Part shown: positions 1 to 64,000 of the stretch, in pieces | Position numbering within the stretch: the stretch's first letter is position 1 | How the letters are laid out: every line of letters begins with the position of its first letter | IMG/VR virus record: IMGVR_UViG_3300023223_001973 | Coordinates: 1-64,000 of that record | Reading direction: 5' to 3' (one strand) | DNA from: a virus | DNA length: 64,000 nt | The notes under the pieces: model-generated | Database searches by the model: none | What the model was told of the DNA's origin: nothing | The model's input: only the letters and a program-made list of their open reading frames with translations | Made by a program: the position numbers and the translations under genes

Positions 1-105
1 GAGTTGAATAGGGAGTCTCCTGCGTATGGTGAAGATGCTTTCTTACAACTGCTTGAGAAGTATGGTATTCACGGTAACGCTGTGATGGGTATGTTGACTG
101 GATAG
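1..105 (+). CDS. C-terminal end of an unidentified protein (partial)
   Basis: Frame 1 is open from the window edge to a TAG at 103-105 and encodes the last 34 residues of a protein whose start lies outside the window. The peptide ends in LTG. Nothing in it identifies a family. It is 8 bp upstream of the next start, so it is probably in the same transcription unit. Confidence 0.6.
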   Translation, partial: ELNRESPAYGEDAFLQLLEKYGIHGNAVMGMLTG

Positions 106-113
106 GAGACGCT

Positions 114-896
114 GTGACCCCTGTGCATGAGCGTTGGAAGAATACAGGCCTTGTTGACAAGTATGTCGTCTCTAAGAAGGACGGCTCACCTGTCGCAGAG
201 GATGCTGAGTACTTCGTTCTCCGACTGGATGAGGCTTGCAAGGACCATAGGCATGTGATTGCGTGCCGTGCTGCGGCCTTCCTGTATGCTTCTATGATCC
301 GACAGCATCTTCCCTTGCTGTCCTCTGATATCATCCAGAAGATCAAGGTTCTGACTAAGGAACATTCAGAGGTTAACTGGTCCTCTATCTCGCCTGCAGA
401 GGTCTACCTTGAAACTGGACGACCCTCCAGTATGACCCATGAGGAATGGCTGATTACCATTGTGAATATCAAGGTTGCTATTGATGCTATCCGACAGGTG
501 CAGATTGATCTTCTGTCTGGCTTTCGTGAGTTTGTTGAGAAGAAGTTGGAGCTGGTCAAGTCTAAGGGCGACCCGCCAAGTGCTCTTGCTGTTGAAGGGT
601 TGCTCAATGACATGATTCAAGAGGTGGATGACACTGGCGCAACCTTAGGCCTCTGCATCTCTGTTCATGGCAAAGCTCCAGAGAAGGACCCTCTGACTGA
701 TATCTTCGAGACTGAGGATAAGCTCATTGCGGCCATAGGGCCTGTTAACCTCATTGGACATCTTCAATCTCATTGTTTGGCAACTGCTGATCATCCCACT
801 GAAGAGACCAAAGCTGAGACTGAGAAGTGGGAACGGACTGCCAAGATGTTGTATGAGGTTCACAACCAGTTGAAGGAGATCTGGGACCCTAGCTGA
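114..896 (+). CDS. Hypothetical phage protein with N-terminal YFVLRLD-type motif
   Basis: A 260-residue protein with a GTG start preceded by a TAGGAG ribosome site at 104-109. Residues about 15-75 follow a pattern I recognise from many phage hypothetical proteins: a K/Y-V-V-x-K-x-D-G start, then EYFVLRLD, then an Ala/Leu-rich helix. Its role is unknown. The rest is predicted mostly helical with no catalytic motif. Its TGA stop (894-896) forms part of the promoter that drives the next operon. It is not itself downstream of any visible promoter in the window. Confidence 0.75.
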   Translation: MTPVHERWKNTGLVDKYVVSKKDGSPVAEDAEYFVLRLDEACKDHRHVIACRAAAFLYASMIRQHLPLLSSDIIQKIKVLTKEHSEVNWSSISPAEVYLETGRPSSMTHEEWLITIVNIKVAIDAIRQVQIDLLSGFREFVEKKLELVKSKGDPPSALAVEGLLNDMIQEVDDTGATLGLCISVHGKAPEKDPLTDIFETEDKLIAAIGPVNLIGHLQSHCLATADHPTEETKAETEKWERTAKMLYEVHNQLKEIWDPS

Positions 897-918
897 ACCT
901 AACACTCTCTTCTACGTA
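894..918 (+). promoter_or_regulatory. ECF-type promoter Pa (TGAAC-N16-CGTA)
   Basis: TGAAC at 894-898, a 16-nt spacer, CGTA at 915-918. It matches the recurring phage element of this window exactly. The stop codon of the upstream gene is the first triplet of the -35 box. The expected transcript starts near 925, at the foot of a hairpin, and would carry the 84-residue protein, the RAMP-like protein and the pentamer array. Confidence 0.75.
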
Positions 919-921
919 CTA

Positions 922-944
922 TTGTCTAGTAGGCCTTTAGACAA
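922..944 (+). promoter_or_regulatory. 5' leader hairpin next to the ribosome site
   Basis: TTGTCTA at 922-928 pairs with TAGACAA at 938-944, and the AAAGGAG ribosome site follows immediately. It would sit at the extreme 5' end of the Pa transcript. The stem core GTCTA/TAGAC recurs in the hairpin before the next gene (1205-1226), so the two may be recognised by the same factor or protect mRNA ends. The function is inferred. Confidence 0.5.
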
Positions 945-955
945 AGGAGAGAGTC

Positions 956-1210
956 ATGGCATCAGTAAGAACCCAGGTTGCGGAAGCCGTTGCGGAGCGC
1001 ACATCGGACAACGGGAACTTCGAAGAGTACCGTTGCAAGTTCGATTGGGAGATCACGGACCAGCGTCTCCTGGCTCGTTTTATCGCGAAGGTGGAAGCTC
1101 ACGAACTGGAACCAAATCAGGTTCGTTGGTATGTGAAGCGCCTGAACTTCCGTAACGTCTTTATCCCAGACTCCGTTATTGACATGCTCCGCTCCGGCGT
1201 ATATGTCTAG
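956..1210 (+). CDS. Small hypothetical protein, first gene of the RAMP operon
   Basis: An 84-residue soluble protein of mixed charge, translated from an ATG with a strong AAAGGAG site. I do not recognise the family and see no metal-binding or catalytic motif. It lies 29 bp before the RAMP-like gene and shares its promoter, so a partner or regulator of that protein is possible. That link rests on position only. Confidence 0.7.
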   Translation: MASVRTQVAEAVAERTSDNGNFEEYRCKFDWEITDQRLLARFIAKVEAHELEPNQVRWYVKRLNFRNVFIPDSVIDMLRSGVYV

Positions 1211-1226
1211 GCAATGCTGCCTAGAC
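1205..1226 (+). promoter_or_regulatory. Perfect 9-bp hairpin between the two operon genes
   Basis: GTCTAGGCA, a 4-nt loop (ATGC), then TGCCTAGAC. The TAG stop of the upstream gene lies in the stem, and the ribosome site of the RAMP-like gene (AAGGAG, 1227-1232) starts right after it. There is no U-run, so it is unlikely to be a simple terminator. It resembles the hairpin at 922-944. RAMP-family proteins include hairpin-binding endonucleases (Cas6), so autoregulation is conceivable but untested. Confidence 0.55.
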
Positions 1227-1239
1227 AAGGAGTTGGGTC

Positions 1240-1992
1240 ATGACGTATACACAGCGGGACCTCGATAAGCTTATGTCTAAGCGTCGGGGTCGGGCAATCG
1301 TCAAGTGTCGTGCTGTCCGCAAGATTGCGGGTGGCCAGCCTGCCGGTGACAAGGCTCTTGCAGCCTTCGTCAAGTATCACCTCGACCTGGATCCGGAAAG
1401 CAACGAAGGTAAGTCCGCTATCGCTCGGATCAAGAACGAGGAGATTGGGGAGAGGGATACCGGTACTCCCGAAGGCGAGCTGGACAACAAGGAAGTGTAT
1501 CAGGTCAACGTCATTCGACGGAATATGAATGGTCCCTTCCTCCTGGAACACCAGATCAAGGCCATGCTGAAGCAGTCTGCCAGCCGCCTTGGCTACTTTG
1601 TCAAGAAGCGTGGCTCCAAGGGTGACATGGCTGAGCTGGGCACAGTCCGCGCTCATGGAACCAGTCTTCAGTTTGCTCTCCGTCCTTGGGAAATTCACTT
1701 GCGCAAGAACGGGCAAAGTGCTCCCACCTCATACGACCAGATCACCGGTTGTGTGAGCACCACTCAGGGCAAGAAGTCCATCATGCACCATACCGAAGTG
1801 GCGGATGAGGGCTCCGAGTTTGCCTTCGAGTTCGACTGGATTCCTGACAAGCTGGGCAAGAATGCCATGCTGGAGATCATTGCTGCTGCCACGCAGATCG
1901 GCATTGGTTCCTGTCAGAGCTTGGGCTACGGGAAGTTCGAGGTCGTGGAGCTGGATATTGACATGCCTGTTAAGGTTAAGAAGGAGGCATAA
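1240..1992 (+). CDS. RAMP/Cas7-like RNA-binding protein (putative)
   Basis: A 250-residue protein. Residues about 221-234 (GIGSCQSLGYGKFE) match the glycine-rich loop near the C-terminus of RAMP-fold CRISPR proteins (Cas5/Cas6/Cas7), typically G-h-G-S-x-x-S-x-G-x-G-x-F. The segment before it alternates strand and helix as in a ferredoxin-like RRM fold, and a GPFLLEHQIKAML stretch in the middle is reminiscent of the Cas7 helix after the first strand. No cas genes or standard CRISPR repeats are near. The gene is followed directly by a 5-nt periodic non-coding array whose first anchor overlaps its last codons, which suggests the array RNA or DNA is its ligand. The motif is seen; the fold and function are inferred. 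A different RRM-like nucleic-acid-binding protein is the main alternative. Confidence 0.55.
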   Translation: MTYTQRDLDKLMSKRRGRAIVKCRAVRKIAGGQPAGDKALAAFVKYHLDLDPESNEGKSAIARIKNEEIGERDTGTPEGELDNKEVYQVNVIRRNMNGPFLLEHQIKAMLKQSASRLGYFVKKRGSKGDMAELGTVRAHGTSLQFALRPWEIHLRKNGQSAPTSYDQITGCVSTTQGKKSIMHHTEVADEGSEFAFEFDWIPDKLGKNAMLEIIAAATQIGIGSCQSLGYGKFEVVELDIDMPVKVKKEA

Positions 1993-2630
1993 CTCGACCT
2001 TACGAAGCACAGCGGCCATGCATCATTCCACCGCGCGAGACGAAGCGGCATTGCGTCACAAGACTTGACATATCATGACGAAGAGGCAAAGCAACATGAT
2101 GCATGGCGTAACTAAGCGGCATGACAGGATGTAACTTAACCCAACGTAGAGGCTTAACCAGTCCAAGCTGGTCGGTACTGAACTAAGCGGCTATACAATG
2201 CACGTCTTTACGAAGCGGCGGGACCAGATAAGTCGTGACACTACCCGACGGAGTGGCAGAGCCTTACTCGACATTACTTTACGGAGTGGCAATGCAAGGC
2301 TGAGCAGTGCCGAGCGGCAGGACATAGCTCTACGCTACCACACGCAGAGGCACTACTGAATCATGCCTGACATTGCTTAACAAAGCGGCAGGACGCTACT
2401 CCACACGACGAAGTGGCATGACGCGACTCCACAGGACATGGCGGCTCGACAAGACCGAGCACTATAAGGCTGAACTGGACGAAACAGAGTGGCCAAGCCT
2501 GATGAATCTGTGCGACACAAAGCGAAGTGGCAAGACGGGATGGTACGCCACCTAACTGAACGCAGCGGCAAGTCAAAACAGGACGATACATTGCTGAGAG
2601 GCGAGACAAAACGGGACATTACGCCGCGGC
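1986..2630 (+). repeat. Non-coding array of 20 degenerate GGC anchors with strict 5-nt periodicity
   Basis: Twenty anchors with consensus ACGAAGYGGCA occur in direct orientation. The distances between successive GGCs are 28, 33, 38, 33, 33, 38, 28, 38, 33, 28, 33, 38, 28, 28, 48, 38, 38, 33 and 28, all equal to 3 modulo 5. Starting at each GGC, the sequence divides into 5-9 pentamers of form N-R-C-N-N (most often N-A-C-N-N), and a trinucleotide (AGN in 17 of 19 cases) precedes the next GGC. By my count 109 of 117 pentamers have C at position 3 and the other 8 have T, and none has C at position 2. The region has no convincing ORF. It begins in the last codons of the RAMP-like gene and ends at promoter Pb. 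Transcript, protein-binding DNA or origin are all possible. Confidence 0.85.
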
Positions 2631-2635
2631 ATAGC

Positions 2636-2660
2636 TGAACCTAAAGACCTCCTCTACGTA
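2636..2660 (+). promoter_or_regulatory. ECF-type promoter Pb (TGAAC-N16-CGTA)
   Basis: TGAAC at 2636-2640, a 16-nt spacer, CGTA at 2657-2660, just past the last array unit and 21 bp before the ATG at 2681. Same architecture as the other phage promoters here. It separates the array from the downstream small genes. Confidence 0.75.
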
Positions 2661-2680
2661 TTGTAAGTGAGGAGATTATT

Positions 2681-3037
2681 ATGAGTAAGGTTGCTGACAA
2701 ACTCCGGGTTATCAAGATCTATAATGATCATGGGATCTCTGAGCCTGGCGGTGTTTACATCTCCCGTAGATCACGAGGTCCCTGGAAACCACCTGCTTGG
2801 ATAGTTCACATTCAAGGTAAGAGCTTCAAGACTGCTGGTCGTGAGGATAATGGTGGTAGGGCCTTTCGTATTGAGGGCCGTGGAGATGTGAAGGACTGTC
2901 TCGCGAGAGCTATTGATTGGTGTCAGCAGAACCTTGGGACGTATTACTTTGTGAAGTCACCTTTCGGTGGCGGAAACATGGTTCAGGAGTCCTTCCTCAA
3001 GAAGGCCATCAAGAAAGCTGATGATGTGCTTGCCTGA
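2681..3037 (+). CDS. Hypothetical protein, 118 aa
   Basis: ATG start with a GAGGAG site, first gene after promoter Pb. It is basic, with a Gly/Arg-rich middle (GGVYISRRSRG and DNGGRAF) and a helical C-terminus. The aromatic-rich pattern could suit nucleic-acid binding, but I do not recognise a family. Its end overlaps a short ORF at 3021. Confidence 0.7.
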   Translation: MSKVADKLRVIKIYNDHGISEPGGVYISRRSRGPWKPPAWIVHIQGKSFKTAGREDNGGRAFRIEGRGDVKDCLARAIDWCQQNLGTYYFVKSPFGGGNMVQESFLKKAIKKADDVLA

Positions 3038-3263
3038 TGACCTTCCAACTCTGGCCCTTCCTCAGTGGGAACTGGAGATGCTTGAATTTCAGAAGAAGCT
3101 GAAAAAGGAAATGGATGCTTATTTCCGCTCTAAAATGATAGTTCCTGCTAAATACTTTGGAGGCCCTTATGAAAGTAGTCGATCTGTTAGAACTGATCAA
3201 GGACGTGGACCTGGAGGCAGAGGTCCCGAGCGAGATCATCGACAAACTGACCCAGGTACCTGA
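3021..3263 (+). CDS. Small hypothetical protein overlapping both neighbours
   Basis: An 80-residue ORF starting at ATG 3021 (or 3024), inside the end of the previous gene. Residues about 5-55 look like a genuine helical protein ([21 protein letters not shown]). The C-terminal 30 residues are Gly/Arg-rich and overlap the start of the next gene in another frame, so the protein may be real over its first two-thirds only. No family recognised and the start is uncertain. Confidence 0.45.
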
Positions 3264-3672
3264 TGGCTCACCGCCTCGCCCTGTCCGTGGTAAGCTTCCC
3301 AACCGTCGCAATGGAATAACCCAGAAGGTATCTGTTGCTCAGCAGACAGTCTATCTCCGATCTGGACTGTATGAAGATGGTTCTCTGGGTGAGATATTCA
3401 TTGACATGTCCAGACAGGGTGCTGGTTATCGTTCCATTATGGGCTGCTTTGCTATCGCGGTAAGTCTTGGTTTGCAGCATGGTGTACCGCTTGAACGCTT
3501 TGTTAATGCTTTTGTATGGACAAGATTCGATCCGCAAGGCCAAGTTGCTGGCCATCCTTCTATAAAACACTGTACGTCAGTGGTGGACTATATCTTTAGA
3601 GACTTGGCTTATCACCATCTTGGTGATGAGGATATGGCTAAGTATGATCCTAAGGAGCACTCTTACCTATAA
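3169..3672 (+). CDS. Stand-alone RNR C-terminal (TSCPD/NrdJ-tail-like) domain protein
   Basis: A 167-residue protein; ATG 3169 is chosen because GGAGG lies 5 nt upstream. The central part ([19 protein letters not shown], then the [15 protein letters not shown] and [11 protein letters not shown] regions, then [16 protein letters not shown]) closely follows the C-terminal region of B12-dependent class II ribonucleotide reductases (NrdJ). There it is a domain fused to the catalytic barrel. The catalytic part is absent from this window. It could be a piece of a split reductase, a regulator of the host enzyme, or the free TSCPD-type domain family. Its neighbour is a Cys-rich protein. Confidence 0.75.
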
Positions 3673-3848
3673 TGTCACGTAACCGACTTGATCCCAGAGT
3701 CTACAGAGGTAAACGTACTACCGGTGAGGACTCATGCCGGGCATGCTCTGGTTCAGGTATCCAGCATCACGATCGGGCAGTCTGTCGCGTATGTAAAGGT
3801 AGTGGAAAGGCACAAGATGACAGACAAGGAAGAAGTAAAGGTCACTGA
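3672..3848 (+). CDS. Small zinc-finger protein with two CxxCxGxG-like motifs
   Basis: A 58-residue ORF starting at an ATG that overlaps the upstream TAA by one base (TAATG). It carries CRACSGSG and CRVCKGSGK, the paired pattern of DnaJ-type zinc-binding modules. It is basic outside the motifs. A protein or redox partner of the preceding RNR-like domain is possible from position, but unproven. Confidence 0.6.
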   Translation: MSRNRLDPRVYRGKRTTGEDSCRACSGSGIQHHDRAVCRVCKGSGKAQDDRQGRSKGH

Positions 3849-3999
3849 TAAGCAGTTCTGCGATCCCAAGGGCACTGCTTTTAATAGGGAGGCAGGCCAC
3901 TTGCATGAACTGTGTGGAACTCCGATGAAACCTCTGTTCATGGGTAATGCTCTGTATGGACACCGGTGTCCCAAGTGTAATGTTGAGGTTGAGGCATGA
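3817..3999 (+). CDS. Small zinc-ribbon-like protein
   Basis: A 60-residue ORF. ATG 3817 is preferred over the longer open frame because a GGAAAGG site precedes it and the Cys residues all lie after it. Four Cys (FCDP, ELCG and CPKC) could hold one zinc. It overlaps the previous gene by 32 bp and the next by 4 bp (ATGA). Function unknown. Confidence 0.55.
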   Translation: MTDKEEVKVTDKQFCDPKGTAFNREAGHLHELCGTPMKPLFMGNALYGHRCPKCNVEVEA

Positions 4000-4181
4000 T
4001 TAAGAAATCCCCACGTAATTCATATAAGAAGCGTGTACAAGACTTATTTCCTGAGTCAAAGGCCTGGAAGGTGGGAAGGAAGAAGTGGAGGATTCTTACC
4101 TCTCAGGGTCATGTCATTGGTGAACACATTTCTCCTGGTAAGGCTTGGGAGAACGCGGCTAAGCTATTTAAGTTGACATAA
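3996..4181 (+). CDS. Small basic protein, 61 aa
   Basis: It starts at an ATG overlapping the upstream TGA. The first 30 residues are strongly basic (KKSPRNSYKKR), followed by a short WRILTSQG strand and a C-terminal helix. A nucleic-acid-binding role fits the charge but no family is recognised. Confidence 0.55.
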   Translation: MIKKSPRNSYKKRVQDLFPESKAWKVGRKKWRILTSQGHVIGEHISPGKAWENAAKLFKLT

Positions 4182-4186
4182 CTTAT

Positions 4187-4199
4187 TGCTCTTTGACAA
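4187..4199 (+). promoter_or_regulatory. boxA-like element
   Basis: TGCTCTTTGACAA differs at one position from the bacterial rRNA antitermination boxA (TGCTCTTTAACAA). It lies 41 bp before the gene at 4241. A near-identical copy lies directly before the tmRNA (4705-4717). It could recruit NusB/S10-type antitermination factors; the TTGACA inside it could alternatively be read as a -35 box. Confidence 0.45.
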
Positions 4200-4240
4200 T
4201 TTAGTCAACCCTAACCTGCCTTGAAAGGGGGTGATGTGCA

Positions 4241-4513
4241 ATGGCAGACAAACGTTTGGCGAAGCCCGGCGACGTGGTTGTATACCACGATCCAAAGGGT
4301 GTGCCGCATAACGCTCTGGTAACCATAGCGTGGACTGAGACCTGCATCAACCTGGTGCTTGTATCGGATGATGAGGATAAGCAGGATACGTATGGTCGTC
4401 AGATTGAGCGGCAAACTTCGATGGCTCACGTTGATGAGTCAACGGTGCATGGATTCTACTGGCGTTGGCCCGATGAGGAACCCAACCCATACGTGCCGCC
4501 GAAGTCGAAGTAG
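4241..4513 (+). CDS. Hypothetical phage protein, 90 aa
   Basis: ATG start after an AAAGGGGGTG ribosome site. The N-terminal part (KPGDVVVYHDPKGVPHNALV) looks like a small beta-barrel (KOW/SH3-like) and the end is Pro-rich. I recognise this only as a conserved-looking phage small protein. It is the last gene before the RNA cluster. Confidence 0.65.
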   Translation: MADKRLAKPGDVVVYHDPKGVPHNALVTIAWTETCINLVLVSDDEDKQDTYGRQIERQTSMAHVDESTVHGFYWRWPDEEPNPYVPPKSK

Positions 4514-4597
4514 CCAGCAAGCGGCTTGGAACCTTAACGGAACCTGTTAGCCCGCAATCTGCCATAAGGGTTGACTGAGAGTTTAGAGTGGCTGCTG

Positions 4598-4616
4598 ACG
4601 GACCTGATCAGTCCGT
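4598..4616 (+). promoter_or_regulatory. Near-perfect palindrome upstream of the tmRNA promoter
   Basis: ACGGA at one end and TCCGT at the other surround a CTGATCAG palindromic core. It ends 11 bp upstream of a TATAAT hexamer, so it sits over the -35 region and is placed like an operator. No matching regulator can be assigned. Confidence 0.4.
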
Positions 4617-4633
4617 GCAACTGGCTGTATAAT
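4605..4633 (+). promoter_or_regulatory. Candidate sigma70-type promoter for the RNA cluster
   Basis: A perfect TATAAT lies at 4628-4633, 88 bp before the tmRNA. The -35 position carries only a weak match (TGATCA at 4605-4610). The contrast with the ECF-like promoters suggests host RNA polymerase transcribes the tmRNA and tRNA early. The spacing is reasonable and the -35 is poor. Confidence 0.4.
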
Positions 4634-4704
4634 TCGAGTGGGGGAAGCGCCCACAGGGTTGCTCCAATCGTGGAGATATTGAGCACACGGTCCAGCCAGC
4701 CACT

Positions 4705-4717
4705 TGTTCTTTGACAA
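4705..4717 (+). promoter_or_regulatory. boxA-like element before the tmRNA
   Basis: TGTTCTTTGACAA, two differences from the rrn boxA consensus and one from the copy at 4187. It ends 3 bp before the mature tmRNA 5' end. Leader boxA sequences are normal in rRNA operons, so a stable-RNA antitermination role is plausible. Confidence 0.4.
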
Positions 4718-4720
4718 TAT

Positions 4721-5070
4721 GGGGGTGAATTGGATTCGACTGGCTGTATGAGCTATCGTGCTGCGTGTCGTGGTTGGTCGGTTGGCCACGTTAAAAGCCG
4801 TCCAAAAGCTTATCTGCGGAATATACCGCACGTCTGCGCTTGGTCTCCGGACCACGTGCCGTCGCTGCCTGAGCGATGTACCCAAGAAGGCACTTCGTCA
4901 AGGTGTCCCGCTGAAGACGGTTTTAGTTGGTGGGAGGACAGGTGGGGAAAGACCCACTGCCGAACCTGCGTCACGAGGGCCGGGCAATAAACGGAAACAG
5001 TGACTATGCATGTAGACGCCGGTAGTTTGGCAGTTCCAGCACGTGGGTTCGACTCCCACCACCTCCACCA
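4721..5070 (+). ncRNA. ssrA: Phage-encoded tmRNA (one-piece)
   Basis: Transfer-messenger RNA rescues stalled ribosomes by adding a degradation tag. The 5' end GGGGGTG (4721-4727) pairs with CACCTCC (5060-5066), including the G·U at pair 3 that marks alanine acceptors. The 5' segment GGATTCGAC matches bacterial tmRNAs, the T arm is at 5043-5059 (GTGGG, TTCGACT, CCCAC), and the 3' ACCA is encoded. Near the 3' part, GACTATGCATGTAGACGCC resembles the E. coli segment before the T arm. A tag ORF starts most plausibly at GCA 4828 and runs to TGA 4870-4872, giving ARLRLVSGPRAVAA, whose AVAA end fits known proteolysis tags. The resume codon is inferred from the ATATACC sequence before GCA and could differ. 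Confidence 0.93.
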
Positions 5071-5175
5071 AATTAAGTCCCTGCTGCGGAGCGTCTTAAG
5101 TGGCGCATGGGAGAGCTCCTCGTGCACAGAGGAGAGGCAACCGGAAGATGGGTATCCGGCCAGTGGGGAATCTAT

Positions 5176-5250
5176 TGACCTGTAGCTCAATGGTAGAGCG
5201 CCTGGCTGTTAACCAGGAAGTTGGAGGTTCGAGCCCTCCCGGGTCAGCCA
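5176..5250 (+). tRNA. tRNA-Asn (GTT)
   Basis: Complete cloverleaf: acceptor TGACCTG (5176-5182) pairs with CGGGTCA (5240-5246), D arm GCTC/GAGC, anticodon stem CCTGG/CCAGG with anticodon GTT in the loop CTGTTAA, T loop TTCGAGC, and an encoded GCCA end. It lies 105 bp after the tmRNA and is probably on the same transcript. It is the only tRNA I find in the window. Confidence 0.95.
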
Positions 5251-5260
5251 AAGGAACGAC

Positions 5261-5521
5261 ATGGACACCATGAAGAAGGGGAACATGCAGGACCAGGCTA
5301 TGGGAACCTGGTTTGTGGATTCCACTGGTACTGTCTTTCTGAAGTGTCCCTTGTGTGGTAGGGTTGGTAGTCTTCGATCTCCTGGGGATAAGGAGGGTCA
5401 TGAGATTGACTCTTACGGTGTAGTCTCTCCTTCTTTAATATGTCCTCGTAAGGGTTGTCCATTTCATACTGAGATTCAGCTTGAGGATTGGAAAGATGAA
5501 GCGCACAAGCCGTTGTCCTGA
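5261..5521 (+). CDS. Small zinc-ribbon protein
   Basis: An 86-residue protein starting at ATG 5261 (a second ATG is at 5270) after an AAAGGAAC site. CPLCG near residue 30 and CPRKGC near residue 62 form a likely four-Cys zinc ribbon. Such small ribbons are frequent in phage accessory regions. No specific role can be assigned. It overlaps the next gene by 26 bp. Confidence 0.6.
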   Translation: MDTMKKGNMQDQAMGTWFVDSTGTVFLKCPLCGRVGSLRSPGDKEGHEIDSYGVVSPSLICPRKGCPFHTEIQLEDWKDEAHKPLS

Positions 5522-5726
5522 GATTAATGAGCGTAGGCTTCGAGCTCGCTTGGAAGGTGAGATTAATCAGGCTTGCAAGGAAGGTCTTATTACTGATGGT
5601 AAGATATTTAATGTTGACTGCTCTCACCCTCATGGCGACAGTGCTCACTTTGCTCTCAAGCCTTCTAAGGGTGGTGAAACTTTACCCGCGGCTATGCGTC
5701 TCTTCGAGGCTGGGTCAAGAGAGTGA
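5496..5726 (+). CDS. Hypothetical protein, 76 aa
   Basis: It starts at ATG 5496 inside the end of the previous gene. The longer open frame begins at 5481. A basic helical first half is followed by a CSHPHGDSAHF segment with several His residues. No family recognised. It ends 3 bp before the GTG of the next gene. Confidence 0.5.
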   Translation: MKRTSRCPEINERRLRARLEGEINQACKEGLITDGKIFNVDCSHPHGDSAHFALKPSKGGETLPAAMRLFEAGSRE

Positions 5727-5729
5727 GAC

Positions 5730-6326
5730 GTGGTTACTAGCTCCCTAAGTGAGGTTGGGTTTGCTATAGGGAATGGAGAGACAAGGAATGGCGTCGATCT
5801 CGGACATATCTCTCAGTATGGTGTTATCTACGGCTGTAATGCGCTATATCGCGACTTCTCTCCTGACATCCTAGTCTCTGTTGATCGTCTTATGATTGGC
5901 GAGATCATGGAGTCTGATTACTCGGGCCGCATGATCTATCGATCTCGTGAGGAGAAAGGTTGGTTGCACTCTACCTGGGAAGATAGGTCATATATTGATA
6001 AAGGGTGGTCAGCAGGCCCGACTGCTGTATGGTTGATGTGTAAGCGACATGTGAACATTAGGCGTATATTCCTAGTAGGATTTGATTTGGATAGTACACC
6101 CGGATCAGGTGGGAAAGATCATCAGAACAACATCTACAAAGGAACCGCCAATTATCGTACGGCTGATGATCCTAATGCTCCTTCAAGGAACTGGGAGAAG
6201 CAGCTCTTGCAGGTGTTTAAGGAGTTTGGGCATATCCAGTTTGTAAGGGTTGGTGGGGAGGATCCACCAATACCCTGGCGACAGTTCTCTAACGTGTATC
6301 AAAACGACCTTGATATCTTGCCTTAG
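5730..6326 (+). CDS. Rossmann-like protein of the glycan locus (DUF115/MAF-like)
   Basis: A 198-residue protein with a GTG start. The N-terminal FAIGNGETRNGVDL, GCNALYRDF and VSVDRLM segments match a family I know from phages and from flagellin or surface-glycosylation loci (DUF115/MptE-like Rossmann fold). The central WSAGPTAVWLM and FLVGFDLD segments fit a nucleotide-sugar-type fold. It opens a run of glycosyltransferase genes, which supports a sugar-related role. Specific activity unknown. Confidence 0.55.
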   Translation: MVTSSLSEVGFAIGNGETRNGVDLGHISQYGVIYGCNALYRDFSPDILVSVDRLMIGEIMESDYSGRMIYRSREEKGWLHSTWEDRSYIDKGWSAGPTAVWLMCKRHVNIRRIFLVGFDLDSTPGSGGKDHQNNIYKGTANYRTADDPNAPSRNWEKQLLQVFKEFGHIQFVRVGGEDPPIPWRQFSNVYQNDLDILP

Positions 6327-6333
6327 GGGGTGT

Positions 6334-7200
6334 ATTATTATCGTTCAGGTGCCTACCGGGATTGGAGACTTCTCTTGGGTCTATAGCAAACTTGCTTCTC
6401 TTGAGATTCCAGTGACAATAGAGGTCTGTGCCGGAGGACCTGCTCGCCTTCAACCTATAGCTGAGCTGCTTCCTCGCATTGAGAGGATGTATACTGGAAA
6501 TATAGGTTATGGTGAGCTAGCTGTGAAGCAGCTGCCTGCCGAGACAACTCGTGCTCAGTTGATGGCCTGGCCCGCAGGTGCACCTATTCCACTCTCATGC
6601 AATACCCACCTGGAGAATGGTAATCGTGTGGAGACCTGGCTCCCAGATATTCCTACCTATCACCATTACCCTGTTCTAGTCTCTCAGCAGGACATTGACC
6701 AGGCCAAGGCTCTTGTTCCCTTCAAGGACTATGTCTGTATCTATGCCTCAAGTAAGGCTACTTGTGCTACCTGGACGGGGTGGATGGGTCCTCAGTGGGT
6801 CGAGTTTATGAATCTATTCCGGGATAAGATAGCACCTATGAGCTTTGTTCTGATTGGTGCACAATGGGATGTGGATCTTGGAGTAGAGGTTCAACAGTGT
6901 GCTGCTGTTGCTCAGATACCCTTTGTTAATCTAGTGAACCTAACCAGGTTGGGTACTGCCTTAAAGATTATCAAGAACTCTCATTATATGGTGTCATTCC
7001 CGTCTGGGATGGGCATTATGTCTCATGTTATTCGTCAGCCCTGCACAATGTTCTATCCTTCTCCTCTTGTCAAGATGCTTCGTACTTTTGTATCTCCAGA
7101 GTCAGCTGCTCTGAATAGGTTTCATGAGACTATTTTCTGCCCACCTGCAGAGCTTATACAATGGCTGCTTGATGTTTATAAGATTAAGGAGCATCTATGA
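6334..7200 (+). CDS. GT9-like glycosyltransferase (probable ATT start)
   Basis: About 288 residues. The protein naturally begins with a beta strand (IIIVQVPTGIGDFSWVYSKL) typical of glycosyltransferase family 9 / heptosyltransferase-like proteins. The C-terminal half has HYMVSFPSGMGIMSHV, the usual nucleotide-sugar-binding region. No ATG, GTG or TTG sits at the right place: the only upstream in-frame ATG (6250) lies deep in the previous gene. AGGGGG at 6325-6330 is followed by ATT ATT ATC, so ATT at 6334 or 6337 is the likely start. TTG at 6310 and GTG at 6349 are less likely alternatives. Confidence 0.6.
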   Translation: MIIVQVPTGIGDFSWVYSKLASLEIPVTIEVCAGGPARLQPIAELLPRIERMYTGNIGYGELAVKQLPAETTRAQLMAWPAGAPIPLSCNTHLENGNRVETWLPDIPTYHHYPVLVSQQDIDQAKALVPFKDYVCIYASSKATCATWTGWMGPQWVEFMNLFRDKIAPMSFVLIGAQWDVDLGVEVQQCAAVAQIPFVNLVNLTRLGTALKIIKNSHYMVSFPSGMGIMSHVIRQPCTMFYPSPLVKMLRTFVSPESAALNRFHETIFCPPAELIQWLLDVYKIKEHL

Positions 7201-8051
7201 GGCCTGACTGCGTGAAGGTAGGCTATGGTGATCCACAGCATGGAATTGCTCTTTCTGTAGTGGTCCTATTTTGTGACTTTGATGATGAACAGACGAGGGC
7301 CTCGGCAACTGCTTGCCTACTGTCTGTTCGCGAGACTGCCCCCGTGGATTGTGAGATCATCTGTGTACTGAATAACGTCTCGACTGAGCTTCTTGCCTTC
7401 GTGGAACATGCTGCTGATCGTGATGGTCGCATTGTATTGATTAATCTTAGTGTAAACTTGGGCGTGGTGGCTAAGAATCTGGGTTATGAGATTGCCCAAG
7501 GTAAGCTCATCTTCTCCATCGATGGTGACGTTCTAGTTAGGGATAGGAAGGCCTTTACTGATTGTGTTACCTTTATGGAGAGCCGTAGACATATTCATAC
7601 AGCTCTGATAGGTCCATGTGGTGGTATCTTGGACAAGGAACGATGGACTGATGAAGACTGGCCTATTGCTAAGTGGGAAGAGGGCTCTAATGCCTTTGGG
7701 TATGATGATCCTATCGACTTTGGTGGTGAGGTTGCTGATCTTCATGGCATGAAGGTAGATGCCATACCCAGCTTGTTCTGGTGCTTTCGCAAGGAGGTCA
7801 TGGAGGAGGTAGGATCTCTGGACTGGAGGTTTGGTCCCTTTGTAGGATCTGACTCTGATTTTTGCTTTCGTGTTAAGGAGGCAGGATACGATATATGCCT
7901 TGTGAGAGTTCCTATTACCCATTATGGAGGTGGTGCGAGTACGCACAAGGCCTTCAAGAAGGACATTGATTTCCTAAGGGGAAGTCATATCAAGCTGCTC
8001 TACGATCTGTGGTATGAGAAGTTTGATGTGATAAGTGAGGGAGGCAAATGA
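7197..8051 (+). CDS. Family 2 (GT-A) glycosyltransferase
   Basis: A 284-residue protein starting at an ATG that overlaps the upstream TGA. It shows the GT2 order: an N-terminal SVVVLFCDF strand, an NNVS loop, NLGVVAKNLGYEIAQG, an SIDGDVLV metal-binding DXD-type motif, then FRKEVMEEVGSLDW and a GSDSDFCFRVKEAGYD acceptor-site region. It transfers a sugar from a nucleotide donor; the substrate is unknown. The signature is strong. Confidence 0.88.
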   Translation: MRPDCVKVGYGDPQHGIALSVVVLFCDFDDEQTRASATACLLSVRETAPVDCEIICVLNNVSTELLAFVEHAADRDGRIVLINLSVNLGVVAKNLGYEIAQGKLIFSIDGDVLVRDRKAFTDCVTFMESRRHIHTALIGPCGGILDKERWTDEDWPIAKWEEGSNAFGYDDPIDFGGEVADLHGMKVDAIPSLFWCFRKEVMEEVGSLDWRFGPFVGSDSDFCFRVKEAGYDICLVRVPITHYGGGASTHKAFKKDIDFLRGSHIKLLYDLWYEKFDVISEGGK

Positions 8052-8052
8052 T

Positions 8053-8385
8053 ATGAGTTTACTAGCAGTTCAACGTTTGACTGGTCGGGGCGAGATTCCG
8101 ATTGAGTTAGACTTTATGACTATTCCTGAGGCTCTTAAGGATGCTAAGGATTCGGATAGAATTGTAGTTGATGCCCGTACTATGCGGATGTTGTTTGGGT
8201 TTTGTGAGGATTGGGGGCCTCTTTCCAAGGAGAAGTGTGCTGCTCAGTATAAGAGGTTTGTAACAGCTGAGTTCTTGGATCGATGTATAAACTGTATGGA
8301 GGCAGTGGTGCAAGATGAGGCAACGAAGGAGCAAGTTCAATACTTCCTGGATCGGTTGAAAGGAGTAATGAAGGAAGAGTTGTGA
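8053..8385 (+). CDS. Hypothetical protein, 110 aa
   Basis: ATG 8053 is preferred because GGGAGG lies 8 bp upstream; the open frame extends back to a GTG at 8035. It is predicted mostly helical, with an EALKDAKDSDRIVVDARTMRMLFGF segment. No recognised domain. It follows the GT2 gene by 1 bp. Confidence 0.6.
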   Translation: MSLLAVQRLTGRGEIPIELDFMTIPEALKDAKDSDRIVVDARTMRMLFGFCEDWGPLSKEKCAAQYKRFVTAEFLDRCINCMEAVVQDEATKEQVQYFLDRLKGVMKEEL

Positions 8386-8412
8386 GTCCGGTACCAAATT
8401 ATAGCTATCATT

Positions 8413-8437
8413 GTAACGGAATCTGATCTTGAGGGTA
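8413..8437 (+). promoter_or_regulatory. Possible degenerate ECF-type promoter
   Basis: GTAAC at 8413-8417, a 16-nt spacer and GGTA at 8434-8437: one mismatch in each half of TGAAC-N16-CGTA. It is in the only sizeable gap before the radical SAM gene. Given two mismatches this could be chance. Confidence 0.25.
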
Positions 8438-8449
8438 CTGCTATATACA

Positions 8450-8497
8450 ATGAATCTATCTCACATTGGGACCTTTAACCCCAAGGGTGACTCATGA
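8450..8497 (+). CDS. Possible 15-residue leader peptide
   Basis: ATG 8450 opens a 15-codon frame (MNLSHIGTFNPKGDS) whose TGA overlaps the ATG of the radical SAM gene as ATGA. Such coupling is the same as between real genes here. A GAGGG is about 14 bp upstream, farther than ideal. It could be a translational-coupling leader or chance. Confidence 0.3.
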   Translation: MNLSHIGTFNPKGDS

Positions 8498-9927
8498 AAG
8501 TTCTATTTGTCGCTAAAGAGTTGAGGATGGACCCCCTCGGCATCATGTATCTCAGTGCCCAGCTCAAGCATGAAGGGCATGAGGTTGAGCTTGCCCGGAT
8601 GGATGACAAGAAGGCGTCGGGTCATGATGTGGTCAAGAGGTTCCAGCCCGACGTGCTAGCATATTCCATGTGCTCTGGTCTAGAGTGCTTCTATGAACAG
8701 TGGGATAAGGAGTTTCGTAAGCTGATCAACCATAGGGTTCGGAGCATGTGGGGTGGACCCGCGGTCACCTTTGATGTTGCCTTGAGGGCTCGTCTAAGTC
8801 AGGGCCCTGACAATATGGCCTTTGGTGGTGAGTGCGAGAAGTCATTTGCTGAATACTTGCGGACCTGGGAGGAGCCCAAGCCCAGTATCGTGGATCTTGA
8901 TGAGGTTCTCCCTCCTGATAGGGCTATCGCATATCAATTCGAGAGCCTGAGGAATAACCCCATCAAGAATGTTCTTACCCGCCGTGGTTGTCACTATGGC
9001 TGTTCCTACTGCTTCAATCGGGACTGGAACAAGATGTTCCGGAAGCAGCTCCCCAAGGGCATCTATCGGTACCACTCACCCGAACGCGTGGTTGAGGAGT
9101 GCCGGCAGGTCATGAAGGACTGGCCTGTGGAGATGTTCAACTTCGTGGATGACAACTATGCCTCATCTGAGGAATGGTTAGAGGAGTTTGCTCCTATCTA
9201 CAAGAAGGAGATAGGACTCCCCTTCTTCTGCTCCGTCCGTCCGGAGGATGCCCAGAAGAATGGTCCCATCATTCCTCTGATTAAGGCTGCTGGTGGCTGG
9301 ATCGTGAACATGGCCATTGAGTCCGCCAACAAGGAGAACCGGAAGCGTGTTCTCATCCGTGGTGGTAAGGGCCTCCAGCCTGTGATTGACACCATCAACG
9401 AAGTCCACAAGCACGGCATGGTCACTCGCCTGCAAAACATTGTTGGCCTGCCGGTAGAGGACCCGCTTGCTGACGCTTATGAGACTCTGGATTTCAACAT
9501 CATGGCCAAGCCTACCTCTTCATGGGCCGCTCTTCTTCAGCCTTATCGTGGGACCAAGGTCAACGAGATCGCTGAAGCAGGTGGCTTCCTGGCTGAGGAT
9601 CATGTTACCGATGAGGAGTTCTTCGGAAGGTCTGCGCTTAAGATTCGGGATAAGAGGAAGGTCGAGAGACTGCATAAGTTGTGGCCTCTGCTCACCTGCT
9701 ATCCCATCTTCCGGAAGATTGCACCTCTTCTGATCCGTATACCGCTGCCCTTCAGCTGGTTCACGTGGTTCTTCAAGTATACGAAGAAGCACTTCGCTGA
9801 ACGGGATCTGTGGGTTGTATGTCGTAAGAAGTCAGCTCGGGATGCCAACCTGCCCTTCCCTGTCAATTCTGCTCCGAATAAGAAAAAGATAGATGCTGAG
9901 GCACTTGAGACAGCATTGGATTGTTGA
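8494..9927 (+). CDS. B12-binding-type radical SAM enzyme
   Basis: A 477-residue protein. Residues 1-120 resemble a cobalamin-binding Rossmann domain (MKVLFVAKEL, then GIMYLSAQLKHEGHEVEL). The radical SAM barrel follows, with the cluster motif C166-x3-C170-x2-C173 in RGCHYGCSYCF. Enzymes of this layout methylate unactivated carbons or remodel natural products, sugars and nucleic acids. The C-terminal 80 residues contain an aromatic-rich helix (FSWFTWFFKY) that may contact membrane. Next to methyltransferases, sulfotransferase-like and glycosyltransferase genes, a glycan-modifying role is likely but inferred. Its TGA stop forms a TGAAC. Confidence 0.85.
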   Translation: MKVLFVAKELRMDPLGIMYLSAQLKHEGHEVELARMDDKKASGHDVVKRFQPDVLAYSMCSGLECFYEQWDKEFRKLINHRVRSMWGGPAVTFDVALRARLSQGPDNMAFGGECEKSFAEYLRTWEEPKPSIVDLDEVLPPDRAIAYQFESLRNNPIKNVLTRRGCHYGCSYCFNRDWNKMFRKQLPKGIYRYHSPERVVEECRQVMKDWPVEMFNFVDDNYASSEEWLEEFAPIYKKEIGLPFFCSVRPEDAQKNGPIIPLIKAAGGWIVNMAIESANKENRKRVLIRGGKGLQPVIDTINEVHKHGMVTRLQNIVGLPVEDPLADAYETLDFNIMAKPTSSWAALLQPYRGTKVNEIAEAGGFLAEDHVTDEEFFGRSALKIRDKRKVERLHKLWPLLTCYPIFRKIAPLLIRIPLPFSWFTWFFKYTKKHFAERDLWVVCRKKSARDANLPFPVNSAPNKKKIDAEALETALDC

Positions 9928-9954
9928 ACATTCTAGCTGGGACGTATTGGTTGT

Positions 9955-10725
9955 ATGAACTGTTATATGACCAAGGTTCCTTGGGTCTCCCACCCTGGCG
10001 ATGATCTCTCGATTCTAGGTGAGAAGGATGGTCTTACTGTCCTTCGGTGTTCCTTCTGTGGTCTAATCCAAGTTGACCATACGGACAAGGAAGCCTACCT
10101 AGACTCCTACCGCACTGCAGATGGTTACTTTACACGACGTGTAATGATAGGCCATGAGTCATATGCGGCTCGCCTTGCGCATGATGTGAGGGTGTCTGAG
10201 ATCCGAGTACGAAATCTCTTGTGGAGACTTCGCGCGCGGTCAAGGAGTAAGATATCCTTACTAGACATAGGGTGTGGGAATGGTGGCTTCATTAAGGCTG
10301 CTATCTCTCATGACTTCGATTGTCTCGGCGTTGATCTGTCACCTTATTTCACTAAGTGTAATGTGGAAGGCATTACTGGTGCCTCCTTTATGTGTCGTGA
10401 TCTGATTGCTCAGGGTAATGAGGGTCTGGGTCCTTTTGATGTGATTACGTTCCACGATAGCTTTGAACACTTTCTTGACCCTGTCGCCTATGTTGAGGCC
10501 CTAAGACCATTGCACAGTCCTGGGGGTCTGATAGTTGTTGAGATGCCTGATACTTCCTGCAATGAGTATGCTGAAGAGGGCATGAACTGGCGACACATGA
10601 AGCCCAAGGAACATCCGTTTCTGTATCGTGAGCAGATTATTGCTGATATGTTCAGGGATCTGGGTGTGGCTCTTGTCGATGTTGTCTATCCCATCCCTGG
10701 AAGGATGATTTTGTATCTGGGTTAG
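9955..10725 (+). CDS. SAM-dependent methyltransferase
   Basis: A 256-residue class I methyltransferase. An N-terminal Cys pair (RCSFCGL) suggests a small zinc-binding head, as in some sugar C-methyltransferases. The Rossmann motif I is LLDIGCGNGGF, and the post-motif FDVITFHDSFEHFLDPVAY is typical of the methyltransf_23 group. A C-terminal RMILYLG strand completes the fold. The ATG lies 9 nt after a CGTA, so the mRNA may be leaderless if that site is a promoter. Substrate unknown, probably a sugar given the neighbours. Confidence 0.85.
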   Translation: MNCYMTKVPWVSHPGDDLSILGEKDGLTVLRCSFCGLIQVDHTDKEAYLDSYRTADGYFTRRVMIGHESYAARLAHDVRVSEIRVRNLLWRLRARSRSKISLLDIGCGNGGFIKAAISHDFDCLGVDLSPYFTKCNVEGITGASFMCRDLIAQGNEGLGPFDVITFHDSFEHFLDPVAYVEALRPLHSPGGLIVVEMPDTSCNEYAEEGMNWRHMKPKEHPFLYREQIIADMFRDLGVALVDVVYPIPGRMILYLG

Positions 10726-10727
10726 TA

Positions 10728-11384
10728 ATGGAGAAAACTCAGCTTACCCCCCACGAGTTCCAGGCGCTTTATGAGAATGTAAAGTGTCCCGGCGATCCTT
10801 CTCGGTTCAATCATTACGTCCAGTCTGCCTGGATTAAGTTCCAGATCGCTAGACTACTTCAACCTTCTAATATTGTGGAGTTAGGGGTCCGTGCTGGATA
10901 CTCAGCTTGGTCTCTGCATCATGGTTGGCCTATAGCCAACATTATAGCCTATGACAGCTATCAATCTGGCTATCAGGGAACTCAGGGACATGAGCTTGAG
11001 CTACAAGTTCATGCTGAAGAACTGCTTGAGAGGTTAGGAATAGAGCTTAGGATTGAGGATACGCAGAAGCTGAAGTCTATTCCATCTGCTGCTCTGTATC
11101 ATGTTGACGCAGACCATACTTATGAAGGTTGCTATAAGGACATTAAGCTATGCATGAACTCAAATGACGAAGCTGTGATAGTGGTTCATGACAGTAATGC
11201 TGATGCAGTTCATAGCGCAATAAAGGATGTAGTTACTTCAGCTAATCCTAGATGGTTCTGGGATAATATATCAAGTCATTGGGGTGATGCCGTCATCAGT
11301 AGGCGTCTTGAACCCTGGGTAGATAAGGTTAAACCGTTCCCTCCTAAGTTAGTGAAGTCTGACCCTGGCTGGCCCGATGAGTAG
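10728..11384 (+). CDS. Class I methyltransferase (Methyltransf_24-like)
   Basis: A 218-residue protein. Motif I is NIVELGVRAGYSAW, and ALYHVDADHTYEGCYKDIKL is the hallmark of the methyltransferase-24 family often found in glycan and natural-product loci. A VIVVHDSNAD strand follows. It begins 2 bp after the previous methyltransferase and overlaps the next gene by 8 bp. Substrate unknown. Confidence 0.8.
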   Translation: MEKTQLTPHEFQALYENVKCPGDPSRFNHYVQSAWIKFQIARLLQPSNIVELGVRAGYSAWSLHHGWPIANIIAYDSYQSGYQGTQGHELELQVHAEELLERLGIELRIEDTQKLKSIPSAALYHVDADHTYEGCYKDIKLCMNSNDEAVIVVHDSNADAVHSAIKDVVTSANPRWFWDNISSHWGDAVISRRLEPWVDKVKPFPPKLVKSDPGWPDE

Positions 11385-12105
11385 GCTCATTTACTTTGAG
11401 TCCTTCCCACACACTGGGTCCTGGTTCTTGATCAACTTTATCATGTCCCATCCTGAAGTGGGTGGGTTCCTCCCTGCATACCAGCTACCACTCGCCCTAA
11501 TGGGTGTAGATAACCCTCGCAAGGTGCTTGGAGGTCCTAATGATAAACCTCCGATCACTGAACATATGGGGACTGAACATTCTGTAACCTTGGTTCATTC
11601 CCACTGTCAAGGGGCTGATAGCTGTGCTTGGACCTTCCTTAACCTGCATCATGGTGTTCTGGTCTCACTTCGCGACCCATTAATGATCCTTGTTAGCTGG
11701 AAGCAGTCTGTACCCAACTTCAACCAAGGTCAGGTGGCAAGGTACTGGAGACGGTATTGTGCCTGGTACCCTCATCTTGGGAACCTTTGTGATGTAATCT
11801 ACTTTCCTATTGACTGGCTTGCTGGTGAATCTGTTGATACGAGATCATGGTACCTTATCCAGGTGTTGGACTGCTTCGATCTAGAAACTCATACCAACAT
11901 CATACATGAGACTGCTTCCTCTTGGGAGAGGGTGGGAGGTACTGGTGAGGGTTATCGTGCTGAGGCTCAGAAGGCGTATGATGATAGAGATGTGGAGTTC
12001 TTCGAGCGTACTATTCCTGAGGGGTTTAAGGTTCTGCGTGAATCAGAGGATCTTATGAGGCCCTTCCTCGAGCAGTGGTATAAGGACCTGTTATGGTGGT
12101 CATGA
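11377..12105 (+). CDS. Sulfotransferase-like protein 1
   Basis: A 242-residue protein. FPHTGSWFLINF at residues 10-21 fits the PAPS 5'-phosphosulfate-binding loop of sulfotransferases, and SLRDPLMILVSW fits the 3'-phosphate motif (RDP...S). Such enzymes move sulfate from PAPS to hydroxyls of sugars or lipids. The sequence is divergent, so activity is a prediction. The next gene is a second protein of the same type. Overlaps both neighbours. Confidence 0.6.
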   Translation: MSRLIYFESFPHTGSWFLINFIMSHPEVGGFLPAYQLPLALMGVDNPRKVLGGPNDKPPITEHMGTEHSVTLVHSHCQGADSCAWTFLNLHHGVLVSLRDPLMILVSWKQSVPNFNQGQVARYWRRYCAWYPHLGNLCDVIYFPIDWLAGESVDTRSWYLIQVLDCFDLETHTNIIHETASSWERVGGTGEGYRAEAQKAYDDRDVEFFERTIPEGFKVLRESEDLMRPFLEQWYKDLLWWS

Positions 12106-12812
12106 ATGATTCTTCTGTCATATTGGTTTGTACCTCTGGTAGGAGTGGTTCTCTCTATTTGAATGAAGTCTTTAAGCATCATAAGACCGGTGAGCAGGTT
12201 GTTCTCCATGAAGAGGGTGGTCGCCCTCCTTGGCGTGAAGATTTACCTGGACTTGCTGAGTCTGGCAAGGGTCTAATTCTGACTGGTCGCAATGCTATTG
12301 CTAGTTTAGGAGTGGAGTTGGCCCCTTATACACCTAAAGTTCTACACTTAGTGAGGAATGTACATGATGTCTGTATGAGCTGGTATGAGAGGATTCCTCA
12401 AGATCATTATAATCCTGAGCATGTTGCAGGGTTTTGGCCGTATGGTAACTCTTTTTCTCATTTAGATCGTAGGTGGTCTGAGTATCAGACCTATATATGG
12501 CATTGGTTCAGTACTTACTATGCTGGATTAAGTCTGTATCCTGTGCATACAACTCGTCAGTTGTATTTCCCTGATCTAAATGATGTTGATGCTATGAATG
12601 CTATATTGGATTGGTTAGGTATGATGGAGTTGTGTAATTCTAAGTCTTTAGAGCAGTGCCTTGGTGCTAAGAATTCTAGGATTAAGCATCGGTCTGGATC
12701 TCATATTGATACTGAACATGAGATGCACGAATGGCTTGATACTATGAGTGACCGTTCTAAAGAAAAAGTAAGAACAGTGGCTCGGAGTTTGGGAGAGGGG
12801 TACTCAATATGA
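12102..12812 (+). CDS. Sulfotransferase-like protein 2
   Basis: ATG 12102 is chosen for its ATGA overlap with the upstream stop; an in-frame ATG at 12093 adds three residues. CTSGRSGSLYLNEVF (residues 10-24) is a good PAPS-loop motif (SGRSGS), and HLVRNVHDVCMSW is the matching RN...S motif. A stretch of AT-richer codons around 12.4-12.7 kb differs from the preceding genes. Its substrate is unknown. With the previous gene it forms a tandem pair. Confidence 0.65.
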   Translation: MNDSSVILVCTSGRSGSLYLNEVFKHHKTGEQVVLHEEGGRPPWREDLPGLAESGKGLILTGRNAIASLGVELAPYTPKVLHLVRNVHDVCMSWYERIPQDHYNPEHVAGFWPYGNSFSHLDRRWSEYQTYIWHWFSTYYAGLSLYPVHTTRQLYFPDLNDVDAMNAILDWLGMMELCNSKSLEQCLGAKNSRIKHRSGSHIDTEHEMHEWLDTMSDRSKEKVRTVARSLGEGYSI

Positions 12813-13999
12813 AGGTCTTGATGTCCTGTCGACAGCACCCCAAGCACCTGTGTGGTGGTCTATCCATTGCTTCCTGGAATACAGCTAAGGCTGCTCGTGA
12901 TGCTGGTCATGATGTGACCTTCCTTACCGCTGAACATCCTAGTCAACCTGATCTTGCCGAAACAGAAGAGGATGGTATTAAGGTTTCCTGGGTGCAAGGT
13001 ATGTTCCATGACTCCACCGGTTATCCTGATCTATATAAGTGCCTACGTGCCCATAAGGAATGGGTCATGGGGTTCGACATTCTGCATAGCCAGTCATCTG
13101 CACTGACTCCTTGCCTAGAGTGGGGCAAGCCCATCATCTTCCAAGACCATGGAACAATGCTAGCTGCCATGCAGGATGATATGAACATGCATGCCTTTGG
13201 CATGGAGAAGAAGTTTGGCATTGCACTTGGTACCTCCTGGAAGACCGATGTAGCCTACAACAAGATGTATGACGAGTTTACCCTCTGTATTGAGGGTCAG
13301 CGTGAGATGGATTATCTTCGTAAGTTCACTCAGGTGTGGGCTACATCTGCTATCTCTGCTGAGGATCTAGTAACTCGGTACTTTCTATGTAATGTAAGGT
13401 TGTTCTATCACTCCATCTATGATCTTGTGTATCCAGGTCCTCGTGAGGCTGCTTCCACACCTGTGGTAGGGTTCTTCGCACTGGAGTTGGATGCTCCTCA
13501 GAAGTATGCCAAGCTAGGTCTCAGTCAGCTGTTGCCCATTAAGGACCAGATCTCTATCAAGTTGGTCGGGAATGGACCTGTGACAGTGGCCTGGGCGAAG
13601 GAACACTTCCCTCGTGTAGAGTATACGGGATACCTTCAAGAGTCTGATGCCTTCCAAGCTCTATGTTCAGTGGATGTCCTGTTTGAGTGCTCATGCCACC
13701 ATCGTGGTCTGAACCTTGCAGGGATTACTGCAATGGGCTTGGGTATCCCTGTTATAGCCTACCCAACTGGTGGTCACCCTGATATGATTGGAGAGGAAGC
13801 TCTATATAATATATATGGACCTGGTGGGGCACTGGTTGATCCGTTTGATGATCAGATGGCGTGCGAGGCAGTCAGGAATATTACTATTAACAGGTCTGTT
13901 CGTAGTGTGAAGGCCCGCTTACAGTTTGAGAGCAAGTTCCTTCCAAAGATCGTATCCAAGCGATTGGATGAACTGTATGCAGAGATTCTTTCCGGGTAA
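12809..13999 (+). CDS. GT4-type (GT-B) glycosyltransferase
   Basis: A 396-residue protein starting at an ATG overlapping the upstream TGA. N-terminal GGLSIASWNTAKAARDAGHDVTFLT is the GT-B acceptor-domain start. The C-terminal half has the donor-domain pattern KLVGNGP, VEYTGYL, a FECSCHHRGLNLAGITAMGLGIPVIA stretch and PTGGHPDMI with the glutamate-bearing loop. It likely adds one sugar of the glycan made by this locus. Confidence 0.85.
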   Translation: MKVLMSCRQHPKHLCGGLSIASWNTAKAARDAGHDVTFLTAEHPSQPDLAETEEDGIKVSWVQGMFHDSTGYPDLYKCLRAHKEWVMGFDILHSQSSALTPCLEWGKPIIFQDHGTMLAAMQDDMNMHAFGMEKKFGIALGTSWKTDVAYNKMYDEFTLCIEGQREMDYLRKFTQVWATSAISAEDLVTRYFLCNVRLFYHSIYDLVYPGPREAASTPVVGFFALELDAPQKYAKLGLSQLLPIKDQISIKLVGNGPVTVAWAKEHFPRVEYTGYLQESDAFQALCSVDVLFECSCHHRGLNLAGITAMGLGIPVIAYPTGGHPDMIGEEALYNIYGPGGALVDPFDDQMACEAVRNITINRSVRSVKARLQFESKFLPKIVSKRLDELYAEILSG

Positions 14000-15008
14000 C
14001 CCCACAGGAAACCCCGTTCCAATCCACAAGATTAAGGGCTTTCCTCCTGAGGCATGGGACCCTTTCAAGTATAATGAGCTTGCTTTTGTGAAGGGTCCTG
14101 TTAGGGTGCTTCCCTATCAGAAGATGGTCTTGAATCCTGAGAAGAGAGCCCGCAAGGCCATAATGCTCAAGTACTGGGGTGCTGTTGGGGACTTTTACTA
14201 CTTCCTGACCTTTGCAAACTACGTACTGAAGAAGTATTCTACCCGCAAGATTGTCCTAGCTGCTGATACCTACAGCCGGTATCAAGGCCATCCCATAGTG
14301 GAGCTATGTCAGCACAATGGTTTGATTGATGAGCTGTGGCTTCATCGGAGGAAGACGGGTGGCCCTAATACCTTCCCTTCCGAGTTCTATGCTCAGGCTG
14401 AACTTGATTCTCCTAATGTCATGTTATTCCATGTTGGAATTTACTATCCTCAGTGCCTTGTAGGTCCTGGTGTAAAAGAGTGGCCTCTGCGTCAGATGCG
14501 TCAAGCTTGTGAGAAGGAGCGTTTCCTAATCCATATTCTCTCCGAGAAAGAGCTTAGAAGGATGTATCCTCAGTTACCAGAGAAGTATGTGACATTCCAT
14601 CCTAGGACCTTTGGTAAGAATTATAAGAACGAAGTTCCCATGACGGCTATTAATGCTGTGGCCCATCTTCAAATCCCTATTGTTGTGCTCCAGTTTCAGG
14701 GTGAGAACCATGCCAAGCTGTTTGAAGAGATTCCTAATGTACATGTCTTCCATATAAATGATACTCCTACCTCTATCTGGGTGCAGTATTACGCCCAGTT
14801 TCATGTTGGCCTTGAGAGTAGCCCGCTTCTAGCTGCGGTTATTCATAAGGTCCATGCCTACTATTTCCCCTTCTCTGGCATCTCTATGTTCAAGCGTGAT
14901 CTTGGCATTGAGCCCTATTGTCATGAGTTGGATTGGGATGCCACGGCTGAAGATCTCCACAAGACCTTCAAGACTGCTCTTAAACGTAGGATTATCCCAC
15001 GCGTATAG
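13968..15008 (+). CDS. GT9-like glycosyltransferase
   Basis: Start taken as ATG 13968 (13977 equally possible), overlapping the previous gene by about 30 bp; the frame is open further back. Residues about 50-85 carry AIMLKYWGAVGDFYYFLTFA, the G-x-x-GD pattern at the start of heptosyltransferase-like (GT9) enzymes, and the C-terminal half has a VTFHPRTFGKNY segment and FHVGLESSPLLAAVIHKV in the donor domain. Function inferred from fold and context. Confidence 0.6.
   Translation: MNCMQRFFPGNPTGNPVPIHKIKGFPPEAWDPFKYNELAFVKGPVRVLPYQKMVLNPEKRARKAIMLKYWGAVGDFYYFLTFANYVLKKYSTRKIVLAADTYSRYQGHPIVELCQHNGLIDELWLHRRKTGGPNTFPSEFYAQAELDSPNVMLFHVGIYYPQCLVGPGVKEWPLRQMRQACEKERFLIHILSEKELRRMYPQLPEKYVTFHPRTFGKNYKNEVPMTAINAVAHLQIPIVVLQFQGENHAKLFEEIPNVHVFHINDTPTSIWVQYYAQFHVGLESSPLLAAVIHKVHAYYFPFSGISMFKRDLGIEPYCHELDWDATAEDLHKTFKTALKRRIIPRV
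14981..15005 (+). promoter_or_regulatory. ECF-type promoter variant (TAAAC-N16-CGTA)
   Basis: TAAAC at 14981-14985, a 16-nt spacer and CGTA at 15002-15005, one mismatch from consensus. It lies at the very end of the glycosyltransferase gene and 23 bp before the ATG at 15028. Spacing to the gene is like the other promoters. Confidence 0.5.
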
Positions 15009-15027
15009 TAGTCAAAGGAGGAATGAA

Positions 15028-15234
15028 ATGGCTCCTGAGTTGAAGGAAGAGACCTTTAATACTGGTGATGTTGTACGAGTCCGTGAAGGGGCTGTTCATA
15101 TCAAACCTCAGTTCCATAGTACTGAGGGTACTGTGATAAGATGGACCCATGATCACTGGTATATTGTGAATATAGCTTACTCAGTAACACTGTTACGAGC
15201 AAGCGAATTACAACTTGTACGTAGAGCAGGCTGA
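15028..15234 (+). CDS. Small SH3/KOW-like protein
   Basis: A 68-residue ORF with an AAAGGAGG site before the ATG. FNTGDVVRVREGAVH, GTVIRWTHDHWYIV and ASELQLV form the strand pattern of a small SH3-like barrel, similar in plan to the pair at 32.7-33.1 kb. Its TGA is part of the next promoter. Role unknown. Confidence 0.6.
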   Translation: MAPELKEETFNTGDVVRVREGAVHIKPQFHSTEGTVIRWTHDHWYIVNIAYSVTLLRASELQLVRRAG

Positions 15235-15256
15235 ACCTTAGCCTCTGCCTTACGTA
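15232..15256 (+). promoter_or_regulatory. ECF-type promoter Pc (TGAAC-N16-CGTA)
   Basis: Exact match: TGAAC 15232-15236 and CGTA 15253-15256. The TGA is the stop codon of the upstream ORF. The expected start is about 15 bp before the AAGGAGG site of the ligase gene. Confidence 0.75.
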
Positions 15257-15278
15257 TAGGTAGTAAGGAGGACATACA

Positions 15279-16565
15279 ATGGCTGTTCAAAGACGACTTG
15301 CTGAACTCAAGAACGAATGCGAGAAGCTTGGTCTGAGCGTTACCCCGGTTGGCAAGCGTGAAGCCAAGAAGGACTTCGTCAAGGCTCTTCAGCTGCACAA
15401 TCTGAAGGTCCGTTATAAGGAAGATGCCTTTATTCCCTCCAGCTTGGCTTTTATGCTGAGTATGGAATCCCCTATGCTCTGCTTCCGCCTGCCCAATATG
15501 CCTGAGGACTTCCAGGAGTCAGTCTGGGACGACCCCAACTGGATCGCTGAGGAGAAGATCAATGGCTGCCGGATGCTGGTGATCTACAACGAGCAGGAAG
15601 GGATCAAGTTTTACTCCCGTAACCTGTCTCTCATCGACTACCTGCCAGTTGAGTATACAAACATCTGGCTAAAGAACTTTGATATCAACTCCCTGAAGGC
15701 ACTGGGTATCAGCTCCTTCATCCTCGATACAGAGGTCCTCTGCCCGGTCGCCAAGGTGGATACGACCAAGAAGGCCATGGGCGGTGGGAGTGGGGTGGTA
15801 ACCGAGACGAACTTGCAGGCCACTACGGCTCTGATGGCTCTCAACGATGCAGATAGCCTGCGGATACAGCAGGAGAACGACATCCACCTTGAGTTCCACG
15901 CCTTCCACCTCCTGGAGCTCAATGGGAACTCGTTCGAGGCCCTTCCCTATCACCAGATGGACCAGATCCTGCAGGAGACGATTACCCGCTTGCAGTCTGT
16001 GGACCTCAATGTCCGGTCGATCACCAAGTTCATCGAGGGTAAGAAGACCTTCTTCGAGAAGATCGTGGCAGCCGGCGGTGAGGGAGTGGTGCTCAAGAGT
16101 CTGAACTCTACCTACCACGCCAAAGAGTCCCGCTATCACAAGGAGTGGATCAAGGCCAAGCGGACCGTGTCCTTCTCGGCCGCTGATGGTGGCCTGGGTG
16201 ACACGATTGATGGATGGATTATGGGTTCCATGCCTGGTAACAAGGGCACTGCCTTCGAGAAGCTGGTCGGGTGCCTGCAGGTTGGCGTCTGGCTGACTAA
16301 GGCTGATGGGTCTCAGGTGATCCATCATATCGCCAACGTACCCAACCTGACCCTGGCCTTCCGTCAAGAGAATACGGTGATTGGCGAGGACGGGGTGCCC
16401 GCCATCAATCCTTCCTTCCACAACAAGGTTGTGGAGATTGATGGTCAGTGGATCTCTGCCAGGGCTCGCCGTCTGGTCCATCCTCGGCTCATCCGCTTTC
16501 GTGAAGACCGGTCTCCTGAGACCTGCGTCCTCACTGAGGAAGAGCTGACTAAGATGATCATCTAG
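15279..16565 (+). CDS. ATP-dependent DNA ligase
   Basis: A 428-residue protein that seals nicks in duplex DNA. Nucleotidyltransferase motifs are clear: motif I EEKINGCR with the adenylated Lys at 93, motif III FILDTEV (Glu 152), motif IV GGEGVVLK (Glu 268) and motif V EWIKAKR (289-295). Asn replaces the usual Asp in KxDG. The first 45 residues look like a SAP-type DNA-binding helix pair (RRLAELKNECEKLGL). The C-terminal 130 residues would be the OB domain. Own ECF-type promoter and strong ribosome site. An RNA ligase is less likely given the length and SAP-like start. Confidence 0.85.
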   Translation: MAVQRRLAELKNECEKLGLSVTPVGKREAKKDFVKALQLHNLKVRYKEDAFIPSSLAFMLSMESPMLCFRLPNMPEDFQESVWDDPNWIAEEKINGCRMLVIYNEQEGIKFYSRNLSLIDYLPVEYTNIWLKNFDINSLKALGISSFILDTEVLCPVAKVDTTKKAMGGGSGVVTETNLQATTALMALNDADSLRIQQENDIHLEFHAFHLLELNGNSFEALPYHQMDQILQETITRLQSVDLNVRSITKFIEGKKTFFEKIVAAGGEGVVLKSLNSTYHAKESRYHKEWIKAKRTVSFSAADGGLGDTIDGWIMGSMPGNKGTAFEKLVGCLQVGVWLTKADGSQVIHHIANVPNLTLAFRQENTVIGEDGVPAINPSFHNKVVEIDGQWISARARRLVHPRLIRFREDRSPETCVLTEEELTKMII

Positions 16566-16574
16566 GAGGTTGAC

Positions 16575-16949
16575 ATGGATGATATGACCTGGACTCAGGT
16601 AAAGTACTCTTTCTATAATCGTCAAGATGACTATCAAGAGCATGGAGACTTGCTAGTTCAGGGGTCTCCGGAAGATCCTGAGACTATTAAGCGTTTGGTA
16701 AAGCAGCTTCAATACTGTCTTAAAAAGTGGTACTGGAGAGATAAGGGGCTTAGTGGGAGCCTGGCTATAGTAGAAGTAAATGAATTGATACGAACGGATG
16801 TACAAGCGCAGGATTTGATACAGGCTATAACTCAAGCTCATAATAATCATGTTTCTGAGTGGCGAACTAAAGCAGATAAAAAGAGGGCAGATGAGGTGGA
16901 AGCACGGGAGCGTAGTGAGCTGGCCCGTCTGAAAGATAAGTATTCCTGA
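16575..16949 (+). CDS. Hypothetical protein, 124 aa
   Basis: ATG 9 bp after the ligase stop, with GGAGG upstream. Highly charged, with a helical C-terminal half (KADKKRADEVEARERSELARL). No recognised domain. Probably co-transcribed with the ligase. Confidence 0.6.
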   Translation: MDDMTWTQVKYSFYNRQDDYQEHGDLLVQGSPEDPETIKRLVKQLQYCLKKWYWRDKGLSGSLAIVEVNELIRTDVQAQDLIQAITQAHNNHVSEWRTKADKKRADEVEARERSELARLKDKYS

Positions 16950-16993
16950 TTGAGTCTGGCCGCCTTCTGGCAGGTATCATGTAAAGGTGATTT

Positions 16994-17356
16994 ATGGGTT
17001 TATTAAGTCCACTCAATCTTATGCGACGCGAGATGGGTATGCTTCGGCGAGCCATCCGAGATAATCGGTGGGAGCTGAAGATGCTTGTTAGTGATAAGCG
17101 CGGCTACCATGAAGACCTTCTTAAATTTATGTCTCACGGCGTAGGAACTGAAGCGGCTATAGATTTCTCTCGGCACCAGATGGAGAGTACGACTGCTGAG
17201 ATAGCTGAGTGTACGCGCTTCAATTACGAAACCTTGCAGAAACTCAGGAAGCTGGAGAAGGAGGTCTGGTTACTGGTTGCCAAGCTTCCCATCTGGCAGC
17301 CTGATTATGAGAACAACCTTTATAAATGGACACCTCCTGATCGGAAACCTACCTAG
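16994..17356 (+). CDS. Hypothetical coiled-coil protein, 120 aa
   Basis: Predicted almost wholly helical with heptad-like spacing through residues 10-90 and a Pro-rich end. An AAAGG site lies 10 bp before the ATG. Its TAG overlaps the GTG of the next gene. Function unknown. Confidence 0.55.
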   Translation: MGLLSPLNLMRREMGMLRRAIRDNRWELKMLVSDKRGYHEDLLKFMSHGVGTEAAIDFSRHQMESTTAEIAECTRFNYETLQKLRKLEKEVWLLVAKLPIWQPDYENNLYKWTPPDRKPT

Positions 17357-18210
17357 TGCTTTGCTTCCACCACAATGATCATGATGGGCGATGTTCCGCC
17401 TCCATCGTTAGCCGTTGGAACAAACGGCGGGAACAGCCTAATGAACTTCGCTTTATCGAGATGGACTATAAGCTTCCTGTCCCTGTTGGTGAGATCATGG
17501 ATGGGGAGACAGTCTTCGTAGTTGACTTCTCCTTTGAACCAGATGACATGAAGCAGGTGCGCCAGAAGGCTGGTAATGTTATCTGGATTGATCATCACAA
17601 GACTGCTGAAGAGTATGGCTATGATGATCTGGATGGTCTACGCGACTTCTCCGACAAGGGGCCTTCAGGATGTGAGCTGTGTTGGATGCATCTGTTCCCT
17701 GATGAACCTATGCCTGACATAGTAAGGCTGATAGGGGACTATGATGCTTGGCGTCTGAAGATGGAGCCAGAGTGTTACCACGCCTTCGAAGGTATGAAGA
17801 TGGAGGACACTGAGCCCGAATCTGCAACATGGGCCGAGATGCTTGATGGTGGTGGAGATCTGGATAAGATCCTCACTCAAGGGCAGTCCGCCATCAAGTA
17901 CCGTGATAACTACTGTACTGGTATATCTGATTCTCATGGTTATGAGACCGAGATTGATGGGGAGCAGGCCTATGCCATGAACATGTATGGCTTTGGGTCC
18001 AACTGCTTCGGGAGTAAGATGGAAGAGTATTCTGTCTGCATTTGCTACATCCATGACGGTCAGCAATATACGTGTTCTGTCTACTCAGAGACAGTGGACG
18101 TATCAAAGATAGCTAAGAATCACGGTGGTGGTGGACATAAGGGTGCCGCAGGCTTTGTCTGTGATGAACTACCCTTCAAAAAGACGACTGAAGCAGGGTC
18201 TGAATCATGA
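17356..18210 (+). CDS. DHH/DHHA1-family phosphoesterase
   Basis: A 284-residue protein with a GTG start. N-terminal HHNDHDGRCSA, VVDFSF and the name motif IDHHK (DHH at 79-81) are the metal-binding sites of DHH phosphoesterases. GGGGHKGAAGF at about 257-267 is the DHHA1 substrate-binding motif. This combination is found in nanoRNases and pApases (NrnA), cyclic-dinucleotide phosphodiesterases and RecJ-related enzymes; the length fits NrnA-like proteins. Possible roles are recycling short oligonucleotides or degrading a host second messenger used in anti-phage signalling. The family is clear, the substrate is not. Confidence 0.85.
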   Translation: MLCFHHNDHDGRCSASIVSRWNKRREQPNELRFIEMDYKLPVPVGEIMDGETVFVVDFSFEPDDMKQVRQKAGNVIWIDHHKTAEEYGYDDLDGLRDFSDKGPSGCELCWMHLFPDEPMPDIVRLIGDYDAWRLKMEPECYHAFEGMKMEDTEPESATWAEMLDGGGDLDKILTQGQSAIKYRDNYCTGISDSHGYETEIDGEQAYAMNMYGFGSNCFGSKMEEYSVCICYIHDGQQYTCSVYSETVDVSKIAKNHGGGGHKGAAGFVCDELPFKKTTEAGSES

Positions 18211-18239
18211 GGTATCATATTCTGTGAACCTATGACAAC

Positions 18240-18264
18240 TGAACAACGTGCTCCCCCGCACGTA
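18240..18264 (+). promoter_or_regulatory. ECF-type promoter of the first sigma gene
   Basis: TGAAC 18240-18244, 16-nt spacer, CGTA 18261-18264, 38 bp before the sigma ATG. A second TGAAC at 18225-18229 precedes a CGTG (18247-18250) by 17 nt, suggesting overlapping tandem promoters. Together these would allow a phage sigma factor to control its own or its sister gene. Confidence 0.7.
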
Positions 18265-18301
18265 TGTTCTATGGACTTCTAGCCTGAAAGGATCAGTTAT
18301 T

Positions 18302-18910
18302 ATGAAGGACGAGATAGTCTCCCTAGAGGAGGCATATGAGATAGCCGCACAGCTTTGTCCCTCCATCATGAAGAAGTTGGAAATACCTTCCAACAAGATA
18401 TCCGAAGAAGATGTCATAGGACAGTTTATTACGAACTTTATTGAGAAGGGTTTTCTCAATAAGTTCAACCCCCGCGTTACTTCCTTCCGGTATTATGTCT
18501 ACATGGGCGTACGCAACGCCGCAGTCTCCATGATCCGACATCTCAAGTATGAGGTCACTTCACTGGATGCGATTACCCGTCCAGACCCTGATGGCAAGGT
18601 CTTGGACATTCCTGCACCAGAGCCTGTTCAAGAGATGATCATGAAAGGTCTGCTTGAGGAGGTTTGGGACTTCTCTTTCGGGTACGGCAAGATTGCCAAG
18701 TTGTATGGAGCTGAGGAAGACCTGATTGCCGAGTTACCATCCACTGCCCGCTCTGTTCTACAGATGCTGTTCATGAAATACAGCAAGGACGAAGTTGCCG
18801 CCTTCTTTGGGGTTACTGTCTCGACCATCAATAACGTGATCAGTAGCGTCAGAGATCAGGTTAAGGCGCGAAAGATAACACCGCAGGATTGCCTGTTATC
18901 TGCCTTTTGA
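18302..18910 (+). CDS. ECF-like RNA polymerase sigma factor 1
   Basis: A 202-residue protein. Residues about 34-82 (SEEDVIGQFITNF, FNPRVTSFRYYVYMGVRNAAVSMIRH) match region 2 of ECF sigma factors, where the F-x-P-x-x-x-S-F-x-x-Y/W motif and following helix bind the -10 element and core polymerase. Residues about 145-190 (LPSTARSVLQMLF, then a helix-turn-helix DEVAAFFGVTVSTINNV) fit region 4, which reads the -35 box. It is paralogous to the sigma at 19343. The TGAAC/CGTA promoters around it are the ECF type, so they are the obvious targets. No anti-sigma factor is recognised. ATG 18302 is chosen over the open frame back to 18248, which runs through the promoter. Confidence 0.85.
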   Translation: MKDEIVSLEEAYEIAAQLCPSIMKKLEIPSNKISEEDVIGQFITNFIEKGFLNKFNPRVTSFRYYVYMGVRNAAVSMIRHLKYEVTSLDAITRPDPDGKVLDIPAPEPVQEMIMKGLLEEVWDFSFGYGKIAKLYGAEEDLIAELPSTARSVLQMLFMKYSKDEVAAFFGVTVSTINNVISSVRDQVKARKITPQDCLLSAF

Positions 18911-18932
18911 ACCTAAGCCCTTCCTTAACGTA
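18908..18932 (+). promoter_or_regulatory. ECF-type promoter Pd (TGAAC-N16-CGTA)
   Basis: Exact match, TGAAC 18908-18912 and CGTA 18929-18932. The TGA is the stop codon of sigma factor 1. It reads into the 105-residue gene and then sigma factor 2, a potential feed-forward circuit. Confidence 0.75.
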
Positions 18933-18965
18933 CTTTAATAGGATCACTTAAAGGAGGGCACTATT

Positions 18966-19283
18966 GTGGCTTTACTCTGGACGGTCATGAAGCGGAAGAA
19001 GGATGGTGAGTTTACTGAGGAACCTGAGGTAGCTCAGAAAGTTCAGATCATCACTTCCGATGGTACCCTTGTGCTGCGTGACTCTTCAGGTCAGATTGAG
19101 TCTTATGAGTTCCTGGCCGAGACCTTCGAGTTCTTCGAGGATGGCATTCGTATTCACGGTATTGAGATAGACCGGGATGGGGATGAGATAACTTCTGAGC
19201 AGACTCTCGACTGCGTTCCGGAAGGAATGACCATTGATGTTGAGGACTACAGCCCACTTCTTCCAACTCCTGATCATGGCTGA
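18966..19283 (+). CDS. Small acidic protein between the two sigma genes
   Basis: A 105-residue protein with a GTG start and an AAAGGAGGG site. Rich in Glu/Asp with beta-strand pattern (VQIITSDGTLVLRDSSG, then IRIHGIEIDRDGDEI). Position between two sigma factors makes a regulator such as an anti-sigma or sigma appropriator worth considering, but no known family is recognised. Confidence 0.6.
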   Translation: MALLWTVMKRKKDGEFTEEPEVAQKVQIITSDGTLVLRDSSGQIESYEFLAETFEFFEDGIRIHGIEIDRDGDEITSEQTLDCVPEGMTIDVEDYSPLLPTPDHG

Positions 19284-19312
19284 TGTGATCCGGTCACTCC
19301 CTGCCAGTTACT

Positions 19313-19333
19313 GATAATAGAGCCTCTATTATC
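19313..19333 (+). promoter_or_regulatory. Perfect inverted repeat abutting the ribosome site of sigma 2
   Basis: GATAATAGAG and CTCTATTATC, 10-bp arms with a single base between them, immediately followed by CGGAG and the ATG at 19343. As DNA it is an operator-like dyad. As RNA the innermost pairs cannot close, but an 8-9 bp hairpin remains and could limit access to the ribosome site. It suggests tight control of the second sigma factor. Confidence 0.6.
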
Positions 19334-19342
19334 GGAGCTGTC

Positions 19343-20029
19343 ATGCCAGAAGCTGTCCAAACTACTTCTACAGGTGAAGAAGAGATTATTAAGGCATATA
19401 ACCTCGCTCAGAAGTTCGCTCCTGGGATAATTAAGAAGTTCAATCTTCAGGGTCAGATTGATCCAGAGGACATTGTTGGCCTCTTCATTACCAACTTCAT
19501 CGACAAGGGCTTCTTAGACAAGTTCAACCCCAAGGTTATGTCCTTTGATCGGTATGTCTGGCAGGGTCTTCGCAACTCAGCTATTCAGGCTGTTCGTAGG
19601 AAGAAGGAGCGCACCTCTATTCAGGCCATGGGTGGTGAGGAAGGTGACCTTGGAGACATTCTTCCTGCTGAAGCACCCAAGAGCCGGGAGTTCGTGGAGG
19701 AACTGATTGACGACATTGAGGACTTCAAGTTTGGTTATGGGAAGACTGCCATACTCATGAGTGAGCCGACGGACCCTTCTGATAAACCTGAGGTTATTGC
19801 TGAACTTCCTTCCTCGGCACGTTCCATTATGAAGATGCTCTCTATGGGCTACAAGCCCTTTGAGATAGCTCAGAAGTTTGGCGTCTCTCCGGGTACCATA
19901 TCTGGTGCTATGAAGAGGATTAAGACCGAGCTCAAGGCAGTCTATCCTGAACGCTTTGTCGAAGCTATTCTTCACATACCTGAAGGTATGACCCTGTTCG
20001 ACTCTACCTTAAAACATTTCCTTGGGTAA
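19343..20029 (+). CDS. ECF-like RNA polymerase sigma factor 2
   Basis: A 228-residue paralogue of sigma 1: the segments DPEDIVGLFITNFIDKGFL, DKFNPKVMSFDRYVWQGL and RNSAIQAVRRKKE align directly to region 2 of its sister, and LPSSARSIMKML with FEIAQKFGVSPGTISGAMKRI to region 4. The linker is about 15 residues longer and the C-terminus carries an additional 25-residue tail. Divergence in the region 2 and 4 helices suggests the two factors may read different promoters or act at different times. Transcribed from Pd, with an inverted repeat at its ribosome site. Confidence 0.85.
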   Translation: MPEAVQTTSTGEEEIIKAYNLAQKFAPGIIKKFNLQGQIDPEDIVGLFITNFIDKGFLDKFNPKVMSFDRYVWQGLRNSAIQAVRRKKERTSIQAMGGEEGDLGDILPAEAPKSREFVEELIDDIEDFKFGYGKTAILMSEPTDPSDKPEVIAELPSSARSIMKMLSMGYKPFEIAQKFGVSPGTISGAMKRIKTELKAVYPERFVEAILHIPEGMTLFDSTLKHFLG

Positions 20030-20060
20030 CACTTCTGCGTATAACATTCGGGAGGTTACC

Positions 20061-20420
20061 ATGTTTAGGGTTCCAGCTCTCAAAGAGCTTGAAGGGGTTG
20101 ATGCTGAGCCTCTTGGTAAGAAGATCTGGAAGTATGAGCGGTTTGTACACAAGCAGCGTATCCTTATAGTAAATACCAACCTCTCTGATCCTTCTGAGAA
20201 GATCTTTATGATAGAGTACCAGATTGGGCCTGAGGTTCTCAACTCCATTATTGAAGGCGTATCTACTATAGAAGAGGCGCTCAAGAAGTATGCCAAGACC
20301 ATGCATAGTAGCCTGATTGAGATGAAGAAGAAGATTGATACGCAGCGGTTTAGAGCAAATAGCGCACCTCCACCTGGGTTTGATATTCAGGGTCCTGATC
20401 GCGGTATAATAACCCCTTGA
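20061..20420 (+). CDS. Hypothetical protein, 119 aa
   Basis: ATG 20061 follows GGGAGG; the frame is open back to 20022. Mixed alpha/beta first half (FVHKQRILIVNTNLSDP, IFMIEYQIGPEVL), helical middle, and a Pro-rich C-terminus. No family recognised. It lies between sigma 2 and the ubiquitin-like cassette, and its TGA is part of the promoter of that cassette. Confidence 0.6.
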   Translation: MFRVPALKELEGVDAEPLGKKIWKYERFVHKQRILIVNTNLSDPSEKIFMIEYQIGPEVLNSIIEGVSTIEEALKKYAKTMHSSLIEMKKKIDTQRFRANSAPPPGFDIQGPDRGIITP

Positions 20421-20442
20421 ACCTAAGCTCATGCCATGCGTA
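20418..20442 (+). promoter_or_regulatory. ECF-type promoter Pe of the ubiquitin-like cassette
   Basis: Exact TGAAC (20418-20422), N16, CGTA (20439-20442); TGA is the upstream stop codon. The AAAGGAGG site of the JAMM gene follows 12 bp later. Confidence 0.75.
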
Positions 20443-20467
20443 CCTTCCTTAGAAAAGGAGGTGCCGA

Positions 20468-20980
20468 ATGGGCATGACGTTTACGGAACCAACCGTAGTC
20501 ATCAACTACAAGCCTTATGCTAAGATGATGCACTACATTCGCTGGGCCAAGGGTGAAATCTCTGGCTTCGGTGAAGCAGAGTTCAGGGACAACCACGTCG
20601 TAGTGGTTAAGTCCGTTTTCATCCTTCCTCAAGAGTGTTCAGCTGCATACACTGAGCTGACCGAAGAGGGTCTCACCGACTTTCTGTACCACTGTGCTAA
20701 AAAGGGTAAGGACCCCTCTAGCTTTCGGTTCTGGTGGCACTCACACGTGAACTTCAGCGTGTTCTTCTCCACGATTGACACTGACAACATCGCAAGGTTG
20801 GCCTCTGTTGCACCTTGGGTGTCGCTCTGTGCCAACAAGAGGGGGCACATGGTTGCCCGTTATGATGATGGTGGGAAGTCTACCCCCATGGGCATCTTCG
20901 TAAACCCTACTTCTGGCTCGCACCTAATGCGCATCTGCAGAAAGCAGATAAAGCGGATGGTCGGGCCAGTGAAGTCATAG
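20468..20980 (+). CDS. JAMM/MPN metalloprotease (deubiquitinase-like)
   Basis: A 170-residue protein with an intact JAMM zinc site: Glu30 in KGEISGFGE and H91-S-H93-x7-S101-x2-D104 in the segment beginning HSHVNF. Members cleave isopeptide bonds or trim ubiquitin-like proteins after a Gly-Gly. It is followed by an E1-like gene and, two genes on, by a ubiquitin-like protein with GG plus three residues at its C-terminus, a natural substrate for trimming. Compare BilC and Cap3 in bacterial ubiquitin-like systems. Phage tail JAMM proteins (lambda K type) are an alternative, but there are no tail genes here. Confidence 0.88.
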   Translation: MGMTFTEPTVVINYKPYAKMMHYIRWAKGEISGFGEAEFRDNHVVVVKSVFILPQECSAAYTELTEEGLTDFLYHCAKKGKDPSSFRFWWHSHVNFSVFFSTIDTDNIARLASVAPWVSLCANKRGHMVARYDDGGKSTPMGIFVNPTSGSHLMRICRKQIKRMVGPVKS

Positions 20981-21022
20981 CTCCAGAGTCACTTTGGGAT
21001 CTTTACGGTGAAGGAGAGGACG

Positions 21023-21823
21023 ATGAATCAAGCTGACTATAGCCGTCAGTCTGACCTTGTGAACATGGCTGTCTTGCAGGGCCTCCGTGCCACGGTTATC
21101 GGTGCTGGAGCTGTGGGCTCTTACTCTGCACTGGCGTTGGCCAAGATGGGGTTGGGCACCATTGAAGTCTATGATGACGACGTTGTGGCCCCGCACAACC
21201 TGCCAAACCAGTTCTTCCGCAACTCTGACACGGGCAAGCTGAAGGTGGATGCCCTTGCAGAAATTCTGGCTGACTTCACGGATGCTACGGTAGAGCCCCA
21301 TGCTGATCTATACAACGATCAGGAGTTGTATCCTGTGGTGATCGTGGCTGTTGACTCTATGGCTGCTCGCCGGGTGGTCTGGGAGCAGTTCAAGGGTTCC
21401 AATGCTCAGGTCTACATTGAGGCCCGCATGGGCGGTCAGCTCGGTGCTGTTTATACCATCCGCAAGGCTCAAGGTGTCTTGTCTGAGGAAGACAAGCTCT
21501 GGTATGAGCAGTATCTGTATGATGACAGTGAAGCCGACCCTGTGCGGTGTACCGAGAAGTCCATCATTTACAACGTGCAGATGATATCTTCTCTGATCTG
21601 CCGTGCTCTCCGTGCTGTGATCATGCGCGAGGAAGGGTACCCGAAGGAGTTTGTCTTCGACATGCACCACATGCAGACGTACTCGCAGGAGACCCTTGTT
21701 GAGGAAGAGCTGGTAGAGATTGAGGCTGACGTTGAGGACATCTTCGATGAAGATGAGGACGAGAATGACCTGGATGATGAGTTCGGTGAAGAGGACGAGA
21801 TTGAGTATGAGGTCATTACCTGA
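21023..21823 (+). CDS. E1-like (ThiF-family) ubiquitin-activating enzyme
   Basis: ATG 21023 is chosen for its AAGGAGAGG site. 266 residues. ATP-binding loop GAGAVGS (27-33), acidic VYDDDVV (49-55), then HNLPNQFFR with the conserved Arg 66 and GKLKVDAL with Lys 74 are E1 superfamily features. Cys176 in RCTEKSIIY is a plausible catalytic Cys. It would adenylate the C-terminal glycine of the Ubl encoded downstream. The last 40 residues are extremely acidic (Glu/Asp), an unusual tail that may dock the Lys-rich Ubl. Confidence 0.88.
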   Translation: MNQADYSRQSDLVNMAVLQGLRATVIGAGAVGSYSALALAKMGLGTIEVYDDDVVAPHNLPNQFFRNSDTGKLKVDALAEILADFTDATVEPHADLYNDQELYPVVIVAVDSMAARRVVWEQFKGSNAQVYIEARMGGQLGAVYTIRKAQGVLSEEDKLWYEQYLYDDSEADPVRCTEKSIIYNVQMISSLICRALRAVIMREEGYPKEFVFDMHHMQTYSQETLVEEELVEIEADVEDIFDEDEDENDLDDEFGEEDEIEYEVIT

Positions 21824-21845
21824 ACCTCCTATCTCCTTATGCGTA
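21821..21845 (+). promoter_or_regulatory. ECF-type promoter Pf (TGAAC-N16-CGTA)
   Basis: Exact match, TGAAC 21821-21825 and CGTA 21842-21845, with TGA the stop codon of the E1 gene. It drives the JAMM-like gene with the nested Ubl. Confidence 0.75.
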
Positions 21846-21863
21846 TAAGTAGTAGGAGAGGTT

Positions 21864-23141
21864 ATGGCAAGACGCAGTAATCCACATGAAGCCTTTCAAA
21901 ACTTCCTGAATGAGCAGGAGAGGGCTCGCTTGCGTCTTAACGATACTCCGGAAGCTGTTGAGGAAGATCAGCTCATAGAGATGGAAGACATGGACTCTGC
22001 TGTCACTGGAGGTACTTCGTCAACGACGATCCGGGTAGAGATCAATGATGGTACGGATGCTACCTTCTCGATGCGAGAGGTTACTCCTACGCCCGCAACG
22101 CGCCCTACTCAGGCTGAGGCCCGGAGAGCTCGACGCCGCCGCCTTATTGGTAGTAATCCTCCTACCCCTCGTAGGCGACGCCGCCGCCCTCGTCCCGTTG
22201 CAGACCCGACTGAGAATGAGGGGAAGGGTAGGTCGAAGCATAAGATCTTTCTGGACCCGTACAAGGACCTTTTGCCACGCGAGTTAAAGCGTAAGGGTAA
22301 GAAGTTCTTCAAGACTATTCTGTTCTCCTCTAAGCTATGGGAACGGGTAGAGTGGTACTGGCGCTACATGGCCGGTAAATCCTATCAGGGTAAGAAGTCC
22401 CGGGATACATCGGTACAGCCCTGGGTTGCCATGTTGGGTGAGAAGGATGGGGTGGTCTCTCGCTTTGTCAAGGCGGACACTGGTAGCCAAGGTCAGCATG
22501 GTGGCTGCTGGAACATGCCCGATCTGACGATTGATGAAATGACGTATGCCGCTGTAAAGCTGGCAGAACGTGGTTACTCTCTGGTTGGAGTGATTCGGGT
22601 AGGCCGGTTTGAGTTGGATGAAGCGGTAGGACTTCGCGGCCCGGCACTTCAAGAGTTTGCACAACAGGGAGCCAACTTCTTCATGCTCTCGGTAGGCATT
22701 GAGGGAGCATGCGTTGAATGTTGGGACCTTGCCAAGCGTACTATAGTTGAGCACAACTATCGTGTTTTAGCCCCGGGTGAGAAGCCCACAGAAGAGGAGA
22801 AGCGTCATGGCCAAGGAACTGAAGAAGGCAAAGAAGTCGAAGAAGGTCAAGAAGAAGTCGAGCGGCAGCTCGGAGCTGGTGCAGTCGGGAGGCATCCGAG
22901 TGATGCTGGTCAAGCTGGCGGAGCCGATGAAGGTGGCGAACCTGCAGAGGGCGTGCTCCCTCAGGGAGTTCCTGGATCGTCGGAACATGCAGCTGAGCCC
23001 GAGCATCCGGGTGAACCGGAAGGTCCGGAGCGGGGACTATGTGCTTCAGGACAACGACATCGTGACTCAGATCACCAAGGTCAGCGGCGGGAACGTGAGC
23101 TGACCGATGCGGAAAGGGCGCTGTGGGGCATCATGGAGTAG
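21864..23141 (+). CDS. Degenerate JAMM-like protein with basic linker; C-terminus overlaps the Ubl gene
   Basis: A 425-residue frame. Residues 1-125 are disordered and contain a strongly basic run (ARRARRRR and PRRRRRRPRP). Residues about 185-300 follow the JAMM fold plan (VAMLGEKDGVV, RGYSLVGVIRVGRFELDE, FAQQGANFFMLSVG, CWDLA) but RVGRF stands where H-x-H-P should be, so it should be catalytically dead. From about residue 314 the frame runs through the whole Ubl gene in another frame with low-complexity Glu/Gly-rich sequence, then ends in a normal-looking LTDAERALWGIME after the Ubl stop. It may be an adaptor or scaffold, or an E2-like partner. Assignment to JAMM is by pattern. Confidence 0.6.
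   Translation: MARRSNPHEAFQNFLNEQERARLRLNDTPEAVEEDQLIEMEDMDSAVTGGTSSTTIRVEINDGTDATFSMREVTPTPATRPTQAEARRARRRRLIGSNPPTPRRRRRRPRPVADPTENEGKGRSKHKIFLDPYKDLLPRELKRKGKKFFKTILFSSKLWERVEWYWRYMAGKSYQGKKSRDTSVQPWVAMLGEKDGVVSRFVKADTGSQGQHGGCWNMPDLTIDEMTYAAVKLAERGYSLVGVIRVGRFELDEAVGLRGPALQEFAQQGANFFMLSVGIEGACVECWDLAKRTIVEHNYRVLAPGEKPTEEEKRHGQGTEEGKEVEEGQEEVERQLGAGAVGRHPSDAGQAGGADEGGEPAEGVLPQGVPGSSEHAAEPEHPGEPEGPERGLCASGQRHRDSDHQGQRRERELTDAERALWGIME
22807..23103 (+). CDS. Ubiquitin-like beta-grasp protein with C-terminal GG
   Basis: 98 residues from ATG 22807, with GAGGAG 7 bp upstream. Residues 1-20 are almost all Lys/Ala/Ser. From residue 28 the pattern is ThiS/MoaD/ubiquitin-like: IRVMLVKL, a helix around SLREFLDRRN, SIRVNRKVR, then YVLQDNDIVTQITKVSGG. 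Gly94-Gly95 is followed by NVS, so maturation by a protease such as the upstream JAMM enzyme would expose the GG for E1 activation. The sequence is GC-richer than its surroundings and is fully nested inside the preceding ORF. Confidence 0.8.
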   Translation: MAKELKKAKKSKKVKKKSSGSSELVQSGGIRVMLVKLAEPMKVANLQRACSLREFLDRRNMQLSPSIRVNRKVRSGDYVLQDNDIVTQITKVSGGNVS

Positions 23142-23170
23142 GATATCCATGGTGTCCCCTCCTTTCCTTT

Positions 23171-23195
23171 TGAACCTCTTGCCTTCCCTTGCGTA
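23171..23195 (+). promoter_or_regulatory. ECF-type promoter Pg (TGAAC-N16-CGTATTATAAG)
   Basis: TGAAC 23171-23175, 16-nt spacer, CGTA 23192-23195. The next ATG is only 9 nt after the -10 box and no ribosome site fits between, which predicts a leaderless or nearly leaderless mRNA. Unlike most others it does not overlap a stop codon. Confidence 0.75.
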
Positions 23196-23203
23196 TTATA
23201 AGT

Positions 23204-24037
23204 ATGAGCATGCAGACCCTCGCTGACAACCTTTCTAAAGAGGAACTGAGCTTCCTGTTCAGACGCAAGTCTGTCAAGGATATGGCACGTATCCTCGGTC
23301 TTACCACTTCCAATACCTATGCTCTCATGCGTGAGAGAAAGTTCCAGACTGGCAAGGAGTTTCTGAAGACTCATCAGAATGATGAGCTGGCTAAAGAAGT
23401 TGCTTGTCATGTCTCTTTTAAGGCCATGGCTAAGTATTACGCCTGTTCTGCGGCTTTTGTTAAGGCTCTTGTGAGGGATGTATATGATCCTTACCCTTCT
23501 GAGAAGGTCTTTCATGAGCCTTCACATGTCCAAGATGTATGGAATCGTACAGGTTCAGTGGCCCTTACTGGTGTGTTGTTGGATGTGACACCTTCGGTAC
23601 TCCGGGCCTTCATCAAGCAGAACAAGCTGGTCAAGCCCGATGCCCCGGACTATAATACTGACCTGTCTCATCAGTTTGGACGTCAAGCCGAACGTGATTA
23701 CCGAGAGTTTCGCAATCTGCCTATTGAAGCTGACCGGACGTATCATGATCCGAACCATCCTTACGATATTGATGATCAAGAATACGGGAAGGTGAATGTC
23801 AAGGCATCGAAGGTTGCCCGGTACAAGCAGAAGTCCTTGTTGGATAAGGAATACTGGAAGTTTGACCTTACTGGCGCACCTGCATGCAACAACTTCGCTC
23901 TCATGTTCTATCGGAAAGGCAAGCTCATCGAGATTGTGATGCTTCCTTCCTCAGCGGCATCCGCTATGAAGACCACGACTCTCATTGTGAATTACAAGAA
24001 CAGGGAAATCATACGCCTCTTTGGCCGTATCCTTTAA
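23204..24037 (+). CDS. Helix-turn-helix protein
   Basis: 277 residues from ATG 23204 (ATG 23210 also possible). Residues about 10-50 contain a helix-turn-helix-like segment (SVKDMARILGLTTSNTYALM), and VSFKAMAKYYACSAAFVKALV and ALTGVLLDVTPSVLRAFI look like further copies of the same unit, so it may carry three tandem HTHs. The C-terminal 100 residues are mixed alpha/beta. A DNA-binding or regulatory role is likely; target unknown. The start is probably leaderless. Confidence 0.6.
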   Translation: MSMQTLADNLSKEELSFLFRRKSVKDMARILGLTTSNTYALMRERKFQTGKEFLKTHQNDELAKEVACHVSFKAMAKYYACSAAFVKALVRDVYDPYPSEKVFHEPSHVQDVWNRTGSVALTGVLLDVTPSVLRAFIKQNKLVKPDAPDYNTDLSHQFGRQAERDYREFRNLPIEADRTYHDPNHPYDIDDQEYGKVNVKASKVARYKQKSLLDKEYWKFDLTGAPACNNFALMFYRKGKLIEIVMLPSSAASAMKTTTLIVNYKNREIIRLFGRIL

Positions 24038-24048
24038 GGAGTTTGATA

Positions 24049-24666
24049 ATGCCTGATCCAACTGAAGCTGAGGTACCACTCGCTGCCAAGAAGGCTGAAG
24101 CAGGAGCTAAGAGGGATGTCAATACTCAAGCTGTGACTCGTATGAAGAATCTTGTAGCTGACCTTCGTGCTGAGTTGGCAACCGAACGGGCTCGTAACAA
24201 GACTGCTGCCAAGGAGCTTGTTGACTCTATTCGGAACAAGGTGCGCAAGGAGCTGGAGCTGCTTGGTAGTGCTCGCAACGAGATCCATGATCGTGTTGTC
24301 ATGATGGGCAAGAGCGTAAAAACCTCTATTGTAGAGGCTGAGGATCGGATCATGAAGGTGGTGGAAGGCGAGCTTCAGGCTGCTCGTGATCTGTTGGAAG
24401 AGAATATCATGCAGGACAAGACCGCTATTCATAGGGTCTTGGGCTCTTCCAAGGCTATCCAGTCCTTCAAGGCTAAGATGGATGTTGTGGCCTCTAGGCT
24501 TATTACTATGGAACGCTCGGTTAAGACGCAGAGTGATGAGCAACAGCGGATGAAGGATTCTCTGACTCTGCTGGAGCAGCGCATGGGTGAGCAGGAGCAT
24601 AGATTCTCCGTTGATGAAAGGGGCCACGTACTTATTAAGAAGGACAAACGTAAATCTGGTAGGTAG
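24049..24666 (+). CDS. Coiled-coil protein, 205 aa
   Basis: ATG 24049 after AAGGAG. After an Ala-rich start, residues 30-190 are continuous charged helix with heptad spacing (SSKAIQSFKAKMDVVASRL and neighbours), so a long coiled coil is expected. No enzyme motif. Could be a structural or scaffold partner for replication proteins downstream. Confidence 0.6.
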   Translation: MPDPTEAEVPLAAKKAEAGAKRDVNTQAVTRMKNLVADLRAELATERARNKTAAKELVDSIRNKVRKELELLGSARNEIHDRVVMMGKSVKTSIVEAEDRIMKVVEGELQAARDLLEENIMQDKTAIHRVLGSSKAIQSFKAKMDVVASRLITMERSVKTQSDEQQRMKDSLTLLEQRMGEQEHRFSVDERGHVLIKKDKRKSGR

Positions 24667-24667
24667 T

Positions 24668-25180
24668 ATGAACGTAGTCTTACCTCATTCTCCTTATTTG
24701 CTCATATCCCCGACCGCTGGTGAGCACTTGCACCGGTGTGCCTTAGCTGGCTTTCCAATTATCACAGGTACTGCTCAGGAGATCTCTGAAGAGCTGATTA
24801 GTCTGAAGTTAACGACGTTGGACCATCCGATTGCTGTAGGCGATATCTCCCCATCTGTGGCTGGCTATGACATTGAGGCTCGGCTTTTGAAGGTGTTGGA
24901 GAGTCTGCTGCCTGATGTTCTCTTCTTCTCTACTGTCGACGCTTTCAGCATGACCTTTCTGTCTCGCTTTGCTCAGGTGGTTAAGCAGGTTCCTATCCTG
25001 AAGTCTGTATCAGACTCTAGCCGTCTCTTTAAAGCATTCATGAGAGAGCACCCTCCGGAGATGACACTGGAAGAGGGCGTGAAGAAGGTGATAGAGATAG
25101 CTCCTTCATGCTTTGAGTTCTACATCAACTTTAGGAATTCTAAGGTACCAGCGAAGGCTAAGTTAGTGGAGCTGCTGTGA
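24668..25180 (+). CDS. Hypothetical protein, 170 aa (possible replication accessory)
   Basis: ATG 24668 directly after the previous TAG. Alternating alpha/beta with LLISPTAGEHLHRCALAGFPIITG, LLPDVLFFSTVDAF and a helical end. The pattern recalls a P-loop-less AAA-type subunit, but I cannot assign it. It is followed by other small genes of the replication and repair block. Confidence 0.55.
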   Translation: MNVVLPHSPYLLISPTAGEHLHRCALAGFPIITGTAQEISEELISLKLTTLDHPIAVGDISPSVAGYDIEARLLKVLESLLPDVLFFSTVDAFSMTFLSRFAQVVKQVPILKSVSDSSRLFKAFMREHPPEMTLEEGVKKVIEIAPSCFEFYINFRNSKVPAKAKLVELL

Positions 25181-25815
25181 TAAACATTTACTGTTATGAT
25201 CCGGAGATAGTGGCTCAGGTCTATCCTGAACTCACGGTGGTGAGAGAAGGGGACTATGTTGGTCACGGTCAGTTGTTTATAGGTCGTGGCCAACCCTTTG
25301 GTGAACCTGATGCCTATCAGGTTACCCGGGTCCTAAACCAGCAGACAGAGATCAGCCTTCCCGATCGGTGGAAGGTGGTTGAGAAGGCTCATGAACGGAA
25401 GGGCAAGCGTATCCCTAAGTCTCTTCAGAAGTACGTTGAGCGCATGGACCCTGAAGAATTCATTACCGAGCTACGGTACTTCATGGCCTGTACTAAGTGG
25501 GTGAAGCTCTCCTCTATGGAGGCTAAGATTTATATGCTTTTCGATGCTCTAACCCAGTCCCGTGACAGCTTCATGAAGCAGTACTTTGCTCTGCGTCAGA
25601 CCTATTCATATCAGGAGATCTGGGCTTCGGTGGTTACCTTCTTCCTACGGGTGGTGAACTATGATTCCACAGACACCAACATTTCTGACTTCTACAAGAA
25701 GGTGATAGAGCGATTCAAGAACCAGTCTTCAAAGATTCGGTCAGCTCTTACCTTCTTTAATACCAATGTGTACAATGAAGTTACTGTTGTGATGTTTTTC
25801 TTATCCGTAAGGTAA
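25177..25815 (+). CDS. Hypothetical helical protein, 212 aa
   Basis: Starts with an ATAA-type overlap (GTGATAAAC; GTG 25177). An N-terminal 70 residues of mixed structure precede a strongly helical aromatic-rich part (residues 90-200). No family recognised. Lies in the replication and repair block. Confidence 0.5.
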   Translation: MINIYCYDPEIVAQVYPELTVVREGDYVGHGQLFIGRGQPFGEPDAYQVTRVLNQQTEISLPDRWKVVEKAHERKGKRIPKSLQKYVERMDPEEFITELRYFMACTKWVKLSSMEAKIYMLFDALTQSRDSFMKQYFALRQTYSYQEIWASVVTFFLRVVNYDSTDTNISDFYKKVIERFKNQSSKIRSALTFFNTNVYNEVTVVMFFLSVR

Positions 25816-25817
25816 GT

Positions 25818-26357
25818 ATGGCCACGAGTCACCCACTGTACCTACCGAAGTTCCTTTGTCCTGAGTATGAGTCTCAAACTGTTTACTCTGGAGATTTATT
25901 TGATAGGTGGCAGGCTTGTACAACCTGTCAGTACTCCAGTCCTGAGAGACGCATGCCGACTGGACAACATGATGCCTCTAACCTCATCATAGTGAAGTCC
26001 TCCGATAGCTTCCCTGTAACGCCTCTTAAGATGAATATGTTCAACCAGTTTCTGTTTAGGGAAGGTATCGACCATCATGATTATATGTTGGTAGCCTTAT
26101 ATCACTGTATGATGCATGGTAAGAAGGTGAATCCTGAGATTGAGTCTGGCTGTCTCATGTGGCTGAATGTTTTCTTCCAACGGCTGAAGAACATTGATAC
26201 CATTATTGTGTCGGGGAATGAGGTAGCTCGTTTGCTCTTTCGGAAGGAGATAGAAGCCTATATGAGAGGGACTGCTCCTGTCCAGGTCACTTACAAGGAA
26301 AGGGTATTGAACCTCACGTTACGCCCATCGTATCTTAGGAAGACGAAGGAGTTCTAA
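25818..26357 (+). CDS. Uracil-DNA glycosylase-like protein (family 4/5 pattern)
   Basis: A 179-residue protein. ACTTCQYSSPERRMPTG and NLIIVKSSDSFP correspond loosely to the Cys-containing start and the active-site strand of Fe-S uracil-DNA glycosylases. IDTIIVSGNEVARLLF matches the later strand and helix (normally v-x-l-G-x-x-A). Four Cys (residues 14, 34, 37 and about 112) could hold a cluster. It is immediately followed by an endonuclease IV gene, the next enzyme of base excision repair, which supports the call. The catalytic motif is weak. Confidence 0.45.
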   Translation: MATSHPLYLPKFLCPEYESQTVYSGDLFDRWQACTTCQYSSPERRMPTGQHDASNLIIVKSSDSFPVTPLKMNMFNQFLFREGIDHHDYMLVALYHCMMHGKKVNPEIESGCLMWLNVFFQRLKNIDTIIVSGNEVARLLFRKEIEAYMRGTAPVQVTYKERVLNLTLRPSYLRKTKEF

Positions 26358-26358
26358 G

Positions 26359-27207
26359 ATGGGCATAATGAATCTAGGTTGTCATGCAAGCGCAGCTCTC
26401 AAGGCGACCCAGATAGATGAGATGAAGAAGTATACCAACCTGTTCCAGGTGTTCTTGCAGGCTCCTCAACGCCTGATCCTGGACAAGGATCTGTTGCGAG
26501 ATGCTGCCTACCGATTACGCGATCAACACTCTGACTGCCACTTTGTTATCCATGCCCCCTTTTGGTACAATACCCAGGCTCCTAGCCGATTTCATAAGCT
26601 GACTCTTAAGTCGATTCGCCAGTACCTGGAGGTCTGTGAGGAGTTTGCCTTCTCTCACTATGTCATTCACACTGGCTCTCGAAAGGTGACTGACAAGGAG
26701 ACTGGAGAGGTCACCATTTATGACTTGCAGGAGTCGGTAGAGTTTATGACAAATGCCTTACTCAGTGTAGCCGCTAGTATTGAGGGTACCAGCGTGAAGC
26801 TTTGTCTGGAGAACACACCAAACGTAGGCACTAAAGGAGTGGGTGCTAACCAACTCCTCCATGTAGTTGAGCGTTTTAGGAATAAAGGGCTTAACAACAT
26901 CGGATTGTGCTTTGACACTGAACATGCGTATGCTCATGGTACAGAAGTTACGCACTTTGACAGGTATATCGAGTTCGCGGAAGTCATTCATTTGAACTCT
27001 GTACCGGAGAAGGTTGAGTTTGGGAAAGGGTTGGACCGACACTCTAAGACTCCAATGAGTGAGTCTGTCGGTATTGAGCCTGCATCGCTTGTGCGGTGGG
27101 CTCATCGGTACGCGGACACCATCAAGATCCTTGAGATGAATCAAGGACCGGCAACTGAGACTTTTGAATGGTTGTCTACCAACGATGTCTTGCGTATCAT
27201 TGGTTAG
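26359..27207 (+). CDS. AP endonuclease family 2 (endonuclease IV, Nfo-like)
   Basis: A 282-residue TIM-barrel nuclease. Metal-site motifs are visible in order: HAPFWYN (His of the N-terminal half), VIHTGS, LENTP, CFDTEHAYAHG, and IHLNSVPEKVEFGKGLDRH. Endonuclease IV cuts DNA 5' to abasic sites. Length fits the family. It may act with the preceding glycosylase-like protein to repair phage DNA or to attack modified host DNA. Confidence 0.88.
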   Translation: MGIMNLGCHASAALKATQIDEMKKYTNLFQVFLQAPQRLILDKDLLRDAAYRLRDQHSDCHFVIHAPFWYNTQAPSRFHKLTLKSIRQYLEVCEEFAFSHYVIHTGSRKVTDKETGEVTIYDLQESVEFMTNALLSVAASIEGTSVKLCLENTPNVGTKGVGANQLLHVVERFRNKGLNNIGLCFDTEHAYAHGTEVTHFDRYIEFAEVIHLNSVPEKVEFGKGLDRHSKTPMSESVGIEPASLVRWAHRYADTIKILEMNQGPATETFEWLSTNDVLRIIG

Positions 27208-27211
27208 TGAT

Positions 27212-27229
27212 GGGTGCTAAATCGCACCC
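27212..27229 (+). promoter_or_regulatory. Hairpin before the HU-like gene
   Basis: GGGTGC and GCACCC enclose a 6-nt loop (TAAATC), 19 bp before the HU-like ATG. There is no U-tract. It could be an attenuator, mRNA stabiliser or weak terminator. Confidence 0.4.
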
Positions 27230-27247
27230 CGGAAAAGGAGGGTTGTT

Positions 27248-27610
27248 ATGAACGTCCCTGCGGCCGCGCCTGTGCCGGCCACTCCTGCTGCCCCTGCTCC
27301 TACGGCAGCCCCTGTTGCCGGAGCTAAGCCCGGCAAGGTCGTCATTCCGAAGAAGGATTTTCTGGATGGCATCGTGCGCGCTTCGCTCATGAAGGCCCTG
27401 GAAGGTGGACCGAATGCCAACCTGCGCCTGTCCCGCGATCGCGCTGGCATCTTCTGGGACACGATCAGGAACGCTCTGGTGGCTCGTGCGGAGCAGGGTC
27501 CGTTCTCGATTCGTGGTTATGGCTCGTTCTATATCGTGACGGGCAAGGACCGTGGAGAGGGCAAGAAGCCGAATCGCTATATGCGTTCGCGGCTCAAGCT
27601 CAAGAGCTAA
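27248..27610 (+). CDS. HU/IHF-like DNA-binding protein with Ala/Pro-rich N-terminus
   Basis: 120 residues, GGAGGG ribosome site. Residues 1-28 are Ala/Pro repeats. From residue 33 (KKDFLDGIVRASLMKAL) to RGYGSFYIVTGKDRGEGKKPN the order follows HU/IHF: N-terminal helices, then the beta-arm start G-x-G-S-F and the basic N-P region. It would bend or compact phage DNA. Low GC-skewed codons typical of highly expressed genes are evident (GCC, CTG, CGC). High expression is inferred. Confidence 0.75.
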   Translation: MNVPAAAPVPATPAAPAPTAAPVAGAKPGKVVIPKKDFLDGIVRASLMKALEGGPNANLRLSRDRAGIFWDTIRNALVARAEQGPFSIRGYGSFYIVTGKDRGEGKKPNRYMRSRLKLKS

Positions 27611-27670
27611 TTCTGTTTTCCCCCACTGTTGAGTTGGAGGGAAAGTGGATAGGAACCGAGGAGAGTAGTT

Positions 27671-28819
27671 ATGCCAGAGGCACCTAAGGTGTTTGATCCA
27701 TCATCGTTCTTCGGCGGACAGGCCGGAGCTGCTCCTCCTGCGACTCCCTCCGCGGCCCCAGTTGCTGCACCGGCACCCATTGCCGCTCCTGTAGCACCCA
27801 TACCGCAGACAGCCCCTGCTCCGGCAGCTAATGTAGCTCAACCGGGGTTTGGGGTCCCTGCGGCTCCTACTCCACCAGCTCCTGCGGTTCCGACTCCTGT
27901 AGCGGCCCCGGTGGCTGCTGTTCCTGCTACCCCAGCACCACCTGTTCCCGCAGCCCCAGTGGTACCTGCTGCCCCTGCTCAGGCAGTACCTGCTGCTGTT
28001 GCACCACCCCCGGTTGCGGCGGTACCTGTCGCTGCTGCCCCAGTTGTCGCCCCTGTTCAAGCTGCCCCAGTTGTCGCCCCTGTTCAAGCTGCCCCAGTTG
28101 TCGCTGCCGTACCCGCGGCTGCTGCTGATGCCCCCTCGTTTGCTAAGACCCATGCTATTACCTTTGGTGACAAGCTCTCCCGTTACCCTGTACCACGATT
28201 CCGGGGGATCAAGGGATTCACCAAGCGTATAGGCATCCTGAACGTGACTAAGTGGTATGCTGTTAAGACCCACTATGAGCAGGGGATTGGCTACTACTTC
28301 TGCTTTGGCACCGTCTGTTGTGAGTCTAACGATCCTTCAGTAAGGTACTTGGCTCCTATGGTGGCCTACGACACTGATAAGGATGGAAACATCGTATCCC
28401 CCAACTTCGAGATCCAGTACATGGCTCTCTCGGATCAGTACTATGACCATCTGCAGTTGATACACCGGAATTATCCTCTGGATGAGATAGATATGCTTGC
28501 CATGTGTGCTGATGAGACGTATCAGAAGATGGCTTACCAACCCGCTGGTGCTGCCTCTTGGAAGCAGAACGCTGAGTGGGGTAAGGCTATCGTGGAGAAG
28601 TACCAAGAGTTGGAGCCTAACATCATGCGTTGTCATGCTACTCGTTTGGGTAGAACCCCTGATGAGTGTGTCAAGGCTCTGGCTGCTCGTCGTAGCCGTG
28701 GTTCCAACCAGCCTACTCAGACGCAGCCTACTCCAACAGCCCAGGCTCCTGGTGTTGCTCAGTTTGATATGAACGCGTTCATGAATCAGCCGGGAGGCGA
28801 TGCAGCTAGGGGTCGGTAA
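27671..28819 (+). CDS. Ala/Pro-rich protein with folded domain, possible ssDNA-binding protein
   Basis: 382 residues. Residues about 15-155 are Ala/Pro/Val low complexity, including a 27-nt DNA repeat. Residues 160-330 form a compact domain (FTKRIGILNVTKWYAV, YFCFGTVCCESN, LAPMVAYDTD, YYDHLQLIHRNYP). It is followed by a Gln/Pro-rich tail. Position between HU-like and RuvC/RecA-like genes and the strand pattern suggest a gp32/SSB-like protein, but the OB fold cannot be confirmed by eye. Confidence 0.5.
   Translation: MPEAPKVFDPSSFFGGQAGAAPPATPSAAPVAAPAPIAAPVAPIPQTAPAPAANVAQPGFGVPAAPTPPAPAVPTPVAAPVAAVPATPAPPVPAAPVVPAAPAQAVPAAVAPPPVAAVPVAAAPVVAPVQAAPVVAPVQAAPVVAAVPAAAADAPSFAKTHAITFGDKLSRYPVPRFRGIKGFTKRIGILNVTKWYAVKTHYEQGIGYYFCFGTVCCESNDPSVRYLAPMVAYDTDKDGNIVSPNFEIQYMALSDQYYDHLQLIHRNYPLDEIDMLAMCADETYQKMAYQPAGAASWKQNAEWGKAIVEKYQELEPNIMRCHATRLGRTPDECVKALAARRSRGSNQPTQTQPTPTAQAPGVAQFDMNAFMNQPGGDAARGR
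28034..28105 (+). repeat. 27-nt tandem repeat in the Ala/Pro-rich coding region
   Basis: Two identical 27-bp units (28034-28060 and 28061-28087) and a partial third encode the 9-residue repeat AAPVVAPVQ. It is in frame, so length changes would only stretch the linker. Confidence 0.85.
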
Positions 28820-29484
28820 TGACTTCGATTGTCGCCCTCGATGCCTCTTATCGTGGCTGTGGAATAGCTTCCTTTAGGTTTCCTGACTACCATAGCCATC
28901 AGGCTGCTCAAGATTCTGACCTGAAGCCTATCCTCGTTCTTGGTGTTATATCCTGCTCTGAAGATGCAAGTATGAAGGGTTTTCACACCCTTGTTCCCGC
29001 TGTTGGTGAGATCGTGGTTCCTCTTAGAAAACTGTTTCATCGGGTAGGAGGGAATGGCCAGGTAATCATGGAGATGCCCCCACCTAGGGGACGCATGGCC
29101 CCTGCTCTGTGGGCTCTTGATACCGCGATAGCAAGGGCTGCTGATGACTTTGGGCTATCTGTTACCGGGTGCTCTCCTATCTTGGTCAAGTCTGTTCTTG
29201 GGTCAAAGAAGGCTAAGAAGGAAGAGTCCTGTAAGCTGGTGAAGGAGCAGGTTGGCTTTTTTGACGAGACCTATGAGATGATGCAGTTCTCATTGGGTGG
29301 TGAGCTTACTCATCCTACAATGCTTGATGAGATGACCCTCCCCCTTACACTGGATGATAATAATATCGCTGATGCTCTGATCATAGGTCTGACGTATATA
29401 GCTATGTTGGGTAAGTATGGTAGGTATCTTCCGCCACCCATTGCCAACAATAAGAAGGCTTATACCTTCCGTAAGGTGTTCTAA
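28819..29484 (+). CDS. RuvC-like Holliday junction resolvase (RNase H fold)
   Basis: 221 residues. IVALDASYRGCGIAS carries the first catalytic Asp of RuvC-type nucleases, VIMEMPPP the Glu on strand 4, and DDNNIADALIIGLTYI the C-terminal acidic cluster on the last helix. A middle insert (KKAKKEESCKLVKEQ) is basic. It would resolve recombination intermediates before packaging, consistent with the RecA-like gene directly downstream (1-bp overlap). Confidence 0.75.
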   Translation: MTSIVALDASYRGCGIASFRFPDYHSHQAAQDSDLKPILVLGVISCSEDASMKGFHTLVPAVGEIVVPLRKLFHRVGGNGQVIMEMPPPRGRMAPALWALDTAIARAADDFGLSVTGCSPILVKSVLGSKKAKKEESCKLVKEQVGFFDETYEMMQFSLGGELTHPTMLDEMTLPLTLDDNNIADALIIGLTYIAMLGKYGRYLPPPIANNKKAYTFRKVF

Positions 29485-30515
29485 TGGCTCGAAAACCACC
29501 TCCGCGTCCTGGAAGGAAGGCTCCAGCTCAAGAGCTAGCAGATTATCAGAAGGTCCTTGACAAGCATAACAAGAAGTATCCTCCTCAGAAGGCTGAGTGG
29601 GTTCCTTCAGGATCTCTGGTGCTGGACTATGTGTGGGGCATGGGCTTTCCTGTCAACAAGGTCACTGTACTGTCTTCAGCTCCGGCCTTGGGTAAGACGA
29701 CGGTAGCTGTATCTACTGCCCGTGGCATACTTGAGTCTGCTGAAGGTCTCGTACTCTATCTAGATGCAGAGTCTGGATTGGATGAGTCCTTGGTGAATAA
29801 TGTTATTGGTGAGGAGCTTAAGTCTAGGTTTATTATTCATACTCCACCAACCTATGAGGCTGTCGAAGAGATGATTCAGGATTATACTGCTACTACCACC
29901 AGGTTGCTTGCTGTGATTATCGACTCAGTCACGGCTCTTCAGACGGAGAAGGTGTTAAAGGAAGGTGATGCTAGGATTGGGTCCAAGGCTGGTTATGAGG
30001 CTCTGTTCTGTATTAAGATGAAGCTCTGGTCTGCTACCAACAAGTTTGGGGTGATCTATGTTAACCAGCAGAGAGCTAACATCTCGATGACAGGACGTGG
30101 CCCTGCAACCCGCCCTGCTGGTGGCTTTGCTCTCCATCACTACTGTGATATTGAGATGCAGCTGCGGAACATGTTGTTTATCAAGAACAGTCAGAATGAT
30201 AAGCTTGGCGTGTGTGCAAGGGTCTTTACTGATAAGAACAGGATGGTAGGGAATCGGTCTGCTCCTCTCTATATTCGGTATGGAGTGGGTGTTTCTAATG
30301 TTACCACCTTAGAGAGCTTCTTGAAGCACACTGGTAGGGTGACTCAAGGTGGAGCTTACTTTAAGATAAAGATTGAGGAGCTAAACATAGAGAAGAGCGT
30401 ACAAGGTAATGTGGGTCTGAATGCCTTTGTTCAGGAGTACTTTGTGCCCCTGTTGGAGCTGATGAAGAACAGTCCTGAACAGTGTCTCGACTATTACGAG
30501 AAATATAAGCCATGA
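29484..30515 (+). CDS. RecA/UvsX-like recombinase
   Basis: 343 residues. Walker A is SSAPALGKTT (Lys71), unusual for RecA, where a Ser-Gly pair precedes the Lys. Walker B is LLAVIIDSVTAL (Asp147), and VIYVNQQR is the Q-loop strand of RecA/UvsX/Rad51 proteins. GGFALHHYCDIEMQL matches the region after the L2 loop. It performs strand exchange in phage recombination-dependent replication, working with the Rad50/Mre11 genes that follow. The C-terminal 60 residues are divergent. Confidence 0.85.
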   Translation: MARKPPPRPGRKAPAQELADYQKVLDKHNKKYPPQKAEWVPSGSLVLDYVWGMGFPVNKVTVLSSAPALGKTTVAVSTARGILESAEGLVLYLDAESGLDESLVNNVIGEELKSRFIIHTPPTYEAVEEMIQDYTATTTRLLAVIIDSVTALQTEKVLKEGDARIGSKAGYEALFCIKMKLWSATNKFGVIYVNQQRANISMTGRGPATRPAGGFALHHYCDIEMQLRNMLFIKNSQNDKLGVCARVFTDKNRMVGNRSAPLYIRYGVGVSNVTTLESFLKHTGRVTQGGAYFKIKIEELNIEKSVQGNVGLNAFVQEYFVPLLELMKNSPEQCLDYYEKYKP

Positions 30516-31621
30516 AGGTACGTGTACAAAACTATCAGATCATCCAGGATATCGAGTTTGATATCGAGGGGATCACTGTAATCTCTGGCAAGACCAATAA
30601 TGGCAAGAGTGCCTTGTTCCGAGCTATCCGAGCTGCTTGCTTTGGACAGAAGGGGGACAAGTTTGTTCGACATGGTACTTCCAGTACTATGGTGGCCCTT
30701 CAGGCTGATGATAAACTATGTTCCTTTCAGAGGCAGGGCAAGAGCACTATATTCTATCTGGACTCTAAAGACTATCCTAAGACGGGTGGTAATGCTCCTG
30801 AGGAGTACAAGACTGCAATTAATATGCAAGAGATTGAGGTTGGCAAGCTCAAGATGCTTCCCAACTTCTCTAGTCAGTTCGACGGCTTGTTCATTACGGG
30901 ATTATCCCCGGTGGATGCAGCCTCCGCACTGGCCTGCTTGTTTTCTGGCGATAAGTTCCCTCAGTTGTTGAAGCGGATAGTTAAGTTTGTAAGTGAGACG
31001 AAGAAGCAGATCACTCACACTGAGGGTGCTATAGATGCTACGGATAAGAGGGTTAAGCAGCTGATAGAGATACGTGATACTCTCGTTCCTTATCAGCACT
31101 GGATAGATCAACGTCAGGTGATGGAGAGCTTGATGACTCAGTATGATGCTGTTGCTGGTCTAGTTGATAACTTTAATATTGTTGTGGCTAGAGTGGCTGA
31201 GACGGCTACTGCCGTGGCACAGATTATGGAGAGCCATAAGGTTCTCAATGATCTGGACGATGGACTGCTGGAGAGGCATACTGGGTTGAATGCTGCTAGT
31301 GTTAAGTTGGCACAGGCTTATACTCAGGCGATAGAGGTTGAGAATGTTTATCAGGAACGGAAAGAGATCAGTGAGTGCCTGGATCAGCTTAATCATGAGG
31401 ATCTTGAGAGTCGAGATGCTCTTGCGAAGATTATTACGCGTATTACTCTTGTAAGAAGAGAAGCAGGAGAGTATGCTGAGAAGGCTATGTCGGGTAGTGC
31501 CAAATTGGAGCTGATTGAAACACAGCTGAGCATCAAGTTGGAGGCTATTACTGATTGTCCCTACTGTGAGTCTGTTCTGTCGGCAGATGGTCGCTCCAAA
31601 CTGTTGGAAAGGGTTAAGTGA
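30512..31621 (+). CDS. Rad50/SbcC-like ATPase, N-terminal half (split gene)
   Basis: 369 residues. It begins with the ABC/SMC head (VQNYQIIQDIEFDIEG, Walker A SGKTNNGKSAL with Lys32) and a Q-loop region, then a helical coiled-coil from about residue 150, and ends with DCPYCES (348-354), a CxxC resembling half of a Rad50 zinc hook. The signature motif and Walker B are missing; these are found in the gene at 32073. Together they make one Rad50 head, as in T4 gp46. Start overlaps the RecA-like stop. Confidence 0.8.
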   Translation: MKVRVQNYQIIQDIEFDIEGITVISGKTNNGKSALFRAIRAACFGQKGDKFVRHGTSSTMVALQADDKLCSFQRQGKSTIFYLDSKDYPKTGGNAPEEYKTAINMQEIEVGKLKMLPNFSSQFDGLFITGLSPVDAASALACLFSGDKFPQLLKRIVKFVSETKKQITHTEGAIDATDKRVKQLIEIRDTLVPYQHWIDQRQVMESLMTQYDAVAGLVDNFNIVVARVAETATAVAQIMESHKVLNDLDDGLLERHTGLNAASVKLAQAYTQAIEVENVYQERKEISECLDQLNHEDLESRDALAKIITRITLVRREAGEYAEKAMSGSAKLELIETQLSIKLEAITDCPYCESVLSADGRSKLLERVK

Positions 31622-31872
31622 TGCCAGATCCTATTGATGAATACCGTGCTCTTCTTAGTCAGAAGCAGAAGGCTCAGACTGAGTTGGCTACTGCAAGGGC
31701 TCTTCAGAAAGAGAAACAGAAGGAGCTGGACACTCTCTTGGCCCAGGCTAAGGAGAAGTTTGGTGTATCTACTCTTGAAGAGCTGCAAGAGCTGTTGAGG
31801 CAGAGTGAGGCTGCCATATCTCAGACAGTGATTAATGTCCGTGCTTCTGCTCCGGGACTCTTAAATGGATGA
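31621..31872 (+). CDS. Small coiled-coil protein in the split Rad50 locus
   Basis: 83 residues from ATG 31621, which shares its A with the upstream TGA (TGATG). Residues 5-70 are a heptad-patterned helix. It could supply part of the ascending coiled coil between the two Rad50 halves. No other features. Confidence 0.6.
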   Translation: MPDPIDEYRALLSQKQKAQTELATARALQKEKQKELDTLLAQAKEKFGVSTLEELQELLRQSEAAISQTVINVRASAPGLLNG

Positions 31873-32065
31873 TATTACCCTAAAAGTCTTGATTTGGACG
31901 CTCTGCGGTCTTGTGACTGGAATTGGCACTCACTTTATCCTTGGGAAGGAGTATGATGCTGGATGGGAAGCTTGTGCTGCGGGGTTTTTGATGTGGCCAG
32001 CTTTTATTATAGTCTTTATTTATATTGCCCTTTTCCATGGTTTGGGAAGAGCCCGCAAGGATTAG
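31865..32065 (+). CDS. Small membrane protein, two TM segments
   Basis: 66 residues. LKVLIWTLCGLVTGIGTHFI and a second stretch ending in WPAFIIVFIYIALF are hydrophobic segments of about 18-20 residues, separated by a short loop (GKEYDAGWEA). The end is basic (GRARKD). It sits between the Rad50 halves, an odd place for a membrane protein; a membrane anchor for the nuclease or an unrelated insert are both possible. Confidence 0.6.
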   Translation: MDDITLKVLIWTLCGLVTGIGTHFILGKEYDAGWEACAAGFLMWPAFIIVFIYIALFHGLGRARKD

Positions 32066-32072
32066 TATTATA

Positions 32073-32696
32073 ATGGATGATGTGGAAACACTCCGGGCCA
32101 TAGTTAACAAGACTCGCAATGTTGAGGGTGAGATCAAGACCACTCTTGCGGAGATTGTGCAGCTTGAGAAGACTGTTCAGCATGATAGGAATGAGCACCT
32201 CCGACTGACTGAGCTGGCTGCGAATGATCTTCAGGCCTCAGAGATTATTAAGATTCTCTTCGATAAGCTGTCGGAGAAGGGGTTTCATTTCTTGGAGAAC
32301 CTTGGTACTCAGGCTTTGCAGATCGTATTTCCTGATGAGTCTTATTCCTTTAAGATTAATGTAGGCTCACGTGGAGCTGAGCGAACATCAGAGTTCTTCT
32401 TGGTTGACGGAGGTAAGGAAATACCACTGAGTGAGACCGGTGGTGGGGTACAGGTTCTCCTTGCATTTGTCTTCCGGGTCTACTTTATTCTACAGTACAA
32501 GCTGCGTAGGGTTATTGTGATGGATGAGGCTTTTGCCCAGCTGTCACCGCAGTATCTGGAGACCTTGTTACAGTTCTTGCACGACCTTGTCAAGCACTTT
32601 GAGTTTAAGATTCTGTGGATCTCTCACTCACCGTACCTTGAGGGTCGAGTGACCAAGTTCTATCAGATGGTTAAGGGAAGGTTGATGGTACGATGA
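32073..32696 (+). CDS. Rad50/SbcC-like ATPase, C-terminal half (split gene)
   Basis: 207 residues from ATG 32073. A descending coiled-coil (residues 5-60) leads to the C-terminal ABC lobe: signature LSETGGGVQ (119-127), Walker B VIVMDEAFAQLS (Asp151, Glu152) and the H-loop ILWISHSPY (His185). It lacks Walker A, which is in the gene at 30512. Both must combine to form a working ATPase that controls the Mre11 nuclease encoded just downstream. Confidence 0.8.
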   Translation: MDDVETLRAIVNKTRNVEGEIKTTLAEIVQLEKTVQHDRNEHLRLTELAANDLQASEIIKILFDKLSEKGFHFLENLGTQALQIVFPDESYSFKINVGSRGAERTSEFFLVDGGKEIPLSETGGGVQVLLAFVFRVYFILQYKLRRVIVMDEAFAQLSPQYLETLLQFLHDLVKHFEFKILWISHSPYLEGRVTKFYQMVKGRLMVR

Positions 32697-32884
32697 GCGA
32701 AGAGCCAAAAGTTGGGGACCTTGTTGATGTGCCTCTAGAGGCTAGACATATAATGGCTGGCAAGAGGGGTTGTTTAAGGGGCGAGATCACTCAATATGGT
32801 GCCCCTTGGTTTAAGGTTGAGTTTGATGAAGGTGTGGTGGTTGACATGTCAGCTAAACAGATGAAACCCTTTATAGTGAGATGA
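32693..32884 (+). CDS. Small SH3/KOW-like protein A
   Basis: 63 residues, ATGA overlap with the Rad50 half. The pattern VGDLVDVPLEARHIMAGKRG, GEITQYGAPWFKVEF and DMSAKQM is a small five-strand barrel. It is a close paralogue in plan to the next gene. Location between Rad50 and Mre11 genes may be incidental. Confidence 0.55.
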   Translation: MSEEPKVGDLVDVPLEARHIMAGKRGCLRGEITQYGAPWFKVEFDEGVVVDMSAKQMKPFIVR

Positions 32885-32888
32885 TACA

Positions 32889-33077
32889 ATGAGTCCATTC
32901 GGACCTGAGATAGGTGCTAGTATCCTTGTTCATCCCGATTCTGGTCATATGATGGAAGGGGAGAAGGGTGTTATAAGGAAGACCTTTGCTAGGAATGATC
33001 AGCAATGGTATGTTGTGGAGTTTGAAGGTGAAGTTGAGATGCAGATGACTGCCAAACAGTTCAAAGTGATCCTATGA
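32889..33077 (+). CDS. Small SH3/KOW-like protein B
   Basis: 62 residues. It aligns with protein A along the pattern H-x-M-x-G-x-x-G-x-x-R/I, then WYVVEFEGEVEM and MTAKQFK, so the two arose by tandem duplication. Function unknown. Overlaps the Mre11-like start by 4 bp. Confidence 0.55.
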   Translation: MSPFGPEIGASILVHPDSGHMMEGEKGVIRKTFARNDQQWYVVEFEGEVEMQMTAKQFKVIL

Positions 33078-33961
33078 AGCTGCTCTTCTGGACTGATCCT
33101 CATATGTCTTCCATGCGGCTGGCTGTCCGAAAGGACGACTATCCGGAGGCTATCTTTCAGAAGGTGTCTCGGGTAATGGAGTTGGCTGTAAAGGAGAAGG
33201 TGGATCTTATCTTATGTGGTGGTGATCTATACCATACCAAGAGGGTCTCTAAGACCTATGAGAATCGGGTGATTAAGCTTCTGTGCTCGATTGACATTCC
33301 ACAGGCTTGTGTGGTTGGTAACCACGATATCTGGTATGCTGATGCTTCTACTGTGGAGAGATCACCGCTTGGTACGTTCTTTGCTGCACATGCCTTTACT
33401 CCATCTCCTCCAGATCTTGTCATTGAGACAGATGATGCTATGATTATCCTGTTGCCTTACAGTCTTAACCCTACAAACTTTAATATCAACTCACCTAAGA
33501 CGAAGATCATCGCTGGACACTACTTCTTGGAGACGGGATGGGATGATGCTGTTCTACCTCCAGAGCTGACTAAGGTAGCAGACTACATCCTCCTAGGTCA
33601 TGACCATGTGACTTATCCCATAGAACGTAGAGAACGTGCCTTAATCGGACGGCCTGGATCCCTGTCTCGCGGTTCTCGTCATGAGCCAAACTGGCACCGT
33701 CCGGTCCTAGTGGCCATTCTTGATACAGATGCCGCTGAACCGTTAAGGTATGTGGAGATTCCACATGCTCCTGCTGATGAAATATTCAGTCGTGAGCGTA
33801 TAGAAGCAGAGAGAACATTAAAACAAGCACGCATCCTTGATGACCTCACAACATCCGTTTCAATGGGGGAGGATGCGCCTGAGATCCTTGCTTCTATGCA
33901 AATGTCCACTGCAGTCCGTGCCCGTGTAGATCACTGGCTTAGGGAAGGTGGAATCACCTAG
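33074..33961 (+). CDS. Mre11/SbcD-like nuclease (gp47-type)
   Basis: 295 residues with all calcineurin-type metallophosphoesterase motifs in order: FWTDPHM, GGDLYH, VVGNHDIW, IAGHYF, ILLGHDHV. It partners Rad50 to trim DNA ends for recombination. The C-terminal 60 residues (helical, charged) would contact the Rad50 coiled coil. In T4 the same pair is gp46/gp47. Confidence 0.88.
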   Translation: MKLLFWTDPHMSSMRLAVRKDDYPEAIFQKVSRVMELAVKEKVDLILCGGDLYHTKRVSKTYENRVIKLLCSIDIPQACVVGNHDIWYADASTVERSPLGTFFAAHAFTPSPPDLVIETDDAMIILLPYSLNPTNFNINSPKTKIIAGHYFLETGWDDAVLPPELTKVADYILLGHDHVTYPIERRERALIGRPGSLSRGSRHEPNWHRPVLVAILDTDAAEPLRYVEIPHAPADEIFSRERIEAERTLKQARILDDLTTSVSMGEDAPEILASMQMSTAVRARVDHWLREGGIT

Positions 33962-33970
33962 GAGAACTTA

Positions 33971-35305
33971 ATGTCGGAACCAACTGCTGAGACTGAAGTT
34001 GCTGAAACATCCTCTCCTGAGACCGTAACCGAGCCTGTTGACACTGAATCTGTTGATATTGGCAGTCTCATGGATGATGCTGGGGAGATGTCGGACGAAG
34101 CCCTGAGCGAGATGGTGACGTCGGTAAGTGATGACTCTGCCCAGTTCAAGGAGCCTGAAGAACCTCACCTGAAGATTGAAGCCAAGCAGCTCCTCAGTCA
34201 TATGAAGCTGTTTGCATCCCAGCACCGATCTCTTGCGGATGTTCTGGCACGTGCTTGCCTGATGGTTGTTCATGAGGACAGCTTCAGTGCTACAATGTCT
34301 AATGGGACGGTATCCAACTCTGTGGTGGTCCCTATTGTTAACAGAACGGAGGGAGTCCCTGATACTATCATCATTGACTATGAGTCTCTGATGAAGGTGT
34401 CTGCTCTGGCAGGTGAGTTTGTCTACCTTGTCTATGTTGATGATGTATTCTATGTGGACTTCTTTGGCGGACGAATACACATTCCCACCTTTGTGATGAA
34501 GCCAGAGGACATTGTTAATCGAGTGACTCTTGAGGCTGAGCCGGTTGATGGAACGCCTGTGGATGCAGTCCAGATGTTACAGGCTATTAACATTGCCAGG
34601 AACTACTTGGCTGCCAATCAGCTGCCAACCTTGGACTTTGCTTTCATGTTTGAGGATGGGATGCTTCTGTCGAATGGGTTTACTGCCCTTAAGACGACCT
34701 TTGAGTTTCCTGTGGAGTGCACCCTGCGGAAGGCTGATCTCCCATTTCTGACTGCTATGTGTGATATCTCCATCCAGGAGCAGGTTCATGTGTTCTCGGT
34801 GGGCACCAAACTGGTGTTCCGGACATCGAAGGTTCAGATTATACTGCCGAAGTTCACTGAGAAGTTCCCTTCGGGGTATAGCAACCATCTTCAGACGTTC
34901 TTGGATCGTAAGGATAAGTTTACGGTGGACTTTGCTAAGTTCTACCTGCTGTTGAACATGCTATCAAAGGTGTATCGAACCTCTGGAGTAGTCCAGTTTA
35001 AGGCTACGGATGGTATCTTGATCATGAAGTCCAGATCTCTTGATGACAAGGTATCCCACTTGGACTTGGCAGAGGATGGTCCGAAGGAGATGGAAGCTGA
35101 TCTCTCCTTTAGTGTACAGGGTCTGTTAGCTGTGTTGAGGGCTATCAAGGTCTTCAAGCACATGGATCTTGCCATAGTGGGTCAAGCTTTCCAGCTGTCT
35201 AATGAGACTGCTGCCTTGGTGGTATTCGGTACTGGCTCGGATATCAAGTCCAAGGTTTTCAACATGAAGAAGGCAGCCAAACGAGCTGAGTATGCAAAAA
35301 AGTAA
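33971..35305 (+). CDS. Sliding clamp (beta/PCNA-like)
   Basis: 444 residues. After a disordered acidic first 60 residues, the rest has repeated beta-alpha-beta units (HLKIEAKQLLSHMKLFAS, QMLQAINIARNYLA and KFTVDFAKFYLLLNML each lead a unit), as in three-domain DNA clamps of the DnaN type. In T4 the clamp gp45 also activates late transcription, and phage ECF-like sigma factors exist here, so the same link is conceivable. Call is from the repeat architecture and the nearby clamp-loader gene. Confidence 0.65.
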   Translation: MSEPTAETEVAETSSPETVTEPVDTESVDIGSLMDDAGEMSDEALSEMVTSVSDDSAQFKEPEEPHLKIEAKQLLSHMKLFASQHRSLADVLARACLMVVHEDSFSATMSNGTVSNSVVVPIVNRTEGVPDTIIIDYESLMKVSALAGEFVYLVYVDDVFYVDFFGGRIHIPTFVMKPEDIVNRVTLEAEPVDGTPVDAVQMLQAINIARNYLAANQLPTLDFAFMFEDGMLLSNGFTALKTTFEFPVECTLRKADLPFLTAMCDISIQEQVHVFSVGTKLVFRTSKVQIILPKFTEKFPSGYSNHLQTFLDRKDKFTVDFAKFYLLLNMLSKVYRTSGVVQFKATDGILIMKSRSLDDKVSHLDLAEDGPKEMEADLSFSVQGLLAVLRAIKVFKHMDLAIVGQAFQLSNETAALVVFGTGSDIKSKVFNMKKAAKRAEYAKK

Positions 35306-35633
35306 ATCGGACTTACTCGCTCTGATTGAGGTCTTGGTTGGTAAAGGTGTCATTTCAACAACTGATGCCCGTAGGGTCAAAGAGGTATCAGACCTGGTAA
35401 AGCTTCTAGTCGCTCAAGATCTAGTAACTGAAGAAGAGGTCGAAGAACTTACTATCATGTATGGCGATTTCCTAAATCAGTTGTTGGTTTTATACCAACG
35501 AGGCGTACATGATAAAGATCTCTTCAATCGCTTGAAAGAAAAGTTCGGCGTTAAGTTCCCTAAGATCTTCACTCTTTTGGAGCAGATGCATGAGAATCCA
35601 CGACAGGGACACGATACGGCAGACGCTAGTTGA
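35292..35633 (+). CDS. Hypothetical helical protein, 113 aa
   Basis: Starts 14 bp inside the clamp gene and ends 44 bp inside the next gene. Entirely helical pattern (SDLLALIEVLVGKGV, DLVKLLVAQDLV and LFNRLKEKFG). No recognised family. Confidence 0.6.
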   Translation: MQKSKSDLLALIEVLVGKGVISTTDARRVKEVSDLVKLLVAQDLVTEEEVEELTIMYGDFLNQLLVLYQRGVHDKDLFNRLKEKFGVKFPKIFTLLEQMHENPRQGHDTADAS

Positions 35634-38376
35634 CAACGTAAGGCTGCTTAAAGAGCCTGGTTGGTTCTTCTTCGAGGATACCAACCTTGGCAAGCCTGAG
35701 GACTTCGACAAGGCGAAGCTGCGTATCTTGATCCTGTTTCTCTCCGCAGGCGAGACCCGCGCTGTCTCCTCGACTGACATTGTGCTGACCTCGATTGTTC
35801 AACAGCATCTGGGCGATCAAGCCTTTGTGGACGTGTGCTTCTTGCCCACGCAGCACAATGCTGAGGTCTTGGATAAGCTCAACCTTCCTTGGGTCTTCGG
35901 TGGGTTGTCCCATCGCCACATCAACGAATTTGACATGGTGATTGTCTCCAATGCAATCATTGATGAGAAGATCAATATCTTCCCGCTGTTCCTGAAGAGT
36001 GACTTCCCTCTATGGTCCACTGAGCGGTTTGATAAGGAACATCCTCTTGTCATGTTGGGTGGGCATGGTGCTTCTGAGGCTGAGCCTCTCTATGGGGTCT
36101 CTGCGGATGGTAAGAACCGTTGCATTCCCGATTGTACCTATACGGGGTTTGCTGAACGCTTCTTCCCAGATATGCTGAAGACTCTTCTGGCCATGCACAC
36201 CGAGCAAAGCCTGAGGACCCGGGATAAGAAGGAGCTTGCCTTCGATCTGGTTAAGGATTATGAGAATATCTATATCCCCTGGGCCTATGATCACATCCTG
36301 GCGGAAGATAACTGGACGATTAAGGAGATCGTTCGGAACACCAAGCGGGTGCCTAAGCGTGTGAAGTTCGCTAAGGTCCTGCCTGAGGACTGTGAGAACG
36401 TAGCAGGGTTTGAGAACAAGCTCCTGTACAGTCATGGGAACTATGATTCCAATGACATCCAGATCAGCTTTGGGTGCAGTGGTGGCTATGTTTGCAGCTT
36501 CTGCCATGAGGGGAACCTACAAGCTTGGCGCGAGAAGTCTGTGGATAAGATCGTGAAGGAGATGCAGGCTGCTCGTAACAAGTCATTGTCCAGTACTATC
36601 TCCTTCTATAGTTACAACACGAATTACCACACGCAGTACGAAGACATGATGAAGGCTGCGGCATCTATGTACCCGAAGATCTCAGCCATCGCTATGCGTG
36701 CTGATGAGATCGCTGCCCGGCCCGACTACTTCAAAATGAACAAGTACCTGGGTCTCTCCCGGATAACTCTAGGCGTGGAAGGTGTCAGCGCCAGGCTCCG
36801 GGATGGCTACATGACCAAGGCTCTCAGTGAGCAGTCGATCTTTGAGGCTGCTAACGCCTGCTTTATGAACCGGTTTATGCAGGTTAAGCTGTTCTTCATC
36901 CTTGCAGGAGTGGAAGAGCAGCAGGACTGGGAGGAAGGCGTGAAGATGATTAAGACTCTGGTTCGTATGCGTGACGAGTCTGGGGCCAATACACATCTTC
37001 GTGTATCCTTCTCCATTCTGTGCTACTATCCTGACACTTCCATTGCATGGGAGGAACGTAGGGCTGTTAAGCACACCATCGAGAAGGGGCGGATCTCGTA
37101 CTTTATTGAAGAGTGCAAGAAGATGGGTGTAGGAACCCGTTTCTCTTCGCGTGGCATGTCCACTGTCTTCCAGCAGTACAATCTGGATGTTGGTCGTCCT
37201 ATGACGGCCATCTACGACCGTCTCTACAATGAGCAGGGGTTCATCTGGTACCGGAACGTACCGGACAGCATAGTTCATAGGCTTCTTGAGCTCTGTGAGG
37301 AATATGGTCTTCCCGACTATAAGAAGATCCTTGATCAGCGTCCCTATGACTGGATCTTCCCTTCTGACACTATCTTCGTCAAGAGTCGTCAGTTCTTGGT
37401 GAAGGCTGCTAAGAAGCTGAAGAACATGGAGCCTGTGATCTACTGTATGCCCACGCAGTCCAAGAATGAAGCACGTGGCTGTGACTCCTGCGGCCTGTGT
37501 AACACCAAGGAGCTGGTGGCTATTACGTCGGGTAGAGTGTCTCATGGGACGAATGTGCCTGTCGATGAGGTTATCCTGACTCTCGCCAAGAACAAGCCTT
37601 ATCATCGGTATCGGTTTGAGTTCAGGGTTCCTAAGGAGGCTGCGTTCCTGGTTAAGAGACCACTGGCTCATTATCACATTGCTAAGCTCCTGCCTGAGGA
37701 GTTCAAGCCAGAAGTGTACAGTGTGGGGTCTGATGGTGACCCGGGACGCTGGACAATCTGCAATGAGACTCCTTACTCCTTCCACGGTAAGTACTTCTTC
37801 GACCTGTTGACGAAGGTGCCCATGCCAGAGCTTCCCATGGACAGGGATCTGGGACTGCTCAAGCTGAAGGGCATCCATGAGATTCCTCTCAAGTTTGCTC
37901 TCAAGCCCAATGACCTGGTGCTGTCGGTCATGTCAGTAAGGGGAGACTCCAGGCTGTATCAAGGTCTACGGAGTGGCTCTATCAGGTTCCCCTGGATGAA
38001 GAATGACTTCCCGCTGGAGTGGTCTCATGATGCCGGTACAGTTGACTTCAGTCTTGTGAAGGGTGAGATAGATAAGCTGCTTGTGGTGCATCCTATCCGC
38101 TCTAACATGGTGAAGTGGCTGAGCGATCTGACTGGGAAGAATTACATGGGAGCTTATAAGGATAACTTTATAAGCTTGGAGCATGTGACATATATGCGAC
38201 CTGTTCCTGGATTTGGTTGTCGTCTCTGCACGTCAGATGCGTATATTGATCTGACAACTGGCAAACAGGTCTCCTTGTGCCCAGCTCATACCCAGTCCCT
38301 TGTCCTCAAGGCGCTTTCCAAGGGCAAGAAGGCTCCAGTGGTATCACCTGCGAAGGAGCTTATTCTACAGGCCTAA
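35590..38376 (+). CDS. Large radical SAM protein with extra Cys clusters
   Basis: 928 residues. A cobalamin-binding-like domain (residues 40-200) is followed by the radical SAM cluster FGCSGGYVCSFCHEG with C296-x5-C302-x2-C305, wider than the usual CX3CX2C. After the barrel come RGCDSCGLC (about residue 638), a region around RYRFEFRVPKEAAFLVKRPL resembling the RNA-binding-like DUF2344 domain linked to radical SAM proteins, and a C-terminal zinc-like site (GCRLCTSD and LCPAH). Such proteins often methylthiolate or methylate RNA or protein. The function here is unknown. ATG 35590 overlaps the previous gene. Confidence 0.75.
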   Translation: MRIHDRDTIRQTLVDNVRLLKEPGWFFFEDTNLGKPEDFDKAKLRILILFLSAGETRAVSSTDIVLTSIVQQHLGDQAFVDVCFLPTQHNAEVLDKLNLPWVFGGLSHRHINEFDMVIVSNAIIDEKINIFPLFLKSDFPLWSTERFDKEHPLVMLGGHGASEAEPLYGVSADGKNRCIPDCTYTGFAERFFPDMLKTLLAMHTEQSLRTRDKKELAFDLVKDYENIYIPWAYDHILAEDNWTIKEIVRNTKRVPKRVKFAKVLPEDCENVAGFENKLLYSHGNYDSNDIQISFGCSGGYVCSFCHEGNLQAWREKSVDKIVKEMQAARNKSLSSTISFYSYNTNYHTQYEDMMKAAASMYPKISAIAMRADEIAARPDYFKMNKYLGLSRITLGVEGVSARLRDGYMTKALSEQSIFEAANACFMNRFMQVKLFFILAGVEEQQDWEEGVKMIKTLVRMRDESGANTHLRVSFSILCYYPDTSIAWEERRAVKHTIEKGRISYFIEECKKMGVGTRFSSRGMSTVFQQYNLDVGRPMTAIYDRLYNEQGFIWYRNVPDSIVHRLLELCEEYGLPDYKKILDQRPYDWIFPSDTIFVKSRQFLVKAAKKLKNMEPVIYCMPTQSKNEARGCDSCGLCNTKELVAITSGRVSHGTNVPVDEVILTLAKNKPYHRYRFEFRVPKEAAFLVKRPLAHYHIAKLLPEEFKPEVYSVGSDGDPGRWTICNETPYSFHGKYFFDLLTKVPMPELPMDRDLGLLKLKGIHEIPLKFALKPNDLVLSVMSVRGDSRLYQGLRSGSIRFPWMKNDFPLEWSHDAGTVDFSLVKGEIDKLLVVHPIRSNMVKWLSDLTGKNYMGAYKDNFISLEHVTYMRPVPGFGCRLCTSDAYIDLTTGKQVSLCPAHTQSLVLKALSKGKKAPVVSPAKELILQA

Positions 38377-38392
38377 GTTATGAGGCCGCAGA

Positions 38393-39088
38393 GTGATAGG
38401 TCACGTTCAAGATCGTAGTCATTTTACACTGGATGACCGGTGGTCTCTCCATTTGAATAGAATGGGGATCACGAAGACTGGAATCTTCCGGGCTATTCCT
38501 CCTAAGAATAGTGATGGGGACTCCTTCTATGGGCAGCTCCTTCAGGAAGTACCTGAAGGGTATCTCATACCTGCTGTAGCCCACGTCTCCTACCTTGGAT
38601 TCCACTTCTGCCCTCTGGGTCTTCTCTTCAGAAATGTAGCAGATAAGGACTTCAAGATAGCATCCCGGTATAAGACCCGGGTGGCCTTCTATGTCTCCCA
38701 ACGGTTTGAAGAGAATCTTAGTCAGTTCTGGTACGGTCGCCCTATCGTCCTGCTTGAGGGCCTGCTTGATGTGGAGGCCTTCGCCTACCTGACCGATTAT
38801 CCCTTCATTATGGGCTATCTGACATCACGAGTTAATGATGCTACAGCTGCCTTTATCTCAACTCTGACTGATAAGGTGCTTCTGGTGCCAGATAATGACA
38901 GTGCTGGTCGTAGGAGTGTCTCCAAGTCTAAGGTATCCTTGAAGGCTTTTAACGTACAGTCCACGGTTCTGTCAACTCAGGCTAAGGATTTTGGTAATGT
39001 GTTGGAGAATCCAGACCAGGACGTATTAGCAGCAAAGGCAATTCTGTCTTGTTACGGTCAAGGAACCCAACTAGGAGGCACTGGATGA
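38393..39088 (+). CDS. TOPRIM-domain primase-like protein
   Basis: 231 residues, GTG start with a GAGG site. The TOPRIM core is visible: IVLLEGLLDVEAFAYL (catalytic Glu), then VLLVPDNDSAGRRS (Asp-x-Asp). The N-terminal 100 residues (RAIPPKNSDGDSFYG and YLGFHFCPLG) may form the RNA-polymerase basic domain of DnaG-type primases, but the zinc-binding domain is absent. Probable short primase or a DnaG fragment that works with the phage replisome. Confidence 0.7.
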   Translation: MIGHVQDRSHFTLDDRWSLHLNRMGITKTGIFRAIPPKNSDGDSFYGQLLQEVPEGYLIPAVAHVSYLGFHFCPLGLLFRNVADKDFKIASRYKTRVAFYVSQRFEENLSQFWYGRPIVLLEGLLDVEAFAYLTDYPFIMGYLTSRVNDATAAFISTLTDKVLLVPDNDSAGRRSVSKSKVSLKAFNVQSTVLSTQAKDFGNVLENPDQDVLAAKAILSCYGQGTQLGGTG

Positions 39089-40086
39089 TCTCTTCCATAG
39101 AACGGAATACTATTCTACAAGAGGCTGATCTTGAGCATAATGGACTGAGTCTGCTGGATAGTAATGCTTTGACTGTGGAGGTTCGGCAGGCTCCCGCCGA
39201 AGGTCGGAGACAGCCCCGCCGTGTGATTATGGTGCGTGATGCTGATGGTGAGTTACCGGCCACTACACGATTTAAGAGCAATATGCTGGCCATAACAGGA
39301 ATGACAGGTCGGCTCTTCAAGGAATTGCCTCTGGACCAGCTTAATCGTGATATTACGCATCAGTTACTTACACGGGCTCATAACATTGGTTATGTCAAGG
39401 CTTCTATTGAGGATGAGATGGCTGCTGTTAGCATCTTCCCGATAGCGGATCGTGGGTATGTTCCTTATGGAACCATGATACCTGAGGGTGATTTGTCTTC
39501 CTTCACGGGGTCACCCCTCTTTGAGGACTCTGTCTCATTTATGACTATGGATAGAACTCTCGATCTAGGTGGGTCGCCCATCTTTATCGGTGTTCATGCC
39601 CGTGCCTCAAGTAATGGTATGGCTAAGACCAAGGTGCATCTTGGGTTTTATAGGACCCAATGCACCAACAGTGCCATCGATATAGGATTTGGTGGCTTTG
39701 ATTTAAGGGAGCTTGATGCGTCCCTCTTCAGAAGTGCCCTTGGAGAGATGCAGGGTAGGCTTAATGAGTATACCCAATCTGTGGAGTCCTTCATAGAAGG
39801 AGCTCAGCGTCTATCTATCTCAGATCAGGTCTTTAGGCAGAATGCCTTGGGCCAGCTGGCCATTCCAACCAAGATGAAGGATCTGGTAGAGTTATCTGCT
39901 AGTACCCCGGATGTGGTAAGTGAGTTGCTTGAGCGGGCAGGTGTGGAGCATGTTCACAACCTGTGGGAGGCCTTTAATGTTCTTACTCATCTGAGTTCCT
40001 TGGCTCCTACGGTGTCTCAGAGAACGACTTATGCTGCTACATCACTGACCTGGGCTAAGAACCTGATGGGCATAGCTAGGAACTGA
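39085..40086 (+). CDS. DUF932-like hypothetical protein
   Basis: 333 residues from ATG 39085 (TGATG-type overlap). The middle has GGSPIFIGVHAR, FYRTQCTNSAIDIGFGGFDL and a helical segment, in the order of DUF932 phage/plasmid proteins (where a conserved C-x-N follows a strand). That family has no known activity. Call is tentative. Confidence 0.5.
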   Translation: MISSIERNTILQEADLEHNGLSLLDSNALTVEVRQAPAEGRRQPRRVIMVRDADGELPATTRFKSNMLAITGMTGRLFKELPLDQLNRDITHQLLTRAHNIGYVKASIEDEMAAVSIFPIADRGYVPYGTMIPEGDLSSFTGSPLFEDSVSFMTMDRTLDLGGSPIFIGVHARASSNGMAKTKVHLGFYRTQCTNSAIDIGFGGFDLRELDASLFRSALGEMQGRLNEYTQSVESFIEGAQRLSISDQVFRQNALGQLAIPTKMKDLVELSASTPDVVSELLERAGVEHVHNLWEAFNVLTHLSSLAPTVSQRTTYAATSLTWAKNLMGIARN

Positions 40087-40126
40087 GCTCTACCCTGTCA
40101 TAACATTTATTCATGGAGTACCTTCC

Positions 40127-40240
40127 ATGCGTATTATGGTTTTAGATGAGGATGTGGTGACAGAATTGGAAGGAACCTCCCACTGTGCTGACTATCGATT
40201 ACCGACCCAGAAGGTTCTCAGAGATAGTCGGTCAACGTGA
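40127..40240 (+). CDS. Possible 37-residue ORF before the clamp loader
   Basis: ATG 40127 with GGAG 9 bp upstream opens a 37-codon frame that overlaps the GTG start of the next gene. Start MRIMVLDEDVVTELEG is acidic. The ribosome site is good, but the size and overlap leave doubt. Confidence 0.35.
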   Translation: MRIMVLDEDVVTELEGTSHCADYRLPTQKVLRDSRST

Positions 40241-41255
40241 ACCAATCTCAGTTATGAGAGCTGTGGCTGACCAGCCTGATACAGCTCCCCGTGTCTATCT
40301 TTTCCAAGGAGGGCGTGGTCTAGGGAAGACTACGCTTTCTCGCGTGTTTTCTCGCGTTCTGTTGTGTGCTAACCCTGCTGGTGGTGATGCTTGTTTAGTC
40401 TGTGAGGCCTGCGTAGGATTCACTGATATTGGAACTCACTATCAGGAGTATGATGCAACCCAGGTTGGTAATGTTAAGTTTATGAGGGACCTGAGTGACC
40501 ATCTTCGATTTACTGCTGTGGAAGGGTTTCGTGTTGTAGTTCTGGACGAGATTCAGTCAGCTTCCATTCAAGCTATGTCTGCTCTTCTCAAGTTGCTAGA
40601 GGAAGGACCTAAGAATACCTTCTTCCTCTTGTGTACCACCGACCCTGATAAGCTGCTTCAAACCATTCGCTCCCGATCTGTGGAGCTGAGTTTCTCACCT
40701 GTATCTGATACTGAGGTTCGTTCTCTCCTGGTAAGGATCGCTCAGGGTGAGAAGATGGATCTGCCTCAAGCTGTCCTTGATAGCATTGTCTCATTCTCCT
40801 TTGGGTATGCGCGGGAAGCTGTAATGCGACTCGATGTGTACCTGAAGGTGCAAGACCCGGATAAGTTCTTAGGAATGATGTATATTCCTGAGAAGGATAT
40901 TATTCAGATGTTTCTGGCTTTCAAGAGGGGTGATCAGGCAATATTTGAAGAATCTCTGAGCCGTCTTTCTGCTTATCCGATGGCTCATCTACGGAAGAGC
41001 TTTGAGGTATTTACCTTGAATGCAATGAAGGCTCTGGTGGACAATAAGGAGGCAAGTGTTGCCTATGTCCCTATTGTTGAGGCCTATGGAATACAGCTCT
41101 ATCAGGTATTGACTGTTCTGTCTCAAGGATGGGTGGTCAACTGTTTCCAGAGTGATACTATGTTTCAAGCCTTTACTTGGTTCCTATATAGCCAATTCTC
41201 TAAGGAGCAGACTGCCTCTGCTTCTAAGGAAGATGATCGGTTCAAAAAGGGTTAA
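40185..41255 (+). CDS. DNA polymerase III gamma/tau-like clamp loader subunit
   Basis: 356 residues, GTG start with GGAAGGAA upstream. It begins in the DnaX way (LTIDYRPRRFSEIVGQ), with Walker A GGRGLGKTTLSR (Lys48), a four-Cys zinc module (CANPAGGDACLVCEAC), Walker B VVLDEIQSAS and the sensor/SRC segment TTDPDKLLQTIRSRSVEL. It opens the sliding clamp encoded upstream. Unlike T4 gp44, it has the bacterial-type zinc finger. Confidence 0.88.
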   Translation: MLTIDYRPRRFSEIVGQREPISVMRAVADQPDTAPRVYLFQGGRGLGKTTLSRVFSRVLLCANPAGGDACLVCEACVGFTDIGTHYQEYDATQVGNVKFMRDLSDHLRFTAVEGFRVVVLDEIQSASIQAMSALLKLLEEGPKNTFFLLCTTDPDKLLQTIRSRSVELSFSPVSDTEVRSLLVRIAQGEKMDLPQAVLDSIVSFSFGYAREAVMRLDVYLKVQDPDKFLGMMYIPEKDIIQMFLAFKRGDQAIFEESLSRLSAYPMAHLRKSFEVFTLNAMKALVDNKEASVAYVPIVEAYGIQLYQVLTVLSQGWVVNCFQSDTMFQAFTWFLYSQFSKEQTASASKEDDRFKKG

Positions 41256-42298
41256 TGTTGAAGGACTTTGCAACTTTGCAGGCTCTTCTGAGAGATGAAG
41301 AGTTTGACGCCAATGTGGTGTTAAAGGACATTGAGGATGTCTTATATGTCAATGCGTCCCGCATGCACCGGAGGTTGGACCGGGATCTCATTCTAGAGCT
41401 GCGCTCTGTTTACTTTGAAGATATCTGGACAATGGATAGACCCGTTGAGGAACCTCTCCGGTTTATACATTCCCATGCTAAGAGAGTAATCTACGCCTCG
41501 ACTCCTCGTCATGTCTCTCTAGATAGTCTTCCACCAGTGTTTGTTGCTACTACTCGGACTGAGAACCCCTGTGATATACTTGCCCCTGTCTTAGGTACGG
41601 CTCTACATCAGAAGATCAAGGATACCTATGAGGAGCTGGTCGGGCCAATTACTTATACGCAGGCAGCTGCTATTGCTGCCACCCAGAGTTATCTAGGTCA
41701 GATGATAGCTGGAGCCATGTTTAAGAGGATGGGTCAAGGTGTGACTGGATACGAACCAACCATTATTGCTGATGAGGATGAAGAGGTCTCCTGTTTGAAC
41801 CTTTCAACACGGGAGAAGGAGGTTCTGATTGGTGTTATTTGTGCTAAGCTAGGTAAGAAGTGGGCACCCCCTGCCTATGTTTTAATGGGTGATACTTTTG
41901 TTCTCGCTCTGTTCTCATTCTTGGGTAGTGCGTTCGCCCCAGAACAGGAGGGCTACTTTCGTAATGTCTTCCTGAGTAGCAGGGTGTACTGTCATCTCAC
42001 CAAGTTATACCGAGAAAGAGGAAAGGAGAGTGCAGAGCGCGCATGTGGCAAGAGATTTGGACTTCGGAGGAGGGACGTCCAGAATAGGTTTGGTCACATA
42101 GTGCGACTGCTAAAACGCTATGACGCTTTCACAGCCACGTACTGTAGGCAGCTCTGGACAGACGCCGTCCATGCTGGAATTGTCAGCCGAGATAGGAAGC
42201 GTCTGCGAGCAGCTAGTGAGAAGTCTCAGCAAGTTTCGGGATCTGAAGGAGAAGCGCGAAGCCCTGATGGAGAACATTCTGGAGAACCCAGCGATTAA
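41255..42298 (+). CDS. Hypothetical protein, 347 aa
   Basis: ATG overlaps the upstream TAA by one base. Mostly helical. The sequence from residue 195 (LSTREKEVLIGVICAKLGKKW) to about 300 is well organised. The last 40 residues are low complexity (SEGEARSPDGEHSGEPSD) and overlap the next gene in another frame. Unknown function; could belong to either replication or packaging. Confidence 0.55.
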   Translation: MLKDFATLQALLRDEEFDANVVLKDIEDVLYVNASRMHRRLDRDLILELRSVYFEDIWTMDRPVEEPLRFIHSHAKRVIYASTPRHVSLDSLPPVFVATTRTENPCDILAPVLGTALHQKIKDTYEELVGPITYTQAAAIAATQSYLGQMIAGAMFKRMGQGVTGYEPTIIADEDEEVSCLNLSTREKEVLIGVICAKLGKKWAPPAYVLMGDTFVLALFSFLGSAFAPEQEGYFRNVFLSSRVYCHLTKLYRERGKESAERACGKRFGLRRRDVQNRFGHIVRLLKRYDAFTATYCRQLWTDAVHAGIVSRDRKRLRAASEKSQQVSGSEGEARSPDGEHSGEPSD

Positions 42299-42572
42299 GG
42301 GGGATCCGGATAGGCCGGGATCGGGAGATCCAGCGCTTCAGTTGGAGGTCTGCATGAAACTACACAGGATGGAGATTGACACTGTGGAGTCTCTCCGGAA
42401 GATGATGGCTCAGTCGGACCTGGAGAAGTTCTTGAGGGCTCAGGGCCTGATGGAATTGGTGGGTGTTATGGGTCAGATGGGTCCTGAGGGTATTGAAAGG
42501 GTTAAGCAGTTTTTGGCAGTATCTGGTAACTCCCCTGAAGTGGAGGGTGTAGGTGAGCGACCTCAGCTTTGA
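42174..42572 (+). CDS. Possible small terminase subunit
   Basis: 132 residues from ATG 42174. A long helix (residues 1-40), a Gly/Pro-rich loop, another helical half. It overlaps the large terminase start by 20 bp. Size, helical build and position match small terminases of T4-like phages, which recognise phage DNA for packaging. Sequence does not confirm it. Confidence 0.45.
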   Translation: MELSAEIGSVCEQLVRSLSKFRDLKEKREALMENILENPAIKGDPDRPGSGDPALQLEVCMKLHRMEIDTVESLRKMMAQSDLEKFLRAQGLMELVGVMGQMGPEGIERVKQFLAVSGNSPEVEGVGERPQL

Positions 42573-44472
42573 ACACTTAGGGCCGGATGAGCAGGATCTT
42601 GTACGCGAGCTCATGCGGCTTCAAGATATAACTACCACTCGCTCGGCTGAGGTGGAGATAATACCTGTAGCCGAGTGGTTGAATAGTGACTATCATGTAG
42701 GTGCTATTAAGGATCACATCTATCCCTTCTGGAAGGAAGAGATAAATGATATATTTGGTGATGGTATTGAGCTTAATTACAATGAGATAATTATCACTGG
42801 GTCCTTGTCTACAGGTAAGAGTTGGGCGGCCCTAGTGGTGTGGCTACGTCTTCTTTATATCTTCTCTCACTTTGATAATCTGCCTCGTCTGCTAGGGTTG
42901 TATCCTGGCTCACGTGTCTTCATGGCTTATCTCTCTGTCTCCATCTCGGAGGCTGAGTTTACTGGGTTTGGTGACTTCCGGAATATGTTAGATGCTACTC
43001 CTTACTTCAGGGATCAGTATAAGCGGAATATGAACAAGAGCTCAGTGTTGGAGTTGCCTAACGGTCTGAATATACTCTCAGGATCTGATGTGCTTCACTT
43101 TATTGGTCAGAACCTGTTCTCTGTGATCTTTGACGAAGCCAACTATGTTCGTAGAGGTGGTGGTAATCCTGGTGATGTTGATAAGGCCTTGACCATCTAC
43201 AAGGCTGCCCGTCTGAGAATTAGAACTCGTATGGCTAACTCTAAATCTATGCTTGCAGGTTTGAACATTCTAATCTCGTCTGTGACACATCAGTCTTCCG
43301 CGACAGAACAGATTATTGCGGACTCAAAGACTACATCTGAGACTAAGGTAATTGCTACCAAGGTGTATGAAGCTCGTCCGGCAGGGACCTATAAGCCTGA
43401 GAAGTTTATGTTCTTCGTGGGTAATGATCTTTACAGTCCGCGAGTGTTAGAGTCTCGGGATGACATGTTGACTCTGCTTCCTGAGACTGAGAGAGTGAAG
43501 ATCCCACCTGGTGAGTTTACCTCTCCACAGGATGTGATGGGCTTTCTTCCTGAGGATATGAGGGATCTTATAGAGCTGGTTCCTGTTGACTTTCTAGTTG
43601 ACTGCCGACGTTACCCTGAACAGGCTCTGATGGACATAATCGGCCACTCTGTGGCCGCTAAGCATAATTTCTTTAGGGATAGGGCCTCTTGGAATGCCTG
43701 TGTAGAGCTGGGTAAGAAGCTGAATATGAGGCACCCGTTCTCACAGGAGTCAGTGACTGTCAGTGTGAAGGGTGATACCCTGCTCTCTGATTACCTTGAC
43801 CTGCCCTATCTCAAGCAGCTTATTGGAGAACAGCCACTCTTCATGGCCCTTGACCAATCTATCTCTGGTGACGCTACGGGTATGGCTGGTGCCTTTCCTC
43901 TCTTTATGCCTGATCTTGAGGAGTATATCATTGTCTTGGCCTTTGCTCTCCGGATTGTTCCTCCGGGCGGTGATGATGAGATCATGATTGAGAAGTGTAG
44001 GAAGCTGATACCTTATCTGAAGGGTAATGGCATCCGAGTACGCTTGGCCACCTATGACCAGTACCAGTCTCGGTCAAGTATCCAGCTGCTGATGGTGCAG
44101 GGGATTAATGCTGAGTTATTCTCCGTTGATGCTAATGATGAGTGTTGGATGGAGGCTGCTAACCGAATATATCAGCGTCGTCTTGCCATGTATGAGTACG
44201 CTCCTTTCCGTACGGAGTGGTTTAAGTTGATACATGATCGAGTGAGGCGTAAGATTGATCATCCCAAGGATGGGTCAAAGGACGTAGCGGATGCAGCAAC
44301 GTCAGCCATTTTCCATGCCTGGATGTCTGTCGCTGAGAGAGAGGCCAGGAAGGGCAGCAATGACAGGATGAATGCAGTGCTCAGTGTTCTAACCAAAATG
44401 GCTAAGCCTGATGAGTCTATGAAGTCCATAACCCAGTCCTTCTTTGGGGATGTTAAACAAATCAGTATTTAG
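42553..44472 (+). CDS. Large terminase subunit (packaging ATPase/nuclease)
   Basis: 639 residues, GTG start. Walker A is TGSLSTGKS (Lys89), Walker B VIFDEANY (Asp194, Glu195), and a coupling region follows near LISSVTHQSS. The nuclease domain has FMALDQSISGDATGMAG and later DGSKDVADA acidic residues of the RNase H-like fold. It pumps and cuts DNA at the portal. Length and order with the portal gene are typical for T4-like phages. Confidence 0.9.
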   Translation: MSDLSFEHLGPDEQDLVRELMRLQDITTTRSAEVEIIPVAEWLNSDYHVGAIKDHIYPFWKEEINDIFGDGIELNYNEIIITGSLSTGKSWAALVVWLRLLYIFSHFDNLPRLLGLYPGSRVFMAYLSVSISEAEFTGFGDFRNMLDATPYFRDQYKRNMNKSSVLELPNGLNILSGSDVLHFIGQNLFSVIFDEANYVRRGGGNPGDVDKALTIYKAARLRIRTRMANSKSMLAGLNILISSVTHQSSATEQIIADSKTTSETKVIATKVYEARPAGTYKPEKFMFFVGNDLYSPRVLESRDDMLTLLPETERVKIPPGEFTSPQDVMGFLPEDMRDLIELVPVDFLVDCRRYPEQALMDIIGHSVAAKHNFFRDRASWNACVELGKKLNMRHPFSQESVTVSVKGDTLLSDYLDLPYLKQLIGEQPLFMALDQSISGDATGMAGAFPLFMPDLEEYIIVLAFALRIVPPGGDDEIMIEKCRKLIPYLKGNGIRVRLATYDQYQSRSSIQLLMVQGINAELFSVDANDECWMEAANRIYQRRLAMYEYAPFRTEWFKLIHDRVRRKIDHPKDGSKDVADAATSAIFHAWMSVAEREARKGSNDRMNAVLSVLTKMAKPDESMKSITQSFFGDVKQISI

Positions 44473-44480
44473 GAGTTCTC

Positions 44481-46292
44481 ATGGCAGATGATTTCAAACT
44501 GTCGTTCAATCCCGCTAACCTTCTTCAGAAGATCTTTAGGCAGCCAGACGTTGTCAGAGCGGATGTTGTAACTGATAGGACTCCTTTGGGTCCTGGTGAT
44601 GAACAGAGGTTAATGCGTTATGGCTTCTCAATGCAGGACCTTGGCTCTTTGGTGGCCAAAGAGACCCTGGTTAACTTTGAGCGTACGGCCCTCTATAGGG
44701 AGATTGATCGAGCTCTCCTATATCCGTTGATGAGTGCCGCTATGGAGCTCTATGCGGATGTGAGTACCAACTTCTCTCAGCTTCATAACTCTACGGTCTG
44801 GGTAACAGGTGAGGGAAAGCATGCTAATGAAGTGACCAAGTTGTTTGAGAGGATTAACGTTGAGGAGCGCATCTTCGACTGGGCCTATAGTACTGGGAGC
44901 TTTGGTGACTTGTTTGCCATAATTCACGCTCATCCTGGGCTTGGCATCCTCAGTGTTGAGGATGATGACCACCCTATTAACATCTCTCGTATTGACTATA
45001 ATGGTCGCCTTGTTGGGTTCTTCGATACACCCTTTGGTCAGGCTAAAGCAGAGAGGGAGTTAAGACCTCCTTGGTCGATGGTTCACTTTCGTCTGCTTGG
45101 TGCTAAGCGCAAGCGGCCTATGTTTAATGATCCTCTGTATTCTGAATTCCGCACCGTCAGCATGATCGATCCTGATACCCGCCATATTACTGCTAGGTAT
45201 GGTTCTTCTCTTCTTGGTAATGGTCTACCGACATACAAGCGTCTGCGCATGGCTGAGGACTCCTTACTCATAGCACGGCTGTCTAAGGGCCCTCTCCACT
45301 ACGTTTATAAGGTGAAGGTGGAAGGTGATAATGCTCAGGCCATCGATGCCATCATGCAGAACTATGAGAACTTGCTTAAGAGGAGTAAGGCCATTGATAC
45401 CCAGCGGGGTGAGGCTGGTGGTCAAGCCAATTATGAGAACGTCTATGCTGCTCTTCCCAACGCTGAAGATGTGTTTCTGCCTGTCTGGGGTGATGCTAAG
45501 AATGATCTTGTTATTGACAAGATGGGTGGCGAGACTGACATCAAGTGGATTAAGGATGTGGACGCTCTGAGGAGTCAGCTGGCTTGTGCTCTACGTGTAC
45601 CGCTTCAGTTGCTTGGTGGCTTTACGAGTGAGCTACCTGGATCTCTAGGTAGGAGTGCTATTGAGACTCTGGATATCCGGTTCGCTAGGTCTGCTCGTAG
45701 GTTACAGCGTGCTGTGATTGAGGGTTTATATCGTATAGCTCAGATTCACTTGTCCTATATGGGTCTATCTCCTGATACTAGGCACTTCGAGATCCATATG
45801 GCTGAAACTTCCACGGCTGAGGAGGAAGAGCTCAAGGATGCCCTGGACAGGGGCGTTGACATCGTGGATCGCATGTATGAGATGACAATTAAGTTTCTGG
45901 GTGAGGAGATTGACAAGAAGGCTCTGTTGAACTATCTTAACCAGAAGATACTGAAGCTTAATGACTTTAATATTAATGACTTTATTGAGCAGAAGCCTAC
46001 CGTATCGAAGGAGGGTCTGCCTCTTGAGACGGCTCCTCCTGATGCAGGTGAGTTGCCAGCAGAGGCTAGGCAGTATGCTAATGCCTTGCTTGATACTATC
46101 TCTGAGCATAAGAATGGTAAGCAGAATGGTGGGCCGATGAAGGGCAAACACCGGGATGGTAGTTCGCAGTCTTCGGATCTTAAGGCCTATACCTATTATC
46201 AGAAGGGTCTATGGGAGAAGAGGTTTAAGGATCGTAAGGTGATGGTTACTGACTCTCGCGAGTCGGAAGGAGGAAGTGATGTCAACTCATGA
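44481..46292 (+). CDS. Portal protein (gp20-like)
   Basis: 603 residues, AGGAG site. A large mixed protein with YPLMSAAMELYADVSTNFSQ, a central DIKWIKDVDALRSQLACALRVPLQLLGG segment and SLGRSAIETLDIRFARSARRLQRAVIEGL, characteristic of portal clip/crown helices. The dodecamer forms the DNA entry vertex. Position between terminase and protease fits the T4 order. Confidence 0.85.
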   Translation: MADDFKLSFNPANLLQKIFRQPDVVRADVVTDRTPLGPGDEQRLMRYGFSMQDLGSLVAKETLVNFERTALYREIDRALLYPLMSAAMELYADVSTNFSQLHNSTVWVTGEGKHANEVTKLFERINVEERIFDWAYSTGSFGDLFAIIHAHPGLGILSVEDDDHPINISRIDYNGRLVGFFDTPFGQAKAERELRPPWSMVHFRLLGAKRKRPMFNDPLYSEFRTVSMIDPDTRHITARYGSSLLGNGLPTYKRLRMAEDSLLIARLSKGPLHYVYKVKVEGDNAQAIDAIMQNYENLLKRSKAIDTQRGEAGGQANYENVYAALPNAEDVFLPVWGDAKNDLVIDKMGGETDIKWIKDVDALRSQLACALRVPLQLLGGFTSELPGSLGRSAIETLDIRFARSARRLQRAVIEGLYRIAQIHLSYMGLSPDTRHFEIHMAETSTAEEEELKDALDRGVDIVDRMYEMTIKFLGEEIDKKALLNYLNQKILKLNDFNINDFIEQKPTVSKEGLPLETAPPDAGELPAEARQYANALLDTISEHKNGKQNGGPMKGKHRDGSSQSSDLKAYTYYQKGLWEKRFKDRKVMVTDSRESEGGSDVNS

Positions 46293-46581
46293 TCAACTGC
46301 GTGAGGCTATGATTAACCGACTTACTGAGAACCAGTCAGGAGGATCAACATCTCCTAATACCCCACCCCCAGTTCCTATCCATGATCAACCTGTTGAGGA
46401 GTCCACTGAGGTACCTTCCGAGTCTAAGATCTTTGAGGGCATGGACCTGACCGAACTCCTTACCAGTCAGCTCAAAGATAGGGTTCCAACCACAGGCATG
46501 TCACCAAGAGTCAGTGATGAGGTTCGTGAAACTGCTATTAAGAACTCTCAGATTGACTTAATCCGGACATTGAACCTGTGA
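46279..46581 (+). CDS. Small head-region protein with targeting-like N-terminus
   Basis: 100 residues from ATG 46279, GGAGG upstream, overlapping the portal end. It starts MSTHDQLREAMINRLTE, a helix ending in L-T-E, similar to the leader peptides at 60-64 kb. Pro-rich middle, acidic end. Possibly an internal head or core protein. Confidence 0.6.
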   Translation: MSTHDQLREAMINRLTENQSGGSTSPNTPPPVPIHDQPVEESTEVPSESKIFEGMDLTELLTSQLKDRVPTTGMSPRVSDEVRETAIKNSQIDLIRTLNL

Positions 46582-46955
46582 ACCCGGAGCTGTTAAACCA
46601 GGTCACTTCTGCAGAGAAGTATTTCGAGAACACTCGGTATCATAGGGAGTTAACTGCTGTTCTTGATGCGTTTAAGCGCGAGGATGAGGCAGAACTGAAG
46701 GTATCCCTTAGCAAGTTACCGACGTACTCCGAGCTACTGAAGACGTTGATTCGGAAGCTTAAAGGTAAGTCGGTGTACAGTACCTTGAAACGCTTGTCTA
46801 CGGGGAATCCAAGGAGTAAGTGGGATGCGTTGAAGGGGCTTACTTCTCTGGCAACTCATGCCTGTATTGAGTGTGAGAGGGGGAGTACTGAGTATCGCTT
46901 GGTTTTAGCTCATCTTTACGAGAAGATTGGTGCTAGTCTGTTTTCTAAGGAGTGA
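46578..46955 (+). CDS. Hypothetical helical protein, 125 aa
   Basis: GTG start overlapping the upstream TGA. All-helical with basic middle (LIRKLKGKSVYSTLKRL). In T4, small core proteins (gp67, gp68) lie at this place between portal and protease; similar role possible from position only. Confidence 0.55.
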   Translation: MNPELLNQVTSAEKYFENTRYHRELTAVLDAFKREDEAELKVSLSKLPTYSELLKTLIRKLKGKSVYSTLKRLSTGNPRSKWDALKGLTSLATHACIECERGSTEYRLVLAHLYEKIGASLFSKE

Positions 46956-46957
46956 AC

Positions 46958-48655
46958 ATGCAGGGTGACTTTCAGTCTTATATGCGTGAACAGGAAAGTA
47001 TTGTTCCTCTTCCTCTGAGGCACCCTGATGGGAATAAGGTCAGGCCAATAGGTCTGGATGAGGCTGAAGGTGATGAACCCCCTGAGGCTGGTAATGATGA
47101 GAAGGAGTTCTTTGGGTCTAAGGGGCCGGACCAGAACTTTTACTTCACCCGTGATGGTGAGGACCTCGTCATTATTGATGCTGAAGGCATCATCGTATTC
47201 TCTGCCGAGCAGCGTGATATTCCCACAGAAGACCTTGTCGATTTCCTGATCTCTGCTGCCCGTGACCTTGAATTGGACGCTGTGGCAATGGAGGTTCTCC
47301 AGCGTTATGATCTGCTTGCTCCTCGCAAGGATGAAGAGCAACCTGATGTTGTTACTCCTCCGCGCAGAGATACGGGTGCTGAGGAACCTGACTTGGGTTC
47401 CCAGGGGCCAACTGAACCTGTTGAAGATCCTCCGATGCCTGAATCTCGTGTGAACGAGATAAAGAAAGAAGATCACCCTTACTACGCTGTGGCTATGGAC
47501 TTTGTTCAGAAGTTCAATGATCTTGGTATCTCCGTTGATGTGCCTGAGGATACTATAGAGTTAGCAGGCCCTGGTGAGGAGTATGATCCTCATGATACTG
47601 AGTATGGTACAGTTCATGAAGAGTCTATAATGCTGTATCGTCCTTCGGATACAGGAAATGTTGCGGATTCTATTAACATCCAGAGTGATGGAATGGTCCA
47701 TAGCTTGGGTGACTTTGGTCAGTTTAATAAGCAGATGTCTGTTGAGGAAGTGGCTGTAATGCTTGACCAGCATCTGGCAAGGCTCAAGGGTCAGTCCACC
47801 ACTGAGCCTGCTATGCCAGAGGGTAAGGTACCTACCCACGCTCAGGATGATGAGAAAACCAAGAAGTCTCTCCTTGAGGAAGGTGAGCCTGTTGCTCCCT
47901 CTGAGGAGACTGATCTTGAGGATGAGGTAAAGCCCACTGAGACTCTCCCGAAGGAGAAGCTGGATGACGTGCCTGCTAAAGGTGCTGAAGCTACTCCGGG
48001 TGCTTCTACTTCGGGAACTGAGCCTGATGCTATTCCTGCAGAAGCCCCTGCTGTTGAGGAGCCTGCTGTTGAGGTTCCTGTTGAGGGGAAGCTTCCCACT
48101 CTTCCTGTTAAGTCGGAAGAGCAGTTGATTAATCAGCTTCGGGAGGAGTTCTTGGAAGAGGGTGATGCCAAGGGTCAGACCCACTATCAAGCTTCGAGGT
48201 CTCAGCAGCAGAACAAGAACTCAGCAGATGCATCGGCTACGTCGGCTTCTAAGTCTGGTGACACTCCTTCCAGTGATGCGATGTCTCAGTCTAAGACGTC
48301 GGCTTCCAAGTCACAGCAGCAGAATGCTAACTCATCCTCCGCTAAGACCTCTTCTGCTATGAATACAGGTGAGTCTGGTGGAACGGCTGCGCATCCGGGT
48401 GGTAAGTCCAAGCAGCAGAATGCTAATGCACCGGCGGCTTCTGACACGGCGGCTTCGAGGACTGGTGATCAACCCCCGAGTGATGCACTGGCTCAGGGTG
48501 GAGTGAGGACTCCAAAGTCTGGTCAGCAGAATACCAACAAGAAGGACGCTCCTGCTACATCTTCTCAGCGTGCTTCCAGTGAGCGTAGGCGTCGTCTGCG
48601 CATGAGGACTGCAGTTGAGCGTAGGAAACGTCGGTTAGCGAGGGAAAGTAAGTAG
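46958..48655 (+). CDS. Large low-complexity head/core protein with QQN repeats
   Basis: 565 residues from ATG 46958 after AAGGAG. Residues 1-160 are acidic with a folded core (FYFTRDGEDLVIIDAEG), then a cleavage-like ESRVNE at 162-167, a second folded part (YYAVAMDFVQKF), a long Glu/Pro-rich linker and a Ser/Gln/Asn-rich tail with four copies of an SKSQQQN-type repeat. The end is strongly basic (RRRRLRMR, then ERRKRRLARE). Likely a protease-processed core or DNA-binding head protein. Confidence 0.55.
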   Translation: MQGDFQSYMREQESIVPLPLRHPDGNKVRPIGLDEAEGDEPPEAGNDEKEFFGSKGPDQNFYFTRDGEDLVIIDAEGIIVFSAEQRDIPTEDLVDFLISAARDLELDAVAMEVLQRYDLLAPRKDEEQPDVVTPPRRDTGAEEPDLGSQGPTEPVEDPPMPESRVNEIKKEDHPYYAVAMDFVQKFNDLGISVDVPEDTIELAGPGEEYDPHDTEYGTVHEESIMLYRPSDTGNVADSINIQSDGMVHSLGDFGQFNKQMSVEEVAVMLDQHLARLKGQSTTEPAMPEGKVPTHAQDDEKTKKSLLEEGEPVAPSEETDLEDEVKPTETLPKEKLDDVPAKGAEATPGASTSGTEPDAIPAEAPAVEEPAVEVPVEGKLPTLPVKSEEQLINQLREEFLEEGDAKGQTHYQASRSQQQNKNSADASATSASKSGDTPSSDAMSQSKTSASKSQQQNANSSSAKTSSAMNTGESGGTAAHPGGKSKQQNANAPAASDTAASRTGDQPPSDALAQGGVRTPKSGQQNTNKKDAPATSSQRASSERRRRLRMRTAVERRKRRLARESK

Positions 48656-48683
48656 GTTCTTTCTGACTCTGTAGGAGAGTAAT

Positions 48684-50285
48684 ATGTTTCTTAATGAACG
48701 GTTCCTGGTCAAGTCTGAACTTCTTGAGATGGAGACCAAGAACCTCCCTCAGGGTGTGCTTCTTCGTGTTACTTACCCCGTATGCAACATTGGGGAGAGG
48801 AACCACAACAACCGGATCTATGAGGTACAACTGTGGGAGCAAGTCCTGGCAGAGAAGGATCTAAAGGAGAAGCTTGCTGCTCGCACGCTCTTCGGTCATG
48901 CTGAGCACCCGGAAACCACAGCATCCAATGTGGAGAAGGTCTCCCATGTCATTACCAAGATGTGGCTGGATGAGGAGATTGGAAAGCTGAAGCAGACCTT
49001 CGAGGTCCTGGACACTCCTTATGGTCGTATTGTAGCCACTCTTCTGAATGCTAACTGTGGCCTGGGTTGCTCGACTCGTGCAGAGGGTGACCTGGAGGAG
49101 AAGGAAGACGACAAGGGCAAGTACCATCGCGTTATCCCTGAATCCTACCGCTATATTACTACAGACTTTACCGCTGATCCTTCTACGATTGGTGTATATC
49201 CCGAGAGTATTGAGAACCATCTGGTTAGTCAGGTTAAGGCTGGTATGGAAGCCAAGAAGATGGATCCAGCCTTTGCGTGTGCTCTGCTGGAGGGGATGAA
49301 GAGTAAGGATGCCAAGGTCCTCCTTGAGTCTATCAAGGAAATGCATGGTGGTGATGCACATTCTAAGCCTGCCTCAGACATGGAATCTCCACCTATGCCA
49401 CCGGCAACCAATCCTGAAGCAGCTCTGGAAGCCATGTATACCTGTCCCAAGTGTGGCAAGGAAGCCATGTATGAGATCACCTCTGAGAAGATCAACTGCG
49501 AGTGTGGCTCCTTCATGAAGAAGAACGAGCAGTATGAGTCTCGCTTGGTCTTCGAGGACTTTGATGCTGCAGTGGCCTGGTTTACTGAGGCATTTGCCAA
49601 GATTGCTGATGAGGAGCTTCAGGATAAGGTCAGGCAGGTTAAGGGTGCTCTGACTGAGAGCAGACCCTCTGCCATTTCCAAGCAGATGCGGTCACTTCGT
49701 GGTCAACTTGCTGAGTCTAAGGCTGAACTCTCGGTCTTGGGTGAGATTGATGAGGAACGAGCCTCTGGTCTGATTGCTGCCATAAAGCAGGTTGCGGAAT
49801 TAGAGGCACTCATGGCTACTGTGGAGTCCAAGTCCCATGAAGATAAGGAAGCTTTCGGAAGGAAGCTCATGAAGTCTCTTAAGGCTTCCATGAAGGAGAG
49901 ACTTGCCACTGAAGCTACAAGCAGGCAGAAGTTAGAGGCTAAGTATAGTACAGTTTCTTCTGAGACTGGAACCTTAAGGGCAAAGATTGAGGAGCTTCAG
50001 GGGCAGGTAGCCACGCAGGCCAAAGCCCATAATCAGGAGCTTATCAAGAAGTACGCTCAGGTTACCGTGGAGAAGACAGGACTGAAGCTTTCGAAGCAGT
50101 TTCAAGCACTTCTTGAAAAGGCATCCTCGGAAACTGAAGTCGATAACATGCTTGATCGAGTCAGGGATGAAATAACTGAAGGGATGATACATTCTGCGAT
50201 CCCTGCCCTGAAGGTTAAGCCTGATGCCTCGGAACCAAAGGATGTGATCTCGGAAAGTATTCACAGTGCTATGGAAGGTATGTAA
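48684..50285 (+). CDS. Prohead protease fused to scaffold
   Basis: 533 residues. N-terminal 150 residues fit the gp21/S21-type serine protease of prohead maturation: GERNHNNRIYE, LFGHAEHPE (His72 catalytic candidate) and CGLGCSTRAEG (Ser130). A Cys4 zinc ribbon (TCPKCGKE and CECGSF) lies near residues 253-275. Residues 330-480 are coiled coil, as expected for a scaffold. In T4 these are two proteins (gp21 and gp22). T4-type proteases cut after [L/I]-x-E, a motif found repeatedly in the genes downstream. Confidence 0.8.
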   Translation: MFLNERFLVKSELLEMETKNLPQGVLLRVTYPVCNIGERNHNNRIYEVQLWEQVLAEKDLKEKLAARTLFGHAEHPETTASNVEKVSHVITKMWLDEEIGKLKQTFEVLDTPYGRIVATLLNANCGLGCSTRAEGDLEEKEDDKGKYHRVIPESYRYITTDFTADPSTIGVYPESIENHLVSQVKAGMEAKKMDPAFACALLEGMKSKDAKVLLESIKEMHGGDAHSKPASDMESPPMPPATNPEAALEAMYTCPKCGKEAMYEITSEKINCECGSFMKKNEQYESRLVFEDFDAAVAWFTEAFAKIADEELQDKVRQVKGALTESRPSAISKQMRSLRGQLAESKAELSVLGEIDEERASGLIAAIKQVAELEALMATVESKSHEDKEAFGRKLMKSLKASMKERLATEATSRQKLEAKYSTVSSETGTLRAKIEELQGQVATQAKAHNQELIKKYAQVTVEKTGLKLSKQFQALLEKASSETEVDNMLDRVRDEITEGMIHSAIPALKVKPDASEPKDVISESIHSAMEGM

Positions 50286-50318
50286 ACTTTAACTTCACTC
50301 TCTAAGGAGACGGGTACC

Positions 50319-51809
50319 ATGAAGAATAATAACGAAGCTATTGCGGCAGCAGTACAGAGTCGCATGGATGAGATGACGAACCGTCGTTCAGCTCTGGTTA
50401 ATAGCTGGGCCAAGTACGTCAACGCCGTGGATACCTACGTCAAGGAGAAGCGGGGTAACTCCCTGTCGGACTGGGAGAAGATGAACATCGCCCAGTGTCT
50501 CGAAAACGCTCTTATTGAGGGTGGGCTTCGCCAGAATGCCCTGTTCGAGACGACCTTCGCCGACAACATCACCTTCCTGGGCATTCAGCTGCCCGTGATT
50601 GCTGCCTTGCTGCCGTCTCTCGTGCTGAACGAGATCGGCATGGTGCAGGCTCTGGATCGCCGGCAGGGTGCGGTGTTCTATCTGGACCTGCAGTATGGTA
50701 CCACGAAGGGTAACGTGGCCTCCGGAACGGACATGATCAACGCCCAGACGGGCCATGATCGGACCACGCAGGGTCGGAGGTTTGCTACGAACCGAATCAA
50801 TCAAGAAGCCCTCGGCACTGGTGACGGATCGACGGCCACCTTCGCCGGGACTCTGGACTTCAAGCCCGTGAGAGTAGATGGTGACGTCACAGTGCTTCCT
50901 GATGGCGCCATTTCGATCACTGATGGTCTTGAGACCTTCACGGACTCCACGGGGAGTGGGACGCTCACTGGCGACCTTGGTGGCACGGGTACCATCACAT
51001 ACGCCACAGGCGTGTTCAGCGTCACCTTTAACACCGCTCCTGTGTTGGCTGCCGTTGTCTCCGCGTCCTACCGCTTCAACATGGATCGGGATACGACCGG
51101 GATCGGTGAGGTCAACGTCTCGATGCGGTCCGAGAATATTACCGCTGAGGACTTCAAGCTGCGGGCAAACTTCTCCCTGGGTGCAGCCATTGACCTGGAG
51201 AAGGCACATGGGCTGAAGTTGGAGTCCGAGCTGGTCAAGTTCCTGGGTGGAGAGATCAAGTTCGAGATTGACCACTTGGGTATCGACGTGATCAGGGAAG
51301 CTGCGGAAGGGGCCAATGCAGCCACGGCGGTGGGTACCTGGACCGCTACCCCGACCGATGGACAGGAATGGCTCTGGAAGAAGTACGAGTTCAACGACCA
51401 GATCGAAAAGGGCTCGAACTTCATCTTCGCCAAGACGTTGCGCGGGATGGCGACCTTCATCCTATGCGGAAACAACGTGGCGCGGGTATGCAAGCAGCTG
51501 ACCCCGCACTTCAAGGCAGCCCCGGGTCTGGACAAGCAGAAGCCCACGGGCCCGATGGTTATCGGCACACTCGACGGCCGCACCGTGGTTCAGGACCCCT
51601 TCCTCCCGATCAACCGGTACTACCTGGGATTCAAGGGTGACAGTTACCTGTTCTCCGGCTTCATATATGCCCCATACATTCCGCTGTTCGCAACCCCCAC
51701 CCTGGTAACCGCTGACACCCTTGCCCAGAAGGGCTTCTTCAGTGCTGCCGGCTTCAAGATGATTAATGAAGGTCTGTACAACTTCGGCGATATCGCAGGC
51801 CTGCTCTAA
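50319..51809 (+). CDS. Major capsid protein (gp23-like)
   Basis: 496 residues, AAGGAG site. HK97-fold signs: N-terminal helical arm, FLGIQLPVIAALLPSLVLNEIGMVQ, long strand region with an Ig-like or E-loop insert rich in Gly/Thr/Val (residues 165-250), then NFIFAKTLRGMATFILCGNNVARV and a C-terminal GFFSAAGFKMINEG segment. Codons are noticeably GC-ended compared with neighbours, fitting the most abundant virion protein. N-terminal processing by the protease is expected. Followed by a strong terminator. Confidence 0.88.
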   Translation: MKNNNEAIAAAVQSRMDEMTNRRSALVNSWAKYVNAVDTYVKEKRGNSLSDWEKMNIAQCLENALIEGGLRQNALFETTFADNITFLGIQLPVIAALLPSLVLNEIGMVQALDRRQGAVFYLDLQYGTTKGNVASGTDMINAQTGHDRTTQGRRFATNRINQEALGTGDGSTATFAGTLDFKPVRVDGDVTVLPDGAISITDGLETFTDSTGSGTLTGDLGGTGTITYATGVFSVTFNTAPVLAAVVSASYRFNMDRDTTGIGEVNVSMRSENITAEDFKLRANFSLGAAIDLEKAHGLKLESELVKFLGGEIKFEIDHLGIDVIREAAEGANAATAVGTWTATPTDGQEWLWKKYEFNDQIEKGSNFIFAKTLRGMATFILCGNNVARVCKQLTPHFKAAPGLDKQKPTGPMVIGTLDGRTVVQDPFLPINRYYLGFKGDSYLFSGFIYAPYIPLFATPTLVTADTLAQKGFFSAAGFKMINEGLYNFGDIAGLL

Positions 51810-51835
51810 ATCACGAAGCATACAAAGTTGCTAAG

Positions 51836-51875
51836 GAAGGGGGAGGACCTAAAATCCTTCCCCTTCTTTCGTTTT
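51836..51875 (+). terminator. Rho-independent terminator after the capsid gene
   Basis: A 12-bp stem (51836-51847 with 51855-51866, one G·U pair) with a 7-nt loop, followed by TTTCGTTTT. It would end the strong capsid transcript and insulate the next unit. Confidence 0.8.
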
Positions 51876-51935
51876 AATTAAGTCACTTGGCTCGTACCTG
51901 GCATTAATTAGGCTTCTTGAGTAGACCACTCCCTC

Positions 51936-51980
51936 CGTATTATATCTTCTACTTCAGACAAGGCATTCCTCGCGTATTAT
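51936..51980 (+). promoter_or_regulatory. Two CGTATTAT elements, candidate late promoters
   Basis: CGTATTAT occurs at 51936-51943 and 51973-51980, both preceded by T-C-C/G. The same octamer is the -10 of promoter Pg. No TGAAC lies 16 nt upstream of either; a TTGAG begins 19 bp before the first. They follow the terminator and precede the gene at 52020, as expected of a promoter. They may use the second sigma factor. Otherwise chance. Confidence 0.35.
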
Positions 51981-52019
51981 CTTGAGATGCATTATCTTTC
52001 CACTTGAAAGGAGGTTGGC

Positions 52020-52463
52020 ATGATCACTGAACGTATGGTTTGTTCTTCTAACATGAAGCTTGGTGCTAACAAGAAGGTCTATGACCTTAAGGCTCATGTT
52101 CCTCAGGAAGTTGAGTTTGCTGATAAGGCTGAGCTGGATGCTCTTAAGGCTGTAATACCCGGGTTTACGGTCGCTCCTATCGCTCCTGCTGGCCCTGGTG
52201 TTGAGAACTTGTCGGCTCCTGCCACTCCTCCTGCACCACCCCCGGTTCCTACAACTATTCCTCCTACTCCTCAGCCTCCTGAAGAGGTAGATGATTCCAA
52301 GGACCCACGTCTTCCCAGTGACACCGGTGGCGAGGTTAAGCTGCTGACTGGGTTGAAGTCGATGAAGAAGGCTGAGCTGATCAAGCTCTGTACAGATAAG
52401 GGGTTGGATTCCAAGGGAACTAAACCTGAACTGGTCGAGAGGCTCGAAGCTTTGCAGCTCTAA
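52020..52463 (+). CDS. SAP-domain protein, 147 aa
   Basis: AAAGGAGG site. Residues 1-50 are a small folded start with Cys near residue 8, followed by a Pro-rich linker (PPAPPPVPTTIPPTPQPP), then a C-terminal SAP-like helix pair (LKSMKKAELIKLCTDKGLD, then KPELVERLEAL) that would bind DNA. Position after the capsid gene suggests a head or neck protein contacting DNA. Confidence 0.7.
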   Translation: MITERMVCSSNMKLGANKKVYDLKAHVPQEVEFADKAELDALKAVIPGFTVAPIAPAGPGVENLSAPATPPAPPPVPTTIPPTPQPPEEVDDSKDPRLPSDTGGEVKLLTGLKSMKKAELIKLCTDKGLDSKGTKPELVERLEALQL

Positions 52464-52478
52464 ATTCCTGGGGTAAAC

Positions 52479-53513
52479 ATGACTCTGCTAGAGATCCAGC
52501 GGTGGCTGGCTCGTGAGTTTGATCCGATTAAGCTAGCTACCCCTGGTGAGACAATTGAGCAGCACGTTCTGAATGCGGTCCGCTATTGGAATAACCATTC
52601 CGCTTATCGTTTCATTCGCATGTATAATGCGACTACGGCACGTGACCCTAATAATCCTAATACCTTCGGTACAAGGATACAGATCTCCTCTCAGTATAAG
52701 CATGTGGCTCAGGTGTTCCCTGCCTCTGATACTGAGTTTGTCTTTAGGTCGCATCCCCTTTGGACTCTCCTTGGATTTACCATAGTTGATAATGTCACTT
52801 CGGATCTTATCCTCCTGGGTGAGACCTATCGGAACTATCGCTACTATATTGGTGAAGATTTCAAGTGGCAGTTCGAGCCTGAATTTGATCCTGCTGTGGG
52901 TGGTTTCCTCTATCTTCATCAGCTGCCTATAGATTCCAACAGAGTTGCAGTAGTGGGTTCAAGAAGGATTGTTCTCTCAACGACTGCTGCTATTCTAACG
53001 GGTAATCGATCTACTTTTACTCAGAGGGCAGGTGATACGATCAAGATTATTGCTGACGGTGTCGTATTTGATGACATTGACATGAATGTAGCCACTGTGT
53101 CCGAAGTAGCAGTCAATATTAATGGTGCCGCAGGCCAGACTATAGCTACTTTGAATGTTAATGGATTCCTGGTTCTTACTTCCCTTGCCCAGGGCTATAA
53201 TGCGACTATGCAGATCCTGGATGGCACTAATAGCAATGGTGGTGAGGCCAATAAGTTGTATGCTGGTATTCCTCAGTTTATTGATGGTATTGGTGATGCT
53301 GACATTGTGGATCAGTATATTCTGGACTTCCTTCTGTATTATTCTAAGGCTCTTCTTCAGCAGGCTGAGGGGCGTCTGCTTCGGAAAGGTGACATCATTG
53401 GTGCTAAGAATGATGGTGATACCATGATGAAGGAAGGTAAGCAAGAGCAGACAGAGCTGGAGAAGAGGTTGTCCTATGAAGGTAGGTGGCTCGCGTTAAC
53501 CCGGAAGGGGTAG
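52479..53513 (+). CDS. Structural protein, probable neck/head completion
   Basis: 344 residues. A helical start (LEIQRWLAREFD), a strand-rich middle with NGAAGQTIATLNVNGF typical of virion beta domains, and a helical end. Located after the major capsid protein, where neck proteins (gp13/14 types) are encoded. No diagnostic motif. Confidence 0.5.
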   Translation: MTLLEIQRWLAREFDPIKLATPGETIEQHVLNAVRYWNNHSAYRFIRMYNATTARDPNNPNTFGTRIQISSQYKHVAQVFPASDTEFVFRSHPLWTLLGFTIVDNVTSDLILLGETYRNYRYYIGEDFKWQFEPEFDPAVGGFLYLHQLPIDSNRVAVVGSRRIVLSTTAAILTGNRSTFTQRAGDTIKIIADGVVFDDIDMNVATVSEVAVNINGAAGQTIATLNVNGFLVLTSLAQGYNATMQILDGTNSNGGEANKLYAGIPQFIDGIGDADIVDQYILDFLLYYSKALLQQAEGRLLRKGDIIGAKNDGDTMMKEGKQEQTELEKRLSYEGRWLALTRKG

Positions 53514-53515
53514 CA

Positions 53516-54313
53516 ATGAGCCGGGAACTGCTAGAAGTCACTCTAGATGCTCTCCTTAAGCAGCAGAGTTCTATTACACAGGCCTTTCCCCAGTTTTATG
53601 ATAGGGTTAAGGCTATTGCTCGTAAGGGCGGAGTGCGACTGAAGGAGTTGAGACCTGATGGTGTATGGCGTTTCTCTTGCCAGTCAGGGACTAAACAAAA
53701 TGTACGGTATGATGTCTTTGTTAGGTTCTCTGGGATCGGTAGGGCTATCGAGCAGGCTGCCTCTGATGCTCAGTATTGGAAGAAGGATAAGTCTGGCCTG
53801 AATGCCACGGCTCTAGCCAATGATGTTATCTACAACTCCGACATCCAAACCTACTGCGAGTGTCCCGCGGATCTATACTGGGCCCACCAGTATACTCGAT
53901 CTAAGTCCACTTTTAATGCCAAGTACACGCTCGACATTACCCAAGCTCCGTCCAGAAACAATGTTGCTCAGAGAGGGGCCTTCTGTAAGCACACCCAGCT
54001 GGTCATCGATGTCCTCCCGATGTACCATAGCTCGGTGGCTAAGTATCTTAAAGACCACTACGCCAAGGAGATGAAGGCTGCTGAGGATGTTAATCGAACT
54101 GCGATTACTGGAAAGGAACCTGAAAAGAAGATCATAGTTCCTGGCGAGGTGAAGCCTAAGCCTGGGAAGAGGATTATTACTCCTACGGAAGAACCTGAAG
54201 AGGAACCCGAGGAGAAGAAACCTAAGGAAGAGCCTGAGAAGGAGCCGGAAGAAGACGAGGAAGAGGAGACTGAGGAAGAGCCTGAAGACGAGGAAGAGGA
54301 GAATAAAAAGTGA
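53516..54313 (+). CDS. SWIM-type zinc-binding protein with acidic tail
   Basis: 265 residues from ATG 53516. CEC near residue 114 and CKH near residue 159 match the SWIM zinc finger (C-x-C, then C-x-H). The last 60 residues are almost all Glu, Pro and Lys. SWIM modules bind DNA or proteins. Similar proteins occur in structural regions of large phages; role unknown. Confidence 0.65.
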   Translation: MSRELLEVTLDALLKQQSSITQAFPQFYDRVKAIARKGGVRLKELRPDGVWRFSCQSGTKQNVRYDVFVRFSGIGRAIEQAASDAQYWKKDKSGLNATALANDVIYNSDIQTYCECPADLYWAHQYTRSKSTFNAKYTLDITQAPSRNNVAQRGAFCKHTQLVIDVLPMYHSSVAKYLKDHYAKEMKAAEDVNRTAITGKEPEKKIIVPGEVKPKPGKRIITPTEEPEEEPEEKKPKEEPEKEPEEDEEEETEEEPEDEEEENKK

Positions 54314-55230
54314 ATGTTCCTGACCTGACCAATCGCATCATTAATGAGACGACGTTTGCTGATGCTATTGCCTTCCTCCCATCCCACCTTCCTGATATGA
54401 AGAAGGCTATTCTGCCTCTGACCAAGGATAAGAAGAAATGGAAGATAGAGATCCTTGAGCAGGACCTTGATACTTATTATGTCAAGTTTGAGGACCGCCT
54501 GGCAGTCTCTGTCAAGAAGAGGTATATGGAGCACTTCATGAGGAACATATTTGGTTCCCGTGCTCCTGTTATCCAGCACATAATGGAGGTTGACCTGTCA
54601 TTATCTCTCTCGGAGGCTGTAGAGGACACTATTAAGGATGAGATGAAGCGTCTGAAGAGGGTGTTGAAGGGTCTGCCTAGGCGTAATCCTTACCGTCAGA
54701 GTGTTGTGAATTTTGCTGCCTTTAAACAGTACTTGGGGCCTAATCTTCAGGATATAACAGGTGCTGAAGTTCTCATCAATCTCAATCAGTATGACCAGGA
54801 TGTTGACAACCTTCTGACAGCTGTGAAGAGGGAGTACAACGATGACTTGGGTCAACTCCAGTTGCTGATTCAGGCCATGGAGCAGTCCCGACCTGTCGGG
54901 CAGTTCCCCATCTTTGACCGGTATACCACATTTATGGGTGCAACACTACGCCGTCCTGACCCAGACGTAGAGTTGGAGTATCAGGTCGGTGTGTTTATGA
55001 CCCAAGTACCGTTTGAGTCTGTCACTGCCAGTGATGATGAGTTCCTTGAAGAGTTAGATGATGCTTTGGTCAAGACTAGTGGGATGAAAGCTTACCCCCG
55101 GGGTAAGAACTTTACTGGTGGGTTCTTCGTGAGTTTAGCTGATGAGATAATGGACGCTGAAGAAGAGGAGGAGCCTGCTGCTCCCCCTGAAGAGGAGGAC
55201 GAAGATGGCGACGGCGAAGAAAGCCCTTGA
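54310..55230 (+). CDS. Hypothetical structural protein, 306 aa
   Basis: GTG start overlapping the upstream TGA. N-terminal MNVPDLTNRIINE could be a short leader ending in I-N-E. Mixed fold, ending in an acidic Glu/Pro tail. It lies in the virion gene block. No family recognised. Confidence 0.5.
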   Translation: MNVPDLTNRIINETTFADAIAFLPSHLPDMKKAILPLTKDKKKWKIEILEQDLDTYYVKFEDRLAVSVKKRYMEHFMRNIFGSRAPVIQHIMEVDLSLSLSEAVEDTIKDEMKRLKRVLKGLPRRNPYRQSVVNFAAFKQYLGPNLQDITGAEVLINLNQYDQDVDNLLTAVKREYNDDLGQLQLLIQAMEQSRPVGQFPIFDRYTTFMGATLRRPDPDVELEYQVGVFMTQVPFESVTASDDEFLEELDDALVKTSGMKAYPRGKNFTGGFFVSLADEIMDAEEEEEPAAPPEEEDEDGDGEESP

Positions 55231-55630
55231 GGTTTATAAGGCTCTTCTCAGGGTCTTTGGTGATTATGCAGACGATGTCCCTGCCACTGGTGTTGATCGT
55301 TATTTTAACATGGCAGTGGAGAAGGGTCAGTCTGTCATTCCTCGGGATGAGAAGGCTCTTCAGATCCTACATTCTATCCTCTGTCAGGGGGATCATACCT
55401 CAGCTTACAGGACCTCAGCCTTGCTGAATATGCGGTTTGCTGACCTTGCTGCTAACTATAGCCCTGTCTATGTGGATGGTGAGCATCAGGGTGAGGCCTA
55501 CTGGAAGAAGGGTGATGATCTCTATGACAGGGTACAGGCGTTGTTGAATTTCGAGGGGCCGAAAGGGTCATGGACTGACGCTGAAGGTAAAAACGTTACG
55601 GTTCAGATCCCTCCCCCTAAGGAGGAGTAA
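55205..55630 (+). CDS. Hypothetical protein, 141 aa
   Basis: Overlaps the end of the previous gene by 26 bp. Helical (ALEVYKALLRVFGDYADD, LLNMRFADLAANY), with a Pro-rich end. Function unknown; virion gene context. Confidence 0.5.
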   Translation: MATAKKALEVYKALLRVFGDYADDVPATGVDRYFNMAVEKGQSVIPRDEKALQILHSILCQGDHTSAYRTSALLNMRFADLAANYSPVYVDGEHQGEAYWKKGDDLYDRVQALLNFEGPKGSWTDAEGKNVTVQIPPPKEE

Positions 55631-55632
55631 GG

Positions 55633-58600
55633 ATGGATGCAGCTACTTCGCTTGAAGGTTTGCTTCAGGGGCTCATGACTGAGCTTGAAACGCAGGATCT
55701 CCACCCTGTTGCTGTTGTAGAGCAGGATGACATGGATCTTCCGCGGGATGCTCTTCCTGATGAGGAAGAGGAGCCTGAAGAGGATGATATTCCTGTTCCT
55801 GAAGAGCCAGAGGAGCTTGCTCCCGAGCTTCCTGAGATCACAGATGCCCTCGCCCAGGAGTTCTACGAGAAGTTAGAGGTACCCGATACCATCGAAGTCT
55901 CTGCTCTTAAGTCGGGCATGGAGGCTGAGCTTGAGCATTGGGAGACCTCTGGTGAGAGCATGGAAGTGGTTGCCCGCATTGCTGTTGATCACTTGCTTGA
56001 GTCTCCTACCTACTATGAAGCTCTGGCTGCTATGATAGCTGACCTTGAGGCTGAGCAGGGCCCGACCGATCCTGAAGAGCCTCTTGAAGAGCCAGAGGAA
56101 CCTGTTGAAGAACCTGAAGAGGAAGAGGAGGAGCCTACTGAGTCTCGTGTTCAAGAGCAGGCTGGTTCTAAGTATGCTATGGGTGAAGTGGGGGAGTGGG
56201 ATGCTATTAGTGTTAACCTGACTTCTGACCGGTTGGAGTTTACTTCTCATGATGAGAGTGAGGGTCCTGAGGGTTATGACTTCACGATGAAAAAGGAAGG
56301 GAACGAGTGGGTGGTTGATAGGGAGGAGACTTCTTATAATGTTCAAGGCAGTCATGTTCTTTGGCTTATAGCTAGTGGGTATAAGGATTGGGATGAGGCA
56401 GGGGAGAAGGCTCCAAAGCGGGATGAGGATGTCCGTATTCCTGATGCTAAGATGTTCGATGCTGTGAAGCAGATGGCAGAGGAAGAGGCAGCCTCTCTTA
56501 CTTTGGGATCTTCTGAGGGACCTGAAGAGGCCCGTATTCGTGAGCAGGCCGAGGGTGAGTCTGAGAATGTGTTAGGGCTCGAATGGAAGTACCCGAAGCC
56601 TGTTGCCCGCGTGGATCAGCTTGTCGCAGAGTATGGTCAGCCTCAGACTGTGGCTGATGATCGGGTAATCTGGACTGAAGGCATTGAACCCTTTAGCGAG
56701 ATTAGGGTTGTTGATGAGGAGATACCTCATGATAAGCCCAAGCCTCATGCTGACTATCTTTATGCCTCCATGCCTTATAATGTTCCTGAGGATAAGGTGG
56801 CTGACGTTGAGAAGATCAGTAAGTCGGTAATGTATGATCCTCTCAAGCAGGTCATTACAGCTCGCTGTGATAACATGGCTGCCAATGTTACAAGCCTGTA
56901 TCTTGCCCAGCAGATAGCTGATGGTGAGATGACTGCTGATGAAGCCTCTGAGCAGTATGGTGACACCATTATGAAGGCTATGGAGGATGAGGCACTGGTT
57001 CAGGACATGAAGGGCAAGCTCAAGCCTATGATGGGTGAACTACCTCCTGAGGATGGTGAGCCTGAAGAACGTATCGTGAATCCCATGATTGGTGCTAATG
57101 AGGCTAAGGGTGCCGTCAAGGGCCTTGCCAAGAAGGCTGGCCGCTCTGTTAAGAAGGCTGAGGAGATCTGGAAGTCCGTCAAGAAGGACTATCTCACGCG
57201 CAACAAGAAGACCGAAGATGAGATGACTGATCGTGACTGGGAGAAGGTTACTGGAGCAGTCAAGCACTCTCTCGGTCTTAAGGCTGGTGAGTCTCGTGTA
57301 AGTGAAGACAAGGGCTGGATTGCGTTTGGGAAGAACCATAATGAGTATGTCCTCCTAAGTGAGGATAGGGAGCAGTTCTGGGCTGGTAATGAGAAGGGCT
57401 GGACCAAGACCTATGAAGAGGCTAAGGTATTCTCCTCTCAAGAGGAGGCTGAGAAGGCTGCTAAGTCACTAGGCCTTGATCCCTATGAGTCTCGCGATAA
57501 GGAGTCCCGTGCTGATGAACTCCAGTCTGGTATGTTTATTGAGGGCCATGAGGGTGATGACATTAAGGAGCCCGACATTCCCAGGGATTTTGATGAGGAA
57601 GAGTTTGAGGCCTGGCAAGAGGCTGGTGGTACCTCTCTAGCTGATCTTTCCTTAGAACAGCAGAAGAAGCTGTTTCAGGAGGAAGATTCTGGGGGACCCC
57701 CCGCTGACGAGACTAAGGGACGCGGATTTGGCTCTTCAGGAGTCTCTCGTGAGGAGGAGATGAAGGCTGAGGGAGCAGTCATGGATGCTGGTATCAAGTA
57801 TGATACCAAGAATTATGACATCGCTAATGGTCGCCTTGAGTTTGCACAGTCTTTACCTGGTCGAGGAGCTTCAGCTGATGTTGTCGCTGTCTGGGACCTG
57901 AAGGCTCATAAGCTTATTGACATGGAGGAAGGTAGAGTTCCTAATGTTACAGCTCCTGAGGCTGACAAGATTAAGGACCTTCGTGAACAGGGTTATATGC
58001 CTTTAGCCAAGGGTCTTACGCAAGAGGATGCTGATAATATGGCCAAGGTGAAGGATGGTGTGGTCTCTCCTGATCCTGAGAACCCTGAGAAGTTTATGGT
58101 CCTGGTTAAGGAATCTCTGTGGGAGGAAACCCCTTCTGAGGAAGGTCCTCCTAAGGAGGATAATGGTCCCCGTATTGAGTTCCGTAGTGAGGCTGAGGAG
58201 GATCTCTGGGATACTGAGCTGCTGGGTCAGATCTCGGATGGGGCTTATGAGAACTATCGTGGATCTCATTATCGGCACTGGGATCAGCTTCCTACAAGGG
58301 TTAACCCTGATCTACGTCGTCCGCGGGTGGTTAACAGTCAGTATAAGAATTACTTCCCATTTCATAAGGACCTGATGGATGCCGTTGGTCCGCGGATGTT
58401 GAAGATTGTCAGGCGGACCATGCCTGAGGCTACTTCGGAGGATCTCCGCAAGATGCTGGTTCATATCAGCAATGCTGTGAGATACCCCGTTCGTGAGGTT
58501 AGAGAATCGATGCGTGAAGGATTGACCACTACTCCTAATGATGTTGCTAAGTCCGGTGGTGGTACCTTTGCCAAGAAGGGTGAGACTGTCCAAGCTGAGA

Positions 58601-59625
58601 GGATCTCTGATGAGTCTGGTGGCACGACATTGATCCTGACCAACCCTGAAGAGGGTACTCGTGAGATCCTCCAGTTTGAGTCTGAGCAGGCTATGTCAGA
58701 TGCTGGCTGGAAGGTAGAGGAGACCAAGATGAATGAGGAAGGCATTATACCTCCTGTGAAGCAAGGTAAGGACGAACCTCATCCTATCAAGGATCCCATT
58801 GCATCCGATGTGGATACCTTGAAGGATAAGGACATGGAGGATGAGCGTGTGAAGCCTGCTGAGATGGACTTTGATGAGCAGGGTAAAATGTATATGGATG
58901 CTGTCCTCAGCACAGAGGGTTTGCCTGGCGCTGGACCGTCCGGTCAGGAAGGTACAACTGAATCTATGGAAGAGGCAGACGTACCTAAAGTAGCACTGCC
59001 TCGCGGGTTCCCAAAGTTGGATCAGGACACTTGGGAGAAGGCTGTTGCCTCGCTGCACAAGCGAGGTACCTTGAAGAAAGGTGATAAATACAATTATGCA
59101 GCTCTTATAGCTGTGTATAGGAATATGGAGGCTAAGGCTGAGAGAGAAACAATGACGCCTACTAAGGAATTCCGGGATCTTCATGGGTTACTCTCTGGTT
59201 TAGGAGGTCCTGTGAATGAGCAGGGTAACTTCGCTGTTGCTCGTCCTGATGATATTGGGACTACTGAGGTTAGGGGAGATACATACTATCAGACCTATGG
59301 TGGACCGGGTGGTAGTGAGCCTCCCATTCCTGAGTGGCTTCCCTCGGCTGTTGTCGAGCAGTTCAAACAAGCTTGGACGGATGAGTTTAAGGCCCAGGCT
59401 GAGGCAGAAGCTGGGGAGGGTGAGGACCTTGACGATGTGATGTTTAACATGTCTCAGACTACTTATGATGACGCCTCTGGGTTCCTTGTTGTGGGACCAA
59501 GTATGTCTGAGGATTTCTCAGGTGTTGATCACTGGACAGTGGGCCCCTTCAAGGCTCAGGTTAAGCTGCCTGGCTCTGAGGAAGAGTCAGCTGTTGAGGT
59601 TTGGGGTGGTATCTCTGGGGTGTAG
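55633..59625 (+). CDS. Giant multidomain protein with repeated ESR[V/I]xE processing-like sites
   Basis: 1330 residues, very acidic. It starts with an amphipathic helix (SLEGLLQGLMTELE). Folded modules are separated by Glu/Pro-rich linkers and by similar hexapeptides: ESRVQE at 170-175, EARIRE at 299-304, ESRVSE at 553-558 and ESRADE at 624-629. These fit the [hydrophobic]-x-E specificity of T4-type prohead proteases. Modules include a GWIAFGKNHNEYVLLSED domain and a KYNYAALIAVYRNME motif seen in phage proteins. It is best read as a polyprotein of internal head proteins. Functions of the modules unknown. Confidence 0.6.
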   Translation: MDAATSLEGLLQGLMTELETQDLHPVAVVEQDDMDLPRDALPDEEEEPEEDDIPVPEEPEELAPELPEITDALAQEFYEKLEVPDTIEVSALKSGMEAELEHWETSGESMEVVARIAVDHLLESPTYYEALAAMIADLEAEQGPTDPEEPLEEPEEPVEEPEEEEEEPTESRVQEQAGSKYAMGEVGEWDAISVNLTSDRLEFTSHDESEGPEGYDFTMKKEGNEWVVDREETSYNVQGSHVLWLIASGYKDWDEAGEKAPKRDEDVRIPDAKMFDAVKQMAEEEAASLTLGSSEGPEEARIREQAEGESENVLGLEWKYPKPVARVDQLVAEYGQPQTVADDRVIWTEGIEPFSEIRVVDEEIPHDKPKPHADYLYASMPYNVPEDKVADVEKISKSVMYDPLKQVITARCDNMAANVTSLYLAQQIADGEMTADEASEQYGDTIMKAMEDEALVQDMKGKLKPMMGELPPEDGEPEERIVNPMIGANEAKGAVKGLAKKAGRSVKKAEEIWKSVKKDYLTRNKKTEDEMTDRDWEKVTGAVKHSLGLKAGESRVSEDKGWIAFGKNHNEYVLLSEDREQFWAGNEKGWTKTYEEAKVFSSQEEAEKAAKSLGLDPYESRDKESRADELQSGMFIEGHEGDDIKEPDIPRDFDEEEFEAWQEAGGTSLADLSLEQQKKLFQEEDSGGPPADETKGRGFGSSGVSREEEMKAEGAVMDAGIKYDTKNYDIANGRLEFAQSLPGRGASADVVAVWDLKAHKLIDMEEGRVPNVTAPEADKIKDLREQGYMPLAKGLTQEDADNMAKVKDGVVSPDPENPEKFMVLVKESLWEETPSEEGPPKEDNGPRIEFRSEAEEDLWDTELLGQISDGAYENYRGSHYRHWDQLPTRVNPDLRRPRVVNSQYKNYFPFHKDLMDAVGPRMLKIVRRTMPEATSEDLRKMLVHISNAVRYPVREVRESMREGLTTTPNDVAKSGGGTFAKKGETVQAERISDESGGTTLILTNPEEGTREILQFESEQAMSDAGWKVEETKMNEEGIIPPVKQGKDEPHPIKDPIASDVDTLKDKDMEDERVKPAEMDFDEQGKMYMDAVLSTEGLPGAGPSGQEGTTESMEEADVPKVALPRGFPKLDQDTWEKAVASLHKRGTLKKGDKYNYAALIAVYRNMEAKAERETMTPTKEFRDLHGLLSGLGGPVNEQGNFAVARPDDIGTTEVRGDTYYQTYGGPGGSEPPIPEWLPSAVVEQFKQAWTDEFKAQAEAEAGEGEDLDDVMFNMSQTTYDDASGFLVVGPSMSEDFSGVDHWTVGPFKAQVKLPGSEEESAVEVWGGISGV

Positions 59626-59627
59626 TT

Positions 59628-60506
59628 ATGGAAGAGTTTGAGCCCCTCTTTAACTTTCTAATGGAAGGAAACGTCGGACCTCTCATTGAGCAGGAACCTG
59701 CCACTGGGATGAAGCAGGACCGTCTTCCACGTGAGGAGGCTCTCAAGCGCTTCGACCTTGTGAAGGCCACTCTTGTTGAGTTGGGGATTGACGCTGATGC
59801 CATAGAACCTGGTGGCTCCATACGACGGGGTAAGGACACTGTTGGTGATCTTGATGTTGGCATCTTCGACTATGACAAGATAAGCAAAGGATTCTACAGC
59901 CGGTTTGTTGAGACTATGAAGGCTAAGGGTCATGAGGTTACGCCTAAGACCTTGGGAGCCTCTCAGACCTCTCTTCTCATTGATGGGTTTCTGGTTGAGC
60001 TGAAGAAGTTCCCTACGGAGTCTTACGGTGCGGCCATGATCTTTATTACGGGTCCTGGCCAGTACAACCTTGACATGAGGGGCTGGGCTAAGGGTAAGGG
60101 CTACAAGCTGAATCGCTATGGTCTCTTTGATGCTGCCTCTGGTAAGATGTATCCCTCCGACAAGGAGGAAGGGATCTACAAGCAGTTGGGCATCCCTTAT
60201 GAGCAACCTAGTGCAAGGCTTAAGTTTAGTCCTCCACGTGAGGAGAGACCTGCAGACCCGAAGCCTGATGAGACTCAGATACCTGAAGAGCTCTGGAACA
60301 AGGTCCCTGATGACGTTAAGGCTAAGCTGAAAGACTTCGATGTTCCTGCCGTTGATGAGAACGGGATTCGACTGGGCAAGGACTTCCTCTGGAACAAGAA
60401 GGTCAGGCAGAGGTACCATATCACATACTCCCAGGCGAAGAGGTCTGGTCAGGAGATGAAACCCAAGTTTGAGCTTCCTGCGGAGTTCAAGCTGGATCGC
60501 TATTAG
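59628..60506 (+). CDS. DNA polymerase X-like nucleotidyltransferase, possibly packaged
   Basis: 292 residues from ATG 59628. Pol-beta superfamily core: PGGSIRRGKDTVGDLDVGIF (Gly-Ser at 63-64, Asp74 and Asp76), FLVELKKFP (Glu124), ITGPGQYNLDMRGWAKGKGYKLNRYGLFD, the nucleotide-binding region of PolX polymerases. The N-terminal helix-hairpin-helix domain is replaced by a leader MEEFEPLFNFLMEGNVGPLIE that ends in L-I-E like the neighbouring packaged-protein leaders. It could repair or add nucleotides early after injection. A C-terminal 90-residue extension is unassigned. Confidence 0.75.
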   Translation: MEEFEPLFNFLMEGNVGPLIEQEPATGMKQDRLPREEALKRFDLVKATLVELGIDADAIEPGGSIRRGKDTVGDLDVGIFDYDKISKGFYSRFVETMKAKGHEVTPKTLGASQTSLLIDGFLVELKKFPTESYGAAMIFITGPGQYNLDMRGWAKGKGYKLNRYGLFDAASGKMYPSDKEEGIYKQLGIPYEQPSARLKFSPPREERPADPKPDETQIPEELWNKVPDDVKAKLKDFDVPAVDENGIRLGKDFLWNKKVRQRYHITYSQAKRSGQEMKPKFELPAEFKLDRY

Positions 60507-60514
60507 GAGAGGTT

Positions 60515-60820
60515 ATGTCCTTTGAAGAGATTTATGAGAAGGTAGAGGAAGCTCGACCTACTCAGGCTGACTATGAGAGATTCCAGCAGGAGTATAAAAC
60601 TTTTCTTGATGGATCTGGCCTAGATGGTGACATCAATAATGTCGCTGATGAGGTATTTTATGAGATATGGCCGGTCTCTGAGGAGGAAGAAGGAAAAGCT
60701 GTAGACTTTCTTCAGAGGCTTGCTTCTAAGTATAAAATGCGGTATAGCCACTATGGTACGAAGGGTGATGGACAGTTTCATAACCATTATGTAGCATGGG
60801 ACTTACAGTGGATGGTTTGA
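60515..60820 (+). CDS. Small protein with packaging-type leader, 101 aa
   Basis: Starts MSFEEIYEKVEE followed by ARPTQ: an amphipathic helix ending in V-E-E. The remaining 89 residues are acidic and helical with an aromatic/His-rich end (HYGTKGDGQFHNHYVAWDL). AGGAGAGG site. The leader is shared with the next six genes. Effector function unknown. Confidence 0.6.
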   Translation: MSFEEIYEKVEEARPTQADYERFQQEYKTFLDGSGLDGDINNVADEVFYEIWPVSEEEEGKAVDFLQRLASKYKMRYSHYGTKGDGQFHNHYVAWDLQWMV

Positions 60821-60832
60821 TAGGAGGTTGTT

Positions 60833-61399
60833 ATGGAGTTTGGTGATATCTTCGAGAAGGTGAACGAGGTTAAGATCAACGAGGGTTGGGAAGCCTACCC
60901 ACTTCCTAAAACTCTAGAAGATCTAATGTATACCCTTAAGGGTATGAAAGTGGGTGAGTATGCTATTACTGATGTGGTGAAGAATAAGGGTGGAGAGGGT
61001 GTTACCATTACTGGTGAATGGGGTCCGGAGAAGGTTGATTTGTACCCTTGGGGTCCTAATGCTCTTGAGCTCAGTCTTTCTGGTGATATTTACGAAGAGG
61101 GTGAGTATCCTGCTTCCCCAGAAAGGGGTCCTAGACTCAACCAGGATGCTAGTCTTTTTCAGGAAATGTTTGACGATATGAGGAACTTTGATGTTATTGA
61201 TCAGACTAACTCTGATGTCTCTGTTGACAATATTGAGCGGCTTGGGTTTGGTGAGTATAAGACTGGTGAGGATGAAGCTGGTGAACCTGAGTATACTATT
61301 CCTGTTGAGGTTCTTCAGAAGAGAATGGAAGAGGCCGACACTGGAGTTACTGAAGAGGCTGTATTAGATTTCATTGATGATCTTTTGACTTCTAGGTAG
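60833..61399 (+). CDS. Protein with packaging-type leader, 188 aa
   Basis: Leader MEFGDIFEKVNE, then VKINE, two successive [V/I]-x-E sites, then a folded part (GEYAITDVVKNKGGEGVTITG) with beta pattern and an acidic helical C-terminus. TAGGAGG site. No enzyme motif recognised. Confidence 0.6.
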   Translation: MEFGDIFEKVNEVKINEGWEAYPLPKTLEDLMYTLKGMKVGEYAITDVVKNKGGEGVTITGEWGPEKVDLYPWGPNALELSLSGDIYEEGEYPASPERGPRLNQDASLFQEMFDDMRNFDVIDQTNSDVSVDNIERLGFGEYKTGEDEAGEPEYTIPVEVLQKRMEEADTGVTEEAVLDFIDDLLTSR

Positions 61400-61407
61400 G
61401 ATCAACT

Positions 61408-61962
61408 GTGTACTTTGATGAAATCTTCGACAAGGTGAATGAAGACTCTAATTACGTCTACACCGCTCAGGTAGACCTTGGCACCAATCGTAAAGGCTAT
61501 CAGCAAATGGGCCCATACACTGTGCCTGAAGGGAAAACCTTTGCTGGTGATAATTATCCATCTGAGCAGGACTATATTGCTGATCTTATAGCAAAGGGTT
61601 ATGATGAGACTGGGCAACTGAGGAATGTTACTGATCCTCGTTATAGTGTTCAATATGAGGCTCAAGTGAATGAGACTAACATGATAGGCTTCGCAGCTGG
61701 CACTCTCCCTCTTAAGGTTACTCAGGAGCAAGAGACAAGGGAGGTATGGACCTGTCCTCATTGTGATAAGGAAATTCAAGAGAAGACTCTCTTCTGCGAG
61801 GACTTGGATTCTAAGGAATACACTCATAGTCCTTGTAAAGGAAAGGTTTCTCTACCACAGACCACGGAGGGTGAGGATGATATTACTCGCTTCCTAAGTG
61901 GCAAGGATAGTCATGGCCAGGGTGAGGATGTATCCTTTTATGCTATGACCCCGAGAGGTTGA
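61408..61962 (+). CDS. Protein with packaging-type leader and zinc ribbon, 184 aa
   Basis: GTG start. Leader MYFDEIFDKVNE. Residues 15-60 are a strand-rich domain beginning YVYTAQVDLGTNRKGYQQMG. A CPHCDKE motif (about residue 115) with Cys at 131 and 142 suggests a zinc ribbon. It could be a host-directed effector delivered with the DNA; inferred from the leader. Confidence 0.55.
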   Translation: MYFDEIFDKVNEDSNYVYTAQVDLGTNRKGYQQMGPYTVPEGKTFAGDNYPSEQDYIADLIAKGYDETGQLRNVTDPRYSVQYEAQVNETNMIGFAAGTLPLKVTQEQETREVWTCPHCDKEIQEKTLFCEDLDSKEYTHSPCKGKVSLPQTTEGEDDITRFLSGKDSHGQGEDVSFYAMTPRG

Positions 61963-61963
61963 T

Positions 61964-62245
61964 GTGTTTGGTGAGCTATATGAAGCAATTTTAGAGAAGC
62001 GTGGAACTGGAAAGAGGGCTCGTGTCCCTGGTATACTAGATGTACCAAGGGGTAGATCTGCCTTTAGTATGGGGATTGGTCATTATGTGAAGTTGGCCAA
62101 GCAGCATGGTAAGTCGAAGATCCTGAGTGCTCTCAAGAACCTGGAGCAGCTGAATAAGATACCGTTTCCTAAGTCTTCAGCTGCTGCGAATAAACTGATT
62201 AACCGGCTTACAGCCTCTTCCAAGTGGAAGAAGCTCAAGAGGTAA
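61964..62245 (+). CDS. Small basic protein with packaging-type leader, 93 aa
   Basis: GTG start after GAGAGG. Leader MFGELYEAILE, then KRGTGKRARVPG. The mature part would be strongly basic (many Lys/Arg) and helical, like DNA-associated internal head proteins. No family recognised. Confidence 0.6.
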   Translation: MFGELYEAILEKRGTGKRARVPGILDVPRGRSAFSMGIGHYVKLAKQHGKSKILSALKNLEQLNKIPFPKSSAAANKLINRLTASSKWKKLKR

Positions 62246-62246
62246 T

Positions 62247-62519
62247 ATGTTTCACGGCCTGTTTGAACGTTTGAGTGAGGATCAAGAGCACGGCCGCGTT
62301 CTCCTCATTAAGATGAATGAAGAGGGTTATGAGTCTCTGATGCCTATGCTACAGCATCTAGAGAATGCTGGCAACGTTGGACACTCTCTATCTGTGGAAA
62401 TGGATGATGACAAGTATGGGTGGGATGGTGACGGTAATGCTAGGATCTTGGGAATTATTGACTTAACTGCTGAAGAGGTCAAAGCGGCTTCTGAAGCTGA
62501 GCCTGTTGAAGGAGAGTAA
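62247..62519 (+). CDS. Small protein with packaging-type leader, 90 aa
   Basis: Leader MFHGLFERLSE, cleavage-like L-S-E, then DQEHGRVLLIKMNEEGYESL. The mature part is acidic with alpha/beta pattern. TAA/ATG junction with the previous gene. Unknown function. Confidence 0.6.
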   Translation: MFHGLFERLSEDQEHGRVLLIKMNEEGYESLMPMLQHLENAGNVGHSLSVEMDDDKYGWDGDGNARILGIIDLTAEEVKAASEAEPVEGE

Positions 62520-62520
62520 G

Positions 62521-63807
62521 ATGTCGGACAAGAATCCTAACCTTGGTTTCCAGGGCTTGCTTGAGTCCATGAATGCTGTGGAGCTCAATGAAGAGACTCT
62601 CCCTGTGGAAGAGGCCCGTATTAATGAAGTCTTAACTTCTGATGAGCGGAAAGCTATTAATGATTGGCTTGAGCCTTATGACGCTCGGTTGATGCCGCAT
62701 GACTCCTCCGCTGAAGATGATGTGATGATCTCAACTAAGCGTCTTGAGAGTCCTGAGCAGTTTTCTAAGCTCCAGAGTGAGGCTGCGAAACGCTGGCCTC
62801 GCTTTGAATGGGATCAGGGTGGAGATTTCTTAGTGGGTAATGTGAAGGAATCCCGCGTTGATGAGGCTGTCCGTCAGCGTCGTAAGTGGTATCCTGATGG
62901 TACTGTTGAGGAAGAGATTGAGTGGGATGAGGACCACCATATGGCTGCTATGGCTGATGGTGCTAAGCTCCCTGAGAGTCTCGTGAAGGAGAACGCTGAG
63001 GAGCTGATCGCCAAGTTCGTCCAGTCCGAGCATAAGAAGGACAAGGATCGTTATACCGTTGAGTATGGTGGTCAAACCTACACTGGCGAGAGTGTTGATG
63101 ATCTCATCGAGCAGCTGACCTCTAAGGGTCCTGACGAGTCCAAGGTGGAGGAGAATGAGGAATATGATCCTAAGCAAACTCGGGGGGCAAATGCCGCTAA
63201 TTGGATTAGGAACCGTTCTCGCGAGACAGGTGGGTGGGTCAATATCCCTTGGGGTGAAGGTGTTCGCTTTGGTTTGACCGATGTTGTTAAGGATCAGGTT
63301 CCTGAGGGGGAGAAGATTGTTGGTGATCCTTCACAAGAGTGGATTCTTAATCAACCAGATGCTGAGTATGGTGATTATATGTATGAGCCTCCTCAGACTT
63401 TAACAGGGATTTATCTTCCTTATTTGGATGATTTTCAGGGAGATCCTTCTTTTGAGGAGATGATGACTGCCTTGAAAAGGGCAAATGAGAGTCAGGTAAT
63501 TGAGCAAGGACCAGGAAGGAGGGGTGGCCCTGGGAGCACTCCTATAGTTCAGGTACCATTTGGTGCTGGTAGTGGCCCTGGAAGGAAAGATGGTCTGTTG
63601 TCGATCTCTGTTGTTAATGACGCTGATCCTCCTGAGTCCTGGCAATGGAACCTGAACATTTTGGTATCTACTGGCGATAGTGTTGAGTTGACGGGCGTGA
63701 CTCCGGATTCGATTGAGACATTGATGATTCAGCTTGGACAGGCTAAGGATGAGCTTGCTAAGCAGCCTCCCTTTAAGGACAAGGACGAGTCTCTCGACTA
63801 TGCTTAA
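62521..63807 (+). CDS. Multidomain protein with several processing-like sites, 428 aa
   Basis: ATG 62521 directly follows the upstream stop. Leader LGFQGLLESMNAVELNE, then EARINE (31-36) and ESRVDE (110-115), each fitting [hydrophobic]-x-E cleavage. Two or three small folded modules follow, e.g. YTVEYGGQTYTGESVDDLIEQL and a final beta-rich part. Related in plan to the 1330-residue protein. Probably a packaged, processed protein; activity unknown. Confidence 0.6.
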   Translation: MSDKNPNLGFQGLLESMNAVELNEETLPVEEARINEVLTSDERKAINDWLEPYDARLMPHDSSAEDDVMISTKRLESPEQFSKLQSEAAKRWPRFEWDQGGDFLVGNVKESRVDEAVRQRRKWYPDGTVEEEIEWDEDHHMAAMADGAKLPESLVKENAEELIAKFVQSEHKKDKDRYTVEYGGQTYTGESVDDLIEQLTSKGPDESKVEENEEYDPKQTRGANAANWIRNRSRETGGWVNIPWGEGVRFGLTDVVKDQVPEGEKIVGDPSQEWILNQPDAEYGDYMYEPPQTLTGIYLPYLDDFQGDPSFEEMMTALKRANESQVIEQGPGRRGGPGSTPIVQVPFGAGSGPGRKDGLLSISVVNDADPPESWQWNLNILVSTGDSVELTGVTPDSIETLMIQLGQAKDELAKQPPFKDKDESLDYA

Positions 63808-64000
63808 AGATCTTCTCGAAAGACTGACTGAGCAGGAGGAGCCTGTACAAGAACATCTCCCCAAGGCTTGGGGTATTCTATACGCCAACCCCAATCCTGA
63901 TGACTCTCGCAAGCAGTGCCTTAACTGTATAATGTGGTCTAGGGACAACCGTTGCAGCATTCATGAGTCTGATGAGGAGACTACAGAGGATCACACCTGT
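63800..64000 (+). CDS. Protein with packaging-type leader (partial at window edge)
   Basis: ATG 63800 overlaps the previous gene. Leader MLKDLLERLTE, then QEEPVQEHLPKAWGI. Cys residues in CLNCIMWSRDNRCSIH suggest a metal or Fe-S site. The frame is open to the window end. Confidence 0.6.
   Translation, partial: MLKDLLERLTEQEEPVQEHLPKAWGILYANPNPDDSRKQCLNCIMWSRDNRCSIHESDEETTEDHTC

Follow-up and report, generated by a model that had tools for sequence, protein, structure and literature searches.

A Tail-Less, Phase-Slipped Pentamer Array beside a Predicted Cas7-Like RAMP Gene: A Probable Divergent VIPR-Type System in a Phage Genome

The window, a 64,000-nt stretch of viral DNA (IMG/VR record IMGVR_UViG_3300023223_001973, positions 1–64,000), contains a gene for a predicted Cas7-like RAMP protein adjoined by an array of tandem pentamers, which very probably serves a phage-encoded VIPR-type system as its guide-RNA array. 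By its protein and its array the window is a VIPR system of a divergent kind, with short, tail-less, phase-slipped units and a relaxed N-R-Y/NN pentamer that has three variable positions. VIPR (Viral Interference Programmable Repeat) systems, as described in an April 2026 preprint (PMC13142463; bioRxiv 2026.04.26.720920), combine a phage RAMP protein with pentamer guide RNAs of the GGY/NN form. These guides consist of 9–16 YNNGG repeats and a 3′ tail, and the system reads double-stranded DNA (NN is read and one base is skipped) and acts against competing phages. Seven types are distinguished there, some with staggered arrays (overlapping vrRNAs), hammerhead arrays or one guide (PMC13142463). 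CRISPR effectors have been proposed to descend from VIPR. The original prediction held that no described element has this grammar; it is outdated, because that preprint describes GGY/NN pentamer guide RNAs.

Organization of the Pentamer Array

The array occupies positions 1986–2644 of the plus strand and is non-coding. It has 20 GGC anchors, at 1986, 2014, 2047, 2085, 2118, 2151, 2189, 2217, 2255, 2288, 2316, 2349, 2387, 2415, 2443, 2491, 2529, 2567, 2600, and 2628, which delimit 19 complete units. Each of the 19 anchor-to-anchor distances is 28, 33, 38, or 48 nt, and all 19 equal 3 modulo 5, as first claimed. A unit comprises 5–9 pentamers of the form N-R-Y-N-N and a 3-nt NRY without NN. The first unit (1986–2013; plus strand) consists of GGCAT, AACTC, GACCT, TACGA, and AGCAC followed by AGC, and overlaps the last codon and the stop codon of the RAMP gene, so that gene and array are probably co-transcribed. 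The longest unit has nine pentamers (48 nt; 2443–2490; plus strand), and the array ends with the final anchor and three trailing pentamers (2628–2644; plus strand).

In the 18 units from 2014 onward, pentamer position 3 is a pyrimidine in 112 of 112 cases (C in 104) and position 2 is a purine in 105 of 112. The unit at 1986, read directly from the sequence, contributes five more pentamers, and C then occupies position 3 in 109 of 117, which reproduces the earlier count, including the pyrimidine in every case. The entropies of positions 1–5 of inner pentamers are 1.88, 1.21, 0.49, 1.95, and 1.98 bits, respectively; positions 4 and 5 are near the maximum, and position 1 shows little constraint beyond a preference for G. 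The 3-nt slip before the anchor is AGC in seven, AGT in five, AGA in four, GGC in one, and CGC in one of the 18 units. Because AGY accounts for 12/18, AGA for 4/18, and GGC or CGC for 2/18, the slip is best read as an extra N-R-Y triplet minus the variable pair, and the unit as NRY(NN NRY)n, after which the next unit begins.

The array is a real, non-chance feature. Sequence identity at lags of 5, 10, and 15 nt is 0.39, 0.36, and 0.35, against about 0.21, and the 5-nt phase (observed 1.10) lies far above that of 2000 dinucleotide-preserving shuffles (maximum 0.89; z = 10.3). The autocorrelation at lags 5 and 10 thus bears out the periodicity originally described, and such phase coherence is not common for this composition. 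Elsewhere in the 99.7-kb record, no 5-nt phase comes near the array's value. The array has no match in Rfam, its RNA fold is not beyond chance (z = −0.84), and it contains no identical direct repeats of at least 20 nt, only diverged fragments around the anchor.

The RAMP Gene and Its Neighbors

The vipr-like gene at 1240–1992 (plus strand) is predicted to encode a 250-aa Cas7-type RAMP protein with a single RRM core and a C-terminal glycine-rich loop (G-loop; GIGSCQSLGYGKF). Searches with Pfam, PHROGs, and PADLOC yield sub-threshold traces only (Cas6/Cas7/Csm4; the Pfam trace is Cas6_C), and the protein was aligned with 36 relatives. The AlphaFold2 model is fairly confident (pLDDT 81, pTM 0.75), and the PDB matches listed for it by Foldseek are all CRISPR RAMP structures (best E = 4e-8), from Cmr-beta, type VII Cas7, Csm complexes, and Cas7-11. 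Matches by PDB fold and by sequence are alike CRISPR RAMPs (e.g., Cas7, Csm3, and Csm4).

An 84-aa ORF just upstream (956–1210; plus strand) is a possible accessory (vap) gene and has no family match in Pfam, PHROGs, or PADLOC. The ORF, the RAMP gene, and the array are bracketed by a 29-nt direct repeat, the left copy of which (890–918; plus strand) is 83% identical to the right (2632–2660; plus strand); a weaker copy lies at 18909–18932. The repeats may function as promoters or terminators, or may mark a cassette. The window also encodes a phage tmRNA at 4721–5070 (Rfam RF00023, 108.7 bits), with a tRNA downstream (5176–5247), and a 171-aa protein (3157–3672) in which Pfam recognizes a TSCPD domain (E = 1e-8) and which resembles a stretch from the C-terminal region of the large subunits of ribonucleotide reductase. 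At 21008–21823, a ThiF/E1-like adenylyltransferase motif (IGAGAVGS), judged by eye, is possibly part of a ubiquitin-like module.

Relatives with the Same Grammar and a Distant Sister Clade

IMG/VR was scanned with the array grammar only and no protein information (AGNGGC, five RC steps, AGNGGC, and one more RC), which carries out the suggested search of phage genomes with AGNGGC anchors. Four contigs matched: L239, L240, and L241 twice each and L242 once. In all three two-match contigs a RAMP gene adjoins the array, and the proteins are homologous to the window RAMP (35–42% identity; E = 2e-37, 6e-53, and 5e-47 for L239, L240, and L241, respectively); the units are all 5n+3 with AGC|GGC boundaries. 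The scan is therefore an independent test in which the array predicts the RAMP protein. The single match in L242, with spacings of 38, 41, and 33 nt and no RAMP gene on the 5.4-kb contig, is either due to chance or located on a contig severed from its gene. In a 108-kb phage contig (L239; L249, reverse strand, 11136–14698), the RAMP gene is flanked on either side by pentamer arrays, with at least 27 units. Unit duplication with divergence is seen in L241, where one unit (1390) recurs in the adjacent one (1443) with changes confined to positions 1, 4, and 5. An integrase-like gene (judged by eye from the sequence) follows in L240 and L241, which suggests that these are temperate phages.

Scanning viral sequences directly with the RAMP of the window returned nothing, and neither did its alignment with one distant relative. 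The entry point was a human gut phage (L002), the RAMP of which is 26% identical to that of the window (E = 0.3) and the RAMP gene of which is directly adjoined by a non-coding stretch with a 5-nt phase. The L002 RAMP retrieved 57 IMG/VR loci, and an alignment search yielded 40 further RAMP loci in bacterial contigs, mostly of Clostridia from rumen, rabbit, and deer gut. These relatives form a distant sister clade of about 100 loci, mostly in phages and Clostridia contigs, and the RAMP–array pairing is present in nearly every locus. A cyclic HMM of five states that allows phase jumps detected a significant pentamer array beside the RAMP gene in all 57 viral loci except L013, in which the contig ends right after the gene, and in 38 of the 39 bacterial loci tested (the exception being L177). 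In almost all viral loci, no other stretch has a stronger 5-nt phase than the array. Loss of the 5-nt phase in related phages would have spoken against the original prediction; the relatives retain it.

The sister-clade grammar is n-G-(C/T/A)-N-N, with units mostly of 5n+1 and a GCAAA|GGC boundary, and one locus (L053) has about 54 phase runs within 1.66 kb. By hhalign, the sister-clade RAMPs are homologs of those of the window type (97%, E = 9e-11). Protein and array are tightly paired in many unrelated contigs. Unit sequences are almost never common to different loci, and no conserved companion gene was found in the sister clade.

Proposed Function as a Guide-RNA Array

The RAMP gene (1240–1992) and the array are probably transcribed together, and RAMP subunits would then cover the array RNA, one per pentamer, each holding N-R-Y and exposing the variable bases. 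At the AGY|GGC slip, two triplets would abut without a variable pair, marking where one guide stops and another begins. Because the slip marks guide ends in this way, each 28–48-nt unit would be one guide of 5–9 pentamers, a proposal of the present analysis. The guides would direct the RAMP to the DNA of competing phages or mobile elements, leading to repression or block. RNA binding, DNA recognition, and repression by the window RAMP are thus postulated by analogy with the proteins of PMC13142463.

The original idea that a protein subunit grips two bases and exposes three is near this model: the neighboring gene encodes a predicted Cas7-like RAMP, and VIPR proteins are reported to hold the fixed part of the pentamer while the variable part reads the target (PMC13142463). 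Statistics hint only weakly that all three free bases are read; in the published code, two are read and one is skipped. Positions 1 and 4, between which lies the fixed dinucleotide, show an association that is partly like that of adjacent bases in natural DNA. For all pentamers the linkage reaches z = 2.6, whereas full templating would give about 5 with as few as 2100 pairs; an effect of half that prediction or less is suggestive only. In comparisons of near-identical arrays, position 1 is substituted as often as positions 4 and 5. This behavior, together with the partial association, makes a contiguous three-base code possible. Tentatively, all three variable positions might be read, with bases 4, 5, and the next 1 spelling a contiguous target at 3 nt per subunit. 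On that conjecture, the base skipped in the published code would be read as well, and the R-Y dinucleotide of the RNA that the subunit holds would be looped out. A code that reads all three positions would differ from the published one, and if the reading is contiguous, the arrays would be CRISPR-like libraries of 20–54 short contiguous guides that are ended by a phase slip, not by a repeat.

For target searches, units were decoded under skips of 0–4 or contiguously, with position-preserving shuffles as controls. No targets were found in the phage's own genome (skip rules and contiguous decoding), in 2.64 Mb of related phage contigs (skips 0–4 and three-base words), in the four window-type phages, in IMG/VR by exact patterns, or in a phage collection by contiguous decoding. 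The genomes of 397 relatives gave three matches, and a backwards control had at least as many. These null results do not contradict targeting, because the pools were small or the searches exact-only. Under contiguous decoding, one unit (L237:3489–3534) matches 21 nt within the gene for the small terminase in MT836569.1, a sequence from the same faecal study; as a target it is a weak lead only (E = 5, repetitive, mismatches at both ends).

Alternative Explanations

Within the same system, the guide might be longer than a single unit: consecutive units could make overlapping (staggered) guides, with the slip inside. Staggered arrays with overlapping vrRNAs are mentioned in PMC13142463, and published guides have 9–16 repeats, vs. 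5–9 in single window units. However, the unit boundaries, AGY|GGC in the window group and GCAAA|GGC in the sister clade, vary much less than the sequence inside the units, which is what an end or a processing mark would be expected to show, and matching within units should still have revealed targets. Staggering of this kind is a possible, somewhat doubtful account of the unit.

The array could instead yield a RAMP-coated packaging, scaffold, or regulatory RNA with no target information in the free positions (e.g., a sponge or decoy against CRISPR or another VIPR), which would agree with the lack of targets found and of a conserved companion gene in the sister clade. Such a role is unlikely: a coat has no need of near-maximum entropy at variable positions or of units almost never shared between loci, and the published VIPR RNAs of the same kind are guides. 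The 5-nt spacing had earlier brought TRAP to mind, but TRAP-like or other regulator-binding sites for neighboring genes are a very improbable explanation, given that the triplets are N-R-Y and not (G/U)AG, a poor fit, and that the array is about 650 nt long, has phase slips, and tracks the RAMP gene. A degenerate, functionless simple-sequence repeat, to which the local duplication in L241 would be congenial, can be practically dismissed in view of the 19 spacings that are all 3 modulo 5, the conserved pairing with one protein family, and the roughly threefold fewer substitutions at position 2 between near-identical arrays (5/508, vs. 14–16 of about 455 at other positions).

Comparison with Known Systems

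The reading as a VIPR-type guide array can be set against the published systems feature by feature. As in VIPR, the window has a small phage RAMP with a single RRM core and G-loop, and the adjacent non-coding RNA consists of tandem pentamers, each a held triplet and a variable pair, of a consensus (N-R-Y/NN) related to GGY/NN; the array flanks the vipr-like gene in phage genomes, and the unit-initial triplet GGC equals the published GGY. Sequence homology to the Vipr of SUSP1 is weak. A profile of the window and sister-clade RAMPs matches it with E = 2.4e-5 (probability 76%), mainly via the G-loop, whereas the window-group profile alone is not significant against the SUSP1 group (E = 0.036; small alignments). 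The SUSP1 RAMP is about 16% identical to the window RAMP, with the G-loop aligned. YNNGG tracts are visible at SUSP1/Medea1 loci (L062 and L258), SUSP1 included. Gordonia phage Pipp gp42 (L259:1222–1845) has a weak match to SUSP1 Vipr (E = 3e-4) and no 5-nt phase in the 115-nt upstream gap.

Compared with published VIPR, the window differs in that the internal triplet has the looser form N-R-Y, in which position 1 is under little constraint; units have 5–9 pentamers and no 3′ tail (published guides have 9–16); successive units directly adjoin each other, offset by a constant phase slip (5n+3 in the window, 5n+1 in the sister clade); and arrays have about 20 to 54 units in the window and sister clade. 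SUSP1/Medea1 (VIPR type II) share the two-part layout of the window, but their guides are discrete, about 100 nt long, and carry structured tails; the 9–16 repeats and structured 3′ tail of type II are absent from the window array. The window branch therefore differs from type II and may equal another of the seven types, perhaps that with staggered arrays. TRAP binding sites share only the 5-nt spacing and have other triplets, a short site, and another protein.

The class 1 CRISPR-Cas backbone (Cas7/Csm3/Cmr4) shares with the window the RAMP fold, the glycine-rich loop, and a multi-unit array beside the gene. The window differs in having no identical direct repeats, a step of 5 nt (6 nt in CRISPR), and one RAMP gene. 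A DNA pattern is enough to locate the array grammar, a simple route to more such systems, and the window branch allows comparison of how a RAMP sets the length and ends of guides. With its dozens of units, slips of 1 or 3 nt, and neither repeats nor tails, this branch would fit naturally as an intermediate form linking single vrRNAs to CRISPR arrays.

Follow-up and report, generated by a model that had tools for sequence, protein, structure and literature searches.

A viral RAMP gene joined to a punctuated pentamer array: a probable RNA-guided DNA-binding system of the VIPR kind with a GAY/NN letter code

What does a long array of degenerate pentamers do when it runs straight on from a RAMP-like gene in a viral genome, and is such a pair a new RNA-protein system? 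The locus that raises these questions lies in a 64,000-nucleotide stretch of DNA (hereafter the window), which represents bases 1-64000 of a viral record totalling 99,693 bases. An initial annotation of the window had described a RAMP/Cas7-like protein that might present array RNA as guides in 5-nt steps, with two constrained bases and a 3-nt block for pairing in each, and had suggested a possible new system. The kind of system is in fact already published: VIPR, reported in April 2026 (bioRxiv 2026.04.26.720920; PMC13142463), consists of a phage RAMP and tandem-pentamer guide RNAs and was presented as a guide code that is noncontiguous and predates CRISPR. Experiments on SUSP1, an Escherichia phage with a type II VIPR (Vipr plus vrRNA, PDB 36pp), showed that the NN dinucleotides of the guides pair with dsDNA while one target base is skipped per step, and VIPR binds dsDNA on either strand, both in vitro and in vivo (PMC13142463). 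The proposal that pentamer steps serve as guide RNA presented by a RAMP thus agrees with what is experimentally established for SUSP1. As detailed below, the window locus is very probably a compact phage RNA-guided DNA-binding system of this kind.

The gene in question (1240-1992, + strand; here called vipr-like) encodes a protein of 250 aa. As a single sequence, this protein has no significant match in Pfam, PHROGs, or the PDB, and the only pointers are weak ones to the Cas6 C-terminal region (E 0.15) and to Cas7 III-D and Csm4 (E 0.005-0.007). An AlphaFold2 model built from seven aligned relatives, with the row for Microcystis phage Mae-JY09 left out, has a mean pLDDT of 78.6 and a pTM of 0.73. 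Foldseek places only Cas7-type proteins among the best 50 PDB matches of this model; they come from type III, type VII, or gRAMP complexes (best E 6e-7), with Csm3/Csm5/Cmr in the lead, and the fold library is older than the SUSP1 Vipr structure 36pp, such that the ranking covers earlier structures only. VIA-align likewise gave Z up to 11.9 over 163 residues. By predicted fold, the protein is a Cas7-type RAMP, which bears out its original description. Alignment and fold together place its glycine-rich loop (residues 221-234, GIGSCQSLGYGKFE) as the predicted RAMP G-loop, in which G221, G223, G231, and F233 are invariant among 8 aligned family sequences.

A ribosome-binding site (1227-1232, +) lies just 3' of a 9-bp hairpin (1205-1226, +, z -3.3), which may serve as a leader or processing element. 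A second hairpin immediately 5' of a start codon is present at 896-955 (z -2.9), and the two are possibly processing or regulatory elements of the vipr-containing operon. Among the six nearest window proteins, none was cas-like except, weakly, the RAMP itself; its neighbourhood showed no CRISPR array, Cas10, Cas6, or adaptation genes, and no vap-like accessory gene was recognised next to it. At gathering thresholds, Rfam detected only a tmRNA and a tRNA near the locus and no hammerhead. The virus carries the tmRNA gene at 4721-5070 (tag AEYTARLRLVSGPRAVAA) and the tRNA-Asn gene at 5176-5250. There is also a short TSCPD-domain protein (3157-3672) resembling the C-terminal part of the ribonucleotide reductase large subunit.

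The array itself extends over 1981-2640 (+), overlapping the last codons and the stop codon of the vipr-like gene, from which it runs on without a gap. It appears to be a guide-RNA array of the vrRNA type and comprises 100 pentamers of the form NN-(g)-A/G-Y arranged in about 20 units, each closed by the 8-mer NNAGNGGC. The first unit (1989-2016, +), which consists of ATAAC TCGAC CTTAC GAAGC followed by ACAGCGGC, holds the vipr stop codon, and 18 further complete units (2017-2630, +) start at 2017, 2050, 2088, 2121, 2154, 2192, 2220, 2258, 2291, 2319, 2352, 2390, 2418, 2446, 2494, 2532, 2570, and 2603. The 19 units counted have lengths of 24, 28, 33, 38, and 48 nt, equivalent to 8 + 5n with n = 4, 5, 6, and 8, the 24-nt length being that of the first unit as clipped at the stop codon by the counting procedure. 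The longest unit (2446-2493, +) has 8 pentamers plus the 8-mer in 48 nt and a predicted gapped target of TCnAAnCGnACnAAnTGnTGnGAnAG. At position 5 the window pentamers (n=97) have 89 C and 8 T, and at position 4 they have 67 A, 23 G, and 7 T, while G4, G6, G7, and C8 of the 8-mer tail each occur in 19/19 units. The AT-ending pentamers (8/97, within 1993-2630) mostly occupy the second place in a unit, a pattern absent from the pooled arrays described below. A dynamic-programming parser for the pentamer plus 8-mer grammar scored 1981-2640 at 363 bits with no gap, as compared with 13.0 bits (+) and 11.7 bits (-) in the remainder of the window and 12-16 bits in shuffles. The gene, the loop, and the array are all confirmed at the places first given for them. 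Just 3' of the array, a search for terminators found none; a weak hairpin there (2649-2674, +, z -2.1) is not a convincing terminator because it has no U run.

Is the coupling of gene and array a property of this virus or of a family? The window protein alone had no match as a query in the viral_contigs and phages collections, and its relatives were reached through array DNA patterns and protein profiles. A protein-blind pattern of the array DNA matched 26 stretches in viral_contigs, three of which are real arrays (on the contigs G001, G002, and G003); the other stretches look like chance matches. A homologue adjoins the array in all three (E 4.5e-46, 6.1e-46, and 7.2e-13, respectively), and profile searches yielded four more homologues (G004-G007), all of them with arrays. 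These seven viral relatives stand at 24-42% identity. Gene and array lie on the same strand and follow the same grammar in 8/8 loci, the window included, with the array upstream of the gene in some relatives and downstream in others. The arrays contain 6-37 short units and each is punctuated by 8-mers; that of G007 is degenerate and that of G006 runs off the contig end. As no homologue was seen without an array, the direct coupling proposed at the outset has been upheld. Furthermore, a comparison of ORFs within 6 kb found the vipr gene and its array to be the sole feature common to the eight loci, and we therefore regard the pair as a conserved module on otherwise unrelated viruses. A small homologous ORF occurs in four loci only (G002:68069-68416(-), G004:5769-6068(+), G005:18360-18638(-), and G007:567-899(+)) and is absent from the window's virus; it lies just upstream of the array in G004, G005, and G007, whereas the G002 copy sits inside the array and carries a zinc ribbon. 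Its product is a candidate accessory protein. Outside of viral_contigs, a profile of four relatives (A1) found no relative in genome_contigs, in which the array pattern gave three isolated chance matches lacking array or homologue, and the plasmids and annotated phages held no close relative, apart from the distant Mae-JY09.

With the arrays in hand, the letter code can be read directly. Among the pooled pentamers (n=629, seven arrays), positions 1 and 2 have entropies of 1.99 and 2.00 bits, position 3 is G in 44%, position 4 is A or G in 94% (A80/G14), and position 5 is Y in 99%. The pentamer code is GAY/NN in the register NN-(G44%)-(A80/G14)-(Y99%). The earlier view that each step has two constrained bases needs correcting, as position 3 is weakly biased and full freedom is confined to positions 1 and 2. 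The pooled register reads as the YNNGG register of VIPR with A replacing the second G. An unsupervised pentamer model recovered T-NN-G-G from SUSP1 as well as the window's own pattern, and after the Mae-JY09 homologue it found C-NN-S-C with a score of 56, where shuffles scored 4-18 and coding controls 5-9. When NN composition was compared with codon phases, positions 1-2 gave the best fit, a result confounded by flat composition.

If the free dinucleotides are read out as in VIPR, some guides should have recognisable targets. The scan against the eight contigs took in all units with four or more pentamers and applied several skip rules, with E-values that assume equal base frequencies. Two matches emerged, both from one relative, G002. 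With a 1-nt skip, unit 25 of G002, the final unit ahead of the gene, agrees with the vipr gene of G002 itself at 18/18 bases (E 1.3e-5 in 885 kb and 3.2e-6 in its own contig). This match ends exactly at the unit borders. It runs over the codons of a peptide conserved in the family, MVQACIKQA, and at every step the skipped base is the third of its codon. The other is a solo guide of 11 GAY/NN pentamers with the tail GGAGCAGC (G002:48947-49052), which together with a strong terminator hairpin spans L071:8947-9092 (= G002:48947-49092). It matches the adjacent ORF (49103-51022; 639 aa, PHROG 13692, function unknown) at 21/24 bases, again with a 1-nt skip and in wobble phase (E 4.4e-5). For skip rules other than 1 nt, the best E was about 0.009 once self-matches of the arrays were set aside. 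Shuffled guides reached E-values down to 7e-4 against their own contigs, and against the vipr genes alone 1/30 shuffled sets fell below 5e-5, the real best being 1.9e-7. The window's own guides gave no match better than E 0.03 in the eight contigs, and neither an exact match for the longest window guide (2446-2493) nor targets for the long guides of G005 and G001 were found in viral_contigs. Most units would pair just 10-14 bases, versus the 18-32 implied by the 9-16 repeats of SUSP1.

These matches bear upon both what is read and where. The first proposal, a RAMP filament presenting contiguous 3-nt blocks (N1N2N3) with two bases held per 5-nt step, draws upon the three positions that look free when the window array is taken alone, and it implies the same geometry of 3 target bases per 5 RNA bases. 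However, the G bias at position 3 of the pooled arrays speaks against it, as do the two G002 matches, where positions 1-2 agree at 39/42 bases and position 3 agrees at 5/19, which is chance (2/8 for unit 25 and 3/11 for the solo guide, the latter counted by eye). The best E under a three-base rule was 0.009, in comparison to 3.2e-6 under the two-base rule. We consider 3-nt blocks very unlikely and favor paired dinucleotides with one target base skipped. As for the target molecule, a type III-like system in which the array RNA guides the RAMP to RNA would suit the nearest folds, which are those of the type III Cas7 proteins Csm3/Csm5/Cmr, and unit 25 of G002 is indeed complementary to vipr mRNA. 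The solo guide, on the other hand, has the same sense as its target mRNA and cannot pair with it; its partner must therefore be DNA (or an antisense transcript). This agrees with VIPR, for which binding to either strand of dsDNA is established both in vitro and in vivo (PMC13142463). With one G002 guide antisense and one sense to its gene, the sequences point to DNA as the target, and RNA targeting seems improbable.

It is also conceivable that the array does not guide anything. An RNA coated by the RAMP but pairing with no target, whether as a decoy, an anti-CRISPR, or a structural RNA, would be compatible with the irregular unit lengths and with the lack of known targets for the window guides. 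Nevertheless, NN at maximum entropy over 629 pentamers is expected of guides rather than of structure, folding of the array RNA is not clearly stronger than that of shuffles (z -1.15, with no stable fold found), and G002 supplies two wobble-phased target matches, which leaves this role highly improbable. Alternatively, the array could act as DNA, in the form of iterons, an operator array, or a packaging or replication site, or it could be a decayed coding repeat. In favor of this view, the short periodic DNA adjoins a nucleic-acid-binding protein, and a search for a sigma-70 promoter-like site ahead of the array gave none. Yet array and gene share a strand in 8/8 loci, the solo copy of G002 ends in a strong terminator hairpin with its T run on the array strand, and target matches exist in G002; in addition, the unit lengths of 8+5n exclude a reading frame through the array. 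We attach the least weight to these possibilities, which are extremely unlikely.

Taking the array as a set of DNA-directed guides, a mechanism can be proposed. The array would be transcribed with or next to vipr, and short RNAs cut or transcribed from it would be bound by the 250-aa RAMP. Each guide would consist of the n pentamers of a unit and bases 1-2 of the 8-mer that follows, as suggested by the G002 match that ends at unit borders, while the 8-mer NNAGNGGC may form an invariant 3' tail and keep neighbouring guides apart. Vipr subunits, arranged as a filament, would hold the (g)-A/G-Y of each pentamer and present the free NN to DNA, skipping one target base per step. Every 5 bases of RNA would then cover 3 bases of target, and the target read by n pentamers would measure about 3(n+1) bases. 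Within genes, the skipped base would fall on the third codon position, consistent with both G002 matches. From VIPR and these two matches, binding of the RNP would be expected to block transcription and repress the bound gene. By analogy with the VIPRs of SUSP1 and Pseudomonas fulva, the targets may be genes of competing or related phages, and the system may be used against such rivals or relatives and possibly also to limit its own vipr expression. Judged from the sequences, the agreement of one guide with vipr and of another with a neighbouring gene would fit either attack on relatives or self-regulation.

How does the locus compare with known systems? The window RAMP shares its fold and C-terminal G-loop with the type III Cas7 proteins (Csm3/Csm5, Cmr4) at 11-15% identity. 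Those proteins form RNA filaments with a fixed footprint, with a 6-nt step in place of the 5-nt step of the window array, and the RNA of type III CRISPR is spacer-like, whereas most RNA bases of the window array are constrained. No CRISPR array of direct repeats and spacers is present at the locus, the sole array being pentamers with 8-mer tails. Closer in layout is Microcystis phage Mae-JY09, which has a homologous protein (28.9% identity to that of G003, E 9e-7) followed by a pentamer array with positions 2-3 free (L048:5691-6150), although its consensus is C-NN-S-C and it lacks the AGNGGC tails of the window. Lying directly after a distant RAMP homologue, this array reads as a third letter code in the same register. 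The independent GAY clade and this third consensus suggest that the NN read-out and the 1-nt skip persist when the held bases are exchanged for others; the code would then be separable from its scaffold.

The closest resemblance is to VIPR of SUSP1, whose Vipr is a RAMP with one RRM-type core, a G-loop, and a thumb (PMC13142463). Homologues of the SUSP1 type, annotated as hypothetical (L056-L060), also occur in Pseudomonas phage Medea1, Mycobacterium phage LittleE, Gordonia phages Trine and Pipp, and phiHSIC. A Vipr 99% identical to those of E. coli Felixounavirus-type phages is found at GU169904.1 91700-92026, in a record named Staphylococcus phage SA1 that is probably mislabelled or mixed. 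Both the window and SUSP1 have a single phage RAMP with a G-loop beside non-coding tandem-pentamer arrays, a hypervariable NN with three constrained bases in the register Y-NN-x-x, and a 3' tail (putative in the window), and the window's family further shares, as seen in G002, the 1-nt skip, the skip base at the codon wobble position, and guides matching vipr genes. By sequence, the relationship is marginal. Profile A1 ranked SUSP1 Vipr first in the PDB at E 0.072, larger profiles with added relatives shifted the top match to Csm3 (E 0.35-1), and hhalign against Vipr gave E 0.001, or 1.7e-4 with a wider profile (probability 21-49%), the latter alignment being collinear over the second half with the G-loops aligned. 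Architecture, register, skip rule, and fold make a strong case for membership in VIPR, and sequence a weak one.

Several features differ from SUSP1. The consensus is GAY/NN rather than GGY/NN, the protein has 250 aa rather than 195 aa, and the guides have mostly 4-9 pentamers rather than 9-16. SUSP1 has separate guides of ~100 nt with a structured tail, whereas the family has arrays of 6-37 guides with the 8-nt NNAGNGGC between them. This presumed tail has only a small fraction of the length of its SUSP1 counterpart and lacks the structure seen there. Unlike VIPR, the window locus also has no recognised vap gene. Tentatively, and with slightly less than even confidence, we propose a separate VIPR type, so far confined to uncultivated viral contigs, with a GAY/NN code, many short punctuated guides per array (up to about 37), and a perfect guide against its own vipr that makes it an autoregulatory loop as well as a weapon. 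The preprint describes seven types, some with 'a related consensus' and 'staggered arrays with overlapping vrRNAs' (PMC13142463), and the window clade may therefore be one of these seven. In either case, arrays of 20-37 short guides with 8-nt tails represent a compact natural multiplex guide format, and it is in its letter code and array punctuation that the window clade differs from the published VIPR.

Follow-up and report, generated by a model that had tools for sequence, protein, structure and literature searches.

A one-piece phage tmRNA gene preceded by a candidate rRNA-type boxA element

Is the tmRNA-like locus carried by a phage a working gene, and by what signal would such an untranslated RNA be transcribed in infection? 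The locus lies in the virus record IMGVR_UViG_3300023223_001973, which is 99,693 bases long; the window, meaning the whole stretch of DNA analysed, is the part of this record from positions 1 to 64,000. The record encodes several phage markers, namely a Gp23-type (T4-type) capsid, a UvsX-like recombinase and a clamp loader, as well as a distant, P1/SP-15-like portal. Ten phages with tmRNA have been described (PMC4131195), many Streptomyces phages carry one, and tmRNA has been found in 402 of 18,146 phage genomes (PMC9004378). These genes are therefore known, as the first-pass annotation of this locus had stated, although its description of them as rare was too strong.

The tmRNA gene and its tag

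A complete one-piece tmRNA (ssrA) with an encoded CCA occupies positions 4721-5070 on the + strand, the extent on which ARAGORN and Rfam agree. The covariance-model search that had been proposed as a check gave 108.7 bits to RF00023 (E 1.5e-41), against a family cut-off of 47, with model positions 1-374 covered and the match hence full length. When the stems were checked, the acceptor stem was found to form 7/7 pairs, with the G·U at pair 3 noted in the first-pass annotation, a discriminator A and the CCA likewise encoded (ACCA). The T-arm is GTGGG/CCCAC, and the folding energy of helix 2 is -36.4 kcal/mol against a shuffle mean of -21.7, a value equalled by 0/500 shuffles. Pseudoknot PK1 (CGTGG/CCACG and CGGTT/AGCCG; 4769-4800, +) has its stems in pseudoknot order. 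The pseudoknots downstream of the tag, of which a one-piece tmRNA is expected to have three, are partly resolved, comprising one possible PK2-like stem set and one clear PK4-like set (CAGGT/ACCTG crossing TGCC/GGCA, with an inner GTGGG/CCCAC hairpin; 4939-4986, +), the latter recognised from its stem positions. The locus is a real phage tmRNA, an already-known kind of RNA, and is very probably functional.

The tag frame runs from a GCG resume codon at 4816 (gene position 96) to a TGA stop (4816-4872, +), from which ARAGORN predicts the 18 aa tag AEYTARLRLVSGPRAVAA. This position is in line with those seen in 145 tmRNAs, the phage one included, the resume codons of which fall mainly at gene positions 88-101, with 102-113 empty. 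The GCG has T at -5 and A at -4; A is found at -4 in 145/145 ARAGORN calls, but the program's model seems to demand it, such that this criterion is partly built in. The first-pass annotation had the frame right and the start wrong: its 14 aa tag is the C-terminal part of AEYTARLRLVSGPRAVAA, lacking the first four residues, AEYT, as it was read from a GCA at 4828. GCA is a common resume codon (13/145), but this one, at gene position 108, falls in the unoccupied interval beyond 88-101 and has T rather than A at -4, an argument not independent of ARAGORN; a tag starting there, giving ARLRLVSGPRAVAA, is extremely improbable. A better resume codon in another frame had also been raised as a possible objection; the preferred GCG is in the same frame as the GCA, and the other frames are open for >50 codons.

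The predicted tag resembles those of other tmRNAs in its typical resume context, its shortness, its hydrophobic-Ala-Ala end and its stop. The AVAA end reported earlier is present and, although uncommon among the 145 tmRNAs, is not odd. The tag had also been called distinctive, which it is not strikingly so, given that tags in this set range from 7-32 aa, 87/145 end in AA and several have a net positive charge; tags this long are known from bacteria.

The RF00023 score is below that of most sampled bacterial ssrA genes (mostly 120-200 bits against 108.7), and the leader described below is like that of bacterial ssrA, both of which would suit a captured host gene that is retained with its leader as a passenger, or is decaying, to no benefit of the phage. 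This is nevertheless thought improbable, as all the parts that were checked are intact, from the G3-U acceptor, CCA, T-arm, helix 2 and PK1 to the resume context, AVAA tag and stop.

The tmRNA is followed by a tRNA-Asn (GTT) gene at 5176-5250 (+; ARAGORN, RF00005 72 bits). The spacer between them (5071-5175) folds somewhat better than shuffles do (z -1.77), without matching any Rfam family itself. The ssrA gene is a common integration site of temperate phages (PMC12656738), hence the tmRNA might be an integration-site copy, or provirus host flank, and not a phage gene at all. However, the gene is full, not a 3' fragment, and is flanked on both sides by members of phage families (phrog_9572 at 114-896, phrog_84 at 3157-3672 and phrog_30607 at 5730-6326), leaving such an origin very unlikely. 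No match to SmpB was found in the phage record, while control genomes did give matches, and the phage tmRNA would consequently rely on the SmpB of its host.

Searches of phage and viral collections at the DNA and protein levels yielded no close relatives of the phage. For one neighbouring protein, distant relatives were found, with no tmRNA close to them, and L008/G007, which was among the best tmRNA matches, was rejected as a relative, being an unrelated phage. Elsewhere in the window, consecutive genes of the glycosyltransferase, radical SAM/B12, methyltransferase and sulfotransferase types, together with a second radical SAM gene (7197-14000 and 35590-38376), suggest surface or glycan modification.

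A boxA element beside the mature 5' end

What tells most about the locus was missed by the first-pass annotation and lies outside the coordinates then reported (4721-5070). This is an exact match to an rrn-type boxA, TGTTCTTTGACAAT, at 4705-4718 (+), 2 nt 5' of the mature tmRNA end. A second exact match, TGCTCTTTGACAAT, is found at 4187-4200 (+), 40 nt 5' of a 90-aa gene at 4241; beyond these two, no site with <=1 mismatch was found in the whole 99.7-kb record. The core of the phage element, TCTTTGACA, is common to 16S leaders in three phyla. It is one base off the gamma-proteobacterial consensus GYTCTTTAANA (PMC5725501). As to the host, tmRNA similarity pointed to no clear group.

The placement of the element would suit the predicted transcribed leader of a stable RNA. 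No boxB hairpin of the lambda nut-site type was found beside the phage boxA, the leader RNA folding like shuffles (z 0.0), and no boxC was identified in the phage. Judged from its sequence, together with its recurrence at bacterial ssrA genes, 16S leaders and four viral tmRNAs, the phage boxA probably works.

Alternatively, the tmRNA may work while TCTTTGACAAT forms part of a promoter, as a TTGACA or GACAAT hexamer, or serves as some other signal, and is not a boxA for NusB-S10. The first copy is indeed overlapped by a sigma-70-like promoter match (TTGACA-16-GACAAT, 4173-4200), but this is at chance level, with 1 found against 1.0 expected, and no -35 partner accompanies the copy at 4705. Furthermore, the viral records L254 and L255, like many ssrA genes from one phylum, have a distinct TATAAT-like box 5' of the element, meaning that the element would itself be transcribed, and the same phyla have the element in their 16S leaders. 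A promoter or other such signal is consequently regarded as unlikely, and a boxA is the preferred reading.

boxA at bacterial ssrA genes and other viral tmRNAs

Genes for ssrA were sampled from five phyla and scored for a sequence with <=1 mismatch to TTCTTTGACA or TTCTTTGAAA lying <=40 nt upstream. In three of these phyla such a sequence was present at 5/27 (0.15 expected), 8/29 (0.21) and 11/30 (0.05) genes, or 24/86 against 0.4 expected when pooled, an excess of about sixtyfold in a test that is not fully independent, as the pattern was first spotted in some of the sampled sequences. Without the motif being chosen beforehand, TCTTTGAC and CTTTGACA emerged as the top 8-mers upstream of 141 ssrA genes. 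By contrast, boxA was found upstream of none of 24 tRNAs (Fisher p 0.0016).

The 16S leaders of the same three phyla contain boxA in 18/28, 18/21 and 8/16 cases, against 3.3%, 9.9% and 7.5% of controls. Since the same element is found in these leaders, that at ssrA is, by sequence and place, the rrn-type boxA of the three lineages. It is not a general feature of all ssrA, an idea that was rejected as the two other phyla are not enriched (0/28 with 0.22 expected, and 1/27 with 0.04) and as boxA is absent from E. coli ssrA and from two Streptomyces phage tmRNAs. No link between boxA and ssrA was found in the literature searched; a survey of boxA states that non-coding RNAs were left out (PMC5725501).

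Two further observations were made on the bacterial genes. In the phylum of G006 (L092-L120), many of the tags predicted have ALN or SLN at their end rather than LAA, such as ADYAYVPAYALN and ANNFAFATASLN. In an Omnitrophota MAG, an ssrA gene that was missed by ARAGORN (L021:5953-6622, -) appears to contain a group I intron (RF00028, 62.4 bits) that splits it close to the 3' end.

Among viruses, TCTTTGACA was found 1-6 nt 5' of the tmRNA in four other records, some of which may be chance matches; a stricter boxA-tmRNA pattern misses these cases. Three of the four tmRNAs are complete and share their locus with tRNA genes, while one runs off the stretch examined. L254 and L255 have a small hairpin along with the separate promoter-like sequence 5' of boxA, in contrast to the phage leader, in which there is no clear boxB-like hairpin. 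Between L254 and L257 the flank has diverged and TGATCTTTGACA has been kept. The related tmRNAs of L254 (8257-8699, -), L257 (10098-10535, -) and L255 (from 12767, +) would have a long acidic tag, AEDNTDALLAEAEYIFNNAAEFLGGVEEEYLLAA and AEDNTSDLLAEAEYIINHADEFLVGCEDEYELAA, if read from a GCA skipped by ARAGORN.

A different type of viral element is represented by two 75-nt sequences, L006:13740-13814 (-) and L013:4957-5031 (+), which consist of the tRNA-like domain of tmRNA only (GGGGGTGAATTGGATTCGAC ... CACCTCCACCA). These resemble the element of phage DS6A; a similar molecule inhibits tmRNA, perhaps through titration of SmpB (PMC4131195).

Proposed mechanism and known systems

The anatomy of the RNA, its resume frame and the recurrent boxA match can be combined with what is known of these families into a mechanism, in which the steps of charging, tagging, proteolysis, NusB-S10 binding and antitermination are all supplied by the latter. 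The phage stable-RNA unit would consist of the complete one-piece tmRNA and then tRNA-Asn, with the rrn-type boxA on the tmRNA precursor immediately upstream of the mature 5' end. With host NusB-S10 bound to boxA, RNA polymerase would be able to cross the untranslated region of tmRNA and tRNA without being terminated by Rho, after which RNase P processing would trim the leader. Host alanyl-tRNA synthetase would charge the tmRNA with alanine via the G3-U pair and host SmpB would deliver it to the ribosome, where resumption at GCG 4816 would add Ala and AEYTARLRLVSGPRAVAA to the product, the AVAA end marking it for host proteases. The phage tmRNA may thereby supplement or replace that of the host in infection, and it is plausible that it takes the place of host ssrA while the host is being shut down, as suggested in the first-pass annotation. 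Overall, the view that the tmRNA works with the SmpB of the host, and is transcribed with rRNA-type antitermination, is considered somewhat likelier to be correct than to be wrong.

Each component has known counterparts. The one-piece tmRNAs of mycobacteriophages Bxz1 and Wildcat, Bacillus phage G and Streptomyces phages Jay2Jay and Quaran19 are likewise full ssrA genes with an AA-ending tag (PMC4131195); the present gene shares DNA similarity with these at the conserved 3' end only, its tag differs, and Jay2Jay and Quaran19, unlike this phage, have no upstream boxA. Methylophage Melnitz also carries a tmRNA, proposed to support translation in infection, but it is two-piece and under a glutamine riboswitch (PMC9004378), whereas the present one is one-piece and behind boxA. 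The boxA of rrn leaders, which acts in NusB-S10 antitermination, has the same core in the 16S leaders of three phyla and similarly precedes an untranslated stable RNA, although it lies about 30-180 nt before 16S and the phage boxA abuts the tmRNA. An example outside rRNA operons is the BoxA of the E. coli suhB leader, which represses an mRNA (PMC5725501), while that of the phage precedes a tmRNA.

The tmRNA alone is one more member of a known set; it is the boxA leader that makes the locus worth following up, as it joins ribosome rescue to rRNA antitermination, which had not been linked before as far as the literature searched shows. It is proposed, with confidence evenly divided for and against, that in several phyla ssrA is a target of NusB-S10 rRNA antitermination through a boxA abutting the mature 5' end, and that this leader is retained or gained by phages infecting such hosts, letting their tmRNA-tRNA units be transcribed in the way that rRNA is. 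If true, the output of tmRNA would be tied to the supply of Nus factors, and a phage could use rRNA-type transcription for its translation genes.

Follow-up and report, generated by a model that had tools for sequence, protein, structure and literature searches.

We identified in a T4-like phage a cassette of four genes that probably encodes a ubiquitin-like protein-modification system. The cassette lies in the first 64 kb (hereafter the window) of a linear IMG/VR virus record of 99,693 bases, and the phage type was assigned from the T4-type head genes of the window (Portal_T4, Peptidase_S77 and Gp23). The four ORFs, all on the plus strand between positions 20468 and 23141, encode a JAMM protease, an E1-like activating enzyme, a protein X from a new family marked by a conserved GCxxMP cysteine motif, and a ubiquitin-like modifier (Ubl), in the order JAMM-E1-X-Ubl (Table 1). 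The parts of the cassette are of known families; the new elements are a phage quartet with a eukaryote-like E2 motif, carried by relatives, and an E2-less variant with GCxxMP proteins. Neither was found described in the searchable literature, which lay mostly outside subscription journals and the later E1-superfamily surveys.

Table 1. Genes and promoter-like motifs of the cassette, in window coordinates
Feature	Position	Strand	Basis
Promoter-like motif GAACCT-N13-GCGTA	20419..20442	+	Exact match; precedes the JAMM gene
JAMM/MPN+ metalloprotease, 170 aa	20468..20980	+	HMM built without the window, E=3.4e-39; E30 and HSH-x7-S-xx-D intact
E1/ThiF-type activating enzyme, single-domain, 266 aa	21023..21823	+	Pfam ThiF, E=2.6e-21; invariant C176
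Second GAACCT-N13-GCGTA motif	21822..21845	+	Precedes the GCxxMP gene
GCxxMP-family protein, 425-aa ORF	21864..23141	+	HMM of the six L044 paralogues, E=8.1e-5; openness of the frame
Ubl, 98 aa	22807..23103	+	HMM built without the window, E=9.1e-6; family profile resembles P. furiosus SAMP2

Gene content of the cassette

The protease, the activating enzyme and the modifier were each recovered as the original prediction had described them. The JAMM motif is complete (E30 ... H91-S-H93-x7-S101-xx-D104), and all of these residues are invariant in an 18-member family alignment, consistent with an intact metal site, as expected of a JAMM/MPN+ deconjugase. HMMs built without the window for JAMM, E1 (E=2.7e-67) and Ubl each had the cassette protein as their sole significant match among the 375 ORFs of the window. 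The best PDB match of the JAMM family profile was the archaeal Rpn11-like structure 6fjv (2e-6), with eukaryotic Rpn11 second.

The E1 matches Pfam ThiF across its full length, and its proposed catalytic residue, Cys176, is invariant together with T177 across 17 homologues. PDB matches of the E1 include MccB and PaaA, and no rhodanese domain was found on the window protein. The window E1 also carries its own C-terminal tail, in which the last 50 residues comprise 25 D/E and no K/R, and the Ubl has a basic N-terminus with 10 K/R against 2 D/E in 29 residues. Both features are absent from the aligned relatives, and it is plausible that the acidic tail of the E1 docks electrostatically on the basic N-terminus of the Ubl.

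The Ubl gene is preceded by an RBS-like AGAGGAG, and its product consists of a lysine-rich N-terminal extension, a beta-grasp domain and the C-terminus KVSGGNVS, that is KVSGG followed by a removable NVS. These features, together with a family profile that is nearest SAMP2/ThiS/MoaD (best PDB match P. furiosus SAMP2, E=3e-9), point to a beta-grasp modifier with a C-terminal Gly-Gly. Most Ubls of the family carry GG or GA at the C-terminus, frequently followed by one to four extra residues and in some cases by a long basic tail. One locus (L005) encodes a tandem two-Ubl protein in which each unit ends in VPKVKGG (4233-4646), and has a further, weak Ubl-like ORF beside its E1 (1897-2265).

The 3' end of the GCxxMP ORF encloses the whole Ubl gene, which is read in a different frame. 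In simulations the overlapping frame stayed open in 0 of 5000 trials under average codon usage, in 0.4% under the usage of gp23 and in 15% under that of the Ubl itself. This openness points to a maintained overlap (overprinting) of the Ubl by the GCxxMP ORF; an artefact, produced by an indel in sequencing or assembly, is also possible. The Ubl has a GC3 of 0.90 and codon usage closest to that of gp23. The high GC3 was discarded as a sign of strong expression, being confounded by the overlap with the GCxxMP frame.

The third protein had been predicted to be a degenerate JAMM-like protein, and this part of the prediction was not supported. Profile comparison with JAMM gave an hhalign probability of 0.1-0.3% and a z-score of 0.55, a phmmer search of PDB sequences lent no support, and an alignment that looked good by eye did not beat shuffled sequences (PSSM). 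Nor was it recovered as a diverged E2 (no E2-HMM match, z about 0). Its nearest counterparts are six tandem ORFs of ~132-184 aa between E1 and Ubl in a second viral genome (L044): the HMM of these six paralogues finds the window protein at the value given in Table 1, the next unrelated ORF scoring 0.07. On this sequence evidence we assign the protein to a new and separate family, defined by the GCxxMP cysteine motif. The window member has an arginine-rich N-terminus, a conserved core (~22293-22779) and a C-terminal tail that spans the Ubl gene. A single-sequence AF2 model of the core reached a pLDDT of 39, too low for a fold call. The six L044 copies, reached via the E1 scan, are the only other members found: direct searches of isolate phages and IMG/VR gave no relatives, a scan with one L044 copy matched L044 alone, and 17 other viral records searched whole held none. 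In L044 a radical-SAM-like ORF, recognized by eye, adjoins the GCxxMP copies.

Promoters had been proposed for the cassette, and the 64 kb contain three exact copies of the sequence GAACCT-N13-GCGTA, where 0.16 are expected; besides the two copies in Table 1, a third (23172) precedes the next gene downstream of the cassette. The ECF-type label that came with the proposal is one we infer rather than observe. A variant of the motif lies at 26309, and the motif is confined to this region of the record. Two similar sigma-factor-like proteins are encoded near the motifs (18248-18910 and 19343-20029), the second with a Sigma70_r4_2 match (E=0.003). Elsewhere the window contains a predicted phage tmRNA (4721-5070; tag AEYTARLRLVSGPRAVAA) followed by a tRNA-Asn, and two radical-SAM proteins (8494-9927 and 35590-38376), one with a B12-binding domain.

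The family across viral contigs and its E2

The predicted association of activator, protease and processable modifier as a phage unit is borne out by other genomes: dozens of viral contigs share the neighbourhood. A scan of IMG/VR with the window JAMM matched at least 19 viral contigs, all at 39% identity or less; scans with the JAMM and E1 alignments raised this to at least 35 and at least 80, all of these being lower bounds because the scans used exact peptide patterns. Deduplication left 93 loci (92 viral contigs and one locus, L039, from a genome collection), 64 of them with enough flanking sequence. JAMM and E1 occur together in 63 of the 64 and all four of Ubl, E2, JAMM and E1 in 45 (by HMM), while no E2 was detected in 10 and no Ubl in 8, and a single locus carries E2 and E1 alone; some contigs are near-identical, so these counts are not fully independent. 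E2-like ORFs were seen by motif search in several of the 10 HMM-negative loci. The usual order is Ubl-E2-JAMM-E1, as against JAMM-E1-X-Ubl in the window. One locus (L030) has two E2-like ORFs (4777-5808 and 7603-8355) flanking a single JAMM-E1 pair. Outside viral records, a JAMM scan of 84,980 species genomes, likewise by exact peptide patterns and so a lower bound, gave one match, L039, an 8-kb contig in a Lokiarchaeota MAG, on which Ubl, E2, JAMM and E1 are all present.

In the relatives, an ORF between Ubl and JAMM bears an HPHVSxxGxxCWG-type motif, of the eukaryote-like pattern HP[HN]...C. The PDB profile matches of this family are nearly all E2s (best E=0.0019). The core of the E2 was modelled by AF2 with a pLDDT of 93.6, and in VIA-align the best 50 matches of the model were all E2 entries (Z 7.6-8.8, 96-125 residues aligned); Foldseek was weak, with Ube2W as top match (E=0.025). 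Although the Z values are moderate, we consider the family-wide prediction of an E2, from profiles and the modelled fold, to be secure.

Related gene sets also occur in cultured phages, namely Xanthomonas phage PhiXhv-12, the crAss-like phage PhiCrAssBcn24 and Flavobacterium phage FpV4. A JAMM tblastn search gave no match in isolate phages; the later JAMM HMM revealed JAMM genes adjoining E1 in crAss-like and Flavobacterium phages (3e-14 to 7e-9), where an ORF upstream of JAMM-E1 carries HSH...C.G with an E2 score that is not significant. The cultured jumbo phage PhiXhv-12 (L002, 1808-5684) has a 140-aa ORF ending in KASGG, which the Ubl HMM matches at only E=0.14, an E1, and a protein of 892 aa that bears HPH...CLG and cysteine-rich ends (E2 HMM 8.5e-5); no JAMM was seen near these genes.

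For the window phage itself, the original remark that no E2 is visible extends to the whole 99.7-kb record, in which none was found, the record being possibly incomplete. The conjugation step is therefore unaccounted for in this phage. Its nearest E1 relative, that of L044 (50% identity), is its sister in the E1 tree (100/100), within a group of E2-bearing relatives that is weakly supported (80/94), and the L044 cassette too has no E2 at the locus. Because GCxxMP proteins stand between E1 and Ubl in these two cassettes, both without E2, we distinguish them as a separate type in which GCxxMP proteins occur in place of E2. The L044 phage (223 kb) does encode an E2, at 137 kb and ~25 kb from its window-like cassette. 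This E2 is part of a second set, E2-JAMM-E1 (134.5-141.5 kb), with an E1 that branches far away in the tree, so that one genome holds two systems.

Readings of the cassette

Since the neighbourhood recurs in dozens of contigs and its relatives have a real E2, conjugation is the best reading of the family. The JAMM would cut NVS off the Ubl, exposing the Gly-Gly, and may afterwards free the tag from its targets. The E1, of homodimeric type, would adenylate the C-terminus of the Ubl and, judging from the invariance of the cysteine, probably load the Ubl on Cys176. In the related phages the Ubl would then pass to the dedicated E2, with its eukaryote-like His-Pro-His/Asn...Cys motif, and onward to protein lysines, whereas in the window lineage the GCxxMP protein of the operon may be a carrier, an adaptor or a preferred target. 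We infer every catalytic step here, as well as that proteins are what is modified. The original interpretation of the locus as a conjugation cassette is strengthened by the recurrent module and by the E2 of the relatives, and has lost the JAMM-like third protein.

One version of the conjugation reading supposes that a normal E2 is encoded in sequence absent from the record, has diverged too far to be detected, or comes from the host; the GCxxMP protein would then be an accessory or a favoured substrate. This would fit a record that is linear and 99.7 kb long, against 223 kb for the L044 phage, which has its E2 away from the cassette, and it would fit the several other loci with E2s that the HMM missed and motif search uncovered. 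However, the L044 E2 belongs to the second set with its distant E1 and need not serve the window-like cassette. We regard this version as possible and somewhat doubtful. It is also possible that the GCxxMP protein does the job of the E2. The stronger form of that proposal, in which GCxxMP proteins are new cysteine carriers or ligases, unrelated to E2, that take the Ubl straight from the E1, with six copies in one phage, seems to us improbable; if true, it would give phages another chemistry for attaching Ubls, in addition to that of the E2.

The main rival to conjugation is a sulfur carrier in the style of QbsC/D/E or Urm1/SAMP2, in which the JAMM would trim the Ubl, the E1 would make its thiocarboxylate and the sulfur would pass to tRNA, a cofactor or a small molecule, instead of the Ubl passing to proteins. 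The window, with E1, JAMM and Ubl and no E2, resembles the E2-less trios known in sulfur-carrier pathways, the Ubl family is nearest SAMP2/ThiS/MoaD, and radical-SAM genes are present in the window (at 8494 and 35590). SAMP2 and Urm1 are themselves dual-function proteins. Sulfur transfer needs no E2, however, and one is present in most of the relatives that share this E1, JAMM and Ubl; the E1 is without a rhodanese domain, and no sulfur-relay gene was recognized in the annotated part of the neighbourhood. We think a sulfur carrier unlikely.

A RiPP-like or other small product is very improbable. On this reading the E1 would adenylate the C-terminus of the GCxxMP protein or of the Ubl, in the manner of MccB-type enzymes, and the JAMM would mature the product. 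In its favour, RiPP pathways do employ E1-like enzymes, the E1 matches include MccB and PaaA, and L044 combines six tandem GCxxMP paralogues with the adjacent radical-SAM-like ORF seen by eye. Against it, the GCxxMP proteins are domains of ~135 aa rather than leader-core peptides, and most relatives carry an E2 without any GCxxMP protein.

Relation to known systems and significance

What is known of ubiquitin-like conjugation in bacteria comes mainly from defence against phages (CBASS and Bil). The closest PDB entries to the family Ubl and JAMM (SAMP2, 3e-9; archaeal Rpn11, 2e-6) recall the archaeal SAMP2/UbaA/JAMM1 system. SAMP2 conjugation in archaea needs no E2; the phage genes differ in forming a dedicated operon, in having an E2 in most relatives, and in the GCxxMP protein of the window lineage.

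By layout, the nearest system is PRTRC, which we take to correspond to the type 6d operon described by Iyer et al. (2006). All 17 family E1s match PRTRC_ThiF, although the window E1 (36.9 bits) does not reach the curated cut-off of 144.75, and PRTRC_C had no match in the window, as it had none in the control genomes. In type 6d operons, too, Ubl, JAB, E1 and E2 are each encoded by a gene of their own, but the E2s there are without the classical His that precedes the Cys (PMC1779556); those of the phages have HP[HN]...C.

BilABCD, the bacterial ISG15-like system, also consists of four genes (Ubl, E2, JAB and E1), with a Ubl processed by the JAB. In that system BilD combines an inactive and an active adenylation domain and BilB has a CEHH motif (PMC11354881). 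The phage E1s, by contrast, are single domains of ~225 aa without such a pair (266 aa and one ThiF in the window), the E2s of the relatives have HPH...C instead of CEHH, and most of the Ubls are single-domain. With CBASS Cap2/Cap3 the cassette shares a JAB protease and an E1 resembling the Cap2 adenylation domain (PADLOC E1-E2, 3.6e-16); it differs in being phage-borne with its own Ubl, and no E1-E2 fusion or cGAS-like enzyme was recognized within it. A phage-borne pair of JAB and Ub-like TAPI is known from lambda tail proteins K and I (PMC1779556), but that pair is without E1 and E2, and the window cassette has no NlpC/P60 and does not adjoin the annotated head genes.

Phages therefore seem to have ubiquitin-like tagging systems of their own, most relatives carrying the full set of E1, E2, Ubl and JAMM. 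The active-site motif of the relatives' E2 is closer to the eukaryotic one than that reported for Bil or type 6d, which bears on the origin of eukaryote-like E2 chemistry and prompts the question which targets a phage would tag. PhiXhv-12, PhiCrAssBcn24 and FpV4, which hold related gene sets, make this testable in culture.
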